Positions 1 through 37,519 of a DNA stretch of 37,519 nucleotides are shown here, piece after piece. This stretch comes from a virus. How positions within the stretch are numbered: the stretch's first letter is position 1; the number at the start of each line of letters is the position of its first letter. The notes under the pieces were generated by a model, which worked only from the letters and a program-made list of their open reading frames with translations, ran no database searches and had not been told where the DNA came from. Where the stretch lies: positions 1-37,519 of IMG/VR virus record IMGVR_UViG_3300048839_000973. The stretch is one strand, 5' to 3'. The position numbers and the translations under genes are program-made.

Positions 1-23
1 GAATCCTAGTATAATCTGCAAAA

Positions 24-37
24 CCAAATGTGCAAAT
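24..37 (+). repeat. Candidate transposase end-binding site (right phage end)
   Basis: The 14-base word CCAAATGTGCAAAT here occurs again, identically and in the same orientation, at 37168-37181 near the other end of the window. The core CCAAATGT also occurs three times on the minus strand within the last 390 bases. I did not notice it elsewhere in the window. Mu-like transposases bind short repeated sites at both phage ends, so this is the best candidate for a site at the end beyond the fibre genes. The exact terminal dinucleotide and host junction are not visible. The role is inferred from position and repetition. Confidence 0.5.
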
Positions 38-69
38 AAAAAGGCAGAACAATTACACGTTAAGCCCTC

Positions 70-94
70 AAAGTCAGCACAGTTATAAGACTTT
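70..94 (-). terminator. Weak stem-loop after the last minus-strand gene
   Basis: A 6-bp inverted repeat (AAAGTC / GACTTT, 13-nt loop) starts directly after the stop codon of the LamG gene at 95. There is no T-run on the minus strand. It could end the long minus-strand structural transcript, but the stem is short and the call is weak. Confidence 0.25.
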
Positions 95-1477
95 TTATAG
101 CCCGTATTTTGTCGTTAGATAATTTTCAACATTAGTCTTGTCTCCGCTGCTAAGAATACCCTGATAGATTATTACTTCGTAGATATCGCCGTCAAAGTTC
201 CCACCTGATTTCTGTCCACCTATAAAAAAATCTTGATGTGCTGTTACAGATGGATCTGTATCGCCGTTCGTGCTAGTGGATGTTGAGTTAACTTTATAAT
301 AGCTACTGTTGCTTTCCCAGTACAACGCACCTAAAAATATATTAGTTGGGGTGTGCACAATGGGTTGAAAAATACCTAACGATGTATTCCAACGTAACCC
401 TCTTGACCCCGTGGATAATTCTTGTATCGCGGCTGTAGCATCGGCAAAGTCAGTATCTAACGCAAGAATCGTACTAAATTCGGCCACATCTGCTTTTGCG
501 ACCACATATATTACATAATCATTTTCCGTGTTGAGACTGCTAATTGCACCGCTATTTAGCTTGTCGTTTACGCCGTCAAAGTTCAGCGCATCCGGTGGTC
601 CAGCTACGTAAGTAGGTTCATTAAAAGAAATACCAGTCGTGAAATTATTTCCGTTTCCAGATAGATCCACCCATGTCGCATAAGTTCCAGAATTGTTACC
701 TGAATTCCCATCCCCATCCACATCACTTGCAACAAGCCATGCCACAAGGCCATGCACGTCAGTAGGATCAGAAAAAGTAACTGGCGGTGTCCACTTATCA
801 TACCAGCCTCCTGACCCTGTTGTAATTGTAGCGTCATTGCCGCCAATGCGATTAGCAAGAGTCGTTCCAGTTCCTTCTGAAAATCGAAAATCTAGTGTCG
901 CACCATCACCAGACATTCGGGCATTATCAATCTCCCCATCAAACCATTGATCACCACTACCACCATTACTACCACGGCGACCAATACTTGTTTTCGCGTT
1001 AATACTAGCTGACCCGAAATCTGCCGAGGCTTGTGAAATAACAGAAACGCCATCGACGAAAACAGTGAGATCTGTACCATTATAATTTACTTCAAGCGTA
1101 TGCCATTCGTTTGCTGTTATATTTGCGGTCGTACTGGTAAGCACTCCATGGCTCCACAGTGTCGAAGCTGTTGTATAATGAAAAAATGCAACTTCATCGT
1201 TTGCGAGTCGAACACACGTAGCTCCTGCATTATTGTCTACACTTGCCCCTACAACTGCAATAATAGCCATAGTACTACTACTGACTGTATGCGGTCGAAA
1301 CTGTGCTTTCCAGTTAAAGGGAGAACCGGCATTGCAAGACATTCCAGTAGGAACATTAACCCATGAAGCAGCACCGTCGAAGGTATAAGCCCACCGATCC
1401 CCCGGCTGCGACCACTGAGCCAGCCCAAACAAAGGCAACAGCAGCAGACTACTCCATATAATAATCCGAACCATCAT
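95..1477 (-). CDS. Exported LamG/concanavalin-like protein, probable phage adhesin or fibre
   Basis: 460 aa from the ATG at 1477. I chose this start because it opens a clean signal peptide (MMVRIIIW..., hydrophobic LLLLPLFGLAQ with cleavage expected near AQ), whereas longer readings run inside the previous gene. Two LamG/concanavalin-A-like jelly-roll regions follow: residues ~25-190 (ends ...LDFRFSEGTGTT) and ~235-460 (LVAWL..., LNFDGVND..., then the GDIYEVIIY...YLTTKYGL ending common in Bacteroidota surface proteins). Such domains usually bind glycans. It overlaps the upstream fibre gene by 29 bases and is last in the tail transcript, the usual place of host-range genes. The signal peptide is odd for a virion protein that should assemble in the cytoplasm. 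It may instead be a surface protein made by the lysogen. The domain call is firm, the role is not. Confidence 0.8.
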   Translation of the reverse strand: MMVRIIIWSSLLLLPLFGLAQWSQPGDRWAYTFDGAASWVNVPTGMSCNAGSPFNWKAQFRPHTVSSSTMAIIAVVGASVDNNAGATCVRLANDEVAFFHYTTASTLWSHGVLTSTTANITANEWHTLEVNYNGTDLTVFVDGVSVISQASADFGSASINAKTSIGRRGSNGGSGDQWFDGEIDNARMSGDGATLDFRFSEGTGTTLANRIGGNDATITTGSGGWYDKWTPPVTFSDPTDVHGLVAWLVASDVDGDGNSGNNSGTYATWVDLSGNGNNFTTGISFNEPTYVAGPPDALNFDGVNDKLNSGAISSLNTENDYVIYVVAKADVAEFSTILALDTDFADATAAIQELSTGSRGLRWNTSLGIFQPIVHTPTNIFLGALYWESNSSYYKVNSTSTSTNGDTDPSVTAHQDFFIGGQKSGGNFDGDIYEVIIYQGILSSGDKTNVENYLTTKYGL

Positions 1478-2825
1478 AATACAAGCTATATTTTCCAGAT
1501 TGAGTAATATTAAGAGTCCCCACCGCCGTCTCATCCATCCAGTAGACGTTTCCGGGGAAGGTAACTGAGTCAGTGCCGGCGACATTCCGAAAATGAAGAG
1601 TCCCGAAAAGCGGATCAGTAGGATTCGCAAATTCCAGCGTGATGGATGTGACCGAGGTCATATCAAGCTGAATGACCTTGAAATTCTTCGAGTTCCAGTC
1701 GATTAAGGTATCTGATTGCAGGAGGACGGTGTCTAGGGTGATCCCTCCACCGCCACCACCCAGGCTATCCGGGTGCACAGGAACCATATTCCCATCAGTA
1801 TCCCACGCCGCAATGTTAACGGCCGAACCTGATATCGTACTACCCGTTCCATACTGAGGCATACGAACAACCTTTTCGGGGGAAATTGCAAAAACAGTTT
1901 GAAAATCAAAACCTCCGGCGCCATCACCGTCCTGCGCCATTGATATACCTAAGCTATCAGCAGATTGATACAATCTAAGACCTAATGTGTCTTTCGGTCC
2001 TGTTAAGCCCGCGTATTGAGTTTCATGAAGAATTTCATTAAATCCTCCGACACTCCGACTGTGACGAATAGCATCAGTCCATTTATTCCAGGCATATCGA
2101 CCAGTTGGATTAGTAAAATAAGTTTCTCCTAGATCAAGCCTAGCAGCCCCCCCAAACCACGTTGATATCCCCATTACCGGAATTTGGATTTCCTCGCCCA
2201 GCCCCATACCAACCGTGTCTAGCATCATGCCTTGATAAGAATCCCAACCTATCACACCTATAGGATCTGTGATATTATAAGTCCACCCAAGAAAAGCTGA
2301 AGTTGTATCATTGTATGAGTTAATGTTTCGAAACCACGTATTGGCGCTATTGGCCACTGGCACAAATACCGTTTTGCCCGGCGGCACATTGAATACATCC
2401 AAATACTCAGTGAATCCAGACCCAGTTGCAGGACTCGGCGTGAAATAAGGATTTGCAAGTGAAAACCGCCTACTATTCGCGTTAAGCGTCCTGTTTTCAG
2501 TGAGAGTCAGGTCGTTTTTTCCAATATGGATATCTGGAAGAATAAGTAATAACGTATCCACCCCCTGAACAAGAAAAAGAGAATCCCCAGCCACGTACGC
2601 CGTATCCAGACCGCCAAGGTCGGCCACGTAGTCAACAACCGCCTTGGTAGTAGGTATGCTAATGTGATCAGCCCCAATAGCAGCGATGAGCGTATCGATG
2701 TTCTCGATCGAATGCCCCGCAAGCTCCAGCTTCTGCCGGATCTTCGCCTCATCGACCACCAAAATGCGCTGAGCACATCCAGTATGGACGTACAGCACCA
2801 ATAATAACCCAATAATTAACCTCAT
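1449..2825 (-). CDS. Tail-fibre-like protein with N-terminal export signal
   Basis: 458 aa. Residues 1-19 form a signal sequence (MRLIIGLLLVLYVHTGCAQ); HTGC is a poor lipobox, so cleavage by signal peptidase I after CAQ or lipidation at Cys17 are both possible. After it comes a segment with IPTTKAVVDYV, a motif I associate with phage fibre proteins ('...TKAVxDYV'), then a long beta-rich, Gly/Ser/Thr-rich region with a poly-Gly stretch near residue 355, and an aromatic C-terminus (YYDGSDYYME). It overlaps the upstream gene by 4 bases and the LamG gene by 29, so it belongs to the tail operon. Likely part of the host-recognition apparatus. A fibre with a signal peptide is unusual, and an alternative is a lysogen-expressed cell-surface protein. 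Confidence 0.65.
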   Translation of the reverse strand: MRLIIGLLLVLYVHTGCAQRILVVDEAKIRQKLELAGHSIENIDTLIAAIGADHISIPTTKAVVDYVADLGGLDTAYVAGDSLFLVQGVDTLLLILPDIHIGKNDLTLTENRTLNANSRRFSLANPYFTPSPATGSGFTEYLDVFNVPPGKTVFVPVANSANTWFRNINSYNDTTSAFLGWTYNITDPIGVIGWDSYQGMMLDTVGMGLGEEIQIPVMGISTWFGGAARLDLGETYFTNPTGRYAWNKWTDAIRHSRSVGGFNEILHETQYAGLTGPKDTLGLRLYQSADSLGISMAQDGDGAGGFDFQTVFAISPEKVVRMPQYGTGSTISGSAVNIAAWDTDGNMVPVHPDSLGGGGGGITLDTVLLQSDTLIDWNSKNFKVIQLDMTSVTSITLEFANPTDPLFGTLHFRNVAGTDSVTFPGNVYWMDETAVGTLNITQSGKYSLYYDGSDYYME

Positions 2826-3271
2826 TTCAAATAGAGTTTAAACGCCGCTGAAACGGCTGTAAGATGGATGGTAACATCACTTCCATTCGCGTACCAGGGG
2901 CCGTACAGGATAGCCCAACCGTTCGATCCGATCACCCCTAGGCTGACCTCATCGCCTCCGGACGTGATTCCTACTTTCACTTCTGTATCTTCTGCGCCAA
3001 TCACAACCACCTCGACAAGCAGCTTTCCGTCCGGCAAGGTGACGGTGTCCGATCCTGTTACGACGATCTCAATAACGCCGGAAGCCCCGCCGGCAGCAAG
3101 GGCTATTTCGTCCTGTATCTTCGACTCCAGTTCCGTCTCGTCAATTGCGCTGAGGGGAAGCGTGTCTTGTTTGTGCCAGTACGAATCCAGCCAGTTCCAG
3201 AACTGACTTTGCAGCGGCTTATCGCCTGTTTCGAACCATGTCTTCAACACTTCTCTTGCGGTAATAGCCAT
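2822..3271 (-). CDS. Small tail/fibre-associated protein
   Basis: 149 aa. The N-terminus (REVLKTWFETGDKPLQSQFW, then NWLDSYWHKQDTLP) is a recurring opening in Bacteroidota phage and prophage proteins next to fibre genes. It is followed by an Ala/Gly linker near residue 60 and a beta-strand-rich C-terminal half (residues 65-149). No enzyme motif is seen. It sits between the collar-type fibre gene (abutting at 3271) and the exported fibre gene (4-base overlap), which suggests a fibre connector or a small baseplate-bound protein. The precise function is unknown. Confidence 0.6.
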   Translation of the reverse strand: MAITAREVLKTWFETGDKPLQSQFWNWLDSYWHKQDTLPLSAIDETELESKIQDEIALAAGGASGVIEIVVTGSDTVTLPDGKLLVEVVVIGAEDTEVKVGITSGGDEVSLGVIGSNGWAILYGPWYANGSDVTIHLTAVSAAFKLYLK

Positions 3272-4392
3272 TAGTCTGCGATTCGTTGAACAAACATTAA
3301 TACTCGATAGGGAGGCCGGTTCTCATGAGCCTGGCCGCCGCCTTCGGATGGGATTGCACCAGGTGCGGTAATAACATCCGGTTCGCCCGGAGTTACGTCG
3401 GTTGCAGCGGAGGTTTTGTTCTCCCCGGTCGTTGCCCGCCGGATCAGGCCAAACTCTCCCTCATCAATCGTTGATTCAGTGTGCTGGTGAGCCGGCATTT
3501 CGTTAATCGTAAGGGTGTGCGATTTCTCGCCGCCGGCCGCGCCAACATTCTTGTAATTCGCGTCCCATACCCCGCCGCCTGGATCGCTCGTGCGTGGATC
3601 GTACCCAACCGGGAAATATCCACGCAGATCAGTCGTGCCGTTGGCGCCGTTGCACAATGCCCAGCCGTGCCAGGCCCATTTTCCGAGGCCAGTGCCGTCG
3701 AACATGGCCGTATCTCCAAGGAACATTTGCACTGTTCCAAGCGGCGACATCTTCCTGCGGTAGCTGTATTCAATTCGATCCTTGGTGTACGGATCGAATG
3801 TGATATAATTGCCGCTGACAGGCTCTGAGGCGGTCCAGGTTCCATCTTCCTTGAAGTAGGCAGGGTAACTACCCGAATAACTTGGAGCTTCTACGTAAGC
3901 GCCTCCCAGGAAGGCAGCGCCGGCCGTAATGTCTACGCTTGCGCCGTCTACATCGCTCTCCATGCCAAAAATCACGTTTCCGTCTCCGAAGGTATTTCGG
4001 ATGATATCGATCAGGTTGGTGAGGGTTTCCGCACGGACCAGGTCGGCCCAGTTATTCGATCCCGGACCGCTCCCGAAACGCGCTTTCTTGGTGAAGTAGC
4101 GATCATAGAGCGTTCCGTTCTCGTTCGCCTTCTGCTCGGCGGTGGTTTCGATGATATAGGTAGCGCCTACGCTACCGCCTTCGAAAAAAATAAAGTCGCC
4201 GTCTTTCAAGATCCAGCCGTCGCCGGCCACGCCGCCGATGACCGTCAGGCCGCTAACGATCACATTGTCAGCGCCAGCCATCTTGGCCAGTCCCCGGACA
4301 GCATCCAGGTAGGCGCTTTGAAGAAACCCAAGCGTTGCATCGCTTTCGAGTGGAAATCCGTCCGGAGCCGTTGAAAAATCTGCGTAGTTCAT
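3271..4392 (-). CDS. Tail-collar-domain fibre protein
   Basis: 373 aa. The C-terminal third carries the phage tail-collar signature: GTVQMFLGD, then WALCNGANGTTDLRGYFPVG, then the MPAHQH motif and an ENRPPYRVLMFVQRI-type ending, as in short-tail-fibre and microcystin-dependent proteins. The N-terminal two thirds (residues 1-210) probably attach to the baseplate and form the shaft. It overlaps the upstream gene by 4 bases (4389-4392). The order J-like, gp48-like, then this gene is the order expected at the baseplate-to-fibre boundary. Assigned as a receptor-binding or fibre protein from the domain and its position. Confidence 0.8.
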   Translation of the reverse strand: MNYADFSTAPDGFPLESDATLGFLQSAYLDAVRGLAKMAGADNVIVSGLTVIGGVAGDGWILKDGDFIFFEGGSVGATYIIETTAEQKANENGTLYDRYFTKKARFGSGPGSNNWADLVRAETLTNLIDIIRNTFGDGNVIFGMESDVDGASVDITAGAAFLGGAYVEAPSYSGSYPAYFKEDGTWTASEPVSGNYITFDPYTKDRIEYSYRRKMSPLGTVQMFLGDTAMFDGTGLGKWAWHGWALCNGANGTTDLRGYFPVGYDPRTSDPGGGVWDANYKNVGAAGGEKSHTLTINEMPAHQHTESTIDEGEFGLIRRATTGENKTSAATDVTPGEPDVITAPGAIPSEGGGQAHENRPPYRVLMFVQRIAD

Positions 4393-4832
4393 TCGTATAT
4401 GATTCTGTAGCGCTTGGTTACTAATTTATACCGATCGACAAATCCTCTGATACTGCTTTCACTGCTTTGCATACCGTCCGGCAGGATCACCAGGAAGTCC
4501 ACCGACCGGCCGGAGAGGAAAACCGGCAAATACAACGGCCGGTTTTCCGACTCCAAAAAGATGAATACCGGCTGCCTGGCCTCCACATCTTCAACCTCGA
4601 TGCGCTGTAAGTCGGGGTCAAAGTTTTGATTCAGCCAGTATTGCAAAATTCGCTTTTGTCCGGTTATCGCCAATTCCTGATCCACATAGGCGCGGTACAG
4701 GTCGAACCGATTCAAAAGTATCGATATGGGATTGATAAAAGCCAGCAGCAAGGCTTTCAATTTCGGCTGATTGATCGCCGACCAAATGTTATTCCTGATC
4801 AGCCTTGTCCAGCTTACATCATACTTAGACAT
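4389..4832 (-). CDS. Baseplate/tail protein in the gp48 position
   Basis: 147 aa. I do not recognise a named domain. It follows the baseplate J-like gene with an 8-base overlap and precedes the collar-type fibre gene, the place held by gp48/gpI-type tail proteins that bridge baseplate and fibres. The sequence has an amphipathic helical N-terminal half (NQPKLKALLLAFINPISILL, then NRFDLYRAYVDQELAITGQK) and a beta-rich C-terminal half. The function is assigned by gene order only. The start at 4832 is supported by the tight overlap. Confidence 0.55.
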   Translation of the reverse strand: MSKYDVSWTRLIRNNIWSAINQPKLKALLLAFINPISILLNRFDLYRAYVDQELAITGQKRILQYWLNQNFDPDLQRIEVEDVEARQPVFIFLESENRPLYLPVFLSGRSVDFLVILPDGMQSSESSIRGFVDRYKLVTKRYRIIYE

Positions 4833-5658
4833 AGGCCACGTAGTTTATGACCAGATCCGCCGGGTCATAGATGCGGATTGTCCCGGCGAAAGGATCATAA
4901 TCCACGTCAACGATCACAAAGCTAGTGCTATCAAACCGGGCAGCCTGGCAGTTACGAATTACTGGAACCTCTACGCCCTCAACTTGTTGAAGGGCATCGG
5001 TCAAGTGAGATTTTACAAACCGGCCATTGTACGGAAGGTTCTTCAGGAAATCCGTGATTGCATCCTCCACCGGCGCATCCGCCGAGCCATCCAGGCGGGC
5101 TCCATCCGATCCCAGGATGGTAGCATCATAATACACGTCGAGCGTAAGCAGCATCTTGTCTGGGTCAGCGTTTCTCAGTTCCATCTGCACCCCCGCGTCC
5201 TTGATCTCGATCATGTAAGCGAGCACCGCATCATATTCGGTACTGCTCAGCTTCGCCGGTTGCCCGGAGCTGTCCTTGTTCACCTTGACGATCAACACGC
5301 CGTCGTGTTCCACCACGGCGGCATAGGCTACGATCTGACTGTTAGCAATATCATCTGGGTCAATGCCGGTATTATCATAGGTGTCCAGCCCTTCCGCCAG
5401 GTCATCGCCATACTGGAATGCTCTGGCCTTCGTCTGATACCATCGCGCCGTATGGGCCTTTTGCCCGGCAAGTAATTCATCTACTTCCGTTCGGAACAGA
5501 TCGTAGATGTTTTCCAAGGTCACGATCGCCACCGCAACCACATACGCTAAAAGCCGATAGATCGCCGTGGCGCTCCCTGATGTGAGCGCGCTGAGGGTAC
5601 TATCCGCCGCGATAGCGTTCAAGATTTCCGTTTGAACAATTGCGATCGTTCGTGCCAT
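4825..5658 (-). CDS. Baseplate J-like protein (Mu gp47-like)
   Basis: 277 aa, somewhat shorter than Mu gp47. The opening (MARTIAIVQTEILNAIAADS), the helical segment around DLFRTEVDELLAGQKAHTARWYQTKARAFQYGDDL, and a C-terminal half with LTLDVYYDATIL..., then EDAITDFLKNLPYNGRFVKS and DALQQVEGV, follow the pattern of baseplate assembly protein J, which forms the baseplate periphery and links to the tail fibres. It begins directly after the LysM gene and overlaps the next gene by 8 bases. The family assignment is good from pattern and synteny. A profile search would settle it. Confidence 0.75.
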   Translation of the reverse strand: MARTIAIVQTEILNAIAADSTLSALTSGSATAIYRLLAYVVAVAIVTLENIYDLFRTEVDELLAGQKAHTARWYQTKARAFQYGDDLAEGLDTYDNTGIDPDDIANSQIVAYAAVVEHDGVLIVKVNKDSSGQPAKLSSTEYDAVLAYMIEIKDAGVQMELRNADPDKMLLTLDVYYDATILGSDGARLDGSADAPVEDAITDFLKNLPYNGRFVKSHLTDALQQVEGVEVPVIRNCQAARFDSTSFVIVDVDYDPFAGTIRIYDPADLVINYVAYV

Positions 5659-6221
5659 TATGATGATTTAAAGTCTATTTCGATATACCAATACCCAATT
5701 CCTTCCGGGTCATAATCTCCACTGCTTGTCTCCGTTGCCGGGGCCCAGCCATTACGAGCGAATTGCGCGGCCGTTCGCTTCGAATATGCCGCCGGTAATT
5801 CCAGTTCCTGCCCGGCCTGAAGCGTAGCTGTGTAAGTCAGGCCGTTCAGGCCGGCCAGCTCATAGACCGCTTCTGCGCTTCCGAGCCACTGCACGGCAAT
5901 GTCCTGAAGACTCTGTCCTGGCTGCACGATTATCACGCCCTCCCGCCTATAATCCGCATTCACTTCAATTACGATCGCGGAGTTGACCAGGTCGCCGGGA
6001 TCTCCTCCCTCCGTAGCCGGCCGGTATCCGCGCAGATCGTACGCACGTCGGATTCTTTTATCGCGCACTTCAGGCAATTCCAGTTCCTGGCCGGCCAGCA
6101 GGCTCGACGTAAAGCCGATCCCGTTGAGCCTGGCCAGCTCGTACGCGCCTTCCGCACTGCCCAGCCACTGCACGGCGATATCTTCCAGCGTCTGTCCAGG
6201 TTGTACGATTGCACTAGCCAT
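5658..6221 (-). CDS. Baseplate-associated protein with two LysM-like repeats
   Basis: 187 aa made of two tandem copies of a ~94-residue unit. Each begins with a LysM-like segment: residues 4-50 (VQPGQTLEDIAVQWLGSAEG..., AGQELELP) and residues 99-144 (VQPGQSLQDIAVQWLGSAEA..., AGQELELP), followed by a related linker (…GYRPATE… and …GWAPATE…). LysM domains bind peptidoglycan or serve as small structural modules in tail assembly proteins. It lies between the gp46-like wedge gene (8-base overlap) and the J-like gene, so a baseplate part is likely. It may instead help the tail engage the cell wall. No catalytic motif is present. Confidence 0.75.
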   Translation of the reverse strand: MASAIVQPGQTLEDIAVQWLGSAEGAYELARLNGIGFTSSLLAGQELELPEVRDKRIRRAYDLRGYRPATEGGDPGDLVNSAIVIEVNADYRREGVIIVQPGQSLQDIAVQWLGSAEAVYELAGLNGLTYTATLQAGQELELPAAYSKRTAAQFARNGWAPATETSSGDYDPEGIGYWYIEIDFKSS

Positions 6222-6501
6222 AATGCGCTTTCACGTTTACCTTGTCTTCAATGACCCGGATGCTCTTCACCGTCATCCCGTCGGTTTCGAATTCGCGCTT
6301 GATGGCGCCGTTCAGATCTCCTCCAATATCATCCTGGAGCCACGAGCGCAAGTGCACGCCCCTGGTCGGAAACTCCCTGATCTCGCCTTTCGCGGTCAAA
6401 AGCAGTAATTCCTGGTGTTGTTGAGTGCTTTCACCCATCACCAGGTCACCGTTTTGAATTAGCAGATCAAAATCATCATCCAGCAAAATATCCGTCGGCA
6501 T
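6214..6501 (-). CDS. Baseplate wedge protein (Mu gp46 / T4 gp25-like)
   Basis: 95 aa from the ATG at 6501; the codon three bases upstream is TTG and less likely. The sequence opens MPTDILLDDDFDLLIQNGDL, a gp25/gp46-style N-terminus. It continues with QQHQELLLLTAKGEIREFPTRG (residues ~27-50), the region that in this family precedes the core 'EREF' helix, and ends KREFETDGMTVKSIRVIEDKV. The protein forms part of the baseplate wedge. The start codon overlaps the stop of the spike gene (TGATG). The family is assigned from motif and order (gp44-, gp45-, gp46-, gp47-like). Confidence 0.75.
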   Translation of the reverse strand: MPTDILLDDDFDLLIQNGDLVMGESTQQHQELLLLTAKGEIREFPTRGVHLRSWLQDDIGGDLNGAIKREFETDGMTVKSIRVIEDKVNVKAHYG

Positions 6502-7088
6502 CAATCCGTAATTTTAACCCGGCTACTCAAATGAGTATCCAGGTCGATTAATTCAATTTGCGCTTTGATTGCCGTTGAACTGGCATTCAGTACCCCATAA
6601 GCCGGGGCCAGTGGCGCCAGTACGCCGGCTGCTGCTGCTGCCTGCGCGGTCGTGAATGTCCCGAGAGCATCCAGTAGCGTCTCGATTTGAGTAATCAGCG
6701 TTGTCAAATTCGTATTCAACTCTTCTCCGAGCACTGCTTTGCTGAGATTATTATTTCCGATCCGTATCGTAGTACCATCTATCCGGATCTCCGTCTCTTC
6801 CTCCGCGTGGATCTGTACGTATTGAATCGAGCCGGCCTGCACCAGTACAAAGTCCTGATCTTGATTCCCCAGGTCGGTAATGATCACTGTACTACCCACC
6901 TCCGGAACCGTCATCAGGCCCGGCACGCCCGGCACGGCATTGATACGAACATCGAGGTAGTCGTTTCCTTCCGCGTCCTTTGCATCGAAAAGATAGTTCG
7001 ACTCGTCCACGCTCTGCACCGTAGCCACGATCAGCCCACGCCCGCGCCGGGTCTTCACAAAATCCTCGAATGCTGTAGTCAGGTTCAT
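6501..7088 (-). CDS. Baseplate spike protein (Mu gp45 / gpV-like)
   Basis: 195 aa from the ATG at 7088; the preceding TTG codon is less likely. Residues ~15-90 form an OB-fold-like region (RGLIVATVQSVDE..., DVRINAVPG..., VPEVGSTVIITDL), as in membrane-piercing spike proteins. Then comes a short beta-helix-like strip (IQIHAEEETEIRIDGTTIRIG) and a helical C-terminus. Position after the hub gene and before the gp46-like wedge matches Mu. The start overlaps the hub stop (TGATG). The C-terminal helical tail, rather than a long metal-binding beta-helix, is a difference from classical gpV. Confidence 0.7.
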   Translation of the reverse strand: MNLTTAFEDFVKTRRGRGLIVATVQSVDESNYLFDAKDAEGNDYLDVRINAVPGVPGLMTVPEVGSTVIITDLGNQDQDFVLVQAGSIQYVQIHAEEETEIRIDGTTIRIGNNNLSKAVLGEELNTNLTTLITQIETLLDALGTFTTAQAAAAAGVLAPLAPAYGVLNASSTAIKAQIELIDLDTHLSSRVKITD

Positions 7089-8059
7089 CAATTCAATTTT
7101 AGTCCGAGCTTGACTTTCCTACGGCCGCCCCGGGTCGAAAGCAAGGTGCGTACGCTTTCCACCAGGTAATCGCCTTCCGGGTTGTCAAAATTATCGTCTC
7201 GTAACCGGATCGTATTTCCAACGCGGCACACCGGCAATAGGAACCCTTCGAGACTCCCCTGGTAGCCCGTGAACCGGTATTTTAATATTTCCTGTTCGGC
7301 TCGCTGGCCGAGATCCTCGCCCGGCGCCAGGTTGTAGAAGTAGACCGTTCGCTGTTCACCGTCTGGATCTCCAACCGTCTTCTCCGTAAAGACATTATCC
7401 CTACTGACGGAAATAGCCTTTACCCGAAGGCGTTTATCACTTTCATCCGTCCATTCCAGGCTATGATCGATCACGTTTTGACCGATCGTATATTTTACCA
7501 CCGTTCCGTCGCTTTCGCTGGCCAGGCTCACGGCCATCTCGCCCGGCGCCCGGAAGTAAATTGTAAGACCATAGTCCTTCGCCAGCTTCTCAAGGGCTTG
7601 CGCTGCGTTCACATTCCGAAAGGCGAAGATTCGAAAAGTGATAACCGGAGGCGTGTTGATCAATCTTATCGGCGTGTCGGCAACGATGAAATTAATCAGC
7701 GTCTCCAAGTCTACATCCCGGAAACTGCTTTGTAGCCGCTTCCGCTTCAGAGTGTACACCTCATCTTCGCACTCGATTACCAGCGGCATAGTCGGCTGGA
7801 TATTTTTTACATAGCCTCGAAATTCTTCGACCAGGTCGCCGTCGTACCCCATTCGGATCACGACCGGATCTCCTACCTGGAAAGTCTTGGCGGTTTCTAC
7901 CTCGCTGATCAGCTCCCCCTGGCGTTCCAGGCGGGCAGTGGTCGGAAGTCGAAGAATAGCCGAACTGCCAATCTTTTTCATATTGGTGACGATCTCAACG
8001 CTATTCACGCGCCTAAACCGCTTACCGCCTATCTCCGCTTCCATGTTGATCACGAACAT
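7088..8059 (-). CDS. Baseplate hub protein (Mu gp44 / gpD-like)
   Basis: 323 aa from the ATG at 8059; further upstream only a TTG start exists. The N-terminal half has the beta-rich pattern of hub proteins (GGKRFRRVNSVEIVTNMKKI, then DPVVIRMGYDGDLVEEFRGYVKNI). The middle (LETLINFIVADTPI..., NVNAAQALEKLAKDYGLTIYF) matches the gpD/gp44 'late control' pattern, and the C-terminus (GNTIRLRDDN..., GDYLVESVRTLLSTRGGRRKVKLGLKL) is typical. It forms the central baseplate ring around the spike encoded next. It starts one base after the stop of the upstream gene at 8061. Confidence 0.75.
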   Translation of the reverse strand: MFVINMEAEIGGKRFRRVNSVEIVTNMKKIGSSAILRLPTTARLERQGELISEVETAKTFQVGDPVVIRMGYDGDLVEEFRGYVKNIQPTMPLVIECEDEVYTLKRKRLQSSFRDVDLETLINFIVADTPIRLINTPPVITFRIFAFRNVNAAQALEKLAKDYGLTIYFRAPGEMAVSLASESDGTVVKYTIGQNVIDHSLEWTDESDKRLRVKAISVSRDNVFTEKTVGDPDGEQRTVYFYNLAPGEDLGQRAEQEILKYRFTGYQGSLEGFLLPVCRVGNTIRLRDDNFDNPEGDYLVESVRTLLSTRGGRRKVKLGLKLN

Positions 8060-8060
8060 G

Positions 8061-8660
8061 CTAATCAATTGTCAAAATAAAGTCCTCATCGCTGTAGCAG
8101 CGAAATTCATACGCCTGCGCGTGCTGGATGCCGATCATCTCCGGAAAGTCCGCGTCGGTGATAACCACGCGATAGATTCCGAAAAGACTGGTCAATGCAC
8201 ACTCGATATCAAGAGCCTCTTGCCTGGCTTCCAGATCCCGCAACTGCGAAACCTGGTCTTCCGGGTAAAACTGGGTGCTCTGTGAATTCACGGCTATTCC
8301 GCGAATAACAATTTCCCAGTCGTCGAGGTAGATCAATTCCTTCACACTTCCCGGCCGGCCGCTACCGGTAAGGGTAGTGCGCTCGATTCGCTTTGAGCGG
8401 CGCAGGCGCAAAGTCGGCTCGTTCGGCAGAAGTATGCCGCCCAATCGCACCGGCATGAAGATCGACCGACCATCGTACAGTTTTGAATTCAACTGGTTGC
8501 GGACAGTCAGGAATTCCGTTCCTTCCTGCGTATCGGCGTCCGGATAGTCGTATTCAATATCAACCGCGGTCCTTTCCGCAATCTCGCTGGCGTCATATCC
8601 TCGCCCGCGGCCAAAGGCCCGCTGAAACAATCCCGCTATGCTCAAATTCAGTTCACTCAT
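8061..8660 (-). CDS. Tail protein between tape measure and hub (unknown family)
   Basis: 199 aa. Lies between tape measure (4-base overlap at 8657-8660) and hub, where Mu has its gp43 (DNA circularisation/tail) protein. I see no relation to that family by eye. The protein has a basic centre (RLRRSKRIERTTLTGSGRPG) and an acidic C-terminus, and it resembles tail proteins of about 200 aa that recur at this spot in Bacteroidota phages. Likely a tail-tip or tube-initiation component, inferred from position. The exact family should be checked by profile search. Confidence 0.6.
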   Translation of the reverse strand: MSELNLSIAGLFQRAFGRGRGYDASEIAERTAVDIEYDYPDADTQEGTEFLTVRNQLNSKLYDGRSIFMPVRLGGILLPNEPTLRLRRSKRIERTTLTGSGRPGSVKELIYLDDWEIVIRGIAVNSQSTQFYPEDQVSQLRDLEARQEALDIECALTSLFGIYRVVITDADFPEMIGIQHAQAYEFRCYSDEDFILTID

Positions 8661-10303
8661 TGCGTTTGATTTGCGGTATTGAGTACCTGCATCAGCTTTC
8701 GCATTACGATATCAGCCATTTCCTCAGCCCCTTCCTCGATCGTTGCCGCCGCTATGCGAAGATCTCCAACCAGGCTTTCCAGGTTGATCGTGATATTCTT
8801 CGTAGAGCTGCGGCCGGTAATGCCCGACAGCCCTTCGGTGGTTTTTATGTCTGATGTCGGCGCTGTCCCGGCGCCCTGGTCGGCATTGCCGGCGCCGGTG
8901 TGATTGCTTACCGCATCCGTATTGCCCTGGCCGGCCACTTTTTCCGCCTGGCTGTTTTGCCAGCTTTCGTATCCTTTTTTCCAGCCGCGCCCAACGGCAT
9001 CGCCAAGGCGTTTGCCGATGTTGAAGCTATTCTGTTGCAGCATCGCCCCGGCGTCGGCCAGGCTCTCTGCAATCATTTGTTTATCGAAAGTGAAGATCCC
9101 CTGGATCAACTTACCAAGAGTGAGGAATGGTTTAACGACAAAATCATACAGGATTCGCCCCCATTCTTTCAGCGTTTCCCACATACCGATAATGAACATG
9201 CGGAAACCGGCAAACCGATTCCAGGCATAGATCACACCGGCTACCAGGGCAGCGAGAGCGGTAATGACGATTGCGATTGGATTGGCGGTCATGATTGCAT
9301 TCCAATACAGTTGCGCCGCGGCTGCCAACCCGGTCGCCGTCTTGACTAATCCAAGCGCCAATGCATAGGTTTGGGTTATTGCTACCACGCCCAAAATCAC
9401 GCCGCCGATCGTCATGAACATATTGATATGTTCACGGATGTAACCGATCGCGGGAATAGCATATCTCTCCAGGAAATCAGTAAGGGTAGGAAGTAGTTTA
9501 GTTCCGAATTCGACTTGCAGTAATTCAACTTGATTTTTCCACCGGGACATAGCCGCCGCCGGGCCATCCGCGACTTCCGCCGCCAGCGGCCCAAATTCAT
9601 TTTGTAGTTGTGCGGCAAATTTAGGAAGGAAGTCTTCAGCCGCCACCTGCCCGGTCTCGAGCATCTTATTGAGTTCGGCCTGCGTGACGCCCATGGCTTT
9701 GGCGGCAATTCGGAAGGCCCCCGGAAGCCGCTCCCCGAGCTGGCCCCTAAGTTCTTCAGCCTGCACTTTCCCTTTGCTTGCGATTTGGCTGATAGCCAGA
9801 AAAGCGCCTTTCACCTGGTCGGCGGGAAGCCGCATCGCCGCGCCTACTGTAGCCACGCCCTCGAAAATCTTTCGAGTGGCTTCGCCTTGCAGGTTTGTGC
9901 CCTGTAAAGAGGCTGCAAGCTGCTTGAACCCCTCCCGGCTGGCCGATAGACTTACGCCCAGACGATCGGATGTTTCTTCAAGGTATGCGATCGTTTCGGC
10001 GCCCTGGCCGCCCGTGGCGAAATCTATAGCTATATTCTGTGCATCGAATTGAGCGGCGGCGTTGATCGATCCTAATGTAGCCAGTCCCAGGCCAAGACCG
10101 GCCGCCCATCTTTTCACGCTTGATAGCGCTGAAGAAAAGTTGTTGTTAGCCTTGCGGCCAAAGCGATCCGTCTCCTCGCCTGCTTGCCTCACCGATCGGC
10201 TCACCTGGTCTACGCCTTTATCCAGTCGCCCCACCGCCTCTTCCGCGGCGCTGACCTGGCCGATGCCGGCCACCCTGAATGCTATGGAATAGATCCAATT
10301 CAC
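8657..10303 (-). CDS. Tail tape measure protein
   Basis: 548 aa from a GTG codon at 10303. The GTG overlaps the stop of the frameshifted tail chaperone (GTGA), which supports this start. Residues ~70-230 carry the tape-measure core: AAQFDAQNIAIDFATGG, AETIAYLEETSDRLGVSLSA, FKQLAASLQGTNLQGEATRK, AFLAISQIASKGKVQAEELR and GQLGERLPGAFRIAAKAMGV. A hydrophobic block at ~285-355 probably spans or inserts into membrane at DNA injection, and a disordered, Gly/Asn-rich C-terminus follows. At 548 aa it is short for a tape measure, which predicts a short contractile tail. It sets tail length and is ejected on infection. Confidence 0.88.
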   Translation of the reverse strand: MNWIYSIAFRVAGIGQVSAAEEAVGRLDKGVDQVSRSVRQAGEETDRFGRKANNNFSSALSSVKRWAAGLGLGLATLGSINAAAQFDAQNIAIDFATGGQGAETIAYLEETSDRLGVSLSASREGFKQLAASLQGTNLQGEATRKIFEGVATVGAAMRLPADQVKGAFLAISQIASKGKVQAEELRGQLGERLPGAFRIAAKAMGVTQAELNKMLETGQVAAEDFLPKFAAQLQNEFGPLAAEVADGPAAAMSRWKNQVELLQVEFGTKLLPTLTDFLERYAIPAIGYIREHINMFMTIGGVILGVVAITQTYALALGLVKTATGLAAAAQLYWNAIMTANPIAIVITALAALVAGVIYAWNRFAGFRMFIIGMWETLKEWGRILYDFVVKPFLTLGKLIQGIFTFDKQMIAESLADAGAMLQQNSFNIGKRLGDAVGRGWKKGYESWQNSQAEKVAGQGNTDAVSNHTGAGNADQGAGTAPTSDIKTTEGLSGITGRSSTKNITINLESLVGDLRIAAATIEEGAEEMADIVMRKLMQVLNTANQTQ

Positions 10304-10781
10304 TTATGGTCGCGCTCTTGTTTGATGATTTCCAGCAGGATGGAATATTTTGTGGCCCATTCCCAATCGGTCAGGGCGTCCGGATCTGGAAGTGAAAGAT
10401 GATATTGTAACTGGGTATCGATTGAAACGATCGACTGTTCGACCAGGTCAATCGATACCCCGGCCTGGATCAGAGCTTTTTTACCTCCAGCTTTTTAGTA
10501 CCCAAGAGGTCGTCAATGCTGGCGGTAAGCTGCGTATGATAAGACACGCCTTCATCGCTCTTCAACATTTCGGCGGTCACATCTCCGCCCAGGTAACAAT
10601 TGGTAATGAAGGCGTCGGTCATCGCTACAACGCCCTGGGCGCCCTTGCTCATGATGAGCTTCATTTCCTTTCGTAGCGGCTGCTTGAAATACACCCGCGT
10701 TCCATCCTCAAAGTCAACGTAGAGCACATTGCCCTGCGCCTTCCATTCCTCCACCTGGTTATTCTTCATTTTACTCGGCAT
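10300..10781 (-). CDS. Tail assembly chaperone, -1 frameshift fusion product
   Basis: Predicted 160-aa product of programmed -1 frameshifting. The first 102 codons are those of the short chaperone. At the heptamer A AAA AAG (10482-10476) the ribosome slips back one base and continues for 58 codons (ALIQAGVSIDLVEQSIVSID, ending ...YSILLEIIKQERDHK) to the stop at 10300-10302, which overlaps the tape measure GTG start. Two-frame chaperones directly upstream of the tape measure are a conserved feature of long-tailed phages (G/GT of lambda, gp41/42 of Mu). The extension has no start of its own and contains a DWEWATKYSILLEI segment like those of 'T' domains. Predicted from sequence; the slippage efficiency is unknown. 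Confidence 0.8.
10470..10781 (-). CDS. Tail assembly chaperone, unshifted form
   Basis: 103 aa, the zero-frame product that ends at TGA 10470 just past the slippery site. It opens MPSKMKNNQVEEWKAQGNVL and is mostly alpha-helical after residue 30. It lies between the tail tube and tape measure genes, the universal place of the short tail chaperone that coats the tape measure until tube subunits replace it. The long:short ratio matters in other phages. A 27-nt A/T-rich leader precedes the start. Confidence 0.75.
   Translation of the reverse strand: MPSKMKNNQVEEWKAQGNVLYVDFEDGTRVYFKQPLRKEMKLIMSKGAQGVVAMTDAFITNCYLGGDVTAEMLKSDEGVSYHTQLTASIDDLLGTKKLEVKKL
10476..10482 (-). promoter_or_regulatory. 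Programmed -1 ribosomal frameshift site (A AAA AAG)
   Basis: On the minus strand the codons GTA AAA AAG CTC TGA give the heptamer A AAA AAG in phase for -1 slippage, the most efficient class known in bacteria (as in dnaX). A purine run GGAGG lies two bases upstream and could act as an internal Shine-Dalgarno-like stimulator, although Bacteroidota ribosomes use such sequences poorly. The zero-frame stop follows two codons later and the -1 frame stays open for 58 codons to the tape measure start. Confidence 0.85.
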
Positions 10782-10825
10782 TTTAAAGCGTATTTAATGT
10801 GTTTTGAAAAGCCCTTAATTGTGGC

Positions 10826-11245
10826 TTAAATATCCTCTTGGAAGGCCGTCGCCACAAACGGCAGTTCGATCGCCATCTGCACGTCTCCCTGGGCCATCCC
10901 TTTCTCGTATTCGGATACGTTCACCCCACGGATAACGTCCGTCGTCGCCCGCTCTTCATTCTCGTAGTTGATCACCACCTCAAAGGCTACCTTGGTAATA
11001 TCCAGGGTTGGATTCACCTTTTTGATAGCCGCGTTGATCGCGTCGAGTTCCGCCTGGTGAACGGTCAGCGTACCGGAGACTTCTTCGTTTCCTGTAAGGA
11101 TGTGCTGGGTTTGATTGCCACGTCCGTATTGACGTTCTTTCGAAACCGTACGTTTCACTTTGACGTCGGTGATCCCCTCGATGATCCGACCAAAGACCGC
11201 TACGGATATGTCTTTCCAGCCGTATTGCTTGATGTATGATGCCAT
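10826..11245 (-). CDS. Tail tube protein
   Basis: 139 aa, the usual size for a contractile-tail tube subunit. It starts 2 bases after the sheath stop and precedes the tail chaperone, the conserved order sheath-tube-chaperone-tape measure. Features are an N-terminal IKQYGWKDISVAVFGRIIEG, a basic strand (DVKVKRTVSKERQYGRGN) and alternating beta-strand pattern ending in PFVATAFQEDI. Assigned from synteny, size and beta-rich character. It forms the inner tube through which DNA passes. Confidence 0.8.
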   Translation of the reverse strand: MASYIKQYGWKDISVAVFGRIIEGITDVKVKRTVSKERQYGRGNQTQHILTGNEEVSGTLTVHQAELDAINAAIKKVNPTLDITKVAFEVVINYENEERATTDVIRGVNVSEYEKGMAQGDVQMAIELPFVATAFQEDI

Positions 11246-11247
11246 GA

Positions 11248-12435
11248 TTAAGCGTTTGCGTTATTGACAAAGCCCAGCTCTACCTCGATCTCTCGCAGGT
11301 AACCTACCGGGGTGATACGGATCTTGATGCAGACCTTACCCGTACTGAGCACATTCTGCGCCGGGTCGACTTCAACCGACACGCCTGAAATCTCTCCGGA
11401 GGCCGTCATCTGGTTGTCGATCACGGTGCGCACTACTTCCTGTAAGTACTTTGCCTGGCCGCGCTGGATCTGCCCGGTAGCCGGATCGATCAGCACCTCA
11501 TCGAGCAGTTCCTGCACATAGGTGCGATAGGCCAGAAAGATTGCTTTGTCGATTACCCGGCCGTTAGCCAGTTGCCCGTAATCATCGCTGGCCGGCGCGG
11601 CCATCGGATCATCGGAGAAATAATATCCCGCGAACCCAACGTGGCGCCGGAAGGTGATGAAGCCCTTATCATGAATAGTGGCGACGTCGCCGGCGGCTTC
11701 CTCTACGGTACTGGTCCCGATATAGGCGGCGGTGATGGGTAGGGCGTTGTCTTTCACCCGGCCCAGGTTGCGCTGCACGGGAATTGCAGCGGCACGACCG
11801 AGGGCAATGCCCACGGCCGAAGTGGCGCCGCTGGCGGTATCGCCAAGCATGACCGCTACGCGGTTGGCCGTCAGCGCTCGAAGATCCGGCAGATCGCCGG
11901 GCGTATCGTTGTAGGCGTACACCGGCAGGATCACCCGGAAGGGCTTGTACTGCGCCGTGTAGGCTACCGCCAGCGCCTGGGCTTTCGTAATCGCCGTTTC
12001 CACATCCGCGTCGATGCCGTTGGTTACCGTCGGCGAATAGCCGCCGGCCGGATTGCGTACGACCGTCAGAATGCGAATGCCGCCGTTCGCTGCGTCGAGC
12101 AGCAACTTGGCATAGTTGGCTTCCGCTACATCGAGGATGGTGGTAAGGCTTGCGGCCTGGGCTACGACCATTATCCAGAGTTGAGCGCCGGTCAGGGCTA
12201 TATCGTAGAACTCTTTGATCGCTTTGTGCGCATCCACGGAGTTGTCGGTATCATAATCGGCGTCGATCCCCAGGGCTTCGGCTTCCGCCAGGCTGGTGAT
12301 CAGCGCCGGGGTAGCCAGGTCAAGACCGGAAGGCGCCGGCCCCTGGAGGATCATCCCGGCCAATCCATCGTTGGTCGGGACAGTGAGCCCCAACGCTCCA
12401 TTTCCGATTTGTATGTTAATCTTTGGTAAAGCCAT
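11248..12435 (-). CDS. Contractile tail sheath protein
   Basis: 395 aa. The opening (MALPKINIQIGNGALGLTVP) and the C-terminal block (ETAIT..., then ISGVSVEVDPAQNVLSTGKV and CIKIRITPVGYLREIEVELG) are typical of the shorter sheath family found in Bacteroidota phages (DUF2586-like, from memory). An FRRHVGFAGYYFSDDPMAAP segment near residue 260 is also characteristic. The sheath polymerises around the tube and contracts on infection. The ATG is preceded by an A9 run and a 12-bp stem-loop (12451-12478), suggesting control of its translation or mRNA stability, fitting for a highly expressed protein. Confidence 0.85.
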   Translation of the reverse strand: MALPKINIQIGNGALGLTVPTNDGLAGMILQGPAPSGLDLATPALITSLAEAEALGIDADYDTDNSVDAHKAIKEFYDIALTGAQLWIMVVAQAASLTTILDVAEANYAKLLLDAANGGIRILTVVRNPAGGYSPTVTNGIDADVETAITKAQALAVAYTAQYKPFRVILPVYAYNDTPGDLPDLRALTANRVAVMLGDTASGATSAVGIALGRAAAIPVQRNLGRVKDNALPITAAYIGTSTVEEAAGDVATIHDKGFITFRRHVGFAGYYFSDDPMAAPASDDYGQLANGRVIDKAIFLAYRTYVQELLDEVLIDPATGQIQRGQAKYLQEVVRTVIDNQMTASGEISGVSVEVDPAQNVLSTGKVCIKIRITPVGYLREIEVELGFVNNANA

Positions 12436-12450
12436 TTTTTTTTGGTTGTG

Positions 12451-12478
12451 GATTGACGGACATCACTGTCCGCCAATC
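12451..12478 (-). promoter_or_regulatory. 12-bp leader stem-loop upstream of the sheath start
   Basis: GATTGGCGGACA pairs with TGTCCGTCAATC (one G-T pair) around a GTGA loop. Only 15 nt of A-rich sequence separate it from the sheath ATG at 12435, and there is no T-run after the stem, so it is not a typical terminator. It is one of several stem-loops set at nearly the same distance from a start codon in this phage. Likely a structured mRNA leader or processing site. Confidence 0.6.
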
Positions 12479-12566
12479 CTTGATGATCCACCCGTTGTTT
12501 TTGCAATCAGGCGAAGGGCCGCCTCAACACCTACCTTGGTGGAGAGACAGCCCGCGCGCCGAGTTC

Positions 12567-13004
12567 TTATTTGCTTTTGCTGTGCGTGCCGCCGCCCGAC
12601 CGTCTGTTTGGGATAATGCTCTGAATGATTTCGCGGAGCCAGATGAACCAGGCGTTATCTTTTTGGGTAGGCGTCAGGTTTACAACAATCTCAATAACCC
12701 CGATCAGCCCGAGTAAAAAGGCTACCCAGTTGAGTTTAAGCCACCCCCAGAATTCTTGCCAGATGGTGGGATCTTCCTCCACCGGATCTTCTACGGGCGG
12801 TTCTTCCGCCGTGCCGGTAGAGTCTTGCGTGATCACCTCATCGTCTACGCCTGCATCATCGGTCGCTTGTGCGATCAGATCCGGCGCCTGTTCCGATTGA
12901 TACTGATCAACCGATTCGATCTCCGAATTGGATTCCTGACCTTCCGCACCGGGGATATGGAGCAGGAAGCAGAACAATAAAGTGGCAATCAAAAAATGTT
13001 TCAT
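12567..13004 (-). CDS. Exported/membrane protein with acidic linker
   Basis: 145 aa. N-terminal signal peptide (MKHFLIATLLFCFLLHIPGA, cleavage near GAEGQ), an acidic low-complexity linker (residues 24-75, rich in D/E/S/T/P), then a transmembrane helix (WVAFLLGLIGVIEIVVNL, about 90-108) and an amphipathic segment ending in a basic tail. The part WGWLKLNWVAFLLG...VNLTPTQKDNA resembles small membrane proteins of Bacteroidota phages. Between structural genes it could take part in lysis (holin-like) or in the lysogen envelope. Topology is seen, function unknown. Confidence 0.6.
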   Translation of the reverse strand: MKHFLIATLLFCFLLHIPGAEGQESNSEIESVDQYQSEQAPDLIAQATDDAGVDDEVITQDSTGTAEEPPVEDPVEEDPTIWQEFWGWLKLNWVAFLLGLIGVIEIVVNLTPTQKDNAWFIWLREIIQSIIPNRRSGGGTHSKSK

Positions 13005-13064
13005 GATATCGAAATATGATATGAAAGAATACAGGCAGCCTTTTGAAATACCTGAATGAGGCGA

Positions 13065-13400
13065 TCAATCGATCTGAATAGAAGCCGCACTGGCCAGGAA
13101 GGCCGATCCGTCGAATACGAACGTCGCCACTTTGGTCTTGTTGGAGACCCCGGCAATGACCGGACCGGTCAGGTTCGTTCCGCAGGTCACGTCTCGGCCG
13201 GTGGCGTCGCTCGTGATCTTCAGGATCAGTTCGCTTCCGACCGGCAGGTCGTCAACGACATCCACGTTGATCGTGGCCGCCTGGCCAAGGGAAACGGAAG
13301 CGATCGTCTTGGCATTCGTAATGGAAAGCGCAATGGTGTCGGAATCCTCCAGCGTTTGCACATCGGCCGGTCCGAATGGAAATTTTACTACTTGGGACAT
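13065..13400 (-). CDS. Small structural protein (candidate head decoration)
   Basis: 111 aa with a strongly beta-strand-rich, Ala/Ser/Thr/Val-rich sequence, few basic residues and no enzyme motif. It lies in the capsid-to-sheath interval, where head decoration or head-fibre proteins are common. The alternating pattern (ADVQTLEDSDTIALSITNAK, ATINVDVVDDLPVGSELILK) fits a compact beta sandwich. The role is inferred only from place and composition. Confidence 0.55.
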   Translation of the reverse strand: MSQVVKFPFGPADVQTLEDSDTIALSITNAKTIASVSLGQAATINVDVVDDLPVGSELILKITSDATGRDVTCGTNLTGPVIAGVSNKTKVATFVFDGSAFLASAASIQID

Positions 13401-13448
13401 TGTGGTGGTTTTGCGATTTTTTTAATACCCAGGGCCCTCGATTGCTGC

Positions 13449-13649
13449 TTATTCTTCAGCAGGTGTTTTCTTCGCGGCCTTGGTCTTTTTCTTTTCAGCG
13501 GGACGCTTGATGGTTTCTACCGGTTCCCCCGTACTGCGACTATGGGCCTCCGCCTGGCTCTTTTCCAGGAACGGCATATTGTCGCACACATAGATCTCCT
13601 TCTCTTCGGGGTACACCGCAAAAACATCCGCCCAATCCTTAGTCTTCAT
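13449..13649 (-). CDS. Small basic/acidic protein after the capsid gene
   Basis: 66 aa from the ATG at 13649 (MKTKDWADVFAVYPEEKEIY). A longer reading would need a TTG start lying closer to the upstream stem-loop. The first 40 residues look folded, with YVCDNMPFLEKSQAEAHSRS. The C-terminus is a lysine-rich tail (PAEKKKTKAAKKTPAEE). This two-part layout is common in small proteins next to capsid genes of Bacteroidota phages. The function is unknown; the tail could bind DNA or act as a flexible linker. Confidence 0.6.
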   Translation of the reverse strand: MKTKDWADVFAVYPEEKEIYVCDNMPFLEKSQAEAHSRSTGEPVETIKRPAEKKKTKAAKKTPAEE

Positions 13650-13666
13650 CTGTCTCGATTTCAAGC

Positions 13667-13690
13667 GGGCGGGACATTTGAGCCCCGCCC
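13667..13690 (-). promoter_or_regulatory. GC-rich leader stem-loop between capsid gene and next start
   Basis: GGGCGGG pairs with CCCGCCC (7 bp, ~10-nt loop) 30 bases after the capsid stop and 17 nt before the ATG at 13649. There is no T-run, so it is unlikely to terminate efficiently on its own. It could protect the 3' end of the capsid mRNA or set the level of the following gene. Confidence 0.55.
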
Positions 13691-13720
13691 TATGAATGAT
13701 TTCAAATTTGAGTGCCGGAA

Positions 13721-14623
13721 TTACTCAGCGGCCTGGTAGATGACCCCGTAGCCTTTGTTGTCCGCACGGGAAGCCCGGCTACCGGCACGTACCAGGAAGC
13801 TGATGACGTCGCCGTAATAGGTCGGGTCTTTCATCTTCTCGAAGATCATGACGTCGCCCAGGGCGCGCTCTACGAAGCTGCGCTGGTAAAACAGGGCCAC
13901 GGCAGCGTCGGAAGTGGCACTGGCGGCGCCCGGCGCTTTCAGCACCTGGCTGTTGTCGGCCACGAGGACAGAGCTGCGCTCGATGATCTGGAAGCCAAAC
14001 AGCCGAGGCAGTTCGCCTTCGCGCAAATTCACCGTTTGTTGGAAAGCATAGCGCAGGTTGTTATCGCTCATCAATTGGTCGAACATATCGCTGTCGATGA
14101 TGAGGTAACGATCGTCCTTCGGAACATTCATCTTGTTCAGCAGCTTCTTGGCTGCGCGCAATTCCGCTTCGGTGATGATCTTCCGGTTGCCGGTAGCGCC
14201 CGGCGCCGTGGCGGCTGCAGCGGTTCCCGTGGTGGCGATCTTACTGGCGGTCGGCACATTCTTAGCCACATCATACAAGATGTTGTCTCCAACCAATTCC
14301 ATCATACCCTCCGTATCTTCCCGAATGATACTCTCCATCTTGTTGTAGGAAAGCTCCACCTGGTCGATGTTGGTGATCAGCCTGGGATCGGTCGTATACT
14401 CGTCCAGCGGATATACGATATCCGTATCATTGCGCTTATGCACGTTCGCCGGGAGGACCAGACGATTCTTTTTCGCGTCGGACGGTCCGCCGGATTGGGG
14501 GATGTGTACGACACTTCCGCCGACCACGTATTCGTCCGCATTCTTCATGGTGGACAAGAACTCGTTGCTCTTGAATAGAGCTTCTTTTACGAGTGGCTGC
14601 CACATTTCGACATTAACTGCCAT
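13721..14623 (-). CDS. Major capsid protein (HK97 fold expected)
   Basis: 300 aa. It follows the protease-scaffold gene and precedes small structural genes. Motifs typical of Mu-like/Bacteroidota capsid proteins are the N-terminus MAVNVEMWQPLVKEALFKSN, then VHIPQSGGPSDAKKNRLVLP, and the region DDRYLIIDSDMFDQLMSDNN (a 'VLNPxxxxxL'-like domain-A segment). The C-terminus AVALFYQRSFVERALGDVMI and YYGDVISFLVRAGSRASRAD is also typical, with the usual ending 'GYGVIYQAAE'. It forms the icosahedral shell. The start is clear: ATG after an AT-rich 67-nt gap. Confidence 0.87.
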   Translation of the reverse strand: MAVNVEMWQPLVKEALFKSNEFLSTMKNADEYVVGGSVVHIPQSGGPSDAKKNRLVLPANVHKRNDTDIVYPLDEYTTDPRLITNIDQVELSYNKMESIIREDTEGMMELVGDNILYDVAKNVPTASKIATTGTAAAATAPGATGNRKIITEAELRAAKKLLNKMNVPKDDRYLIIDSDMFDQLMSDNNLRYAFQQTVNLREGELPRLFGFQIIERSSVLVADNSQVLKAPGAASATSDAAVALFYQRSFVERALGDVMIFEKMKDPTYYGDVISFLVRAGSRASRADNKGYGVIYQAAE

Positions 14624-14690
14624 TGCGTTTTATTTTCTGGTTTTGAAAAAGTTTTGTTGCGGTCGGCGCTATATCTTCAAGGGCTACGAG

Positions 14691-15701
14691 CTACACGCGG
14701 TAGTCTACCCCAAATTCGCTTTTGTACAGGTCGTTGAACAACGAGAAGTTGTTAGCCTTCAGTTCGCCCAGCGTGCCGGAAGCCTTGCGCTGCATTTCCG
14801 AAAAGGTCATGCCGTTATGCTTCACGGGGCCGGAACCTTGCTGGGAATGCTGCCCGCCAGGCACTTTCTTGCTGGGAATGTCGCTCAGGTTCACCTGGGC
14901 GCCCATGCTCTCCATCATGGCTTTCGCGGACTCGAAATCGACGTTGAGCAGCTTAATGAAGTGATCCTTCGCAGCCGGCAGAATCTTTTTGTCGGCCACT
15001 GCCTGGTCTACCAGTTGCAGGATTTCCCGGTCACGGATCGCCTTGGCTTCGTTCTTCAGGCGTTCGTTCTCGGCTTTCAGATTGGCATTTTCAGCGGATA
15101 GCCTTACCAGGCTGTTGACCTTTTCCGTTACCGACTCTTCGGAGGCGTCGGCATTCAATCCCAACAGGGCCGGGATGTTTTGGTATTTACTCATCTTTGC
15201 TTCGATTTTAGTGGAGGAATGAGCAGCCATCGTAATTACTGCGTTTAGTTCGATCGGTTGGTTGTCCTGGTCGTAGAAAGCGACCGCGTTGGAATTGGAG
15301 GGAATGTCGGCTACACTGATTTCCATGAGTTCCCATTCCGTGATGCTGTACCTTTCCCGGCCATACTTATCCGGCTCATCACGAACTACGCGGAGAGGAC
15401 AGATCCCGAGGCTCGCGCTCCGGATAATTCCTTTCTCATACTTCTTTGAAATACGCTCGGCGAACTCATCTCCATTGTCGTCAAAGACCGGTGTCGCGAA
15501 CAGCTTATTTCCGTCAGGTCTGAGATTAGTCCAATTACCGATCGGCAGGATCGCGTCTTTCCCTTTACTTCCGTCTACACGGATATGGTTGAACAGCATG
15601 ATCGGGTTGTTATTGAACCGGCGAAAATCTCCCCCGGAGGTTACCACCCTGATGTTGTAGCTGTTATAAGACTCGTCCGATACCAGTAATTCTTTTGGCA
15701 T
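14691..15701 (-). CDS. Prohead protease fused to scaffold domain
   Basis: 336 aa from the ATG at 15701 (MPKELLVSDESYNSYNIRVV); a longer reading adds an unlikely 28 residues. Residues 1-150 match the HK97-type (S78) prohead protease pattern: His39 in NNPIMLFNHI, Ser97 in IIRSASLGI, and WELMEISVADIPSNSNAVA, the usual end of the fold. Residues ~190-260 are a coiled coil (LSAENANLKAENERLKNEAK) and the remainder is polar and flexible, as in scaffolds. In the cell it would shape the prohead and then be cleaved. Encoded directly before the capsid gene. It is the first gene of the leftward block and diverges from the terminase operon. Confidence 0.82.
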   Translation of the reverse strand: MPKELLVSDESYNSYNIRVVTSGGDFRRFNNNPIMLFNHIRVDGSKGKDAILPIGNWTNLRPDGNKLFATPVFDDNGDEFAERISKKYEKGIIRSASLGICPLRVVRDEPDKYGRERYSITEWELMEISVADIPSNSNAVAFYDQDNQPIELNAVITMAAHSSTKIEAKMSKYQNIPALLGLNADASEESVTEKVNSLVRLSAENANLKAENERLKNEAKAIRDREILQLVDQAVADKKILPAAKDHFIKLLNVDFESAKAMMESMGAQVNLSDIPSKKVPGGQHSQQGSGPVKHNGMTFSEMQRKASGTLGELKANNFSLFNDLYKSEFGVDYRV

Positions 15702-15835
15702 TTTGCTTGAATTATGGCTACAATATTCACCAGCAATCGCGACACTCCCAAAAATCCCTGACAATACGTCCTGCCTAAACGTCACATTGGCCCTGATTCT
15801 CGCTTATCGCCCTTGCACAAACCTATTTTTGTGCT
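15702..15835. promoter_or_regulatory. Divergent intergenic region between structural and packaging operons
   Basis: 134 bp separating two outward-reading operons, so it should hold at least two promoters. On the plus side a TAnnTTTG-type box (TATTTTTG, 15824-15831) lies within a perfect 7-bp inverted repeat, GCACAAA / TTTGTGC (15815-15834), that ends one base before the terminase ATG. On the minus side I see no clear box. No late activator site is known for comparison. The inverted repeat is a candidate operator for a late regulator. Confidence 0.45.
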
Positions 15836-16276
15836 ATGACGAGTAAAGAGAAACAAGAATACGCATACCTCCTCTACGTCAAGAACGACGGACTCACCCA
15901 GGAGGAGATCGCCCGGCGGGTCGGGGTGCATCCCAATACCATCAGTAGATGGAAGGACAAGAACAAATGGGATGAACTGCGAGAGAGCTTGCTCACCACC
16001 AGGCAGGAACAGTTGCGCCGGCTGTACATGCAACTCAGCGAGCTGAACGACCATATTATGGCCAAACCGGAAGGAGAGCGCTTCGCCAACAAAAGCGAGG
16101 CCGACGCCATGATCCAGATTACCCGGTCGATCGCCAACCTGGAGAAGGATATCAGCCTGGGAACAATCATTGACGTATTCATCCCTTTTCTCGATTTCGT
16201 GTCAAGTATCAATCCCGCCCAGGCGAAACAAATCGTTGAATTGCAGGATAGCTACATCAAAAGCATCATGAAATGA
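15836..16276 (+). CDS. Terminase small subunit
   Basis: 146 aa. Residues 18-45 form a helix-turn-helix (GLTQEEIARRVGVHPNTISR followed by WKDKNKW), the DNA-recognition domain usual in small terminase subunits. A helical central oligomerisation region follows, and a C-terminal segment rich in hydrophobic residues (TIIDVFIPFLDFVSSINPAQ) would contact the large subunit. Its last codons overlap the large terminase start by 4 bases (ATGA), which indicates translational coupling. It opens the rightward packaging operon. Confidence 0.8.
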   Translation: MTSKEKQEYAYLLYVKNDGLTQEEIARRVGVHPNTISRWKDKNKWDELRESLLTTRQEQLRRLYMQLSELNDHIMAKPEGERFANKSEADAMIQITRSIANLEKDISLGTIIDVFIPFLDFVSSINPAQAKQIVELQDSYIKSIMK

Positions 16277-17775
16277 CGGATAAGCAAGCGCTACAAAGGT
16301 GGGACCAGGTCGCGCAGAATATCCGAAAGCTGCGACCTGTAAAAGATGAAACTCCCAAGGAGAAGGAAGAGCGTATCGCCAGACTTAAAAAAGACTTTGT
16401 AGCTTTCTCTCAATACTACTTTCCTGAGTACACCGACGCCGAGTTTGCCAAGTTCCATATCCAGATTGCCAACAAGATCATTAAGAATGATGAGATCTAC
16501 CTGGTCGCAGCCCTGGCCAGAGAGCACGGCAAATCTGTTTTGCTCGGGCTTCTAGTACCCGCCTATCTTATGTTTACTGGTAAGATGCACAACATGCTAC
16601 TGGTATCGCACAACAATGATAACGCCTGCGAGCTGTTCATGCCGCTCATTCTGAACCTTGAGAACAATCAGCGCATCATAACCGACCACGGTGTGCAAAA
16701 AGGATTTCGAACCTGGGAAACCGGCAACTGGCACACGAATGAAGGATGCAGTTTTCGAGCCATTGGCGCAGGCCAGAGCCCCCGTGGAACCCGGAATGAA
16801 GAAAAGAGGCCAGACTTTATCCTGATCGATGACATAGACACCGATGAGGAAGCCAGAAACCAAAGCCGAATTGATATCAAGTGGAAATGGATAGAGCAGG
16901 CGCTTTTTCCAACTATGTCTATTTCCGGGATGAAACGATTTGTTTTTGCCGGCAACATCATCGCAAAGGAAAGCTGCATTGTAAAGGCGAGCCGGGTGGC
17001 CGATCACTTCGTTAAAGTGAATATTCTTGATAAACACGGCAAACCATCCTGGCCTCGATATACACTTGACCAGGTGAACTATATGCTGAGTAAGATCAGC
17101 TACGCCAGCGGTCAAAAGGAATACTTCAACAACCCGATTTCCGAGGGCTCAGTTTTCAAAGACATCACCTGGGGGAAAGTGCCGCCGCTGAACAAATTCC
17201 GTTTCTTGGTTGCTTACTGCGATCCCAGCTACAAGAATAGCCGCAAGAATGACTTCAAGGCCATCCCCCTGGTAGGAGAATACAAGGGCGACTTCTACGT
17301 GATTTCAGCCTTCGTAGAGCAGACCACGGTCGCGAAAATGATCGATTGGTTCTACACGCTGGATGAGAAGGTGGCCGGCAAAGCTACTCTCTACAACTAT
17401 GTGGAAGCCGGAGGGCTACAGGAAACCTTCTATGAAGAGCTATTCTTGCCGCGGCTGATCGCCGCCGGGAAGGCCAAAGGCAAGTATCTGAGCATAAGCC
17501 CGGATCACCGGAAGAAAACGGATAAGTTCACACGGATCGAGGCAACTCTGGAGCCGCTCAACCGGCAGGGCCGTCTGATCTTCAATGAGCGTGAACGCGA
17601 GAATCCGCACATGCTCAGACTCGAAGAACAAATGAAAGCCATCGAGCCGGCACTGCCGGCGCACGACGACGGACCGGACGCCCTCGAGGGCGCCGTCTGG
17701 ATTATCAATAACAAGCTGAATGTTTTCCAGGTGAAAGCCGGACAACAGAAAAAGCGCAGCGTAAAAAAGTACTGA
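16273..17775 (+). CDS. terL: Terminase large subunit
   Basis: 500 aa with both terminase domains. ATPase: Walker A-like AREHGKS near residues 82-88 (the variant lacking the usual GxxG, common in Mu-type terminases) and Walker B FILIDDIDTDEE near 181-192, followed by a coupling region. Nuclease (RNase H fold): first acid Asp317 in AYCDPSYKNS, and the closing acidic motif HDDGPDALEG near 463-472. It cuts and pumps DNA into the prohead; Mu-like phages package integrated copies headfully with flanking host DNA. The length is typical. Coupled to the small subunit. Confidence 0.92.
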   Translation: MTDKQALQRWDQVAQNIRKLRPVKDETPKEKEERIARLKKDFVAFSQYYFPEYTDAEFAKFHIQIANKIIKNDEIYLVAALAREHGKSVLLGLLVPAYLMFTGKMHNMLLVSHNNDNACELFMPLILNLENNQRIITDHGVQKGFRTWETGNWHTNEGCSFRAIGAGQSPRGTRNEEKRPDFILIDDIDTDEEARNQSRIDIKWKWIEQALFPTMSISGMKRFVFAGNIIAKESCIVKASRVADHFVKVNILDKHGKPSWPRYTLDQVNYMLSKISYASGQKEYFNNPISEGSVFKDITWGKVPPLNKFRFLVAYCDPSYKNSRKNDFKAIPLVGEYKGDFYVISAFVEQTTVAKMIDWFYTLDEKVAGKATLYNYVEAGGLQETFYEELFLPRLIAAGKAKGKYLSISPDHRKKTDKFTRIEATLEPLNRQGRLIFNERERENPHMLRLEEQMKAIEPALPAHDDGPDALEGAVWIINNKLNVFQVKAGQQKKRSVKKY

Positions 17776-17776
17776 T

Positions 17777-18187
17777 ATGGCATTTATTGAAAAGGCCGAC
17801 CTGAAATTATCTATCCTGGTAGACGAACTGGATCAGATCGTTCGGGAAGACGATACCATCATCGAACAGGCGATCAGCGCCGCCGAGGCGGAGATGCGCG
17901 CTTATCTATACGATAGCTATGATGTAGACGCCATCTTCGCAAAAACCGGAACTGACCGGCATCAGCTATTGGTGAAGTACTGCGTCGATATCGCTATCTG
18001 GGGCATCGTCGCCGCTACGCAGGCCGGCCAGGATCTGGACGACCGCAAAGCCCGATACGATCGCGCCTGCGCATGGCTCAAGATGGTCCGTAAAATGGAA
18101 GATTACGCAGACCTGCCGAGAAGGTCCGCAACTGTTCAAACGCATATTCGCTACGGTTCCGGAACCAAGCGAAACAACTACTATTAA
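17777..18187 (+). CDS. Mu gp36-like head-tail connector protein (DUF1320 type)
   Basis: 136 aa. The sequence FIEKADLKLSILVDELDQIV, EAEMRAYLYDSYDVDAIFAK, then RHQLLVKYCVDIAIWGIVAA and RYDRACAWLKMVRKME follows the DUF1320/gp36 pattern of an all-helical connector-type protein. It starts one base after the TerL stop and the portal gene follows its own stop by one base. In Mu gp36 lies further along, after the head genes, so its place between terminase and portal is a shuffled order. Likely a neck or completion protein. Confidence 0.75.
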   Translation: MAFIEKADLKLSILVDELDQIVREDDTIIEQAISAAEAEMRAYLYDSYDVDAIFAKTGTDRHQLLVKYCVDIAIWGIVAATQAGQDLDDRKARYDRACAWLKMVRKMEDYADLPRRSATVQTHIRYGSGTKRNNYY

Positions 18188-18188
18188 T

Positions 18189-20627
18189 ATGGTAAAGAAG
18201 ATCAAAGACCGGATGATGAATATCCTGCAAGCGGTGCGGGGTGGGAGCACCAAAATTCTGGTCAACAACGTTACCGTTCGGCCGCCCAACCGGATCTCAC
18301 AAGATATCCAGAATTGGCGCAACGCCATCCAGCAAGCGGAAGGATACAGCCAGCAACGCGGCCGGCTCTATGATCTGTATGAAGATATCCTCCTCGATGG
18401 ATACCTGCTCAGCGTGAAAGGCCGCCGGGTTGCTAAGGTGACCAACCAGGAATATATTTTCGTCAAGGACGATGGTACTGTCGTCAAGGAAGTGAGCGAT
18501 CTGGCCGAAAAATCATTTTTTGAGGATTTCATTACCGAGGTCATCAACTCCAAATTTTGGGGCCACAGCCTATTGGAGTTGCTATGGCCGGCGTTCGGTC
18601 AGGAAGATGAAGGAAAGACTATTCTCATCCCAAGAAAGAACGTGAAACCTCGCTGGTCGATCGTAACCAAGGATGAATACGACCTCGAAGGCGTAGACTA
18701 CAACAAACCCCCGTTTCGTAACCAGGTCATTGAAGTCGGGAAACCCGAAGAACTGGGGATCTTGATGGCGATCGCGCAATACGTGATCTATAAGCGCGGT
18801 AACTTCGGCGATTGGGCGGAATTCGCCGAGATCTTCGGCATACCCTTCCGCTGGGCGACCTACAACAACGAACAAAGCCGCCAGGTTCTGGAACAAGCCC
18901 TGGAGGCAGCCGGGCCGGCCGGCTACGTCGTGGCGCCGGAAGACGCCAAACTAACCTTCCTCAATGGGAACCCTACCGGCAATGGATCGGATGTATTCCG
19001 CTTCCTTCGACAGGCGTGTAATGAAGAAATTGGCCTCGCAGTATTGACCAATACGATGACTACCATCGAGGCTCGATCCAGCGGCTACGCACAAAGCAAA
19101 ACCCAGGGAGAGGAGGAGGAAGAATTGACTTACTCCGATCGTCGTTTCGTTCTTCGCGTGCTCAACGAAAAGCTCACTCCCTACCTGGAACGCATGGGCT
19201 ACCCGGTAACCGGCGGAAAATGGATGCTGAAGGAGGACGAAATGAGCCTGGAGCAGCGTATTGAGATCGACATGAAAGTAAGTACTAAGGTGCCGATCGC
19301 GGCCAGCTACTGGTATGAAACCTACGGGGTGCCCAAACCGAAACCGGGAGAGATCGAAGAGGAAGATGAAGGCATGGGGGATGGCGACGATCCGGAAGAT
19401 GACGGCGACGATCCAAATGATGGCAACGGCGATAACGGAGGCGACGATCCAAATGCCGACGAAGACACACCAGGTGAATTTTCGTCTCAAAAAAAAAATC
19501 TATCCCGCCCGGCGCAGGTAGCCCAATTCTATAACTTTCACCATACCGGATGTAAGTGCGGTAACTGCCTCAACCTGGCCGAGCTTCCGAGTACCAAGGT
19601 TAGCCACATTTCTGCTAACCTGGAACGAGCCCTGGCCACCGCCGTCTCAAAAGGTAATTACGATCTCAACCCCGAGCTTCACCGCCAGTACTATTCCCGG
19701 CTGCGCAAGTTCGCCCGTTCGGGCTTTGCGCGATCGCTGGCGGCCGCCGATGATTTTCAGGACTTCGAACTGCAACAAGGATTGCTTCGCAACATCAGCG
19801 AATTTGCAGCCGCTAAGCAGCACGCCCTCATTGAAGAGCTTAGGAACGTAGCCGGGAAAGCCGCGCCGGACTACAAACGCCTTAGCCGGGAGATCCTCGG
19901 CCGCTACCATGGCTCGTACCTCGATGCGGAACTGATCACCATCGAGTCAGCCGCCAACACCGCCGGGCAGTGGCAGGACTTCCTGGATCGGGCGGATCTG
20001 TATCCTAACCTCAAGTTCTCGACTGTTGGCGACGACCGGGTGCGCGGATCGCACGCCGCCCTGGATGGCGCCACATACCCGGTTAATGATCCTTTCTGGG
20101 ATTCTCATACCCCGCCGCTCGACTGGCGATGCCGGTGCGTGCTCATCCAGACCAACGAACCCGTGGAGGCCAGGGCCGCGCCTGGCCAGGCACGGAAAGG
20201 ATTCGGGAGCAACCCGGCCAAATCGAAGGCGCTCATACAACGTACGCACCCTTACTTCAATATGCCGGACGGCGACCTGGTCGATCTGCTCGAAAAAGCG
20301 GAAGCGCTGAGAGCAGCCATAGAACGACCAGGCATTGTAGCGAGGGCGGAGCGGGAAGCTGAACGGGGCTTGCGCCTGGATGGTTCGGATCTGGGTGTTA
20401 GCCGATCGGATATGCGCAACATCCTCGATAGCCGGAGCGATCAGGAAGGGGTTCGAAATTCATTACTGGCGGCGTTGTCAGTTCTTCTTGGAGAATTCAC
20501 CGCCGCGGGCGTGGAGGCTGGAACCGGCTACCAGATTTACCAGGTGACGGTACTGGATACCATCTTCCAGTTTTTCTTTGCGAGCGAAGGCGACAGCCTG
20601 GCGCTCAAAAAACTGACGGCCCTATGA
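18189..20627 (+). CDS. Portal protein fused to MuF-like minor head protein
   Basis: 812 aa, two proteins in one frame. Residues 1-~385 are a portal of the Mu gp29 (DUF935) type: WRNAIQQAEGYSQQRGRLYD, VINSKFWGHSLLELLWP, and GDWAEFAEIFGIPFRWATYN. Residues ~386-435 are an acidic Gly/Asp/Asn linker. Residues ~436-700 are MuF-like: a FHHTGCKCGNCL cysteine cluster near 450, helices, then DDRVRGSHAALDGATYPVND and WRCRCVLIQT (~612-655), the conserved MuF core. A further ~100-residue C-terminal extension is unassigned. In Mu, gp29 and F (gp30) are separate genes. An A10 run (19489-19498) sits at the junction. The portal is the DNA channel and MuF proteins are minor head components, sometimes ejected. 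Confidence 0.83.
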   Translation: MVKKIKDRMMNILQAVRGGSTKILVNNVTVRPPNRISQDIQNWRNAIQQAEGYSQQRGRLYDLYEDILLDGYLLSVKGRRVAKVTNQEYIFVKDDGTVVKEVSDLAEKSFFEDFITEVINSKFWGHSLLELLWPAFGQEDEGKTILIPRKNVKPRWSIVTKDEYDLEGVDYNKPPFRNQVIEVGKPEELGILMAIAQYVIYKRGNFGDWAEFAEIFGIPFRWATYNNEQSRQVLEQALEAAGPAGYVVAPEDAKLTFLNGNPTGNGSDVFRFLRQACNEEIGLAVLTNTMTTIEARSSGYAQSKTQGEEEEELTYSDRRFVLRVLNEKLTPYLERMGYPVTGGKWMLKEDEMSLEQRIEIDMKVSTKVPIAASYWYETYGVPKPKPGEIEEEDEGMGDGDDPEDDGDDPNDGNGDNGGDDPNADEDTPGEFSSQKKNLSRPAQVAQFYNFHHTGCKCGNCLNLAELPSTKVSHISANLERALATAVSKGNYDLNPELHRQYYSRLRKFARSGFARSLAAADDFQDFELQQGLLRNISEFAAAKQHALIEELRNVAGKAAPDYKRLSREILGRYHGSYLDAELITIESAANTAGQWQDFLDRADLYPNLKFSTVGDDRVRGSHAALDGATYPVNDPFWDSHTPPLDWRCRCVLIQTNEPVEARAAPGQARKGFGSNPAKSKALIQRTHPYFNMPDGDLVDLLEKAEALRAAIERPGIVARAEREAERGLRLDGSDLGVSRSDMRNILDSRSDQEGVRNSLLAALSVLLGEFTAAGVEAGTGYQIYQVTVLDTIFQFFFASEGDSLALKKLTAL
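19489..19498 (+). other. A10 homopolymer at portal/MuF junction, possible slippage site
   Basis: Ten consecutive A residues lie just after the acidic linker of the portal-MuF gene. Loss of one A (or +1 shift) moves into a frame that stops at 19521; gain of one A moves into a frame that stops at about 19535. Either event would give a portal-only protein of about 440-450 residues. Runs of nine or more A are known sites of transcriptional slippage in bacteria and are also frequent sequencing errors. No MuF-proper start codon follows nearby. Confidence 0.5.
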
Positions 20628-21049
20628 GTGGACTAGCTATGCACCTGGCAAGATTAAGAAGATCCATCCCCCAGCTACAGACGGAACTGGCGAACCAGGT
20701 GGTGGCAGTGGAGGCCGCCAAATTCCACAATGAGAACTTTCGCGCCCAGGCATGGACGGAAACGGGCAGGCCGTGGCCGCCCCGAAAGGACAAGACGGAC
20801 AAGGGGCGCGCCATACTCGTGAAGACCGGCCGGCTGCGCCGATCGGCGACCACTGTACGCACCCGAGGCAACGTGGTAGACTTCATTATGCCGATCTATG
20901 GTAAGACGCACAATGAGGGCGGCAGGGCTGGGCGCGGCGCCGGCTTCCAGATGCCGCGCCGGCAGTTCGTCGGCCCAAGCCGAAAGCTTCAAGAGCGCAT
21001 AAAGCGCAAAGCTGAAATGATTATTAACCGGCGTTTGAATCGCCTTTAA
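20624..21049 (+). CDS. Virion morphogenesis protein (Mu gpG-like)
   Basis: 141 aa, highly basic. The sequence GRPWPPRKDKTDKGRAILVK, TGRLRRSATTVRTRGNVVDF, and GKTHNEGGRAGRGAGFQMPR followed by RQFVGPSRKLQ is the standard pattern of the phage virion morphogenesis/tail-completion family (gpG of Mu, gpS of P2). These proteins act at head-tail joining. The start overlaps the portal-MuF stop by 4 bases, so the two are translationally coupled, matching the F-G order of Mu. Confidence 0.82.
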   Translation: MSGLAMHLARLRRSIPQLQTELANQVVAVEAAKFHNENFRAQAWTETGRPWPPRKDKTDKGRAILVKTGRLRRSATTVRTRGNVVDFIMPIYGKTHNEGGRAGRGAGFQMPRRQFVGPSRKLQERIKRKAEMIINRRLNRL

Positions 21050-21059
21050 AGCCAGTTTT

Positions 21060-21581
21060 ATGAAGGCCGTTTTTGTAGCCATTCAAGACAAGTTGATTGC
21101 CGACGTGCCGGCGCTGAAAATGATTGATTTCGACCTGGGGCAACTGGAACAAGAACCCCTGCCGCCGCTCGACTACCCGGCGGCGTTGATCTCCTTCGGA
21201 GAATCGCCCTTTGCGGATCTCGGCGGGCTCATTCAGCAGGCCACCGTATCTATTAACATCCGGCTGGCTTTTCGGGTGTATGAACGAACGCACAACATTG
21301 CCCAGAGCGCTTACCGGTCGATCGGCCTTTCTCACCTCGACACGATCGAGGCGGTCAAGTGGGCCTTGCACGGGCTGTCCGGCGATGACTTCGCATCGAT
21401 CAGCCACCGCATGTTCTTCACGGAGCCGCGTGCAGATCTGCGCGTGTATAGCCTGAGTTTCGAAACGATTCTGACGGTCTTGCCGCCCGATCCGCAATAC
21501 GTGCCCTGGGGCGACGGCGGCGGCGATGGCGATGGGCCGGATATCTGTATTCAGGATGAGGATGAAAATCCATTGGTGTAA
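21060..21581 (+). CDS. Mu gp37-like protein (DUF1834 type), probable tail terminator
   Basis: 173 aa. It has the layout of tail-terminator/gp37 proteins: N-terminal helix (MKAVFVAIQDKLIADVPALK), then a beta-rich core (YPAALISFGESPFADLGG..., VSINIRLAFRVYE) and FRTEP-like region (HRMFFTEPRADLRVYSLSFE). The end is Gly/Asp-rich and acidic (GDGGGDGDGPD). It lies after the gpG-like gene and its stop overlaps the next ATG (TAATG). It should cap the tail tube and bind the head. The family is from pattern and synteny, not certain. Confidence 0.65.
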   Translation: MKAVFVAIQDKLIADVPALKMIDFDLGQLEQEPLPPLDYPAALISFGESPFADLGGLIQQATVSINIRLAFRVYERTHNIAQSAYRSIGLSHLDTIEAVKWALHGLSGDDFASISHRMFFTEPRADLRVYSLSFETILTVLPPDPQYVPWGDGGGDGDGPDICIQDEDENPLV

Positions 21582-21844
21582 TGGCTGAGGATAAGACAAC
21601 ATTTGAGGAAAAGGCACGGGCTTGGATAACGCCCGTGCTGATGGGCGTGACGACGTTCTTTATCGTGCAGGTGTACTACACCATGCAGGAACTTCAAAGT
21701 AATATGCAGCTTCTCCTTATCAAAGAAGCTGCATCAACGCAAAGAATAGAACGCCTGGAGGAGGATGTGAAAAAGCTGGATCGAACAACCGAAAGACTAG
21801 AATCTGAGATTGAACAGTTTTACCGATCCAGCTTGAAAAGGTGA
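21581..21844 (+). CDS. Small membrane protein with coiled coil (holin- or i-spanin-like)
   Basis: 87 aa. One transmembrane helix at ~residues 17-35 (ITPVLMGVTTFFIVQVYYTM) followed by a heptad-rich coiled coil to the end (IERLEEDVKKLDRTTERLES). It is the last gene of the plus-strand operon and stops exactly where the convergent minus-strand gene ends (21844/21845). One TM plus a coiled coil suits an inner-membrane spanin subunit, a pinholin-like lysis protein or a membrane-anchored tail factor. Lysis is a guess from topology and late-operon position. Confidence 0.55.
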   Translation: MAEDKTTFEEKARAWITPVLMGVTTFFIVQVYYTMQELQSNMQLLLIKEAASTQRIERLEEDVKKLDRTTERLESEIEQFYRSSLKR

Positions 21845-22414
21845 TTATTTGTAGGCCACTATTCGCTTTATCTCTCCGTCCGATCCGATTACCGATGTGA
21901 TAGAATGATCGACTCGGGCATTGAATGCATTCTTTACGGAATATTGCAGAACTATGGTGGCGCTGTCTTTATCGATCGGGAAGATTCTCAGATCCTGCGT
22001 ACGGAAGCTATTCTTATTCACAAAATCAAAATTGTCCTTTATCCACAATTGATAGCTAACCAGCCAGTCGGATGACAACCCCATGTTTTGGTTATACCAT
22101 TCACGCAATTCATCCATGGTCATTTCCTCCATTGTCTTGGCCTCGGCCGGCGGTTCCTCTATTTTCGGCGGCGTGATGACTATTGCGAGTATCGTGAAAA
22201 TGGAGACACACACAAGCAGCACGCTGAATACATTCCATTCCCTCTTAATCTTCGGCGGCTCAACGCCCAAAATGTCGCGGGCGAAGGCGGCTTCCAGTTC
22301 AATGGCGGTCCTGCCCTTCTGAGTTGTCATTTTGTACTCCACGTTCATTTCTCGGAGCTTGTCTGTCCACTCCTTCAATTGTACGGTGGACGTCGGAACG
22401 ATGGTGGTTTTCAT
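21845..22414 (-). CDS. Single-pass membrane protein of unknown function
   Basis: 189 aa. A soluble N-terminal part (residues 1-60, containing TQKGRTAIELEAAFARDILG), one transmembrane helix (~66-84, WNVFSVLLVCVSIFTILAIV), an acidic linker with EEMTMDELREWYNQN, then a compact C-terminal domain (residues ~115-189, DLRIFPIDKDSATIVLQYSV...) expected outside the membrane. Convergent with the packaging operon and at the end of the accessory block. It contains a perfect DnaA box (22039-22047), probably by chance. No family recognised. Confidence 0.6.
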   Translation of the reverse strand: MKTTIVPTSTVQLKEWTDKLREMNVEYKMTTQKGRTAIELEAAFARDILGVEPPKIKREWNVFSVLLVCVSIFTILAIVITPPKIEEPPAEAKTMEEMTMDELREWYNQNMGLSSDWLVSYQLWIKDNFDFVNKNSFRTQDLRIFPIDKDSATIVLQYSVKNAFNARVDHSITSVIGSDGEIKRIVAYK

Positions 22415-22596
22415 CTTTTGATAATTTAATGGTTTGATAATTCTCCTTATACGGAGCTATTGATTCAATTGATTCATACCCGGCTTCCAGCAGGGCCGTT
22501 AATTCCATGATAGATAGATACATGCTTTTTACCGGGAAGGTAAGGAGACAGGCAGATAGGAGTGGTGACAGTTGCGATGGGGATCTTACCCGCAGA

Positions 22597-22803
22597 TTAA
22601 AATAAATTCTTCGTTTCACGCAATTCACGTTGAAACTGATCTAGTTCCGTGGCCACGCAGATAAGTTCGTGTAAGTACAGTACGATTGATTTAAAGTTTT
22701 CTTTATCAGCAGCATTTGCATGGAGCATAGTCGCATAGTACAAAACTCGAATTTTGTCATTGTACTGCGTGATCAATTCAGCAATGATGGTCGTTCCGTC
22801 CAT
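22597..22803 (-). CDS. Small helical protein, unknown
   Basis: 68 aa, predicted almost wholly alpha-helical (IIAELITQYNDKIRVLYYAT, KSIVLYLHELICVATELDQF QRELRE). It starts four bases from the stop of the gene before it (22807), and the interval 22415-22596 after it holds only an uncertain short ORF. One of a string of small accessory genes read leftward. The function is unknown. Confidence 0.55.
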   Translation of the reverse strand: MDGTTIIAELITQYNDKIRVLYYATMLHANAADKENFKSIVLYLHELICVATELDQFQRELRETKNLF

Positions 22804-22806
22804 TGT

Positions 22807-23028
22807 CTACTTTGTTTTATTGATATAAAATTCAAGTGCCTCTATCACTAATTCGTAAGTTGATTTAGTTGATGTAACGGCCATACTAGGCCAGACATTA
22901 GGCGCTGGATGTATTTTACCTGGATAGTCGCAGCAATTTATGATCAATACCGATCTTATCTCCAACAATTGACGTTCTGCTCTTTCCAGCTTTTCTTCCA
23001 GTGCTCTGACTTGATCTGATGTATTCAT
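22807..23028 (-). CDS. Small protein with N-terminal coiled coil, unknown
   Basis: 73 aa from the ATG at 23028 (MNTSDQVRALEEKLERAERQ); I preferred this to a longer frame that would run through the upstream gene. The first 35 residues form a coiled coil and the rest (PNVWPSMAVTSTKSTYELVI, then EALEFYINKTK) may be a small domain. It follows the 96-aa gene by 10 bases. No family recognised. Confidence 0.55.
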   Translation of the reverse strand: MNTSDQVRALEEKLERAERQLLEIRSVLIINCCDYPGKIHPAPNVWPSMAVTSTKSTYELVIEALEFYINKTK

Positions 23029-23038
23029 TTGTTTCCTT

Positions 23039-23329
23039 TTAAAATAGTGATAATTGGCCTGTTCTCTCAAGAAAGACTTTATTGCCAATCGGTTCAATAG
23101 TAGCCCAATGGATGATCTTTGTCTTAATTGGGGCGTGCTCATGCAATAGTTCAATCCGTATCCTTGATGATGATGATCCGGGGATATATGTGGCATGCCA
23201 AAACGGGTGGAATTCATCCGGCAAAGTAAAACCTTCCCAAGTGGCATATGACAATGTTTCCATTAGCGTCGGTTTGAGCGGTAGCGGCTGTATGATTCTT
23301 TTTATTGTGTATTCCACCAGGTCTCTCAT
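23039..23329 (-). CDS. Small protein, unknown
   Basis: 96 aa, with an aromatic centre (LSYATWEGFTLPDEFHPFWH) and a beta-strand-rich C-terminal half (SRIRIELLHEHAPIKTKIIH). The start overlaps the stop of the 58-aa gene upstream (GCATGAGA), which argues for translational coupling and for both genes being real. No domain recognised. Confidence 0.55.
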   Translation of the reverse strand: MRDLVEYTIKRIIQPLPLKPTLMETLSYATWEGFTLPDEFHPFWHATYIPGSSSSRIRIELLHEHAPIKTKIIHWATIEPIGNKVFLERTGQLSLF

Positions 23330-23502
23330 GCCTGTTTATAGATTTTCTTAATCAGGTTATCCGCAACTTCCTTCCTGCGTTTAAAATCTTCCTTTGTGAT
23401 GCTACTTCGAAAGATTTCTATCATTGCAGCTAGTTTGATTTGATGGCTCCTAAGCGCCCGCAATAATTCCTCTTTCTCCTTTTCAGTGATTTCGATTTTC
23501 AT
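23326..23502 (-). CDS. 58-aa helical protein directly after the tRNA-like RNA
   Basis: 58 aa (MKIEITEKEKEELLRALRSH, then a second helix FRSSITKEDFKRRKEVADNL and a basic end). It is rich in Lys/Glu, all-helical and has a normal composition. Its ATG lies 19 nt after the 3' end of the tRNA-like structure, and its stop overlaps the next start by 4 bases, so it is probably co-transcribed with both. Function unknown; an RNA- or protein-binding role would fit the charge but is not shown. Confidence 0.55.
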   Translation of the reverse strand: MKIEITEKEKEELLRALRSHQIKLAAMIEIFRSSITKEDFKRRKEVADNLIKKIYKQA

Positions 23503-23521
23503 ATTATCTATTTAGTTATTA

Positions 23522-23654
23522 GGGGACAATGCAGGACTCGAACCTGCGCACCATAAGCGATAAACATCATGGCAGGGCTTACGTGGACTTATCAGGTCCT
23601 CTTTACCCGGACGGGGATATAATCCCCCGCTCTACCTACTGAGCTAATTGTCCC
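23522..23654 (-). tRNA. Unusual tRNA-like gene, 8-bp acceptor and very long variable region
   Basis: 133 nt. In 5'-3' order: GGGACAAT (acceptor, pairs with ATTGTCCC at the 3' end, 8 bp), TA, D arm GCTC-AGTAGGTA-GAGC, an arm with 7-nt loop ATTATAT between G and C runs (anticodon UAU if real), then about 65 nt. T arm GCAGG-TTCGAGT-CCTGC follows, then the acceptor 3' strand and an unpaired C. No CCA is encoded. The 65-nt insert contains a second anticodon-like hairpin, GGAC-CTGATAA-GTCC (GAU), and a third stem CCATGA/TTATGG. Both possible anticodons are Ile. Alternatively read as a 7-bp acceptor with G-1:C73 as in tRNA-His. It lies inside a run of co-directional small genes (7 nt after one, 19 nt before the next). 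It may be an odd tRNA or a tRNA-mimic leader. Confidence 0.65.
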
Positions 23655-23661
23655 ATGAAAA

Positions 23662-23868
23662 TCATTTGTAAAATTCATGCTCTGATTCTGCATTGTTGCA
23701 AACACACCGATCAAAAGGCCGGTTGCAATACGGGCATTTCTCTACCTCCTTTTTTTTGGAGGGCTTGCTCTCCTTCTCGCATTCGTCGAGGTAGTCGTTT
23801 AGGAAGATGCTGCATGGGCAGTCCGGCCAGGTGGCGCACTTTGGGGAACAGATGTCGTTTTTGGGCAT
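23662..23868 (-). CDS. Cysteine-rich small protein, probable zinc binding
   Basis: 68 aa. Two Cys clusters: CSPKCATWPDCPC (residues ~7-19) and CPYCNRPFDRCVC (~45-57), separated by a Lys/Glu/Ser-rich stretch with KPSKKKEVEK. CxxC spacings of this kind usually hold Zn2+. It ends 7 nt before the tRNA-like RNA. Treble-clef or zinc-ribbon folds are possible. The function is unknown. Confidence 0.6.
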   Translation of the reverse strand: MPKNDICSPKCATWPDCPCSIFLNDYLDECEKESKPSKKKEVEKCPYCNRPFDRCVCNNAESEHEFYK

Positions 23869-23885
23869 GATTTAAAGTTATCGGG

Positions 23886-24263
23886 TTAAGAATCCTCTTC
23901 GTGTATATCCCAGCGGTTGTCAACATATATATAGCTATGTTCAAATCCATCTATGTTCATCCGGTAAAATCCTTTGTCGACACCTGTTACGAATTTCATC
24001 ACTACAATTCTTTCAGTCGGTACAAGACATAAAAACAATGATTTTGGTTGCCGCTCTATCAGGTTACGCAATTCCTCGATCCATTCTTTTTCCTCTTTCG
24101 TAAGCAATGCATTCCTCCATCCTCTGGCTTTTTCAAGGCGGTACATTCTGTAATCTTCGTACGCTTGTAGATACGCGTCTTCCCCACCTTCAACACACCA
24201 GCCGCCAGGCTCGCCCAGCGTTGGTTCTTCCCATCCGTAGTCTTCTTTTTTTGGTTTATTCAT
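23886..24263 (-). CDS. Small acidic protein, unknown
   Basis: 125 aa, acidic and aromatic (DYGWEEPTLGEPGGWCVEGG, then a YxxYxxYRxYRLEKARGW helix), with a C-terminal beta-rich part (KSLFLCLVPTERIVVMKFVT). It overlaps the upstream small gene by 8 bases and belongs to the accessory string. No family recognised. Confidence 0.55.
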   Translation of the reverse strand: MNKPKKEDYGWEEPTLGEPGGWCVEGGEDAYLQAYEDYRMYRLEKARGWRNALLTKEEKEWIEELRNLIERQPKSLFLCLVPTERIVVMKFVTGVDKGFYRMNIDGFEHSYIYVDNRWDIHEEDS

Positions 24264-24495
24264 CGTTTGCTTGTTTGTTGTATGCCGCTCTATCGACTAG
24301 TATGATAATAGGCACTACGGATTCATCTAATAATTCAAGTACAACGTTTCCAGAAACACCCATTTTGATTATAGTCCCATTTGCATTGTAGTCAGCCGCA
24401 ACCATGTCCATTCCTATACGAACAAGCGCTGTGCCTTCTTTTGTGTCTTTGACATTCAGTTCGTCAAGTATTTGAAAAAATCTTTTTTCTGACAT
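24256..24495 (-). CDS. Small protein, unknown
   Basis: 79 aa from the ATG at 24495 (MSEKRFFQILDELNVKDTKE). I preferred this ATG because a longer reading would run through the strong stem-loop at 24515-24561. Mixed helix and strand (TALVRIGMDMVAADYNANGT, IIKMGVSGNVVLELLDESVV). The leader between stem-loop and ATG is T5 followed by an A8 run, an open context favoured in Bacteroidota. The function is unknown. Confidence 0.6.
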   Translation of the reverse strand: MSEKRFFQILDELNVKDTKEGTALVRIGMDMVAADYNANGTIIKMGVSGNVVLELLDESVVPIIILVDRAAYNKQANDE

Positions 24496-24514
24496 TACTT
24501 TTTTTTGTGAAAAA

Positions 24515-24561
24515 GTCCCAGGCAAGCTATCTCTTAGCGGACTTTCACCGCTTCCTGGGAC
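24515..24561 (-). terminator. Intrinsic-terminator-like stem-loop, 19 nt before a start codon
   Basis: GTCCCAGG(A)AGC pairs with GCTTGCCTGGGAC-type sequence (8 bp plus an extension past a bulge), with an inner GCGG/CCGC hairpin and TTTTT after the stem on the minus strand. It sits after the exported-protein gene (24587) and only 19 nt before the next ATG (24495). It could end one transcript, but the next gene would then have no promoter, so an attenuator is also possible. Confidence 0.6.
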
Positions 24562-24586
24562 CAGGTCCGTGGAATACAATATTTCT

Positions 24587-25021
24587 TCAATTCTGAACAC
24601 CGGCCACGCTGTCTTCATTCGTGTCCGTGTAAAAGATCAGGCTGTCTTTCCTTATTAGTTTGTCGTCGATGCGAAAGACGTGGTTGTTCACTTTCACCGC
24701 CAGTTGATACGGCCGTTTCTGGACGATGAAGAGAGAGATGTACACTCGGCCAATATCTTCCACTCTCGACCAGGTGTGGCGGTGGCATTCGCCGAGTCCT
24801 GGGTAATCAATCTTCGTTTCTCCCATGTAGAAGAGGTCTTCCGCGTGGCCGTTGGTCCATTTTACCATGCTCTTGGTCAGCACGATGGCGCCGGCGGCCA
24901 GTTGGTTCTGATGGCCGTTTTGGTGCTCGATCGTGATCGCATCGTAATTCAGCGTAAAGTTTTGGCCGCTTCCGGCCAGGGCCGCCAACAGGATGGCCGC
25001 CAATAGGATCGTCTTTTTCAT
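24587..25021 (-). CDS. Exported protein of unknown function
   Basis: 144 aa with a clear signal peptide (MKKTILLAAILLAALAGSGQ, cleavage near GSGQ-N), then a beta-rich mature domain (FTLNYDAITIEHQNGHQNQL..., then SLFIVQKRPYQLAVKVNNHV). The strand pattern and size resemble small periplasmic or surface proteins. In a prophage such a gene may alter the lysogen (exclusion, adhesion) but I see no specific motif. It is followed by a stem-loop with a T-run. Confidence 0.65.
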   Translation of the reverse strand: MKKTILLAAILLAALAGSGQNFTLNYDAITIEHQNGHQNQLAAGAIVLTKSMVKWTNGHAEDLFYMGETKIDYPGLGECHRHTWSRVEDIGRVYISLFIVQKRPYQLAVKVNNHVFRIDDKLIRKDSLIFYTDTNEDSVAGVQN

Positions 25022-25050
25022 TTGTTAGTAGATTTAGTTGCGATATGAAA

Positions 25051-25233
25051 TTATTTGATAAGCTTCCTGATCACGGTCTTGATATTGTCGCCATGATCGA
25101 TTTCCAGTTGTCCTTTCTTGTTCCTCCTTGCTCTGGCCAGGTCGGCGTTTAACATCGGCTCCCGGCCTTGTGTGACTAGCTTCCCGTTCATGTAGGTCCA
25201 CTGTATTACCTCTGTTGTTGTTTCTCCCACCAT
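25051..25233 (-). CDS. Small basic protein, unknown
   Basis: 60 aa (MVGETTTEVIQWTYMNGKLV), ending in a Lys/Arg-rich helix (GDNIKTVIRKLIK). I preferred this frame to an overlapping 100-codon frame whose Arg/Gln-rich sequence looks like a shadow. It overlaps the 45-aa gene upstream by 28 bases. No family recognised. Confidence 0.5.
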   Translation of the reverse strand: MVGETTTEVIQWTYMNGKLVTQGREPMLNADLARARRNKKGQLEIDHGDNIKTVIRKLIK

Positions 25234-25343
25234 GCTTCAGCTTCTTTTGATGTTTTGAATTTCTTGAGGTAATTCCTTCCGTTTGGCGGCCTCTCCGGAT
25301 TGCTTGAATAAGCAATTGATCCGCCTGGGTATACATACCACAT
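25206..25343 (-). CDS. 45-aa protein, unknown
   Basis: 45 aa: MWYVYPGGSIAYSSNPERPP, then NGRNYLKKFKTSKEAEAWWE and a short tail. The start overlaps the stop of the upstream gene (TAATG) at 25341-25345. Composition (aromatics, prolines, then a charged helix) and the tight junction suggest a real gene. The sequence resembles a small 'KTxxEAxxWW' helix pattern seen in short phage proteins. Function unknown. Confidence 0.5.
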   Translation of the reverse strand: MWYVYPGGSIAYSSNPERPPNGRNYLKKFKTSKEAEAWWEKQQQR

Positions 25344-25723
25344 TAGTCTCGCTTTACCAGTTCGTGCCAGTTCCGACCTTGCGTCGCTACCGGGATCGGA
25401 TCTATGTGTAGGCGGTGAAGTGATTTGTTGTCCAGGTTGTAGGCGGCGCGGAGCTTGGAGGGTAACAAGATATCCGCCCGAATAGATCCATTCTCAGAGA
25501 CCCGGAAACACTTCGTGTCTGCTTCCCCGTTAGCGATGAAGTAGCGGCCGCTTTCGCTGTCTCTTGCCAGCACTATCGCTTTCGTGTCCTGAATGTCGAG
25601 CAAGTTCCTCGCCGATAGGCTCAGTGTCATCGAATCCTTCGGATTCAGGCTCATAAATGGGCTCTGGTGCCCGCCTGCGCCCTTCGGGGCGGGCTTGATG
25701 ATTTCCAGTTTCAGATTTGCCAT
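25343..25723 (-). CDS. Conserved-looking protein, unknown
   Basis: 126 aa. Pattern of beta strands with SLSARNLLDIQDTKAIVLAR, then ESGRYFIANGEADTKCFRVS and LPSKLRAAYNLDNKSLHRLH. It resembles small beta-barrel/DNA-binding-type phage proteins but no motif is decisive. Its start lies inside the 3' part of the gene at 25530-26027, in another frame, with a 194-base overlap. It has the cleaner protein signal in that overlap. Confidence 0.55.
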   Translation of the reverse strand: MANLKLEIIKPAPKGAGGHQSPFMSLNPKDSMTLSLSARNLLDIQDTKAIVLARDSESGRYFIANGEADTKCFRVSENGSIRADILLPSKLRAAYNLDNKSLHRLHIDPIPVATQGRNWHELVKRD

Positions 25724-26027
25724 GGTTTTTATTTTGATGAATAATATTGTATTTGATTACCATCAGGTCGTATATCTCTAATATGCCGTATTCTCGAAGG
25801 CTGAAATGATCTTCGGTCTTTTCAGCTATGCCGTTGATGTCGTAGCAGCAATCGCCATGCTCAAAGATTGCATGGTTGCCGTCGTACAATATTTTACCCT
25901 GGGGAAAGATCTCTAGCAGGATCATGGCCAGCTTCACGCAGCTTCCGTTCGTGTAGACCTCCGCGGCGCCTTCAAAGGAATCTCTGATCCGGTCGATTAC
26001 TTTCAAAATTCTTAAATGCTCTCCCAT
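25530..26027 (-). CDS. Unknown protein with folded N-terminal part and an overlapping tail
   Basis: 165 aa. Residues 1-95 look like a compact domain: MGEHLRILKVIDRIRDSFEG, then GSCVKLAMILLEIFPQGKIL and YDGNHAIFEHGDCCYDINGI. I have a memory of phage proteins with this 'GSC...FP...Y...NHV...YDITG' pattern, possibly a papain-like fold, but cannot confirm. Residues ~100-165 are polar, low-complexity and lie opposite in frame to the next gene (194 bases). A lost stop codon could explain the tail. The start ATG follows a stem-loop by 15 nt. Confidence 0.5.
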   Translation of the reverse strand: MGEHLRILKVIDRIRDSFEGAAEVYTNGSCVKLAMILLEIFPQGKILYDGNHAIFEHGDCCYDINGIAEKTEDHFSLREYGILEIYDLMVIKYNIIHQNKNHGKSETGNHQARPEGRRRAPEPIYEPESEGFDDTEPIGEELARHSGHESDSAGKRQRKRPLLHR

Positions 26028-26042
26028 GATTTTTTTCTAAAG

Positions 26043-26068
26043 GCTCCCCCGCCGCCAGGCGAGGGAGC
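26043..26068 (-). promoter_or_regulatory. Leader stem-loop 15 nt before a start codon
   Basis: GCTCCC pairs with GGGAGC, extended by a further four pairs past one mismatch, closing a four-base loop. After the stem on the minus strand come CTTT and an A-run, then the ATG at 26027. Same spacing as the stem-loops before the sheath and the DnaA-like genes. Confidence 0.55.
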
Positions 26069-26103
26069 GATAAACAAATGATTCAACTATGAAAGACTCT
26101 TGC

Positions 26104-26135
26104 GATCGGGTGGGGAATCGAACCCCGGCCCGATC
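26104..26135 (-). ncRNA. tRNA-like minihelix (acceptor plus T arm only)
   Basis: On the minus strand GATCGGG and CCCGATC (7 bp) enclose a T-arm-like hairpin with GGGG / CCCC stem and the exact T-loop TTCGATT. This is the top half of a tRNA without D and anticodon arms. I searched the flanking ~250 bases by eye for a matching 5' acceptor and D arm and found none. It may be a remnant of a tRNA gene, an RNA mimic or, less likely, a coincidental hairpin. There is no T-run to make it a terminator. Confidence 0.5.
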
Positions 26136-26147
26136 TCGCCAATACGT

Positions 26148-26246
26148 TCACGGCGCGTCGGTGGTCACGGTGGTAGTAGTGGTGGTGACGGTGGTGGCGG
26201 CGGTGGTGGTGGTTTTGGCGGTGGTGGTAATGGTAGTAGCTGCCAT
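26148..26246 (-). CDS. Possible 32-aa threonine-rich micro-ORF in GGT repeat tract
   Basis: ATG at 26246 opens MAATTITTTAKTTTTAATTV and ends ...VTTDAP; 20 of 32 residues are Thr. The reading is the ACC frame of the repeat tract at 26158-26240. Because the tract has no stops, other frames are also open, for example a Val-rich 58-aa plus-strand frame at 26089-26265 (MKDSCDRVGNRTPARSRQYV, then a Val run). I cannot say which, if any, is translated. The strand of neighbouring genes favours this one slightly. Confidence 0.2.
   Translation of the reverse strand: MAATTITTTAKTTTTAATTVTTTTTTVTTDAP
26158..26240. repeat. GGT-type trinucleotide repeat tract
   Basis: About 80 bases made almost wholly of GGT/GGC/AGT triplets on the plus strand (ACC on the minus). 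It lies in a ~300-base stretch, 26069-26369, that holds no convincing protein gene but does hold the minihelix at 26104-26135. All three frames on both strands are largely open through it. G-rich plus strand with runs of two to four G could form non-B structures. Confidence 0.7.
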
Positions 26247-26369
26247 CCGGCTTTTCAACTGGTGAATCACGGATCGAAGCCCTCGGACCGCAACCCATTC
26301 GGGAAACGATTCTTGTCCGGTTCAAGTGGGGGGCTAACCAGATGCACCGGGGTTTGGGCGTATGCGTCT

Positions 26370-26840
26370 TTATCCGGGCCTCACCAGTATGTATCCGTAC
26401 ATGATTGTGAAGGCCAGCCCGAAAAACAGGTTGAGAGGTATCACGGCGGCCAGGATCACCCAGCGGGGAAACTTGTACAGGTATACCAGCGGGAGCACGA
26501 TAGCCAGATGATAGCACAGCATCATGATCGACTTGAGAAGATGCCAGGCGTCAGTGAGCGATACCAGCCAGGTGGTAGCCCCTGGGAAGGCCGGCCGGGG
26601 ATCGGCCGGCCAATTCTTGTACTTGTTCTTCCAGCTTTCCTTGGGGTCCCAGAACTGGCGACCTTTCCAGAGGAAGGTTTCCCCTTCCGATTGCGGGAAA
26701 ATGCTAGTGCTGTAGTGGAACTGGAGCGTATCCATAACGCCGTTGACCAGGCCGCCCAGGAAGATCAACCCGAGGCAGGCGATAATGACCCAGTACTTAC
26801 GATACTTCAGTATCTGTTCGCGTAGATTTTTCAGAAACAT
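26370..26840 (-). CDS. Multi-pass membrane protein, unknown
   Basis: 156 aa. Predicted helices: ~16-35 (YWVIIACLGLIFLGGLVNGV), ~103-125 (LKSIMMLCYHLAIVLPLVYL) and ~129-152 (VILAAVIPLNLFFGLAFTIM), with a soluble, Trp/Lys/Pro-rich loop between (residues 40-95). It overlaps the upstream gene by 44 bases. A plus-strand frame of 241 codons lies opposite but is a shadow. Possible roles are holin-like lysis protein or superinfection exclusion; topology only. Confidence 0.6.
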   Translation of the reverse strand: MFLKNLREQILKYRKYWVIIACLGLIFLGGLVNGVMDTLQFHYSTSIFPQSEGETFLWKGRQFWDPKESWKNKYKNWPADPRPAFPGATTWLVSLTDAWHLLKSIMMLCYHLAIVLPLVYLYKFPRWVILAAVIPLNLFFGLAFTIMYGYILVRPG

Positions 26841-27066
26841 GATGATTGTTATTAGTTAGTGACAAAAGTGATGTTTCAGACACGGGATCGTGTCCTTCTC
26901 TCGAAAGGAGCTTGAGGTAATCGATCTCCACTTTCGCGCTCAGATTGATCTGATGCGCGACGTCGGCGATCGCCTTGGCGCGTTCCACGTCGATATCGCC
27001 ATCCTTTAGTAACTCGATGGTTTCGAATAAGTGGTTGCGCAGATCTTCTATTTTATTCCTCGGCAT
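26797..27066 (-). CDS. Small helical protein, unknown
   Basis: 89 aa, helical (MPRNKIEDLRNHLFETIELL, then DVERAKAIADVAHQINLSAK, VEIDYLKLLSREG). The first 65 residues have the look of a small conserved phage protein of unknown function found near Mu-like early genes. The polar C-terminus overlaps the membrane protein gene. The start overlaps the HNH gene's end by 14 bases. Confidence 0.55.
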   Translation of the reverse strand: MPRNKIEDLRNHLFETIELLKDGDIDVERAKAIADVAHQINLSAKVEIDYLKLLSREGHDPVSETSLLSLTNNNHHVSEKSTRTDTEVS

Positions 27067-27679
27067 GTTCTATGGCTTTTCTAAGTTTGTTAAGCGCTCG
27101 TATGCTTTGTTTCAATTCTTCCGGGTATCGATGTATCGTATTCCTTCTCATGTTTTCCTCCCTGGATATGCACTCCAGGTTTTCCAGTTGGGGGTTGAGC
27201 GTATTGCCGTCCTTGAAAATCACCACATGCCCTTTCGGGACCGGTCCGTTAGCCTGGCGCCAGATGTGTAGACGGAGCGGCGTCCATTTCTTGAGTTCGA
27301 GTCGAATCCACAGTTCCTTTCTTCCTTTCTGATGGCGGATGGTAATGGCTCCGTCGTGCTTAGTGTTGTGCGGCAGGTTCCCTTCTTGGAACCTGGTCTC
27401 AACGCTGCGTCCGCCGGCCTCAAACTCTATTCCTTTGTTCCAGGGGTCGTCCCCCTTTTTGAACCTTGTCTTCTTTCCCTCAATCAAAAGGTTTATGTGC
27501 CCGCTCTTTACCGGATCACGTTTGAATGCTTCGCTCTTTTTAAGGCCGAGATCCCTGGCTTTCTGCGATATTGATGAGTAGGATCGGCCGAGATGGTCGG
27601 CAATGTCCTGGGTGAGTTGATCAGGGAAATGTTTCATGATGTACTCTATTTCCGTATCGCTGTAAAACCGCCTAGCCAT
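27053..27679 (-). CDS. HNH endonuclease with N-terminal helix-turn-helix
   Basis: 208 aa. Residues 1-50 are a DNA-binding HTH of the GcrA/sanT-like type (YSDTEIEYIMKHFPDQLTQD, IADHLGRSYSSISQKARDLG LKKS). Residues ~125-180 are the HNH_3-type nuclease: LRLHIWRQANGPVPKGHVVI, then FKDGNTLNPQLENLECISRE, with His, Asn and the metal-binding His/Asn spacing in place. These proteins are usually free-standing homing endonucleases in phages and spread by cutting alleles without them. Overlaps both neighbours by 8 and 14 bases, so it is embedded in the operon. Confidence 0.85.
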   Translation of the reverse strand: MARRFYSDTEIEYIMKHFPDQLTQDIADHLGRSYSSISQKARDLGLKKSEAFKRDPVKSGHINLLIEGKKTRFKKGDDPWNKGIEFEAGGRSVETRFQEGNLPHNTKHDGAITIRHQKGRKELWIRLELKKWTPLRLHIWRQANGPVPKGHVVIFKDGNTLNPQLENLECISREENMRRNTIHRYPEELKQSIRALNKLRKAIEHAEE

Positions 27680-28034
27680 CTTTCCTGCTTTTCAAATCGA
27701 CGCTGCATCCGGGCTCGATCTTCACCCAGCGGAAGAGGCAAAAGGCTAAATCCGGATTGGGTTTGTTCTTGTACATCCGCTCGATGATCTTGATCGTTTG
27801 CGGAACATTGTAGCCGGTATCCAGGCCGCACACAAATTCGTTGAGATTTGCACATTTGGTTTTGCGAACTCCTTTGAGTTCGGCAACGCCCAGGTATTCG
27901 TCTTTCAGGTAGATGTCAAACACAAACCCATGCTGATATTTGCCTTCGTTCCACAAGCGTAAAGTGGTCCAATACTGGCCGTAGAGCTTGTTGTTCCAGT
28001 TGTACGAAAATCGAAGGTTCTTTACACCTGCCAT
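27672..28034 (-). CDS. Possible ASCH/PUA-like small protein
   Basis: 120 aa. The pattern FSYNWNNKLYGQYWTTLRLW, HGFVFDIYLKDEYLGVAELK and LDTGYNVPQTIKIIERMYKN is of a kind seen in phage proteins related to the ASCH fold, a beta-barrel linked to RNA/nucleotide binding. The match is by eye and could be wrong. It is tightly packed between the HNH gene and a 63-aa gene (overlaps of 8 and 1-3 bases). Confidence 0.55.
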   Translation of the reverse strand: MAGVKNLRFSYNWNNKLYGQYWTTLRLWNEGKYQHGFVFDIYLKDEYLGVAELKGVRKTKCANLNEFVCGLDTGYNVPQTIKIIERMYKNKPNPDLAFCLFRWVKIEPGCSVDLKSRKDG

Positions 28035-28225
28035 CAGCTTTGCTTTTTTTTGACCTCCGCCTGGAGAGTGGAAATGTCGAACCCGGCATTTTCCAGCGCC
28101 CCAAGGAACGGCAACAGGTTCTCGAAAATGTTCACATGCTGATCAGGACGGATGCCCTGGGCGTCGATGGCCACCATCGGTTTGCCTTCTATCATCTTCC
28201 CGATTACTTTGATCGTGTCGCTCAT
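28034..28225 (-). CDS. 63-aa protein, unknown
   Basis: 63 aa with a beta start (DTIKVIGKMIEGKPMVAIDA), a helical centre (NIFENLLPFLGALENAGFDI) and a basic C-terminus (EVKKKQS). Overlaps both neighbours by a few bases, which supports that it is translated. Function unknown. Confidence 0.5.
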   Translation of the reverse strand: MSDTIKVIGKMIEGKPMVAIDAQGIRPDQHVNIFENLLPFLGALENAGFDISTLQAEVKKKQS

Positions 28226-28494
28226 TTGTTGCTAATTATGGCCAGGGTGTTGACCGGTTCACTATTTGTCTTTTTGATCAGTAGCTTTTCGTCTTCCGTT
28301 AGCTCCAGGTAGAAATCAATATCTTTCGGGTGCAGTTTGCGCATCTCTCGTTTTAGCATGAGCCACAGGTGGGTCATGTCTAGCGGCAGGTGCCCTTCCG
28401 TGTTTTTCTTTTCGACCATTCGGCGCGCTTCCGCCAGGATGGTTTCCTGTAATGCGCTGTTCGGTTTCAGTCCGTATTCAATCTTCCATTTCAT
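28222..28494 (-). CDS. Small helical protein, unknown
   Basis: 90 aa from the ATG at 28494 (MKWKIEYGLKPNSALQETIL), which overlaps the ATPase stop (ATGA); a longer frame would add an Arg-rich shadow. Helical and charged: AEARRMVEKKNTEGHLPLDM, LKREMRKLHPKDIDFYLELT. Coupled to the ATPase gene, so it may be its partner. Function unknown. Confidence 0.5.
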   Translation of the reverse strand: MKWKIEYGLKPNSALQETILAEARRMVEKKNTEGHLPLDMTHLWLMLKREMRKLHPKDIDFYLELTEDEKLLIKKTNSEPVNTLAIISNK

Positions 28495-29171
28495 CTTCCT
28501 CCCTGTTTTTCGCGTTCGGCCTGGGCGGCGGCTTTTGCAGCGGCCTCGGCTTCCATTCGTTTCTTCTGCCAATACTCGGGCCAGATCACATAAGTTTTGT
28601 TGCCGCCGAAGCGGCTGCGCGGGTAGGCTTTGTATTCGTGCACCCGCACCTTGATGTCGGCCATGTACTCAATGTCCTTTGCTGCCTGGAGCTTCGGCCG
28701 GCGGCCGGCGGCCCAGGCGGTGATGATGAAGCTTTTGTGTCCGAATCGGTCTACCAGTTCTTTGTACTGCTCTGTGGTCAGTTCCATGTAGTCGAGGCTG
28801 TCGATGATGCAAAACTTTGGGCTGTTCCGGCTGCCCATTCTTCGATATAGATCCTCGTAACCATCCTTGTCGCCTATGATCAGCTTTCCCTGCACTTCGT
28901 GCATGTCGTTGCGCATGAATGCTTTTTTGAGGCTTTCGCTCATGCCCTGCTCGAAGGAGTTCAGGTATACCTTTCCGAATTCGGCCAGGTACTTCGCGAA
29001 CTGCACGACGAATTCCGTTTTGCCGTTCCCGCTGTCTCCGTAAATCAACATTCGGAAGTTTCTTTCAACCTCCCCGAAGCTTTCCAGCCAATTGCCGTCA
29101 AAGTCGTATGTACTGAAATTCTTATTGAGCAGATCATTTACCCCAAAGGCGCGTTTCACTCTTCTACCCAT
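28491..29171 (-). CDS. RecA-like P-loop ATPase (Sak4/RecA-type recombinase or helicase)
   Basis: 226 aa. Walker A GDSGNGKT near residues 45-52 (MLIYGDSGNGKTEFVVQFAK), Walker B PKFCIIDSLDYMEL near 117-130, and AWAAGRRPKLQAAKDIEYMA near 150-170. This short RecA-core layout without a long extra domain resembles Sak4-type single-strand annealing proteins of phages. The C-terminus is an Ala/Glu/Lys coiled tail. It overlaps the DnaA-like gene by 8 bases upstream and the helical gene by 4 downstream, so it works in one unit with them, probably in DNA replication or recombination. Confidence 0.78.
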   Translation of the reverse strand: MGRRVKRAFGVNDLLNKNFSTYDFDGNWLESFGEVERNFRMLIYGDSGNGKTEFVVQFAKYLAEFGKVYLNSFEQGMSESLKKAFMRNDMHEVQGKLIIGDKDGYEDLYRRMGSRNSPKFCIIDSLDYMELTTEQYKELVDRFGHKSFIITAWAAGRRPKLQAAKDIEYMADIKVRVHEYKAYPRSRFGGNKTYVIWPEYWQKKRMEAEAAAKAAAQAEREKQGGR

Positions 29172-29742
29172 AAAATTCCGGGATATGGGTGTGCTGGAAA
29201 GCGATCTCGTAGCCGTACAGTTGGTCTTTCAATTCATCGACCAGTATCTGCGAGCGCGTGAAGAGATGCAATCCGCGGAGTTCATAGATAGGAGTGTCTG
29301 CCGCCTCGATGGCATTATCCAGACATTCCTCCAGGAGTTCTTTGTCCGAGTTCGCGTCAAAAACAAAGTGGTCGGTGTACTCTTCCGGCCAGAGGTTCGG
29401 GGCCTCTTCGAAGTTTACTTTTTTCATGTTCATGATGTTAGTAGCTTTAAAAATGGTTTTCAGTTTTTTCTGAACCTGCTCGACCAGGTCGCGATATTCA
29501 TCCTCGTTCTTCAGGAAGTGTTCAAACTTATCTATTTGGTACATGACCGTACTGTGGTCCCTGTTCATGGCCTTGCCGATCCTGGCCAGGTTCCAGCCGA
29601 ATCGCCGGCTGATGCCCGACACGATCCGACGGGCCTCCGCAAACCGGCTCTTTCTCGACTTGCCCATGATGTCGGTCACCTCCACATCCATTTCCAGGGC
29701 CGTGGCGATCATTATCATCTCTATACTCGGAGCGTTTTGCAT
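29164..29742 (-). CDS. DnaA domain IV-like DNA-binding protein with extra C-terminal domain
   Basis: 192 aa from the ATG at 29742 (MQNAPSIEMIMIATALEMDV). Residues ~15-70 match DnaA domain IV: VEVTDIMGKSRKSRFAEARR, IVSGISRRFGWNLARIGKAM and then NRDHSTVMYQIDKF, the helix-turn-helix signature that binds DnaA boxes. No AAA+ domain is present. The C-terminal ~89 residues begin at MNMKKVNFEEAPNLW and look like a separate small protein. A longer reading would start inside the terminator at 29759-29791, so I reject it. Domain-IV-only proteins in phages probably compete with or recruit host initiation factors. The family is firm for the N-terminal half. Confidence 0.8.
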   Translation of the reverse strand: MQNAPSIEMIMIATALEMDVEVTDIMGKSRKSRFAEARRIVSGISRRFGWNLARIGKAMNRDHSTVMYQIDKFEHFLKNEDEYRDLVEQVQKKLKTIFKATNIMNMKKVNFEEAPNLWPEEYTDHFVFDANSDKELLEECLDNAIEAADTPIYELRGLHLFTRSQILVDELKDQLYGYEIAFQHTHIPEFYG

Positions 29743-29758
29743 ATATTCAGGGAAAAAG

Positions 29759-29791
29759 CTCCCGGCGTCACGCCTAGAGATCGGCCGGGAG
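29759..29791 (-). terminator. Strong intrinsic terminator or attenuator
   Basis: Perfect 8-bp inverted repeat CTCCCGGC / GCCGGGAG, with loop of about 17 bases, followed on the minus strand by CTTTTTCC. It lies 20 bases after the stop of the spanin-like gene (29812) and 16 nt before the next ATG (29742). As a terminator it would separate the early region from the DnaA-like gene. Confidence 0.75.
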
Positions 29792-29811
29792 ATCATGAAC
29801 CGAAAATTATA

Positions 29812-30291
29812 TTACTTCCTCAATTTCATCAGCAGGAGCCCTATCAGCCAGAGGAGCCACAATCCTGACAGGGTGAGAACACCGGCGATCAGCCAGTTTC
29901 GCTCTTTCCTGTAAGCGCTGTTTTCTATTTCATACTCCTTGACCAGGTTGGCCAGGTATTTCACCTGGGCGCCATTCTGATCTACCCGAACGGTATCGAT
30001 GCGTTCCTGAAAAATGATGTCGCCCGGCGTGTCCTGGTAGATCGTCTTTCGGATGATCACCGTATCCGGCCGGCACGGAGGACACATTGTTGTATCAACA
30101 TACTCCACGGTGTGCCAGGGCTCAATAATCGTCATCGTGTCGATGCGGTGTGCCAGCGCCCATTCATAGATCGTATCGGGCAGGCACGGTTCCGACTCCA
30201 TCTTTTTAGTCGTTCCGCAGGCGGAAAAAAGGCTGATGATCAGCAGGCCGATACTAATGGCCAATAGCCAATCCAGTGTCTTCGTATTCAT
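29812..30291 (-). CDS. Candidate unimolecular spanin (lipoprotein with C-terminal TM)
   Basis: 159 aa from the ATG at 30291. N-terminal lipoprotein signal MNTKTLDWLLAISIGLLIIS followed by LFSAC (lipobox, Cys25), a periplasmic region (residues 26-128, with repeated acidic/Thr motifs such as DTVIIRKTIYQDTPG, DTVRVDQNG and VKYLANLVKEYEIENSAYRK), and a C-terminal transmembrane helix NWLIAGVLTLSGLWLLWLIG (~133-153) with basic end MKLRK. A lipid anchor to the outer membrane at one end and an inner-membrane helix at the other is the definition of a u-spanin. Spanins fuse the membranes at lysis. No family hit could be run. A longer frame starts upstream but the signal peptide fixes this start. Confidence 0.68.
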   Translation of the reverse strand: MNTKTLDWLLAISIGLLIISLFSACGTTKKMESEPCLPDTIYEWALAHRIDTMTIIEPWHTVEYVDTTMCPPCRPDTVIIRKTIYQDTPGDIIFQERIDTVRVDQNGAQVKYLANLVKEYEIENSAYRKERNWLIAGVLTLSGLWLLWLIGLLLMKLRK

Positions 30292-30502
30292 GGTTTTGAT
30301 TTTCTTCAAGCTCTCGCACCTCCTTCTTGGCGTTTCGCGCCAGGTATCGGTAAAACGTGCGGAGCGAGATGTGATAAACTGGTTTGATGTACTTTCGGTA
30401 GATGTAGACATTCGGTAAATCAGGCTCCTTATGTTCCAGGTAGATGCGTTGCACTTCCAGCGCCCGCCTGGCACAGCTTTCTATTACCTTCTTTTCGCTC
30501 AT
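30254..30502 (-). CDS. Small helical/HTH-like protein, unknown
   Basis: 82 aa. The central part VYIYRKYIKPVYHISLRTFY followed by RYLARNAKKEVRELEE is typical of small conserved proteins of Bacteroidota phages with a possible DNA-binding helix. It overlaps the spanin gene by 38 bases and the next upstream gene by 4. Function unknown. Confidence 0.55.
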   Translation of the reverse strand: MSEKKVIESCARRALEVQRIYLEHKEPDLPNVYIYRKYIKPVYHISLRTFYRYLARNAKKEVRELEENQNHEYEDTGLAIGH

Positions 30503-30864
30503 GGTGTTGTTGCTATTTTGGGTGGATCGAAACGAAGCGGCTCGTCATCCCGAATACGCGGCAACCGGCTGCGAATGTAATGCAGGTTGGCCTGCCAGTG
30601 ATCGGGGGCGTCCATCAGGTCGTATATCATAAAGGTCATATTGAGCGCCAAGGCTTCCGCCTCGTCCAGCTTGATGGAGTTGGCCGCTGAGATCCGGGCC
30701 GTCTTCGGGTAGATCTTCTTCTCCCAAAGTTTGGCAAGGATCATGATCAGCAGCATAGTGTGGTAATTCAACGGCGGGGGAACGCTGATGATATTGCCCA
30801 CCCAGTGGTTCAATGCGCTCAGATCGTTTGCGCTCAATTTCAGTGTGCACTTTTTAGGAGCCAT
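30499..30864 (-). CDS. Small conserved-looking protein, unknown
   Basis: 121 aa from the ATG at 30864 (MAPKKCTLKLSANDLSALNH); an upstream extension is Lys/Arg-rich and lies inside the GemA-like gene. It is helical and hydrophobic in the middle (YHTMLLIMILAKLWEKKIYP, EALALNMTFMIYDLMDAPDH). Sits between the GemA-like gene and the HTH-like gene, so part of the early region. Function unknown. Confidence 0.55.
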   Translation of the reverse strand: MAPKKCTLKLSANDLSALNHWVGNIISVPPPLNYHTMLLIMILAKLWEKKIYPKTARISAANSIKLDEAEALALNMTFMIYDLMDAPDHWQANLHYIRSRLPRIRDDEPLRFDPPKIATTP

Positions 30865-30868
30865 GTCG

Positions 30869-31291
30869 CTAGTTGTTTGCCGCCTGGTAGTTTTCTTCCT
30901 GGATGCGATCTTCACGCTTCTTGATCATGGCGCGCAGCTTCCTGGAAAGAGCCTTCAATTCCTCCTCGTTAAGCTCATAGAGCATCTTGCCGGCGATGCG
31001 TGGATTGAGTAGGAACCTGTTCACCGTGCTCCAATCTCCATTGTCGGCGTAGATGCCTAGCCGGTTGAGAAGAGTAAGGACCACACTCCGCGCTCTCCGA
31101 ATGTTATCCGGCGTCTTCGTCCGGCTGCTCTGCATGGCGTTGAGGCGACGAATCAGTTCGTCGGCTTGTCTGGGGCTTAGCTCTTTGGAGCTTTCCACGC
31201 CATACGCGGCAAGCATATCGGCCTTGTAATCCATCAATTTCGCGCCCGCTAAGGCGGCGTGAAAGCGTTTTATGCGGTCCTTATCAAGCAT
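30869..31291 (-). CDS. gemA: GemA/Mor-region regulatory protein (Mu gp16-like, DUF1018)
   Basis: 140 aa. The N-terminal half matches the GemA pattern: KRFHAALAGAKLMDYKADML, AAYGVESSKELSPRQADELI, RRLNAM, and the C-terminal half is a second helical domain (PRIAGKMLYELNEEELKALS, then a charged helix). GemA of Mu influences host gene expression and gyrase-related supercoiling and lies in the same place, after Gam. The SSKELSPRQADELI motif is the clearest part. Family by eye. Confidence 0.65.
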   Translation of the reverse strand: MLDKDRIKRFHAALAGAKLMDYKADMLAAYGVESSKELSPRQADELIRRLNAMQSSRTKTPDNIRRARSVVLTLLNRLGIYADNGDWSTVNRFLLNPRIAGKMLYELNEEELKALSRKLRAMIKKREDRIQEENYQAANN

Positions 31292-31344
31292 TTTAGTCAG
31301 TTTATTGTGCAGTAAAGTGCATTTAGTGAAGGGTTATTGTCCTT

Positions 31345-31794
31345 TTACCGGGGTAGCTTAAACTCGTTTTCGTATCTTTTCTGTGACAGCCAGCGCTCCG
31401 GGAAGACCCGGTCGTGCGTCTTGTGCGCCATGTAAAAGTTATATTCTTTCACCTTCTGCATGGCCATTGCCCTGGTTGCGTCGTCCAGTTGTTCCCAGTG
31501 TTTTCGGGCGCGGATCTTGTTCCCCACTTTGTAATCGTATAGATCCCAGAAAGCCTCAAAGCTCAGATCCGTTTGCAATTCTGTTACTTTTACCGTTGGG
31601 CTCTTGATGGCTTTCAGGTCGATGGAGGTTTTCGGCAGGAAAGCCCATAGCCAGGTTCGTTGTTCGTCGGTCATCTTCAGGTTAAAATCCCTTAGCTCTA
31701 CGTGCACCAGTTCGTCCTGGTCGCTGTACTTCAACAGCATGGAGATCGTATGCCGGGGCGTCTTGATTTGTAGCAGATAGTTCGTGGTCGTCAT
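31345..31794 (-). CDS. Replication-associated-type protein, unknown
   Basis: 149 aa from the ATG at 31794 (MTTTNYLLQIKTPRHTISML). Residues ~85-149 (LSFEAFWDLYDYKVGNKIRA, RKHWEQLDDATRAMAMQKVK and FPERWLSQKRYENEF) resemble the C-terminal 'FWxLYPxKxxK...WLNxxRWE' tail of phage replication/helicase-loader proteins. The N-terminal half (residues 1-80) is a separate small domain with no match. It lies between the Gam-like and GemA-like genes. A role in replication is suggested, not shown. Confidence 0.5.
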   Translation of the reverse strand: MTTTNYLLQIKTPRHTISMLLKYSDQDELVHVELRDFNLKMTDEQRTWLWAFLPKTSIDLKAIKSPTVKVTELQTDLSFEAFWDLYDYKVGNKIRARKHWEQLDDATRAMAMQKVKEYNFYMAHKTHDRVFPERWLSQKRYENEFKLPR

Positions 31795-31823
31795 GGTTGC
31801 AAAGTTCTCGGCGCGCCGGGGGG

Positions 31824-32303
31824 CTACAGTTTCACAAAGAAGTCGTCCGGTTGATCTACCTTCACGCCCAGGGCCTTGAGCACCTCGGCGTCGGCTTTCT
31901 TGAGGGCGGTTTTGTCGATCTCCTCTTTCACCTTCACATACTCGCGCTTCCACTCCTCGTCGCCCATGATCGTTTCCAGTACTTTGTCCCATGTCCGTTT
32001 CCCGATGGTGATCAGCTTGGCCGTTGCCTTCCGGTAACCGATCTTAAGACCGGCAAAGTCAGTGCTGCGAGCATTGCCCAGCATTTCCTCCTGGTTGGCC
32101 TGCACGTACGCTTCGAGCGTATCTTTGCTGTCGTTCTGCGCGGCTATGAGGTTAGCCAGGTCGCTTTCGAACTTGGCGGCCAGGGCTGCCTGCTTCTGCT
32201 TGATGTGGTTGTTGATGCGCTCAATGTGCATGGTCACTTCCCGGTAGGTGTTCGCCGCGTGGATGGCGTCGTCTCTGGTGATTGCTTTGGTTTCGGTACT
32301 CAC
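31824..32303 (-). CDS. gam: Host-nuclease inhibitor protein Gam (Mu Gam-like)
   Basis: 159 aa from a GTG codon at 32303. Long N-terminal helices (AANTYREVTMHIERINNHIK, AALAAKFESDLANLIAAQND) and the segment STDFAGLKIGYRKATAKLI, then WDKVLETIMGDEEWKREYVK, are typical of the Mu Gam family. Gam binds double-stranded DNA ends and protects the incoming phage DNA from RecBCD-type exonuclease. It lies directly after MuB with a 16-base gap, exactly as in Mu. Confidence 0.8.
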   Translation of the reverse strand: MSTETKAITRDDAIHAANTYREVTMHIERINNHIKQKQAALAAKFESDLANLIAAQNDSKDTLEAYVQANQEEMLGNARSTDFAGLKIGYRKATAKLITIGKRTWDKVLETIMGDEEWKREYVKVKEEIDKTALKKADAEVLKALGVKVDQPDDFFVKL

Positions 32304-32319
32304 TATATTTATGGTTTGG

Positions 32320-33231
32320 TTAATGAATCGTGCCGATCAACTCCCGCTGCACGATGCGCTTGAGCCGGCGCATGTCGTCGATCATCGGGAGGAACTTCCC
32401 GCCTACCATCACCTCTTTGGGCCCGCACTCCTTCCAGATGGCGTCTTGCTTCTCCTTTTCCGTGATGCCGTTGGCCTCGCAGATCTTCCGCATATCTGAT
32501 TTGCTTGCGCCATACAGTCGAATGAACTGGCGCCCGAGGCGGCTGTCTATCTCGTCGTATCCCTTCTTGTTGTAGCGCACTCCGCGCTTGATCTCCTCGC
32601 TCAGGTTCTCCGTTCCCAGGATGACCACGCCCAGGCGGTCCTCCGTTTCATTGTACAGCGGGATGAGGCTACGCAGGGCGGAGCCGTGCAGCTTGTCGGC
32701 CTCGTCGATGATCAGCAGGGGCCGGTATTCGTAGCGCACCAGGAAGAACTCTACGATCTCCGCCAGCAGGGTGTCGGCGCTCACGTAGCCGCGGGGCTGC
32801 TCAATGCCGAGCGTGCGGCACAGTTCGGTAAGGAACTGCTTTACGCTCCACTCCCGGCAGTGGATGTAGTACACCTGCTCGCGCTTGTACTTGCTGAAGA
32901 AAAGGAGGCTGCCGGCCGTCTTTCCGCTGCCGGCTTTGTGGCTTACGCACATCATCATGCTGTGCTTTTTGGCGTCGAGAAAGGTGGTTTCCAATACGCG
33001 GGTATTGAAGATGTTCTCTACCAGCACCCAGCCGTCGTCTTCCCGGTGGCCGAGACTGGCGGCGATCTTGCGCCACATATTGTCGGCGATCTGATCCCAC
33101 TTCTCGTTCATCACATGGGAGATCGTGGCGGTGCTTACGCCCGCTTTGGTCGCGGTGGCCCGCTGGCCTCCGAGGTGGTCAATGCTGTCGGCTACCAGGG
33201 CCTGGATCTTTCTTTTTTGTTCGGTTCTCAT
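32320..33231 (-). CDS. MuB-like ATPase, transposition target selector
   Basis: 303 aa. N-terminal HTH-type region (residues 1-60: HLGGQRATATKAGVSTATIS, NMWRKIAASLG), Walker A SHKAGSGKT near 100-108, Walker B RPLLIIDEADKL near 175-186, and DSRLGRQFIRLYGASKSDMR near 240. These are the domain order and motifs of MuB/IstB-like AAA+ proteins. It binds target DNA, stimulates the transposase and gives target immunity. It follows the transposase stop at 33248 by 16 bases. Confidence 0.88.
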   Translation of the reverse strand: MRTEQKRKIQALVADSIDHLGGQRATATKAGVSTATISHVMNEKWDQIADNMWRKIAASLGHREDDGWVLVENIFNTRVLETTFLDAKKHSMMMCVSHKAGSGKTAGSLLFFSKYKREQVYYIHCREWSVKQFLTELCRTLGIEQPRGYVSADTLLAEIVEFFLVRYEYRPLLIIDEADKLHGSALRSLIPLYNETEDRLGVVILGTENLSEEIKRGVRYNKKGYDEIDSRLGRQFIRLYGASKSDMRKICEANGITEKEKQDAIWKECGPKEVMVGGKFLPMIDDMRRLKRIVQRELIGTIH

Positions 33232-33247
33232 CGTTATTATAATTTTG

Positions 33248-35353
33248 TCAATAGTTGCGAATCACTTGTAAGTCGATATCCTCGTCGTCATCTTCGATAC
33301 GGGGCCGGCGGCCGGCCGGCTTTTCTATGCGGCGCTCTTCGCCCCGGTCTACCCACACGGCCGCCCGGTCTTCCAGCCACCTGGTCTGAGCATCGTCGGT
33401 TGTAGTCTTGTCAATGTGAGCCGCCATGAGCAGATCTACTTCATCGCCTGTTCCGGCTATCACTGCTTCCAGTTCCTCTTTGCGGCGCTCCCGGATCTGT
33501 CGGCGGGCGGCTTTCATTTTGGACATCCGCTCAAAGTCGGCGTCCGGCCCGTAGTATTGCACGGCCTGCTCCTCGATGGCCTCGCCCAGGAAGAGCGAGT
33601 TTACATCGTCGCCCGGCGCGAACAGGTACACTTTTGACAGGTCGTCCAGGTCGTAGTAGACATTTACCTTCTTGTAGTTGGCAATGATCTCGTAATCCTC
33701 AATGCGATATACATAGTCGGCTTTGTGGATGCGCATCCTGATCAGACCGTTGTTTCGGATCGTCTCGCTGCGCATGGTTCCGAATAGTTCGATGCGGCAG
33801 CAATCGTCGATCGGGTGTACGTTCGGCGTCTCGCTCATCATATACAGTTCCTTCGGGCTTTCCTTTACGGTCGAGTTCTTCCGGCTGTATTCGCATAGCG
33901 GCGTGGTGCGGTAGTTGTTCACCACGGCGGCGGCGGCGCGCCAGGCCATGTCAAAGTCGAAACCTTCACGCCTGGCGGCCTTCTTTGCGCTCGCCAAATA
34001 CTCCGGGCTGCGGTGCGCGGCTTCGCGGCTGCTCTGTACGCCCTGACCGTAGAACCATTTGAAATCCTGCATAAATACATCTTGCAGGGTAGAGAAGCAT
34101 CTCTCCAGGTGGCTCTTACTAGTTGCCGTACTCGTTACGGTTACCTTCACTCCTTCGCGCTCCATGCGCCTGGTAAGCAGCGTCCATTCGTCGGTATTGT
34201 GGCCTGGGAACCGGTCGTGTACCAGTTCGTAAGGCAGGTGCCCCGTGTAGACCACCGCCATGTTGAGGGCGTGAATGTAGGCGTAGCGATCCTCCTTCGT
34301 GTCAAAATGGAAGCCGATCAGGTCGCCGCTGTGCACGTCTCGCACGGCTACGATTATCATGCTCCGTTCCTTCCCATCGGAGGAACTGTGGGGGATGAAG
34401 TTGATTCGGGTGCCGTCCATCTGCCAGCAGTCGCCGGCGTAGAGGGCGCCGGCGATGGGGAGGTAATCCCGGTAGTCGGCGCCCTTGCGTCCGCTGCGAT
34501 GGCGGGCCGCGCCCGTCAGCCACTTGCTGCGTGGCCGGCTGAAGTAATGCGTTATCCAACTCTCGCTCGGCGACTCTTTGCGGGCTATCTGGCACATCTT
34601 TAAGATGCGTCTTGCTATGTGCGCATTACTGTAGTTCTCGGGGCGGCTGCGCAGGTACATCATCCAGCCTATCACCTGCTCGTCGCTATAGGGTTGCCGA
34701 TTGTTGTTGTTCTTCCGCGGCAGCTTGATTACCTTCGTCACCTTCTTTCCTTTCACCACTCTCATGATCTTCTCCTTCAGCCGGCGGTAGTTCTTCGGAA
34801 GGTATACCCAGCCGCGCCGCTTGATCACGCTCGATAGGTTGCGGTAGTAGTCGTTGCTGCTGGTTGGCTCCATCGCGGAGATCTCCCGCGCCGCGAACTG
34901 TATGACCGCACAGGCCCGCGCCAGGTGCTCGGCCTGCAAATCGGTGCAGCCGGCGTAGGCTTTTAGCCAGGGGCTCAGGTCTTTCAAGTATTCCAGCAGA
35001 TCGCTTTCCATGCTGCTCTGTACGTTGCTCTTCATGGCCTTCTCGTAGCGGGCCAATAACTCCTCCTTCGGCGGCAACTGCCGCTTCCGGTTGTCGGGCA
35101 GCCGGTCGTAGTCGTAGTAGAACACGTTCCGCTTGCGGGCGTAGCGCCAGCTTGCGCCGGTGTCCGGCAATACTGCTTGCTTGCGCCGGCGTTCACCTGT
35201 CACGGTGTTCAGGTAGTTATAGCGGTGCTTTGTTCTCAGCTTGTACTCGGTAAGTCCTTTGATTGATTCCACAAGGAATCCTTCACTGATCCAAACGACC
35301 ACTCGTTTGTCACGTTCCCGGCGCGTCCATATGTCTTTTTTCTGAAATTGCAT
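33248..35353 (-). CDS. MuA-like DDE transposase
   Basis: 701 aa from the ATG at 35353 (MQFQKKDIWTRRERDKRVVV). Longer readings cross a stem-loop and lack sense. N-terminal winged-helix/end-binding domains (to ~300), then the RNase H-like core with the DDE triad: Asp313 in WQMDGTRINF, Asp380 in VHDRFPGHN, Glu417 in SHLERCFSTL. The Asp-Asp spacing of 67 residues equals that of Mu transposase; the last acid is closer than in Mu. The C-terminal beta-barrel and tail (with ...EDDDEDIDLQVIRNY) would contact MuB. It carries out integration and replicative transposition using the phage ends. First large gene of the early operon. Confidence 0.92.
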   Translation of the reverse strand: MQFQKKDIWTRRERDKRVVVWISEGFLVESIKGLTEYKLRTKHRYNYLNTVTGERRRKQAVLPDTGASWRYARKRNVFYYDYDRLPDNRKRQLPPKEELLARYEKAMKSNVQSSMESDLLEYLKDLSPWLKAYAGCTDLQAEHLARACAVIQFAAREISAMEPTSSNDYYRNLSSVIKRRGWVYLPKNYRRLKEKIMRVVKGKKVTKVIKLPRKNNNNRQPYSDEQVIGWMMYLRSRPENYSNAHIARRILKMCQIARKESPSESWITHYFSRPRSKWLTGAARHRSGRKGADYRDYLPIAGALYAGDCWQMDGTRINFIPHSSSDGKERSMIIVAVRDVHSGDLIGFHFDTKEDRYAYIHALNMAVVYTGHLPYELVHDRFPGHNTDEWTLLTRRMEREGVKVTVTSTATSKSHLERCFSTLQDVFMQDFKWFYGQGVQSSREAAHRSPEYLASAKKAARREGFDFDMAWRAAAAVVNNYRTTPLCEYSRKNSTVKESPKELYMMSETPNVHPIDDCCRIELFGTMRSETIRNNGLIRMRIHKADYVYRIEDYEIIANYKKVNVYYDLDDLSKVYLFAPGDDVNSLFLGEAIEEQAVQYYGPDADFERMSKMKAARRQIRERRKEELEAVIAGTGDEVDLLMAAHIDKTTTDDAQTRWLEDRAAVWVDRGEERRIEKPAGRRPRIEDDDEDIDLQVIRNY

Positions 35354-35462
35354 ATGACGGGATACGTTTATCGTTGTGTAATGGAGGGGGTGAGGGAATA
35401 GATATGGTACATCTTGTTTATCCTGGATTATTTTGTTAGTAGTTGTTACCTTAGTGGAAAAG

Positions 35463-35484
35463 AAGGCCGGCCGAAACCGGCCTT
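35463..35484 (-). terminator. Perfect 8-bp GC-rich stem-loop upstream of the transposase
   Basis: AAGGCCGG / CCGGCCTT around a six-base loop, followed on the minus strand by CTTTTCCACTAA. The same tail CCTTTTGTCCCACTAA follows the stem-loop at 35839-35863. It lies 109 nt upstream of the MuA ATG. A TAGATTTG box (35508-35501) sits 16 bases upstream, so it could be a 5'-terminal hairpin of the transposase transcript or an attenuator. On the plus strand it lies 26 nt before the ATG at 35511. Confidence 0.6.
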
Positions 35485-35500
35485 CATCACGATCAAAAAA

Positions 35501-35508
35501 CAAATCTA
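35501..35508 (-). promoter_or_regulatory. Candidate Bacteroidota -7 box (TAGATTTG)
   Basis: Matches TAnnTTTG, the -7 consensus of Bacteroidota primary promoters. I see no TTTG at the expected -33 distance, so it is weak. It would start transcription just before the stem-loop 35463-35484 and feed the transposase operon. Confidence 0.3.
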
Positions 35509-35510
35509 TT

Positions 35511-35741
35511 ATGAAAGAATCTCTCCCTGAGTTGTTGCTAGACGGGTTGCAACCCATCTTCCATCAAGTAGTTTCAAATGCCGCCAGGTCTCGCGCCATT
35601 GAAGAAATACTCATTCATCACGACCTTTCGGCGATGCCCCCCGATCAACGTGCTGAGTTGATTCGGGAGAAGACGGATCATTACTATGAGTATTATCAAA
35701 CTTTGCTGAACGAACAGGTTCAATCAAGGTTCGGCAAATAA
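35511..35741 (+). CDS. Small plus-strand ORF, unknown
   Basis: 76 aa from ATG 35511 (MKESLPELLLDGLQPIFHQV, then SRAIEEILIHHDLSAMPPDQ and RAELIREKTDHYYEYYQTLL). A well-formed helical protein, in the opposite direction to its neighbours and overlapping the minus-strand ORF at 35611-35814 by 131 bases. One of the two may be spurious. The amino-acid composition here looks more like a natural protein along its entire length. Confidence 0.5.
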   Translation: MKESLPELLLDGLQPIFHQVVSNAARSRAIEEILIHHDLSAMPPDQRAELIREKTDHYYEYYQTLLNEQVQSRFGK

Positions 35742-35814
35742 GATCTCTAATTTCCTGTGCAGTCAGATCCGGATCTTTATCCATATCGATCTTTATCGTG
35801 ATGTTGATAGTCAT
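35611..35814 (-). CDS. Small minus-strand ORF, unknown
   Basis: 67 aa (MTINITIKIDMDKDPDLTAQ, EIRDLICRTLIEPVRSAKFD, then a polar tail). The first ~35 residues look like a small beta-alpha domain. The tail lies opposite the plus-strand ORF and is low-complexity. It is preceded by the stem-loop 35839-35863 at 24 nt. It may be a short regulator read from the early operon. Confidence 0.4.
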   Translation of the reverse strand: MTINITIKIDMDKDPDLTAQEIRDLICRTLIEPVRSAKFDNTHSNDPSSPESTQHVDRGASPKGRDE

Positions 35815-35838
35815 GATGGTAATTTAGTGGGACAAAAG

Positions 35839-35863
35839 GCCGGAAGTCATAGCGACCTCCGGC
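35839..35863 (-). promoter_or_regulatory. Leader stem-loop after the HTH gene, 24 nt before a start
   Basis: GCCGGA pairs with TCCGGC, with GTC/GAC extending past one mismatch; on the minus strand the stem is followed by CTTTTGTCCCACTAA. It lies 25 bases after the stop of the small HTH gene (35889). It may be a terminator/attenuator inside the early operon. Confidence 0.5.
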
Positions 35864-35888
35864 AGTTATCCCATATCTATTATGCAAG

Positions 35889-36176
35889 TTAGCCAACGTC
35901 TGCGGCCAGGGCGCCTTCCATCTGCCGGCGATACGCCGGCGCAATATCCGCTACCGAACGGCTGAAGCGCATATGCTTCAACCGGTAATCCTTTAGCACC
36001 TCTACCGCTATATTCAATATGTCAATGTTGTTCCGCTTGCCCTTGAGCACCAGGTACACGTACTGCCTCGTATACCCGCCCTCCTTCAACTCCTTGGTGC
36101 GCTCTACGATCTCCACCATGTATCCCCGGCGTTCTCTCAGCGCGTTAAAAACTTCGTTGCGGGCTTGCTCTATCAT
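35889..36176 (-). CDS. Small HTH regulator at the head of the early operon
   Basis: 95 aa. An HTH-like segment GGYTRQYVYLVLKGKRNNID (residues ~33-52) resembles Cro/Ner-type recognition helices (‘…YVSxVLxGKR’). It is the first gene leftward of the repressor/operator region and upstream of the transposase, the place of ner in Mu, whose product dampens early transcription. Start ATG at 36176 lies about 40 nt after a strong -35/-10 promoter. Probable early transcription regulator. Confidence 0.6.
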   Translation of the reverse strand: MIEQARNEVFNALRERRGYMVEIVERTKELKEGGYTRQYVYLVLKGKRNNIDILNIAVEVLKDYRLKHMRFSRSVADIAPAYRRQMEGALAADVG

Positions 36177-36222
36177 CTTTTATTTGTAGCTTTGTTTTCC
36201 TTGTGTTGTCAATATGTTTACA

Positions 36223-36251
36223 ATTATAGCCCTTTAAAAGGTCATTTGCAA
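36223..36251 (-). promoter_or_regulatory. Early promoter (TTGCAA-17-TATAAT)
   Basis: On the minus strand TTGCAA (36251-36246) is separated by exactly 17 bases from TATAAT (36228-36223). Start near 36216, giving a ~40-nt leader before the HTH gene at 36176. It overlaps the operator repeats at 36229-36262, so the repressor could block it. The form is sigma-70-like rather than the usual Bacteroidota form. Confidence 0.6.
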
Positions 36252-36262
36252 TTTTAAAGGGC
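36229..36262. promoter_or_regulatory. Operator: 11-bp inverted repeat between the two regulators
   Basis: GCCCTTTAAAA (36229-36239) and TTTTAAAGGGC (36252-36262) form a perfect inverted repeat with a 12-base spacer that contains the -35 hexamer. Each arm is itself close to a palindrome (CCTTTAAAAGG). This is the best candidate for the binding site of the repressor encoded at 36291 and controls both directions. Confidence 0.65.
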
Positions 36263-36290
36263 AAAATTAACAGTTTCTTAACTATTAGCT

Positions 36291-37028
36291 TTGAAATTGC
36301 TATCCAAAAACCTGGTTTACCTTCGGAAAAAGCAAGGATGGTCTCAAAAAGATATAGCAGATCTGCTACAGATAACTCGCTCTGCTTATTCTAATTGGGA
36401 ATCTGGACAAGCTTTACCCCCTATTGATAGACTATACAAAGTGCTTAGTCTGTACCATGTCACATTTGAGGACATGACAGAAATAGATTTGTCCTCTAAA
36501 AGGGCAGAATCATTGAATACTCCACGAATAGGAAATATATGCTACCTGGTGCCGGCGTCTGCACAAGCTGGATATGCCGAAGGCTGGTCAGACGAACATC
36601 CGCCCAGGCTTAGCGAGGTACTCATTCCAGGTATTCAAGACGAGGGCGCCCGCGTGTTTGAGGTGAGCGGCGACAGCATGAACCCGATCCTTATGGACGG
36701 CGACTATGTAGCCTGCACGCGGGTAGAAGACGCCAGGCATATCCGTGATGGGCTGATTTATGTAATTGTAAGCAGGTATGGAGTATCGGTTAAGCATGTA
36801 CGAGTGGTAGAGGATCACCTGCTTTGCACGCCGGAGAACACGCATGGCTTTGAGGCGTTTGAAATGCAGGTAGAGGAAGTGAGGGAGCTATGGGAAGTGA
36901 AGATCCGTATCACACGTCATATACTCACCGGCCGGCTGCAACAGAAGCATATAGGCGCCGGCAAAGGCGGCAGCAAGCTGGAGGATCTGCTCATTAAGCT
37001 GCTCGACCAGGCCGGCGGAGATCATTGA
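36291..37028 (+). CDS. LexA/CI-type repressor with self-cleaving domain
   Basis: 245 aa, start TTG at 36291 (no ATG available at this N-terminus). Residues 1-60 are an XRE-type helix-turn-helix (KNLVYLRKKQGWSQKDIADL, LQITRSAYSNWESGQALP). Residues ~85-215 are an S24 LexA-like domain with a likely Ala93-Gly94 cleavage site (SAQAGY), catalytic Ser129 (VSGDSMNPILMDGD) and Lys168 (VSVKHV). It would keep lysogeny and be inactivated by the RecA-dependent SOS response, unlike the Mu repressor (which lacks this domain). Divergent from the early operon across the operator. Confidence 0.88.
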   Translation: MKLLSKNLVYLRKKQGWSQKDIADLLQITRSAYSNWESGQALPPIDRLYKVLSLYHVTFEDMTEIDLSSKRAESLNTPRIGNICYLVPASAQAGYAEGWSDEHPPRLSEVLIPGIQDEGARVFEVSGDSMNPILMDGDYVACTRVEDARHIRDGLIYVIVSRYGVSVKHVRVVEDHLLCTPENTHGFEAFEMQVEEVRELWEVKIRITRHILTGRLQQKHIGAGKGGSKLEDLLIKLLDQAGGDH

Positions 37029-37519
37029 AACGCTGTTTTAACCCCGTTTAAGGCCCTGCAAAACGCGGTTTAAATGCGGCCGAAACGCACGTTTTTGGCT
37101 TTATCGTGCAGGCCAGCGCACACGTATTTTTAGGGGGGACATTTGGGGGGACATTTGGGGCTGTGTTCCAAATGTGCAAATTTTATGGACAATGTTTGGG
37201 CCTTGGCTTTTGTTTGTTTTTCCCACTTTGTTGCTTGTTTTATCTGTTTTTTGGCTTGTTATTCCCACCTTTTGGCCGAAACTGGCATTTTGCCCACTGC
37301 TTTAGGCTGTTTTATCACCACATTCCCACCACCGGCCACTTTCACCGAAATACAACCTTAACAAGTGTTAAGAAAATGCGTGTTTAGCCTGAAGCGTAGG
37401 TATAGCAAGGGTTTTAGGCGTTTTGTGGATTTTCGACCTTTTTATCTATCTGTGTATATTATCTGTACATTTGGAGTTGTGGGCTATAGGTGGATCAGTT
37501 CCTGAATATGGAACAGACG
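37029..37519. other. Non-coding left phage end with repeats
   Basis: 491 bases with no convincing gene. It contains CCAAATGT sites at 37139-37146 and 37151-37158 (minus), 37168-37175 (plus) and 37467-37474 (minus); a 12-bp tandem repeat GGGGGGACATTT (37133-37156); and four T(C/G)CCCAC words at about 37221, 37263, 37291 and 37324. GTTTTAACCCC/GTTTAAGG/GGTTTAAAT words recur at 37030-37075. A short inverted repeat GTTCC...GGAAC sits at the very end. This is the natural place for transposase-binding sites and, perhaps, host DNA beyond. Confidence 0.55.
37133..37181. repeat. Cluster of candidate transposase-binding sites
   Basis: Two copies of the 12-bp unit GGGGGGACATTT place CCAAATGT on the minus strand twice, and a plus-strand copy CCAAATGTGCAAAT follows at 37168. 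The latter matches the motif at 24-37 exactly. Oriented, spaced repeats of one core at both ends of a Mu-like genome are expected of L and R end sites. Confidence 0.55.

Follow-up and report, generated by a model that had tools for sequence, protein, structure and literature searches.

The element at positions 23522-23654 (minus strand) of the window, the whole 37,519-nt stretch of viral DNA that was analysed, is read here as an intercistronic mimic of the tRNA top half in a Mu-like early operon. It is a probable signal for processing by RNase P and by an enzyme of tRNA 3′ ends, and the probability of this reading is roughly one half. The element has no close homologue, and its shape, place, and strand make it likely to belong with the tRNA-like elements of related phages.

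This IMG/VR virus contig of 37.5 kb encodes a MuA-type transposase (33248-35557, minus strand; phrog_310, E 4e-36), a MuB-type DNA transposition protein (32320-33231, minus strand; phrog_296, E 4.7e-40), a GemA-like early gene, terminase, portal, tail sheath, and tape measure. By its gene content it is a Mu-like (transposable) phage, and we infer a Bacteroidota host from portal relatives in Porphyromonas, Bacteroides, Flavobacterium, and Capnocytophaga. The early operon also contains an AAA ATPase gene (28491-29171, minus strand), which was the anchor for finding relatives. The element is intergenic, lies on the early-gene strand (minus, with MuA and AAA) inside a variable stretch, and is flanked by two small ORFs with no PHROG or Pfam match. 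The upstream Cys-rich ORF of 68 aa (23662-23868, minus strand) has its stop 7 nt before the element, and the downstream ORF of 58 aa (23326-23502, minus strand) has its ATG 19 nt past it. These are the distances given by an earlier, sequence-only reading of the DNA, and the element is probably cotranscribed with its neighbours. Only one of the small ORFs up to about 3 kb away (21845-22414) has a homologue among the relatives compared. These include the closest phage (L002), which has no tRNA match at the syntenic place. Exact-pattern searches of IMG/VR gave no viral contig with the D half of the element or with its T half plus acceptor, and BLAST of the element against cultured phages returned just short tRNA-like matches. 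Inside the 68-aa ORF, a c-di-GMP-II riboswitch match (23708-23758, minus strand; 24.6 bits) is below the gathering threshold of 53.5 and is probably due to chance.

The frame of the element is that of a tRNA and exceeds chance. Its minus-strand order is GGGACAAT-TA-GCTC-AGTAGGTA-GAGC-[81 nt]-GCAGG-TTCGAGT-CCTGC-ATTGTCCC-C. The 5′ strand of the acceptor stem, GGGACAAT (23647-23654), forms 8 of 8 Watson-Crick pairs with the 3′ strand, ATTGTCCC (23523-23530). The D arm GCTC-AGTAGGTA-GAGC (23629-23644) has a GG of the G18-G19 type in the Rfam alignment, and the T arm GCAGG-TTCGAGT-CCTGC (23531-23547) has 5 of 5 pairs and a canonical T loop, all on the minus strand. The 8 acceptor, 4 D, and 5 T pairs are thus all intact (17/17). 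The Rfam tRNA model RF00005 matches 23523-23653 (minus strand) with 44.6 bits and an E-value of 1.8e-6 for a search of the whole window, and in this match the aligned anticodon arm is followed by an insertion of about 60 nt. These results bear out the acceptor, D, and T arms of the sequence-only reading, including the 8-bp acceptor and the 5-bp T stem, and folding, which it had named as a check, also comes out in favour, as the whole 133-nt RNA folds better than shuffled sequence (z -3.56). The D arm, the T arm, and the canonical loops are those expected at the top of an elongator tRNA, with an acceptor of 8 bp if G-1:C73 is counted. The 8+5 split is regarded as ordinary variation, since the acceptor and T stems of related elements total about 12 bp however they are divided.

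The lower half is non-canonical and comprises 81 nt (23548-23628, minus strand) in the place of an anticodon arm and variable loop of about 23 nt. This core alone folds at the level of shuffled sequence (z -1.38; 88 of 1000 dinucleotide shuffles fold as well), and the lower halves of the relatives vary freely. A plausible UAU anticodon arm and a second anticodon-like hairpin with GAU had been described in it. Both occur in the MFE structure, as GGGG-ATTATAT-CCCC (23613-23627, minus strand) and GGAC-CTGATAA-GTCC (23585-23599, minus strand); the first can pair as 4 bp with a 7-nt loop or as 6 bp with a 3-nt loop, and the second has 4 bp and 7 nt. Because the core folds no better than its shuffles, neither hairpin is supported and both are within chance. 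A recurring H1-H2-H3 hairpin architecture, first seen in L040, L172, and L205, was dropped, as the window core folds like shuffled sequence.

ARAGORN, another check named, detects no tRNA in the element by default, and with introns allowed it gives only an implausible Asn(AUU) model. Its tmRNA mode finds nothing, and the element does not match a tmRNA, in which tRNA-like ends surround a tag-encoding region. ARAGORN and an insert-removal test reveal no 5-bp anticodon stem with a 7-nt loop and U33, followed by a variable loop of 4-20 nt, even with one split insert permitted. With no canonical anticodon arm, the element does not match a functional elongator tRNA. Phage-encoded tRNAs have the Rfam tRNA match and the canonical D and T arms in common with the element, but differ from its 81-nt core without a canonical anticodon arm. 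Bacterial tRNA-Sec and allo-tRNA share the 8-bp acceptor and the 5-bp T stem, whereas the element lacks a UCA anticodon, has a D stem of 4 bp without extension, and shows no supported long variable-arm helix. The Rfam tRNA-Sec model reports nothing at its gathering threshold in the window. The suggestion of an allo-tRNA, tRNA-Sec, or tRNA-His is not sustained, as there is neither a UCA or GUG anticodon nor a long D stem.

Related elements were sought among portal relatives and early AAA ATPase relatives by an acceptor and a T arm, with no anticodon arm required. This gives 24 matches in real sequence versus 5 in reversed sequence. The matches include tRNA-like elements of ordinary length, long forms of 111 nt (L065), 153 nt (L040), and 155 nt (L253), and bare minihelices of 42-48 nt (L242, L266, L062, and L019), to which genomic prophages add two of 43 and 44 nt (L317 and L314). 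Their shared design is a T-loop-capped helix of about 12 bp with GG in the linker, and the interval from acceptor to T arm ranges from about 11 nt in the 42-nt minihelices up to about 120 nt. The covariance model R1 reveals several minihelices per phage, four each in L243 and L263 and three each in L241, L244, L245, and L238, nearly all on the early-gene strand, and an operon contains up to 4-5 copies. With the window element, R1 gives a partial match of 14.3 bits (E 0.64). A weaker R1 match (12.8 bits, E 1.5) is a second, degenerate T-loop hairpin, GATCGGG-C-CGGGG-TTCGATT-CCCCA-CCCGATC followed by GCAA (26104-26135, minus strand), and 23522-23654 is the sole full element in the operon of this phage. 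The minihelix loci match no Rfam family, and BLAST of minihelices in cultured phages gives no full-length match. Across 395 genomes from the phylum to which Capnocytophaga felis belongs, a minihelix model (R2) finds only weak matches, and the strongest looks like an ordinary host tRNA.

Both forms occur in one phage, where a minihelix (L230, 6733-6776, plus strand) is found beside the 153-nt element of L040 on the same contig. The elements of L040 (18710-18862, minus strand; 153 nt) and L253 (7234-7388, plus strand; 155 nt) have a Leu-like D arm and a lower-half motif in common, TAGCC-hairpin-GGAGTT-..-AGAGAAA, which suggests that some lower halves may have a function. Just upstream of the tail sheath gene, a normal CAU tRNA is found in several relatives (loci compared: L003, L005, L009, L038, and L313), L019 has a 48-nt minihelix (4577-4624, minus strand), and L002 has a degenerate minihelix (4343-4389, minus strand). 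At the same place, the window has a 12-bp hairpin with a non-T loop and then ACAA (12450-12479, minus strand). The tRNA-like elements of two Mu-like phages (L005, 14154-14304, and L076, 16320-16391, both minus strand) have abnormal anticodon loops of about 6 and about 8 nt, and downstream of the L005 pair there is a terminator-like hairpin with a T run.

The length of the helix is nearly constant. A scan that leaves the division between acceptor and T stem open gives 21 matches in real sequence versus 0 in reversed sequence, and 12 of the 21 total exactly 12 bp, split as 7+5, 6+6, or 5+7. The IMG/VR contigs behind the following counts are non-independent samples: a pattern scan gives 117 matches, with a total of 12 bp in 67 of the 90 copies whose stem is measurable (it is not in 27); all copies are on one strand in each of the stretches with several copies (14/14); and, where a Mu early gene is in the same stretch, 72 elements are on its strand and 0 are opposed. 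A start codon usually follows the pattern-scan copies by 13-30 nt, compared to 19 nt in the window, and the bases directly after the copies are mostly ACAA or GCAA, whereas the window element is followed by CTAA. Among 61 loci scanned, 21 contain a total of 30 elements, with 26 versus 1 in favour of the early strand, and the reversed control yields 4. A set of 16 minihelices has 28 double-changed cells, a value as high as none of 500 shuffles reaches, and the pairing collapses once the partners are slid; since members were picked by pairing, the pairing counts alone are partly circular, whereas the controls, the slid-partner test, the strand, and the position are independent. The minihelix is very probably a real element. 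The window element has the same characteristics, with 12-13 bp, TTCGAGT as the T loop (TTCRANY), GG in AGTAGGTA, and an intergenic place on the early strand shortly before an ATG.

In the Porphyromonas gingivalis phage BK068093, the 61-locus scan places an element at 3407-3526, 16 nt before the transposase gene, and there are ten related records. In six of these P. gingivalis phage records the D arm, T arm, and acceptor are nearly invariant; the lower half is about 21 nt long in four phages, and the other two have one of about 70 nt. No other locus indicates as clearly that the lower half is exchangeable. The passages retrieved from the paper on the Porphyromonas phages mention tRNA genes only as integration sites (PMC10367356). 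The Bacteroides hankyphage p00 contains an 82-nt element in its early region that is conserved in 17 records, annotated as tRNA-Arg in some and unannotated in others, and ARAGORN detects no tRNA in one copy of it. Finders of tRNA both overlook and misname such elements, as the hankyphage annotations exemplify.

In the proposed mechanism, the essential part would be the top half, where the acceptor is stacked on the T stem as a helix of about 12 bp beneath a TTCGANT cap. This loop could dock with a GG from the D loop or from a short linker, and the decoding half would be free of constraint, absent in some elements and enlarged in the window. Host RNase P would recognise the top half in the early transcript and cut its 5′ side, and a tRNA 3′-end nuclease would cut behind the element. 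The element would thereby be released, and the following gene would be left with a new 5′ end some 20 nt upstream of its start codon. Processing by these two activities is suggested by the constant 12 bp, the retention of the GG and the T loop, the dispensable decoding half, the operon strand, and the place before start codons. RNase P as the agent is tentative, at slightly less than an even chance; EF-Tu, the CCA-adding enzyme, and other tRNA-binding proteins also read the tRNA top half, which counts against it. The bare 42-nt top halves of the relatives are probably RNA-processing signals rather than decoding tRNAs, and the window element would perform the same job. A wider scheme, in which minihelices (42-46 nt, GG linker) and larger tRNA-like versions are repeated punctuation marks where host RNase P cuts the early operon mRNA of Bacteroidota Mu-like phages, is possible and more tentative. 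Among the options of the sequence-only reading, a tRNA mimic acting as a 5′ leader fits best, in line with the tRNA-like elements of the relatives, which are intergenic, on the early-gene strand, and usually a short way before an ATG.

Plant-mitochondrial t-elements are tRNA-like structures that mark intergenic cleavage sites adjoining protein genes (PMC8003010). The phage elements have tRNA-like secondary structures between genes in common with them, and the window element likewise has a tRNA-like acceptor and T helix between genes with which it is probably cotranscribed. The t-elements are organellar and cut by PRORP/RNase Z, whereas the phage elements are encoded by phages, and no description of phage t-elements was found in the open-access literature. 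Host RNase P also cuts the phage C4 and M3 RNAs and the T4 gene 32 mRNA (PMC11143913). The C4 antisense RNA, M3 RNA, and T4 gene 32 mRNA are similar in being phage transcripts processed by RNase P, a cleavage that is proposed for the present elements, but that paper does not present them as a tRNA top half repeated between early genes. A minimal RNase P substrate with 12 bp and a T loop has the same architecture as the minihelices (PMC11143913); such substrates are synthetic, whereas the phage minihelices are genome-encoded, mostly with a GG linker.

An uncleaved structured 5′ leader could instead control the translation of the following early gene or its stability, perhaps by way of a protein that binds tRNA tops (EF-Tu, the CCA-adding enzyme, a synthetase, or a phage protein). 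The usual 13-30 nt to the ATG and the multiple copies per operon agree with such a leader. It is unlikely, as by itself it does not account for a total that stays at 12 bp wherever the split lies, a feature that suits a length-measuring processing enzyme (PMC11143913). A decaying phage tRNA with no present function is somewhat less probable again. The single copy, the lack of a close homologue, the abnormal core, and the normal CAU tRNAs of relatives are consistent with decay; in contrast, the 17 pairs of the acceptor, D, and T stems are all intact, the lower half alone is abnormal, and the minihelices of relatives covary and hold their strand and place.

Phage tRNAs with inserts are found in IMG/VR, where a scan for a tRNA D arm and T arm 60-90 nt apart gives at least 121 places. 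Among the matches listed, 57 of 121 places have a perfect 7-bp acceptor and 5-bp T stem, whereas about one perfect acceptor is expected from permuted 3′ acceptor strands. Removal of one insert leaves a canonical anticodon arm in 33 of 66 well-paired cases among the matches listed (3.8 by chance), and in these 33 the insert is usually within the 5′ strand of the anticodon stem. Phage tRNA genes in which about 40-55 extra nt split the anticodon stem on its 5′ strand are present in L105 (9330-9444, minus strand), L123 (1483-1596, plus strand), L175 (7767-7877, minus strand), L188 (471-582, plus strand), L090 (4111-4237, minus strand), L098 (1068-1190, minus strand), and others. By eye there are two types of insert, a hairpin then CAGCAA and another ending in GTTAC or GTTAT. 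Rfam detects tRNA only at these loci, which could represent a class of small tRNA introns. Such tRNAs, and the resemblance of GGAC-CTGATAA-GTCC to an Ile(GAU) arm, would accord with a window element whose intron-like insert is spliced out to give a working Ile tRNA. However, no single excision gives the window element a canonical 5-bp/7-nt anticodon arm, and it is not an insert-type tRNA because it is outside the single-insert rule. The GAU hairpin as anticodon arm would require two separate inserts, the core folds at chance level, and relatives have elements at comparable places without any anticodon arm. An intron is hence improbable, and the split or inserted tRNA suggested earlier breaks the rule that fits 33 of 66 long-core phage tRNAs among the matches listed. 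A decoy for host defences that cut or modify tRNAs, or a stable scaffold whose lower half carries an RNA, is very improbable despite the hypervariable cargo region, the neighbours without homologues in the nearest phage, the 70-nt lower half retained in two Porphyromonas phages, and the L040/L253 lower-half motif, as most elements of relatives have no lower half and a decoy would not predict a fixed place before genes.

If the reading as a processed top-half mimic is true, the minimal natural tRNA mimic would consist of 12 bp, a T loop, and GG, a natural form of the laboratory minimal substrate of RNase P. The elements would provide a genome-encoded test of the long-standing idea that RNase P measures its substrate, and evolution would be seen to remove or swap the decoding half while the remainder is kept. 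They would represent a tRNA-punctuation system of bacteriophages, the counterpart of mitochondrial tRNA punctuation.
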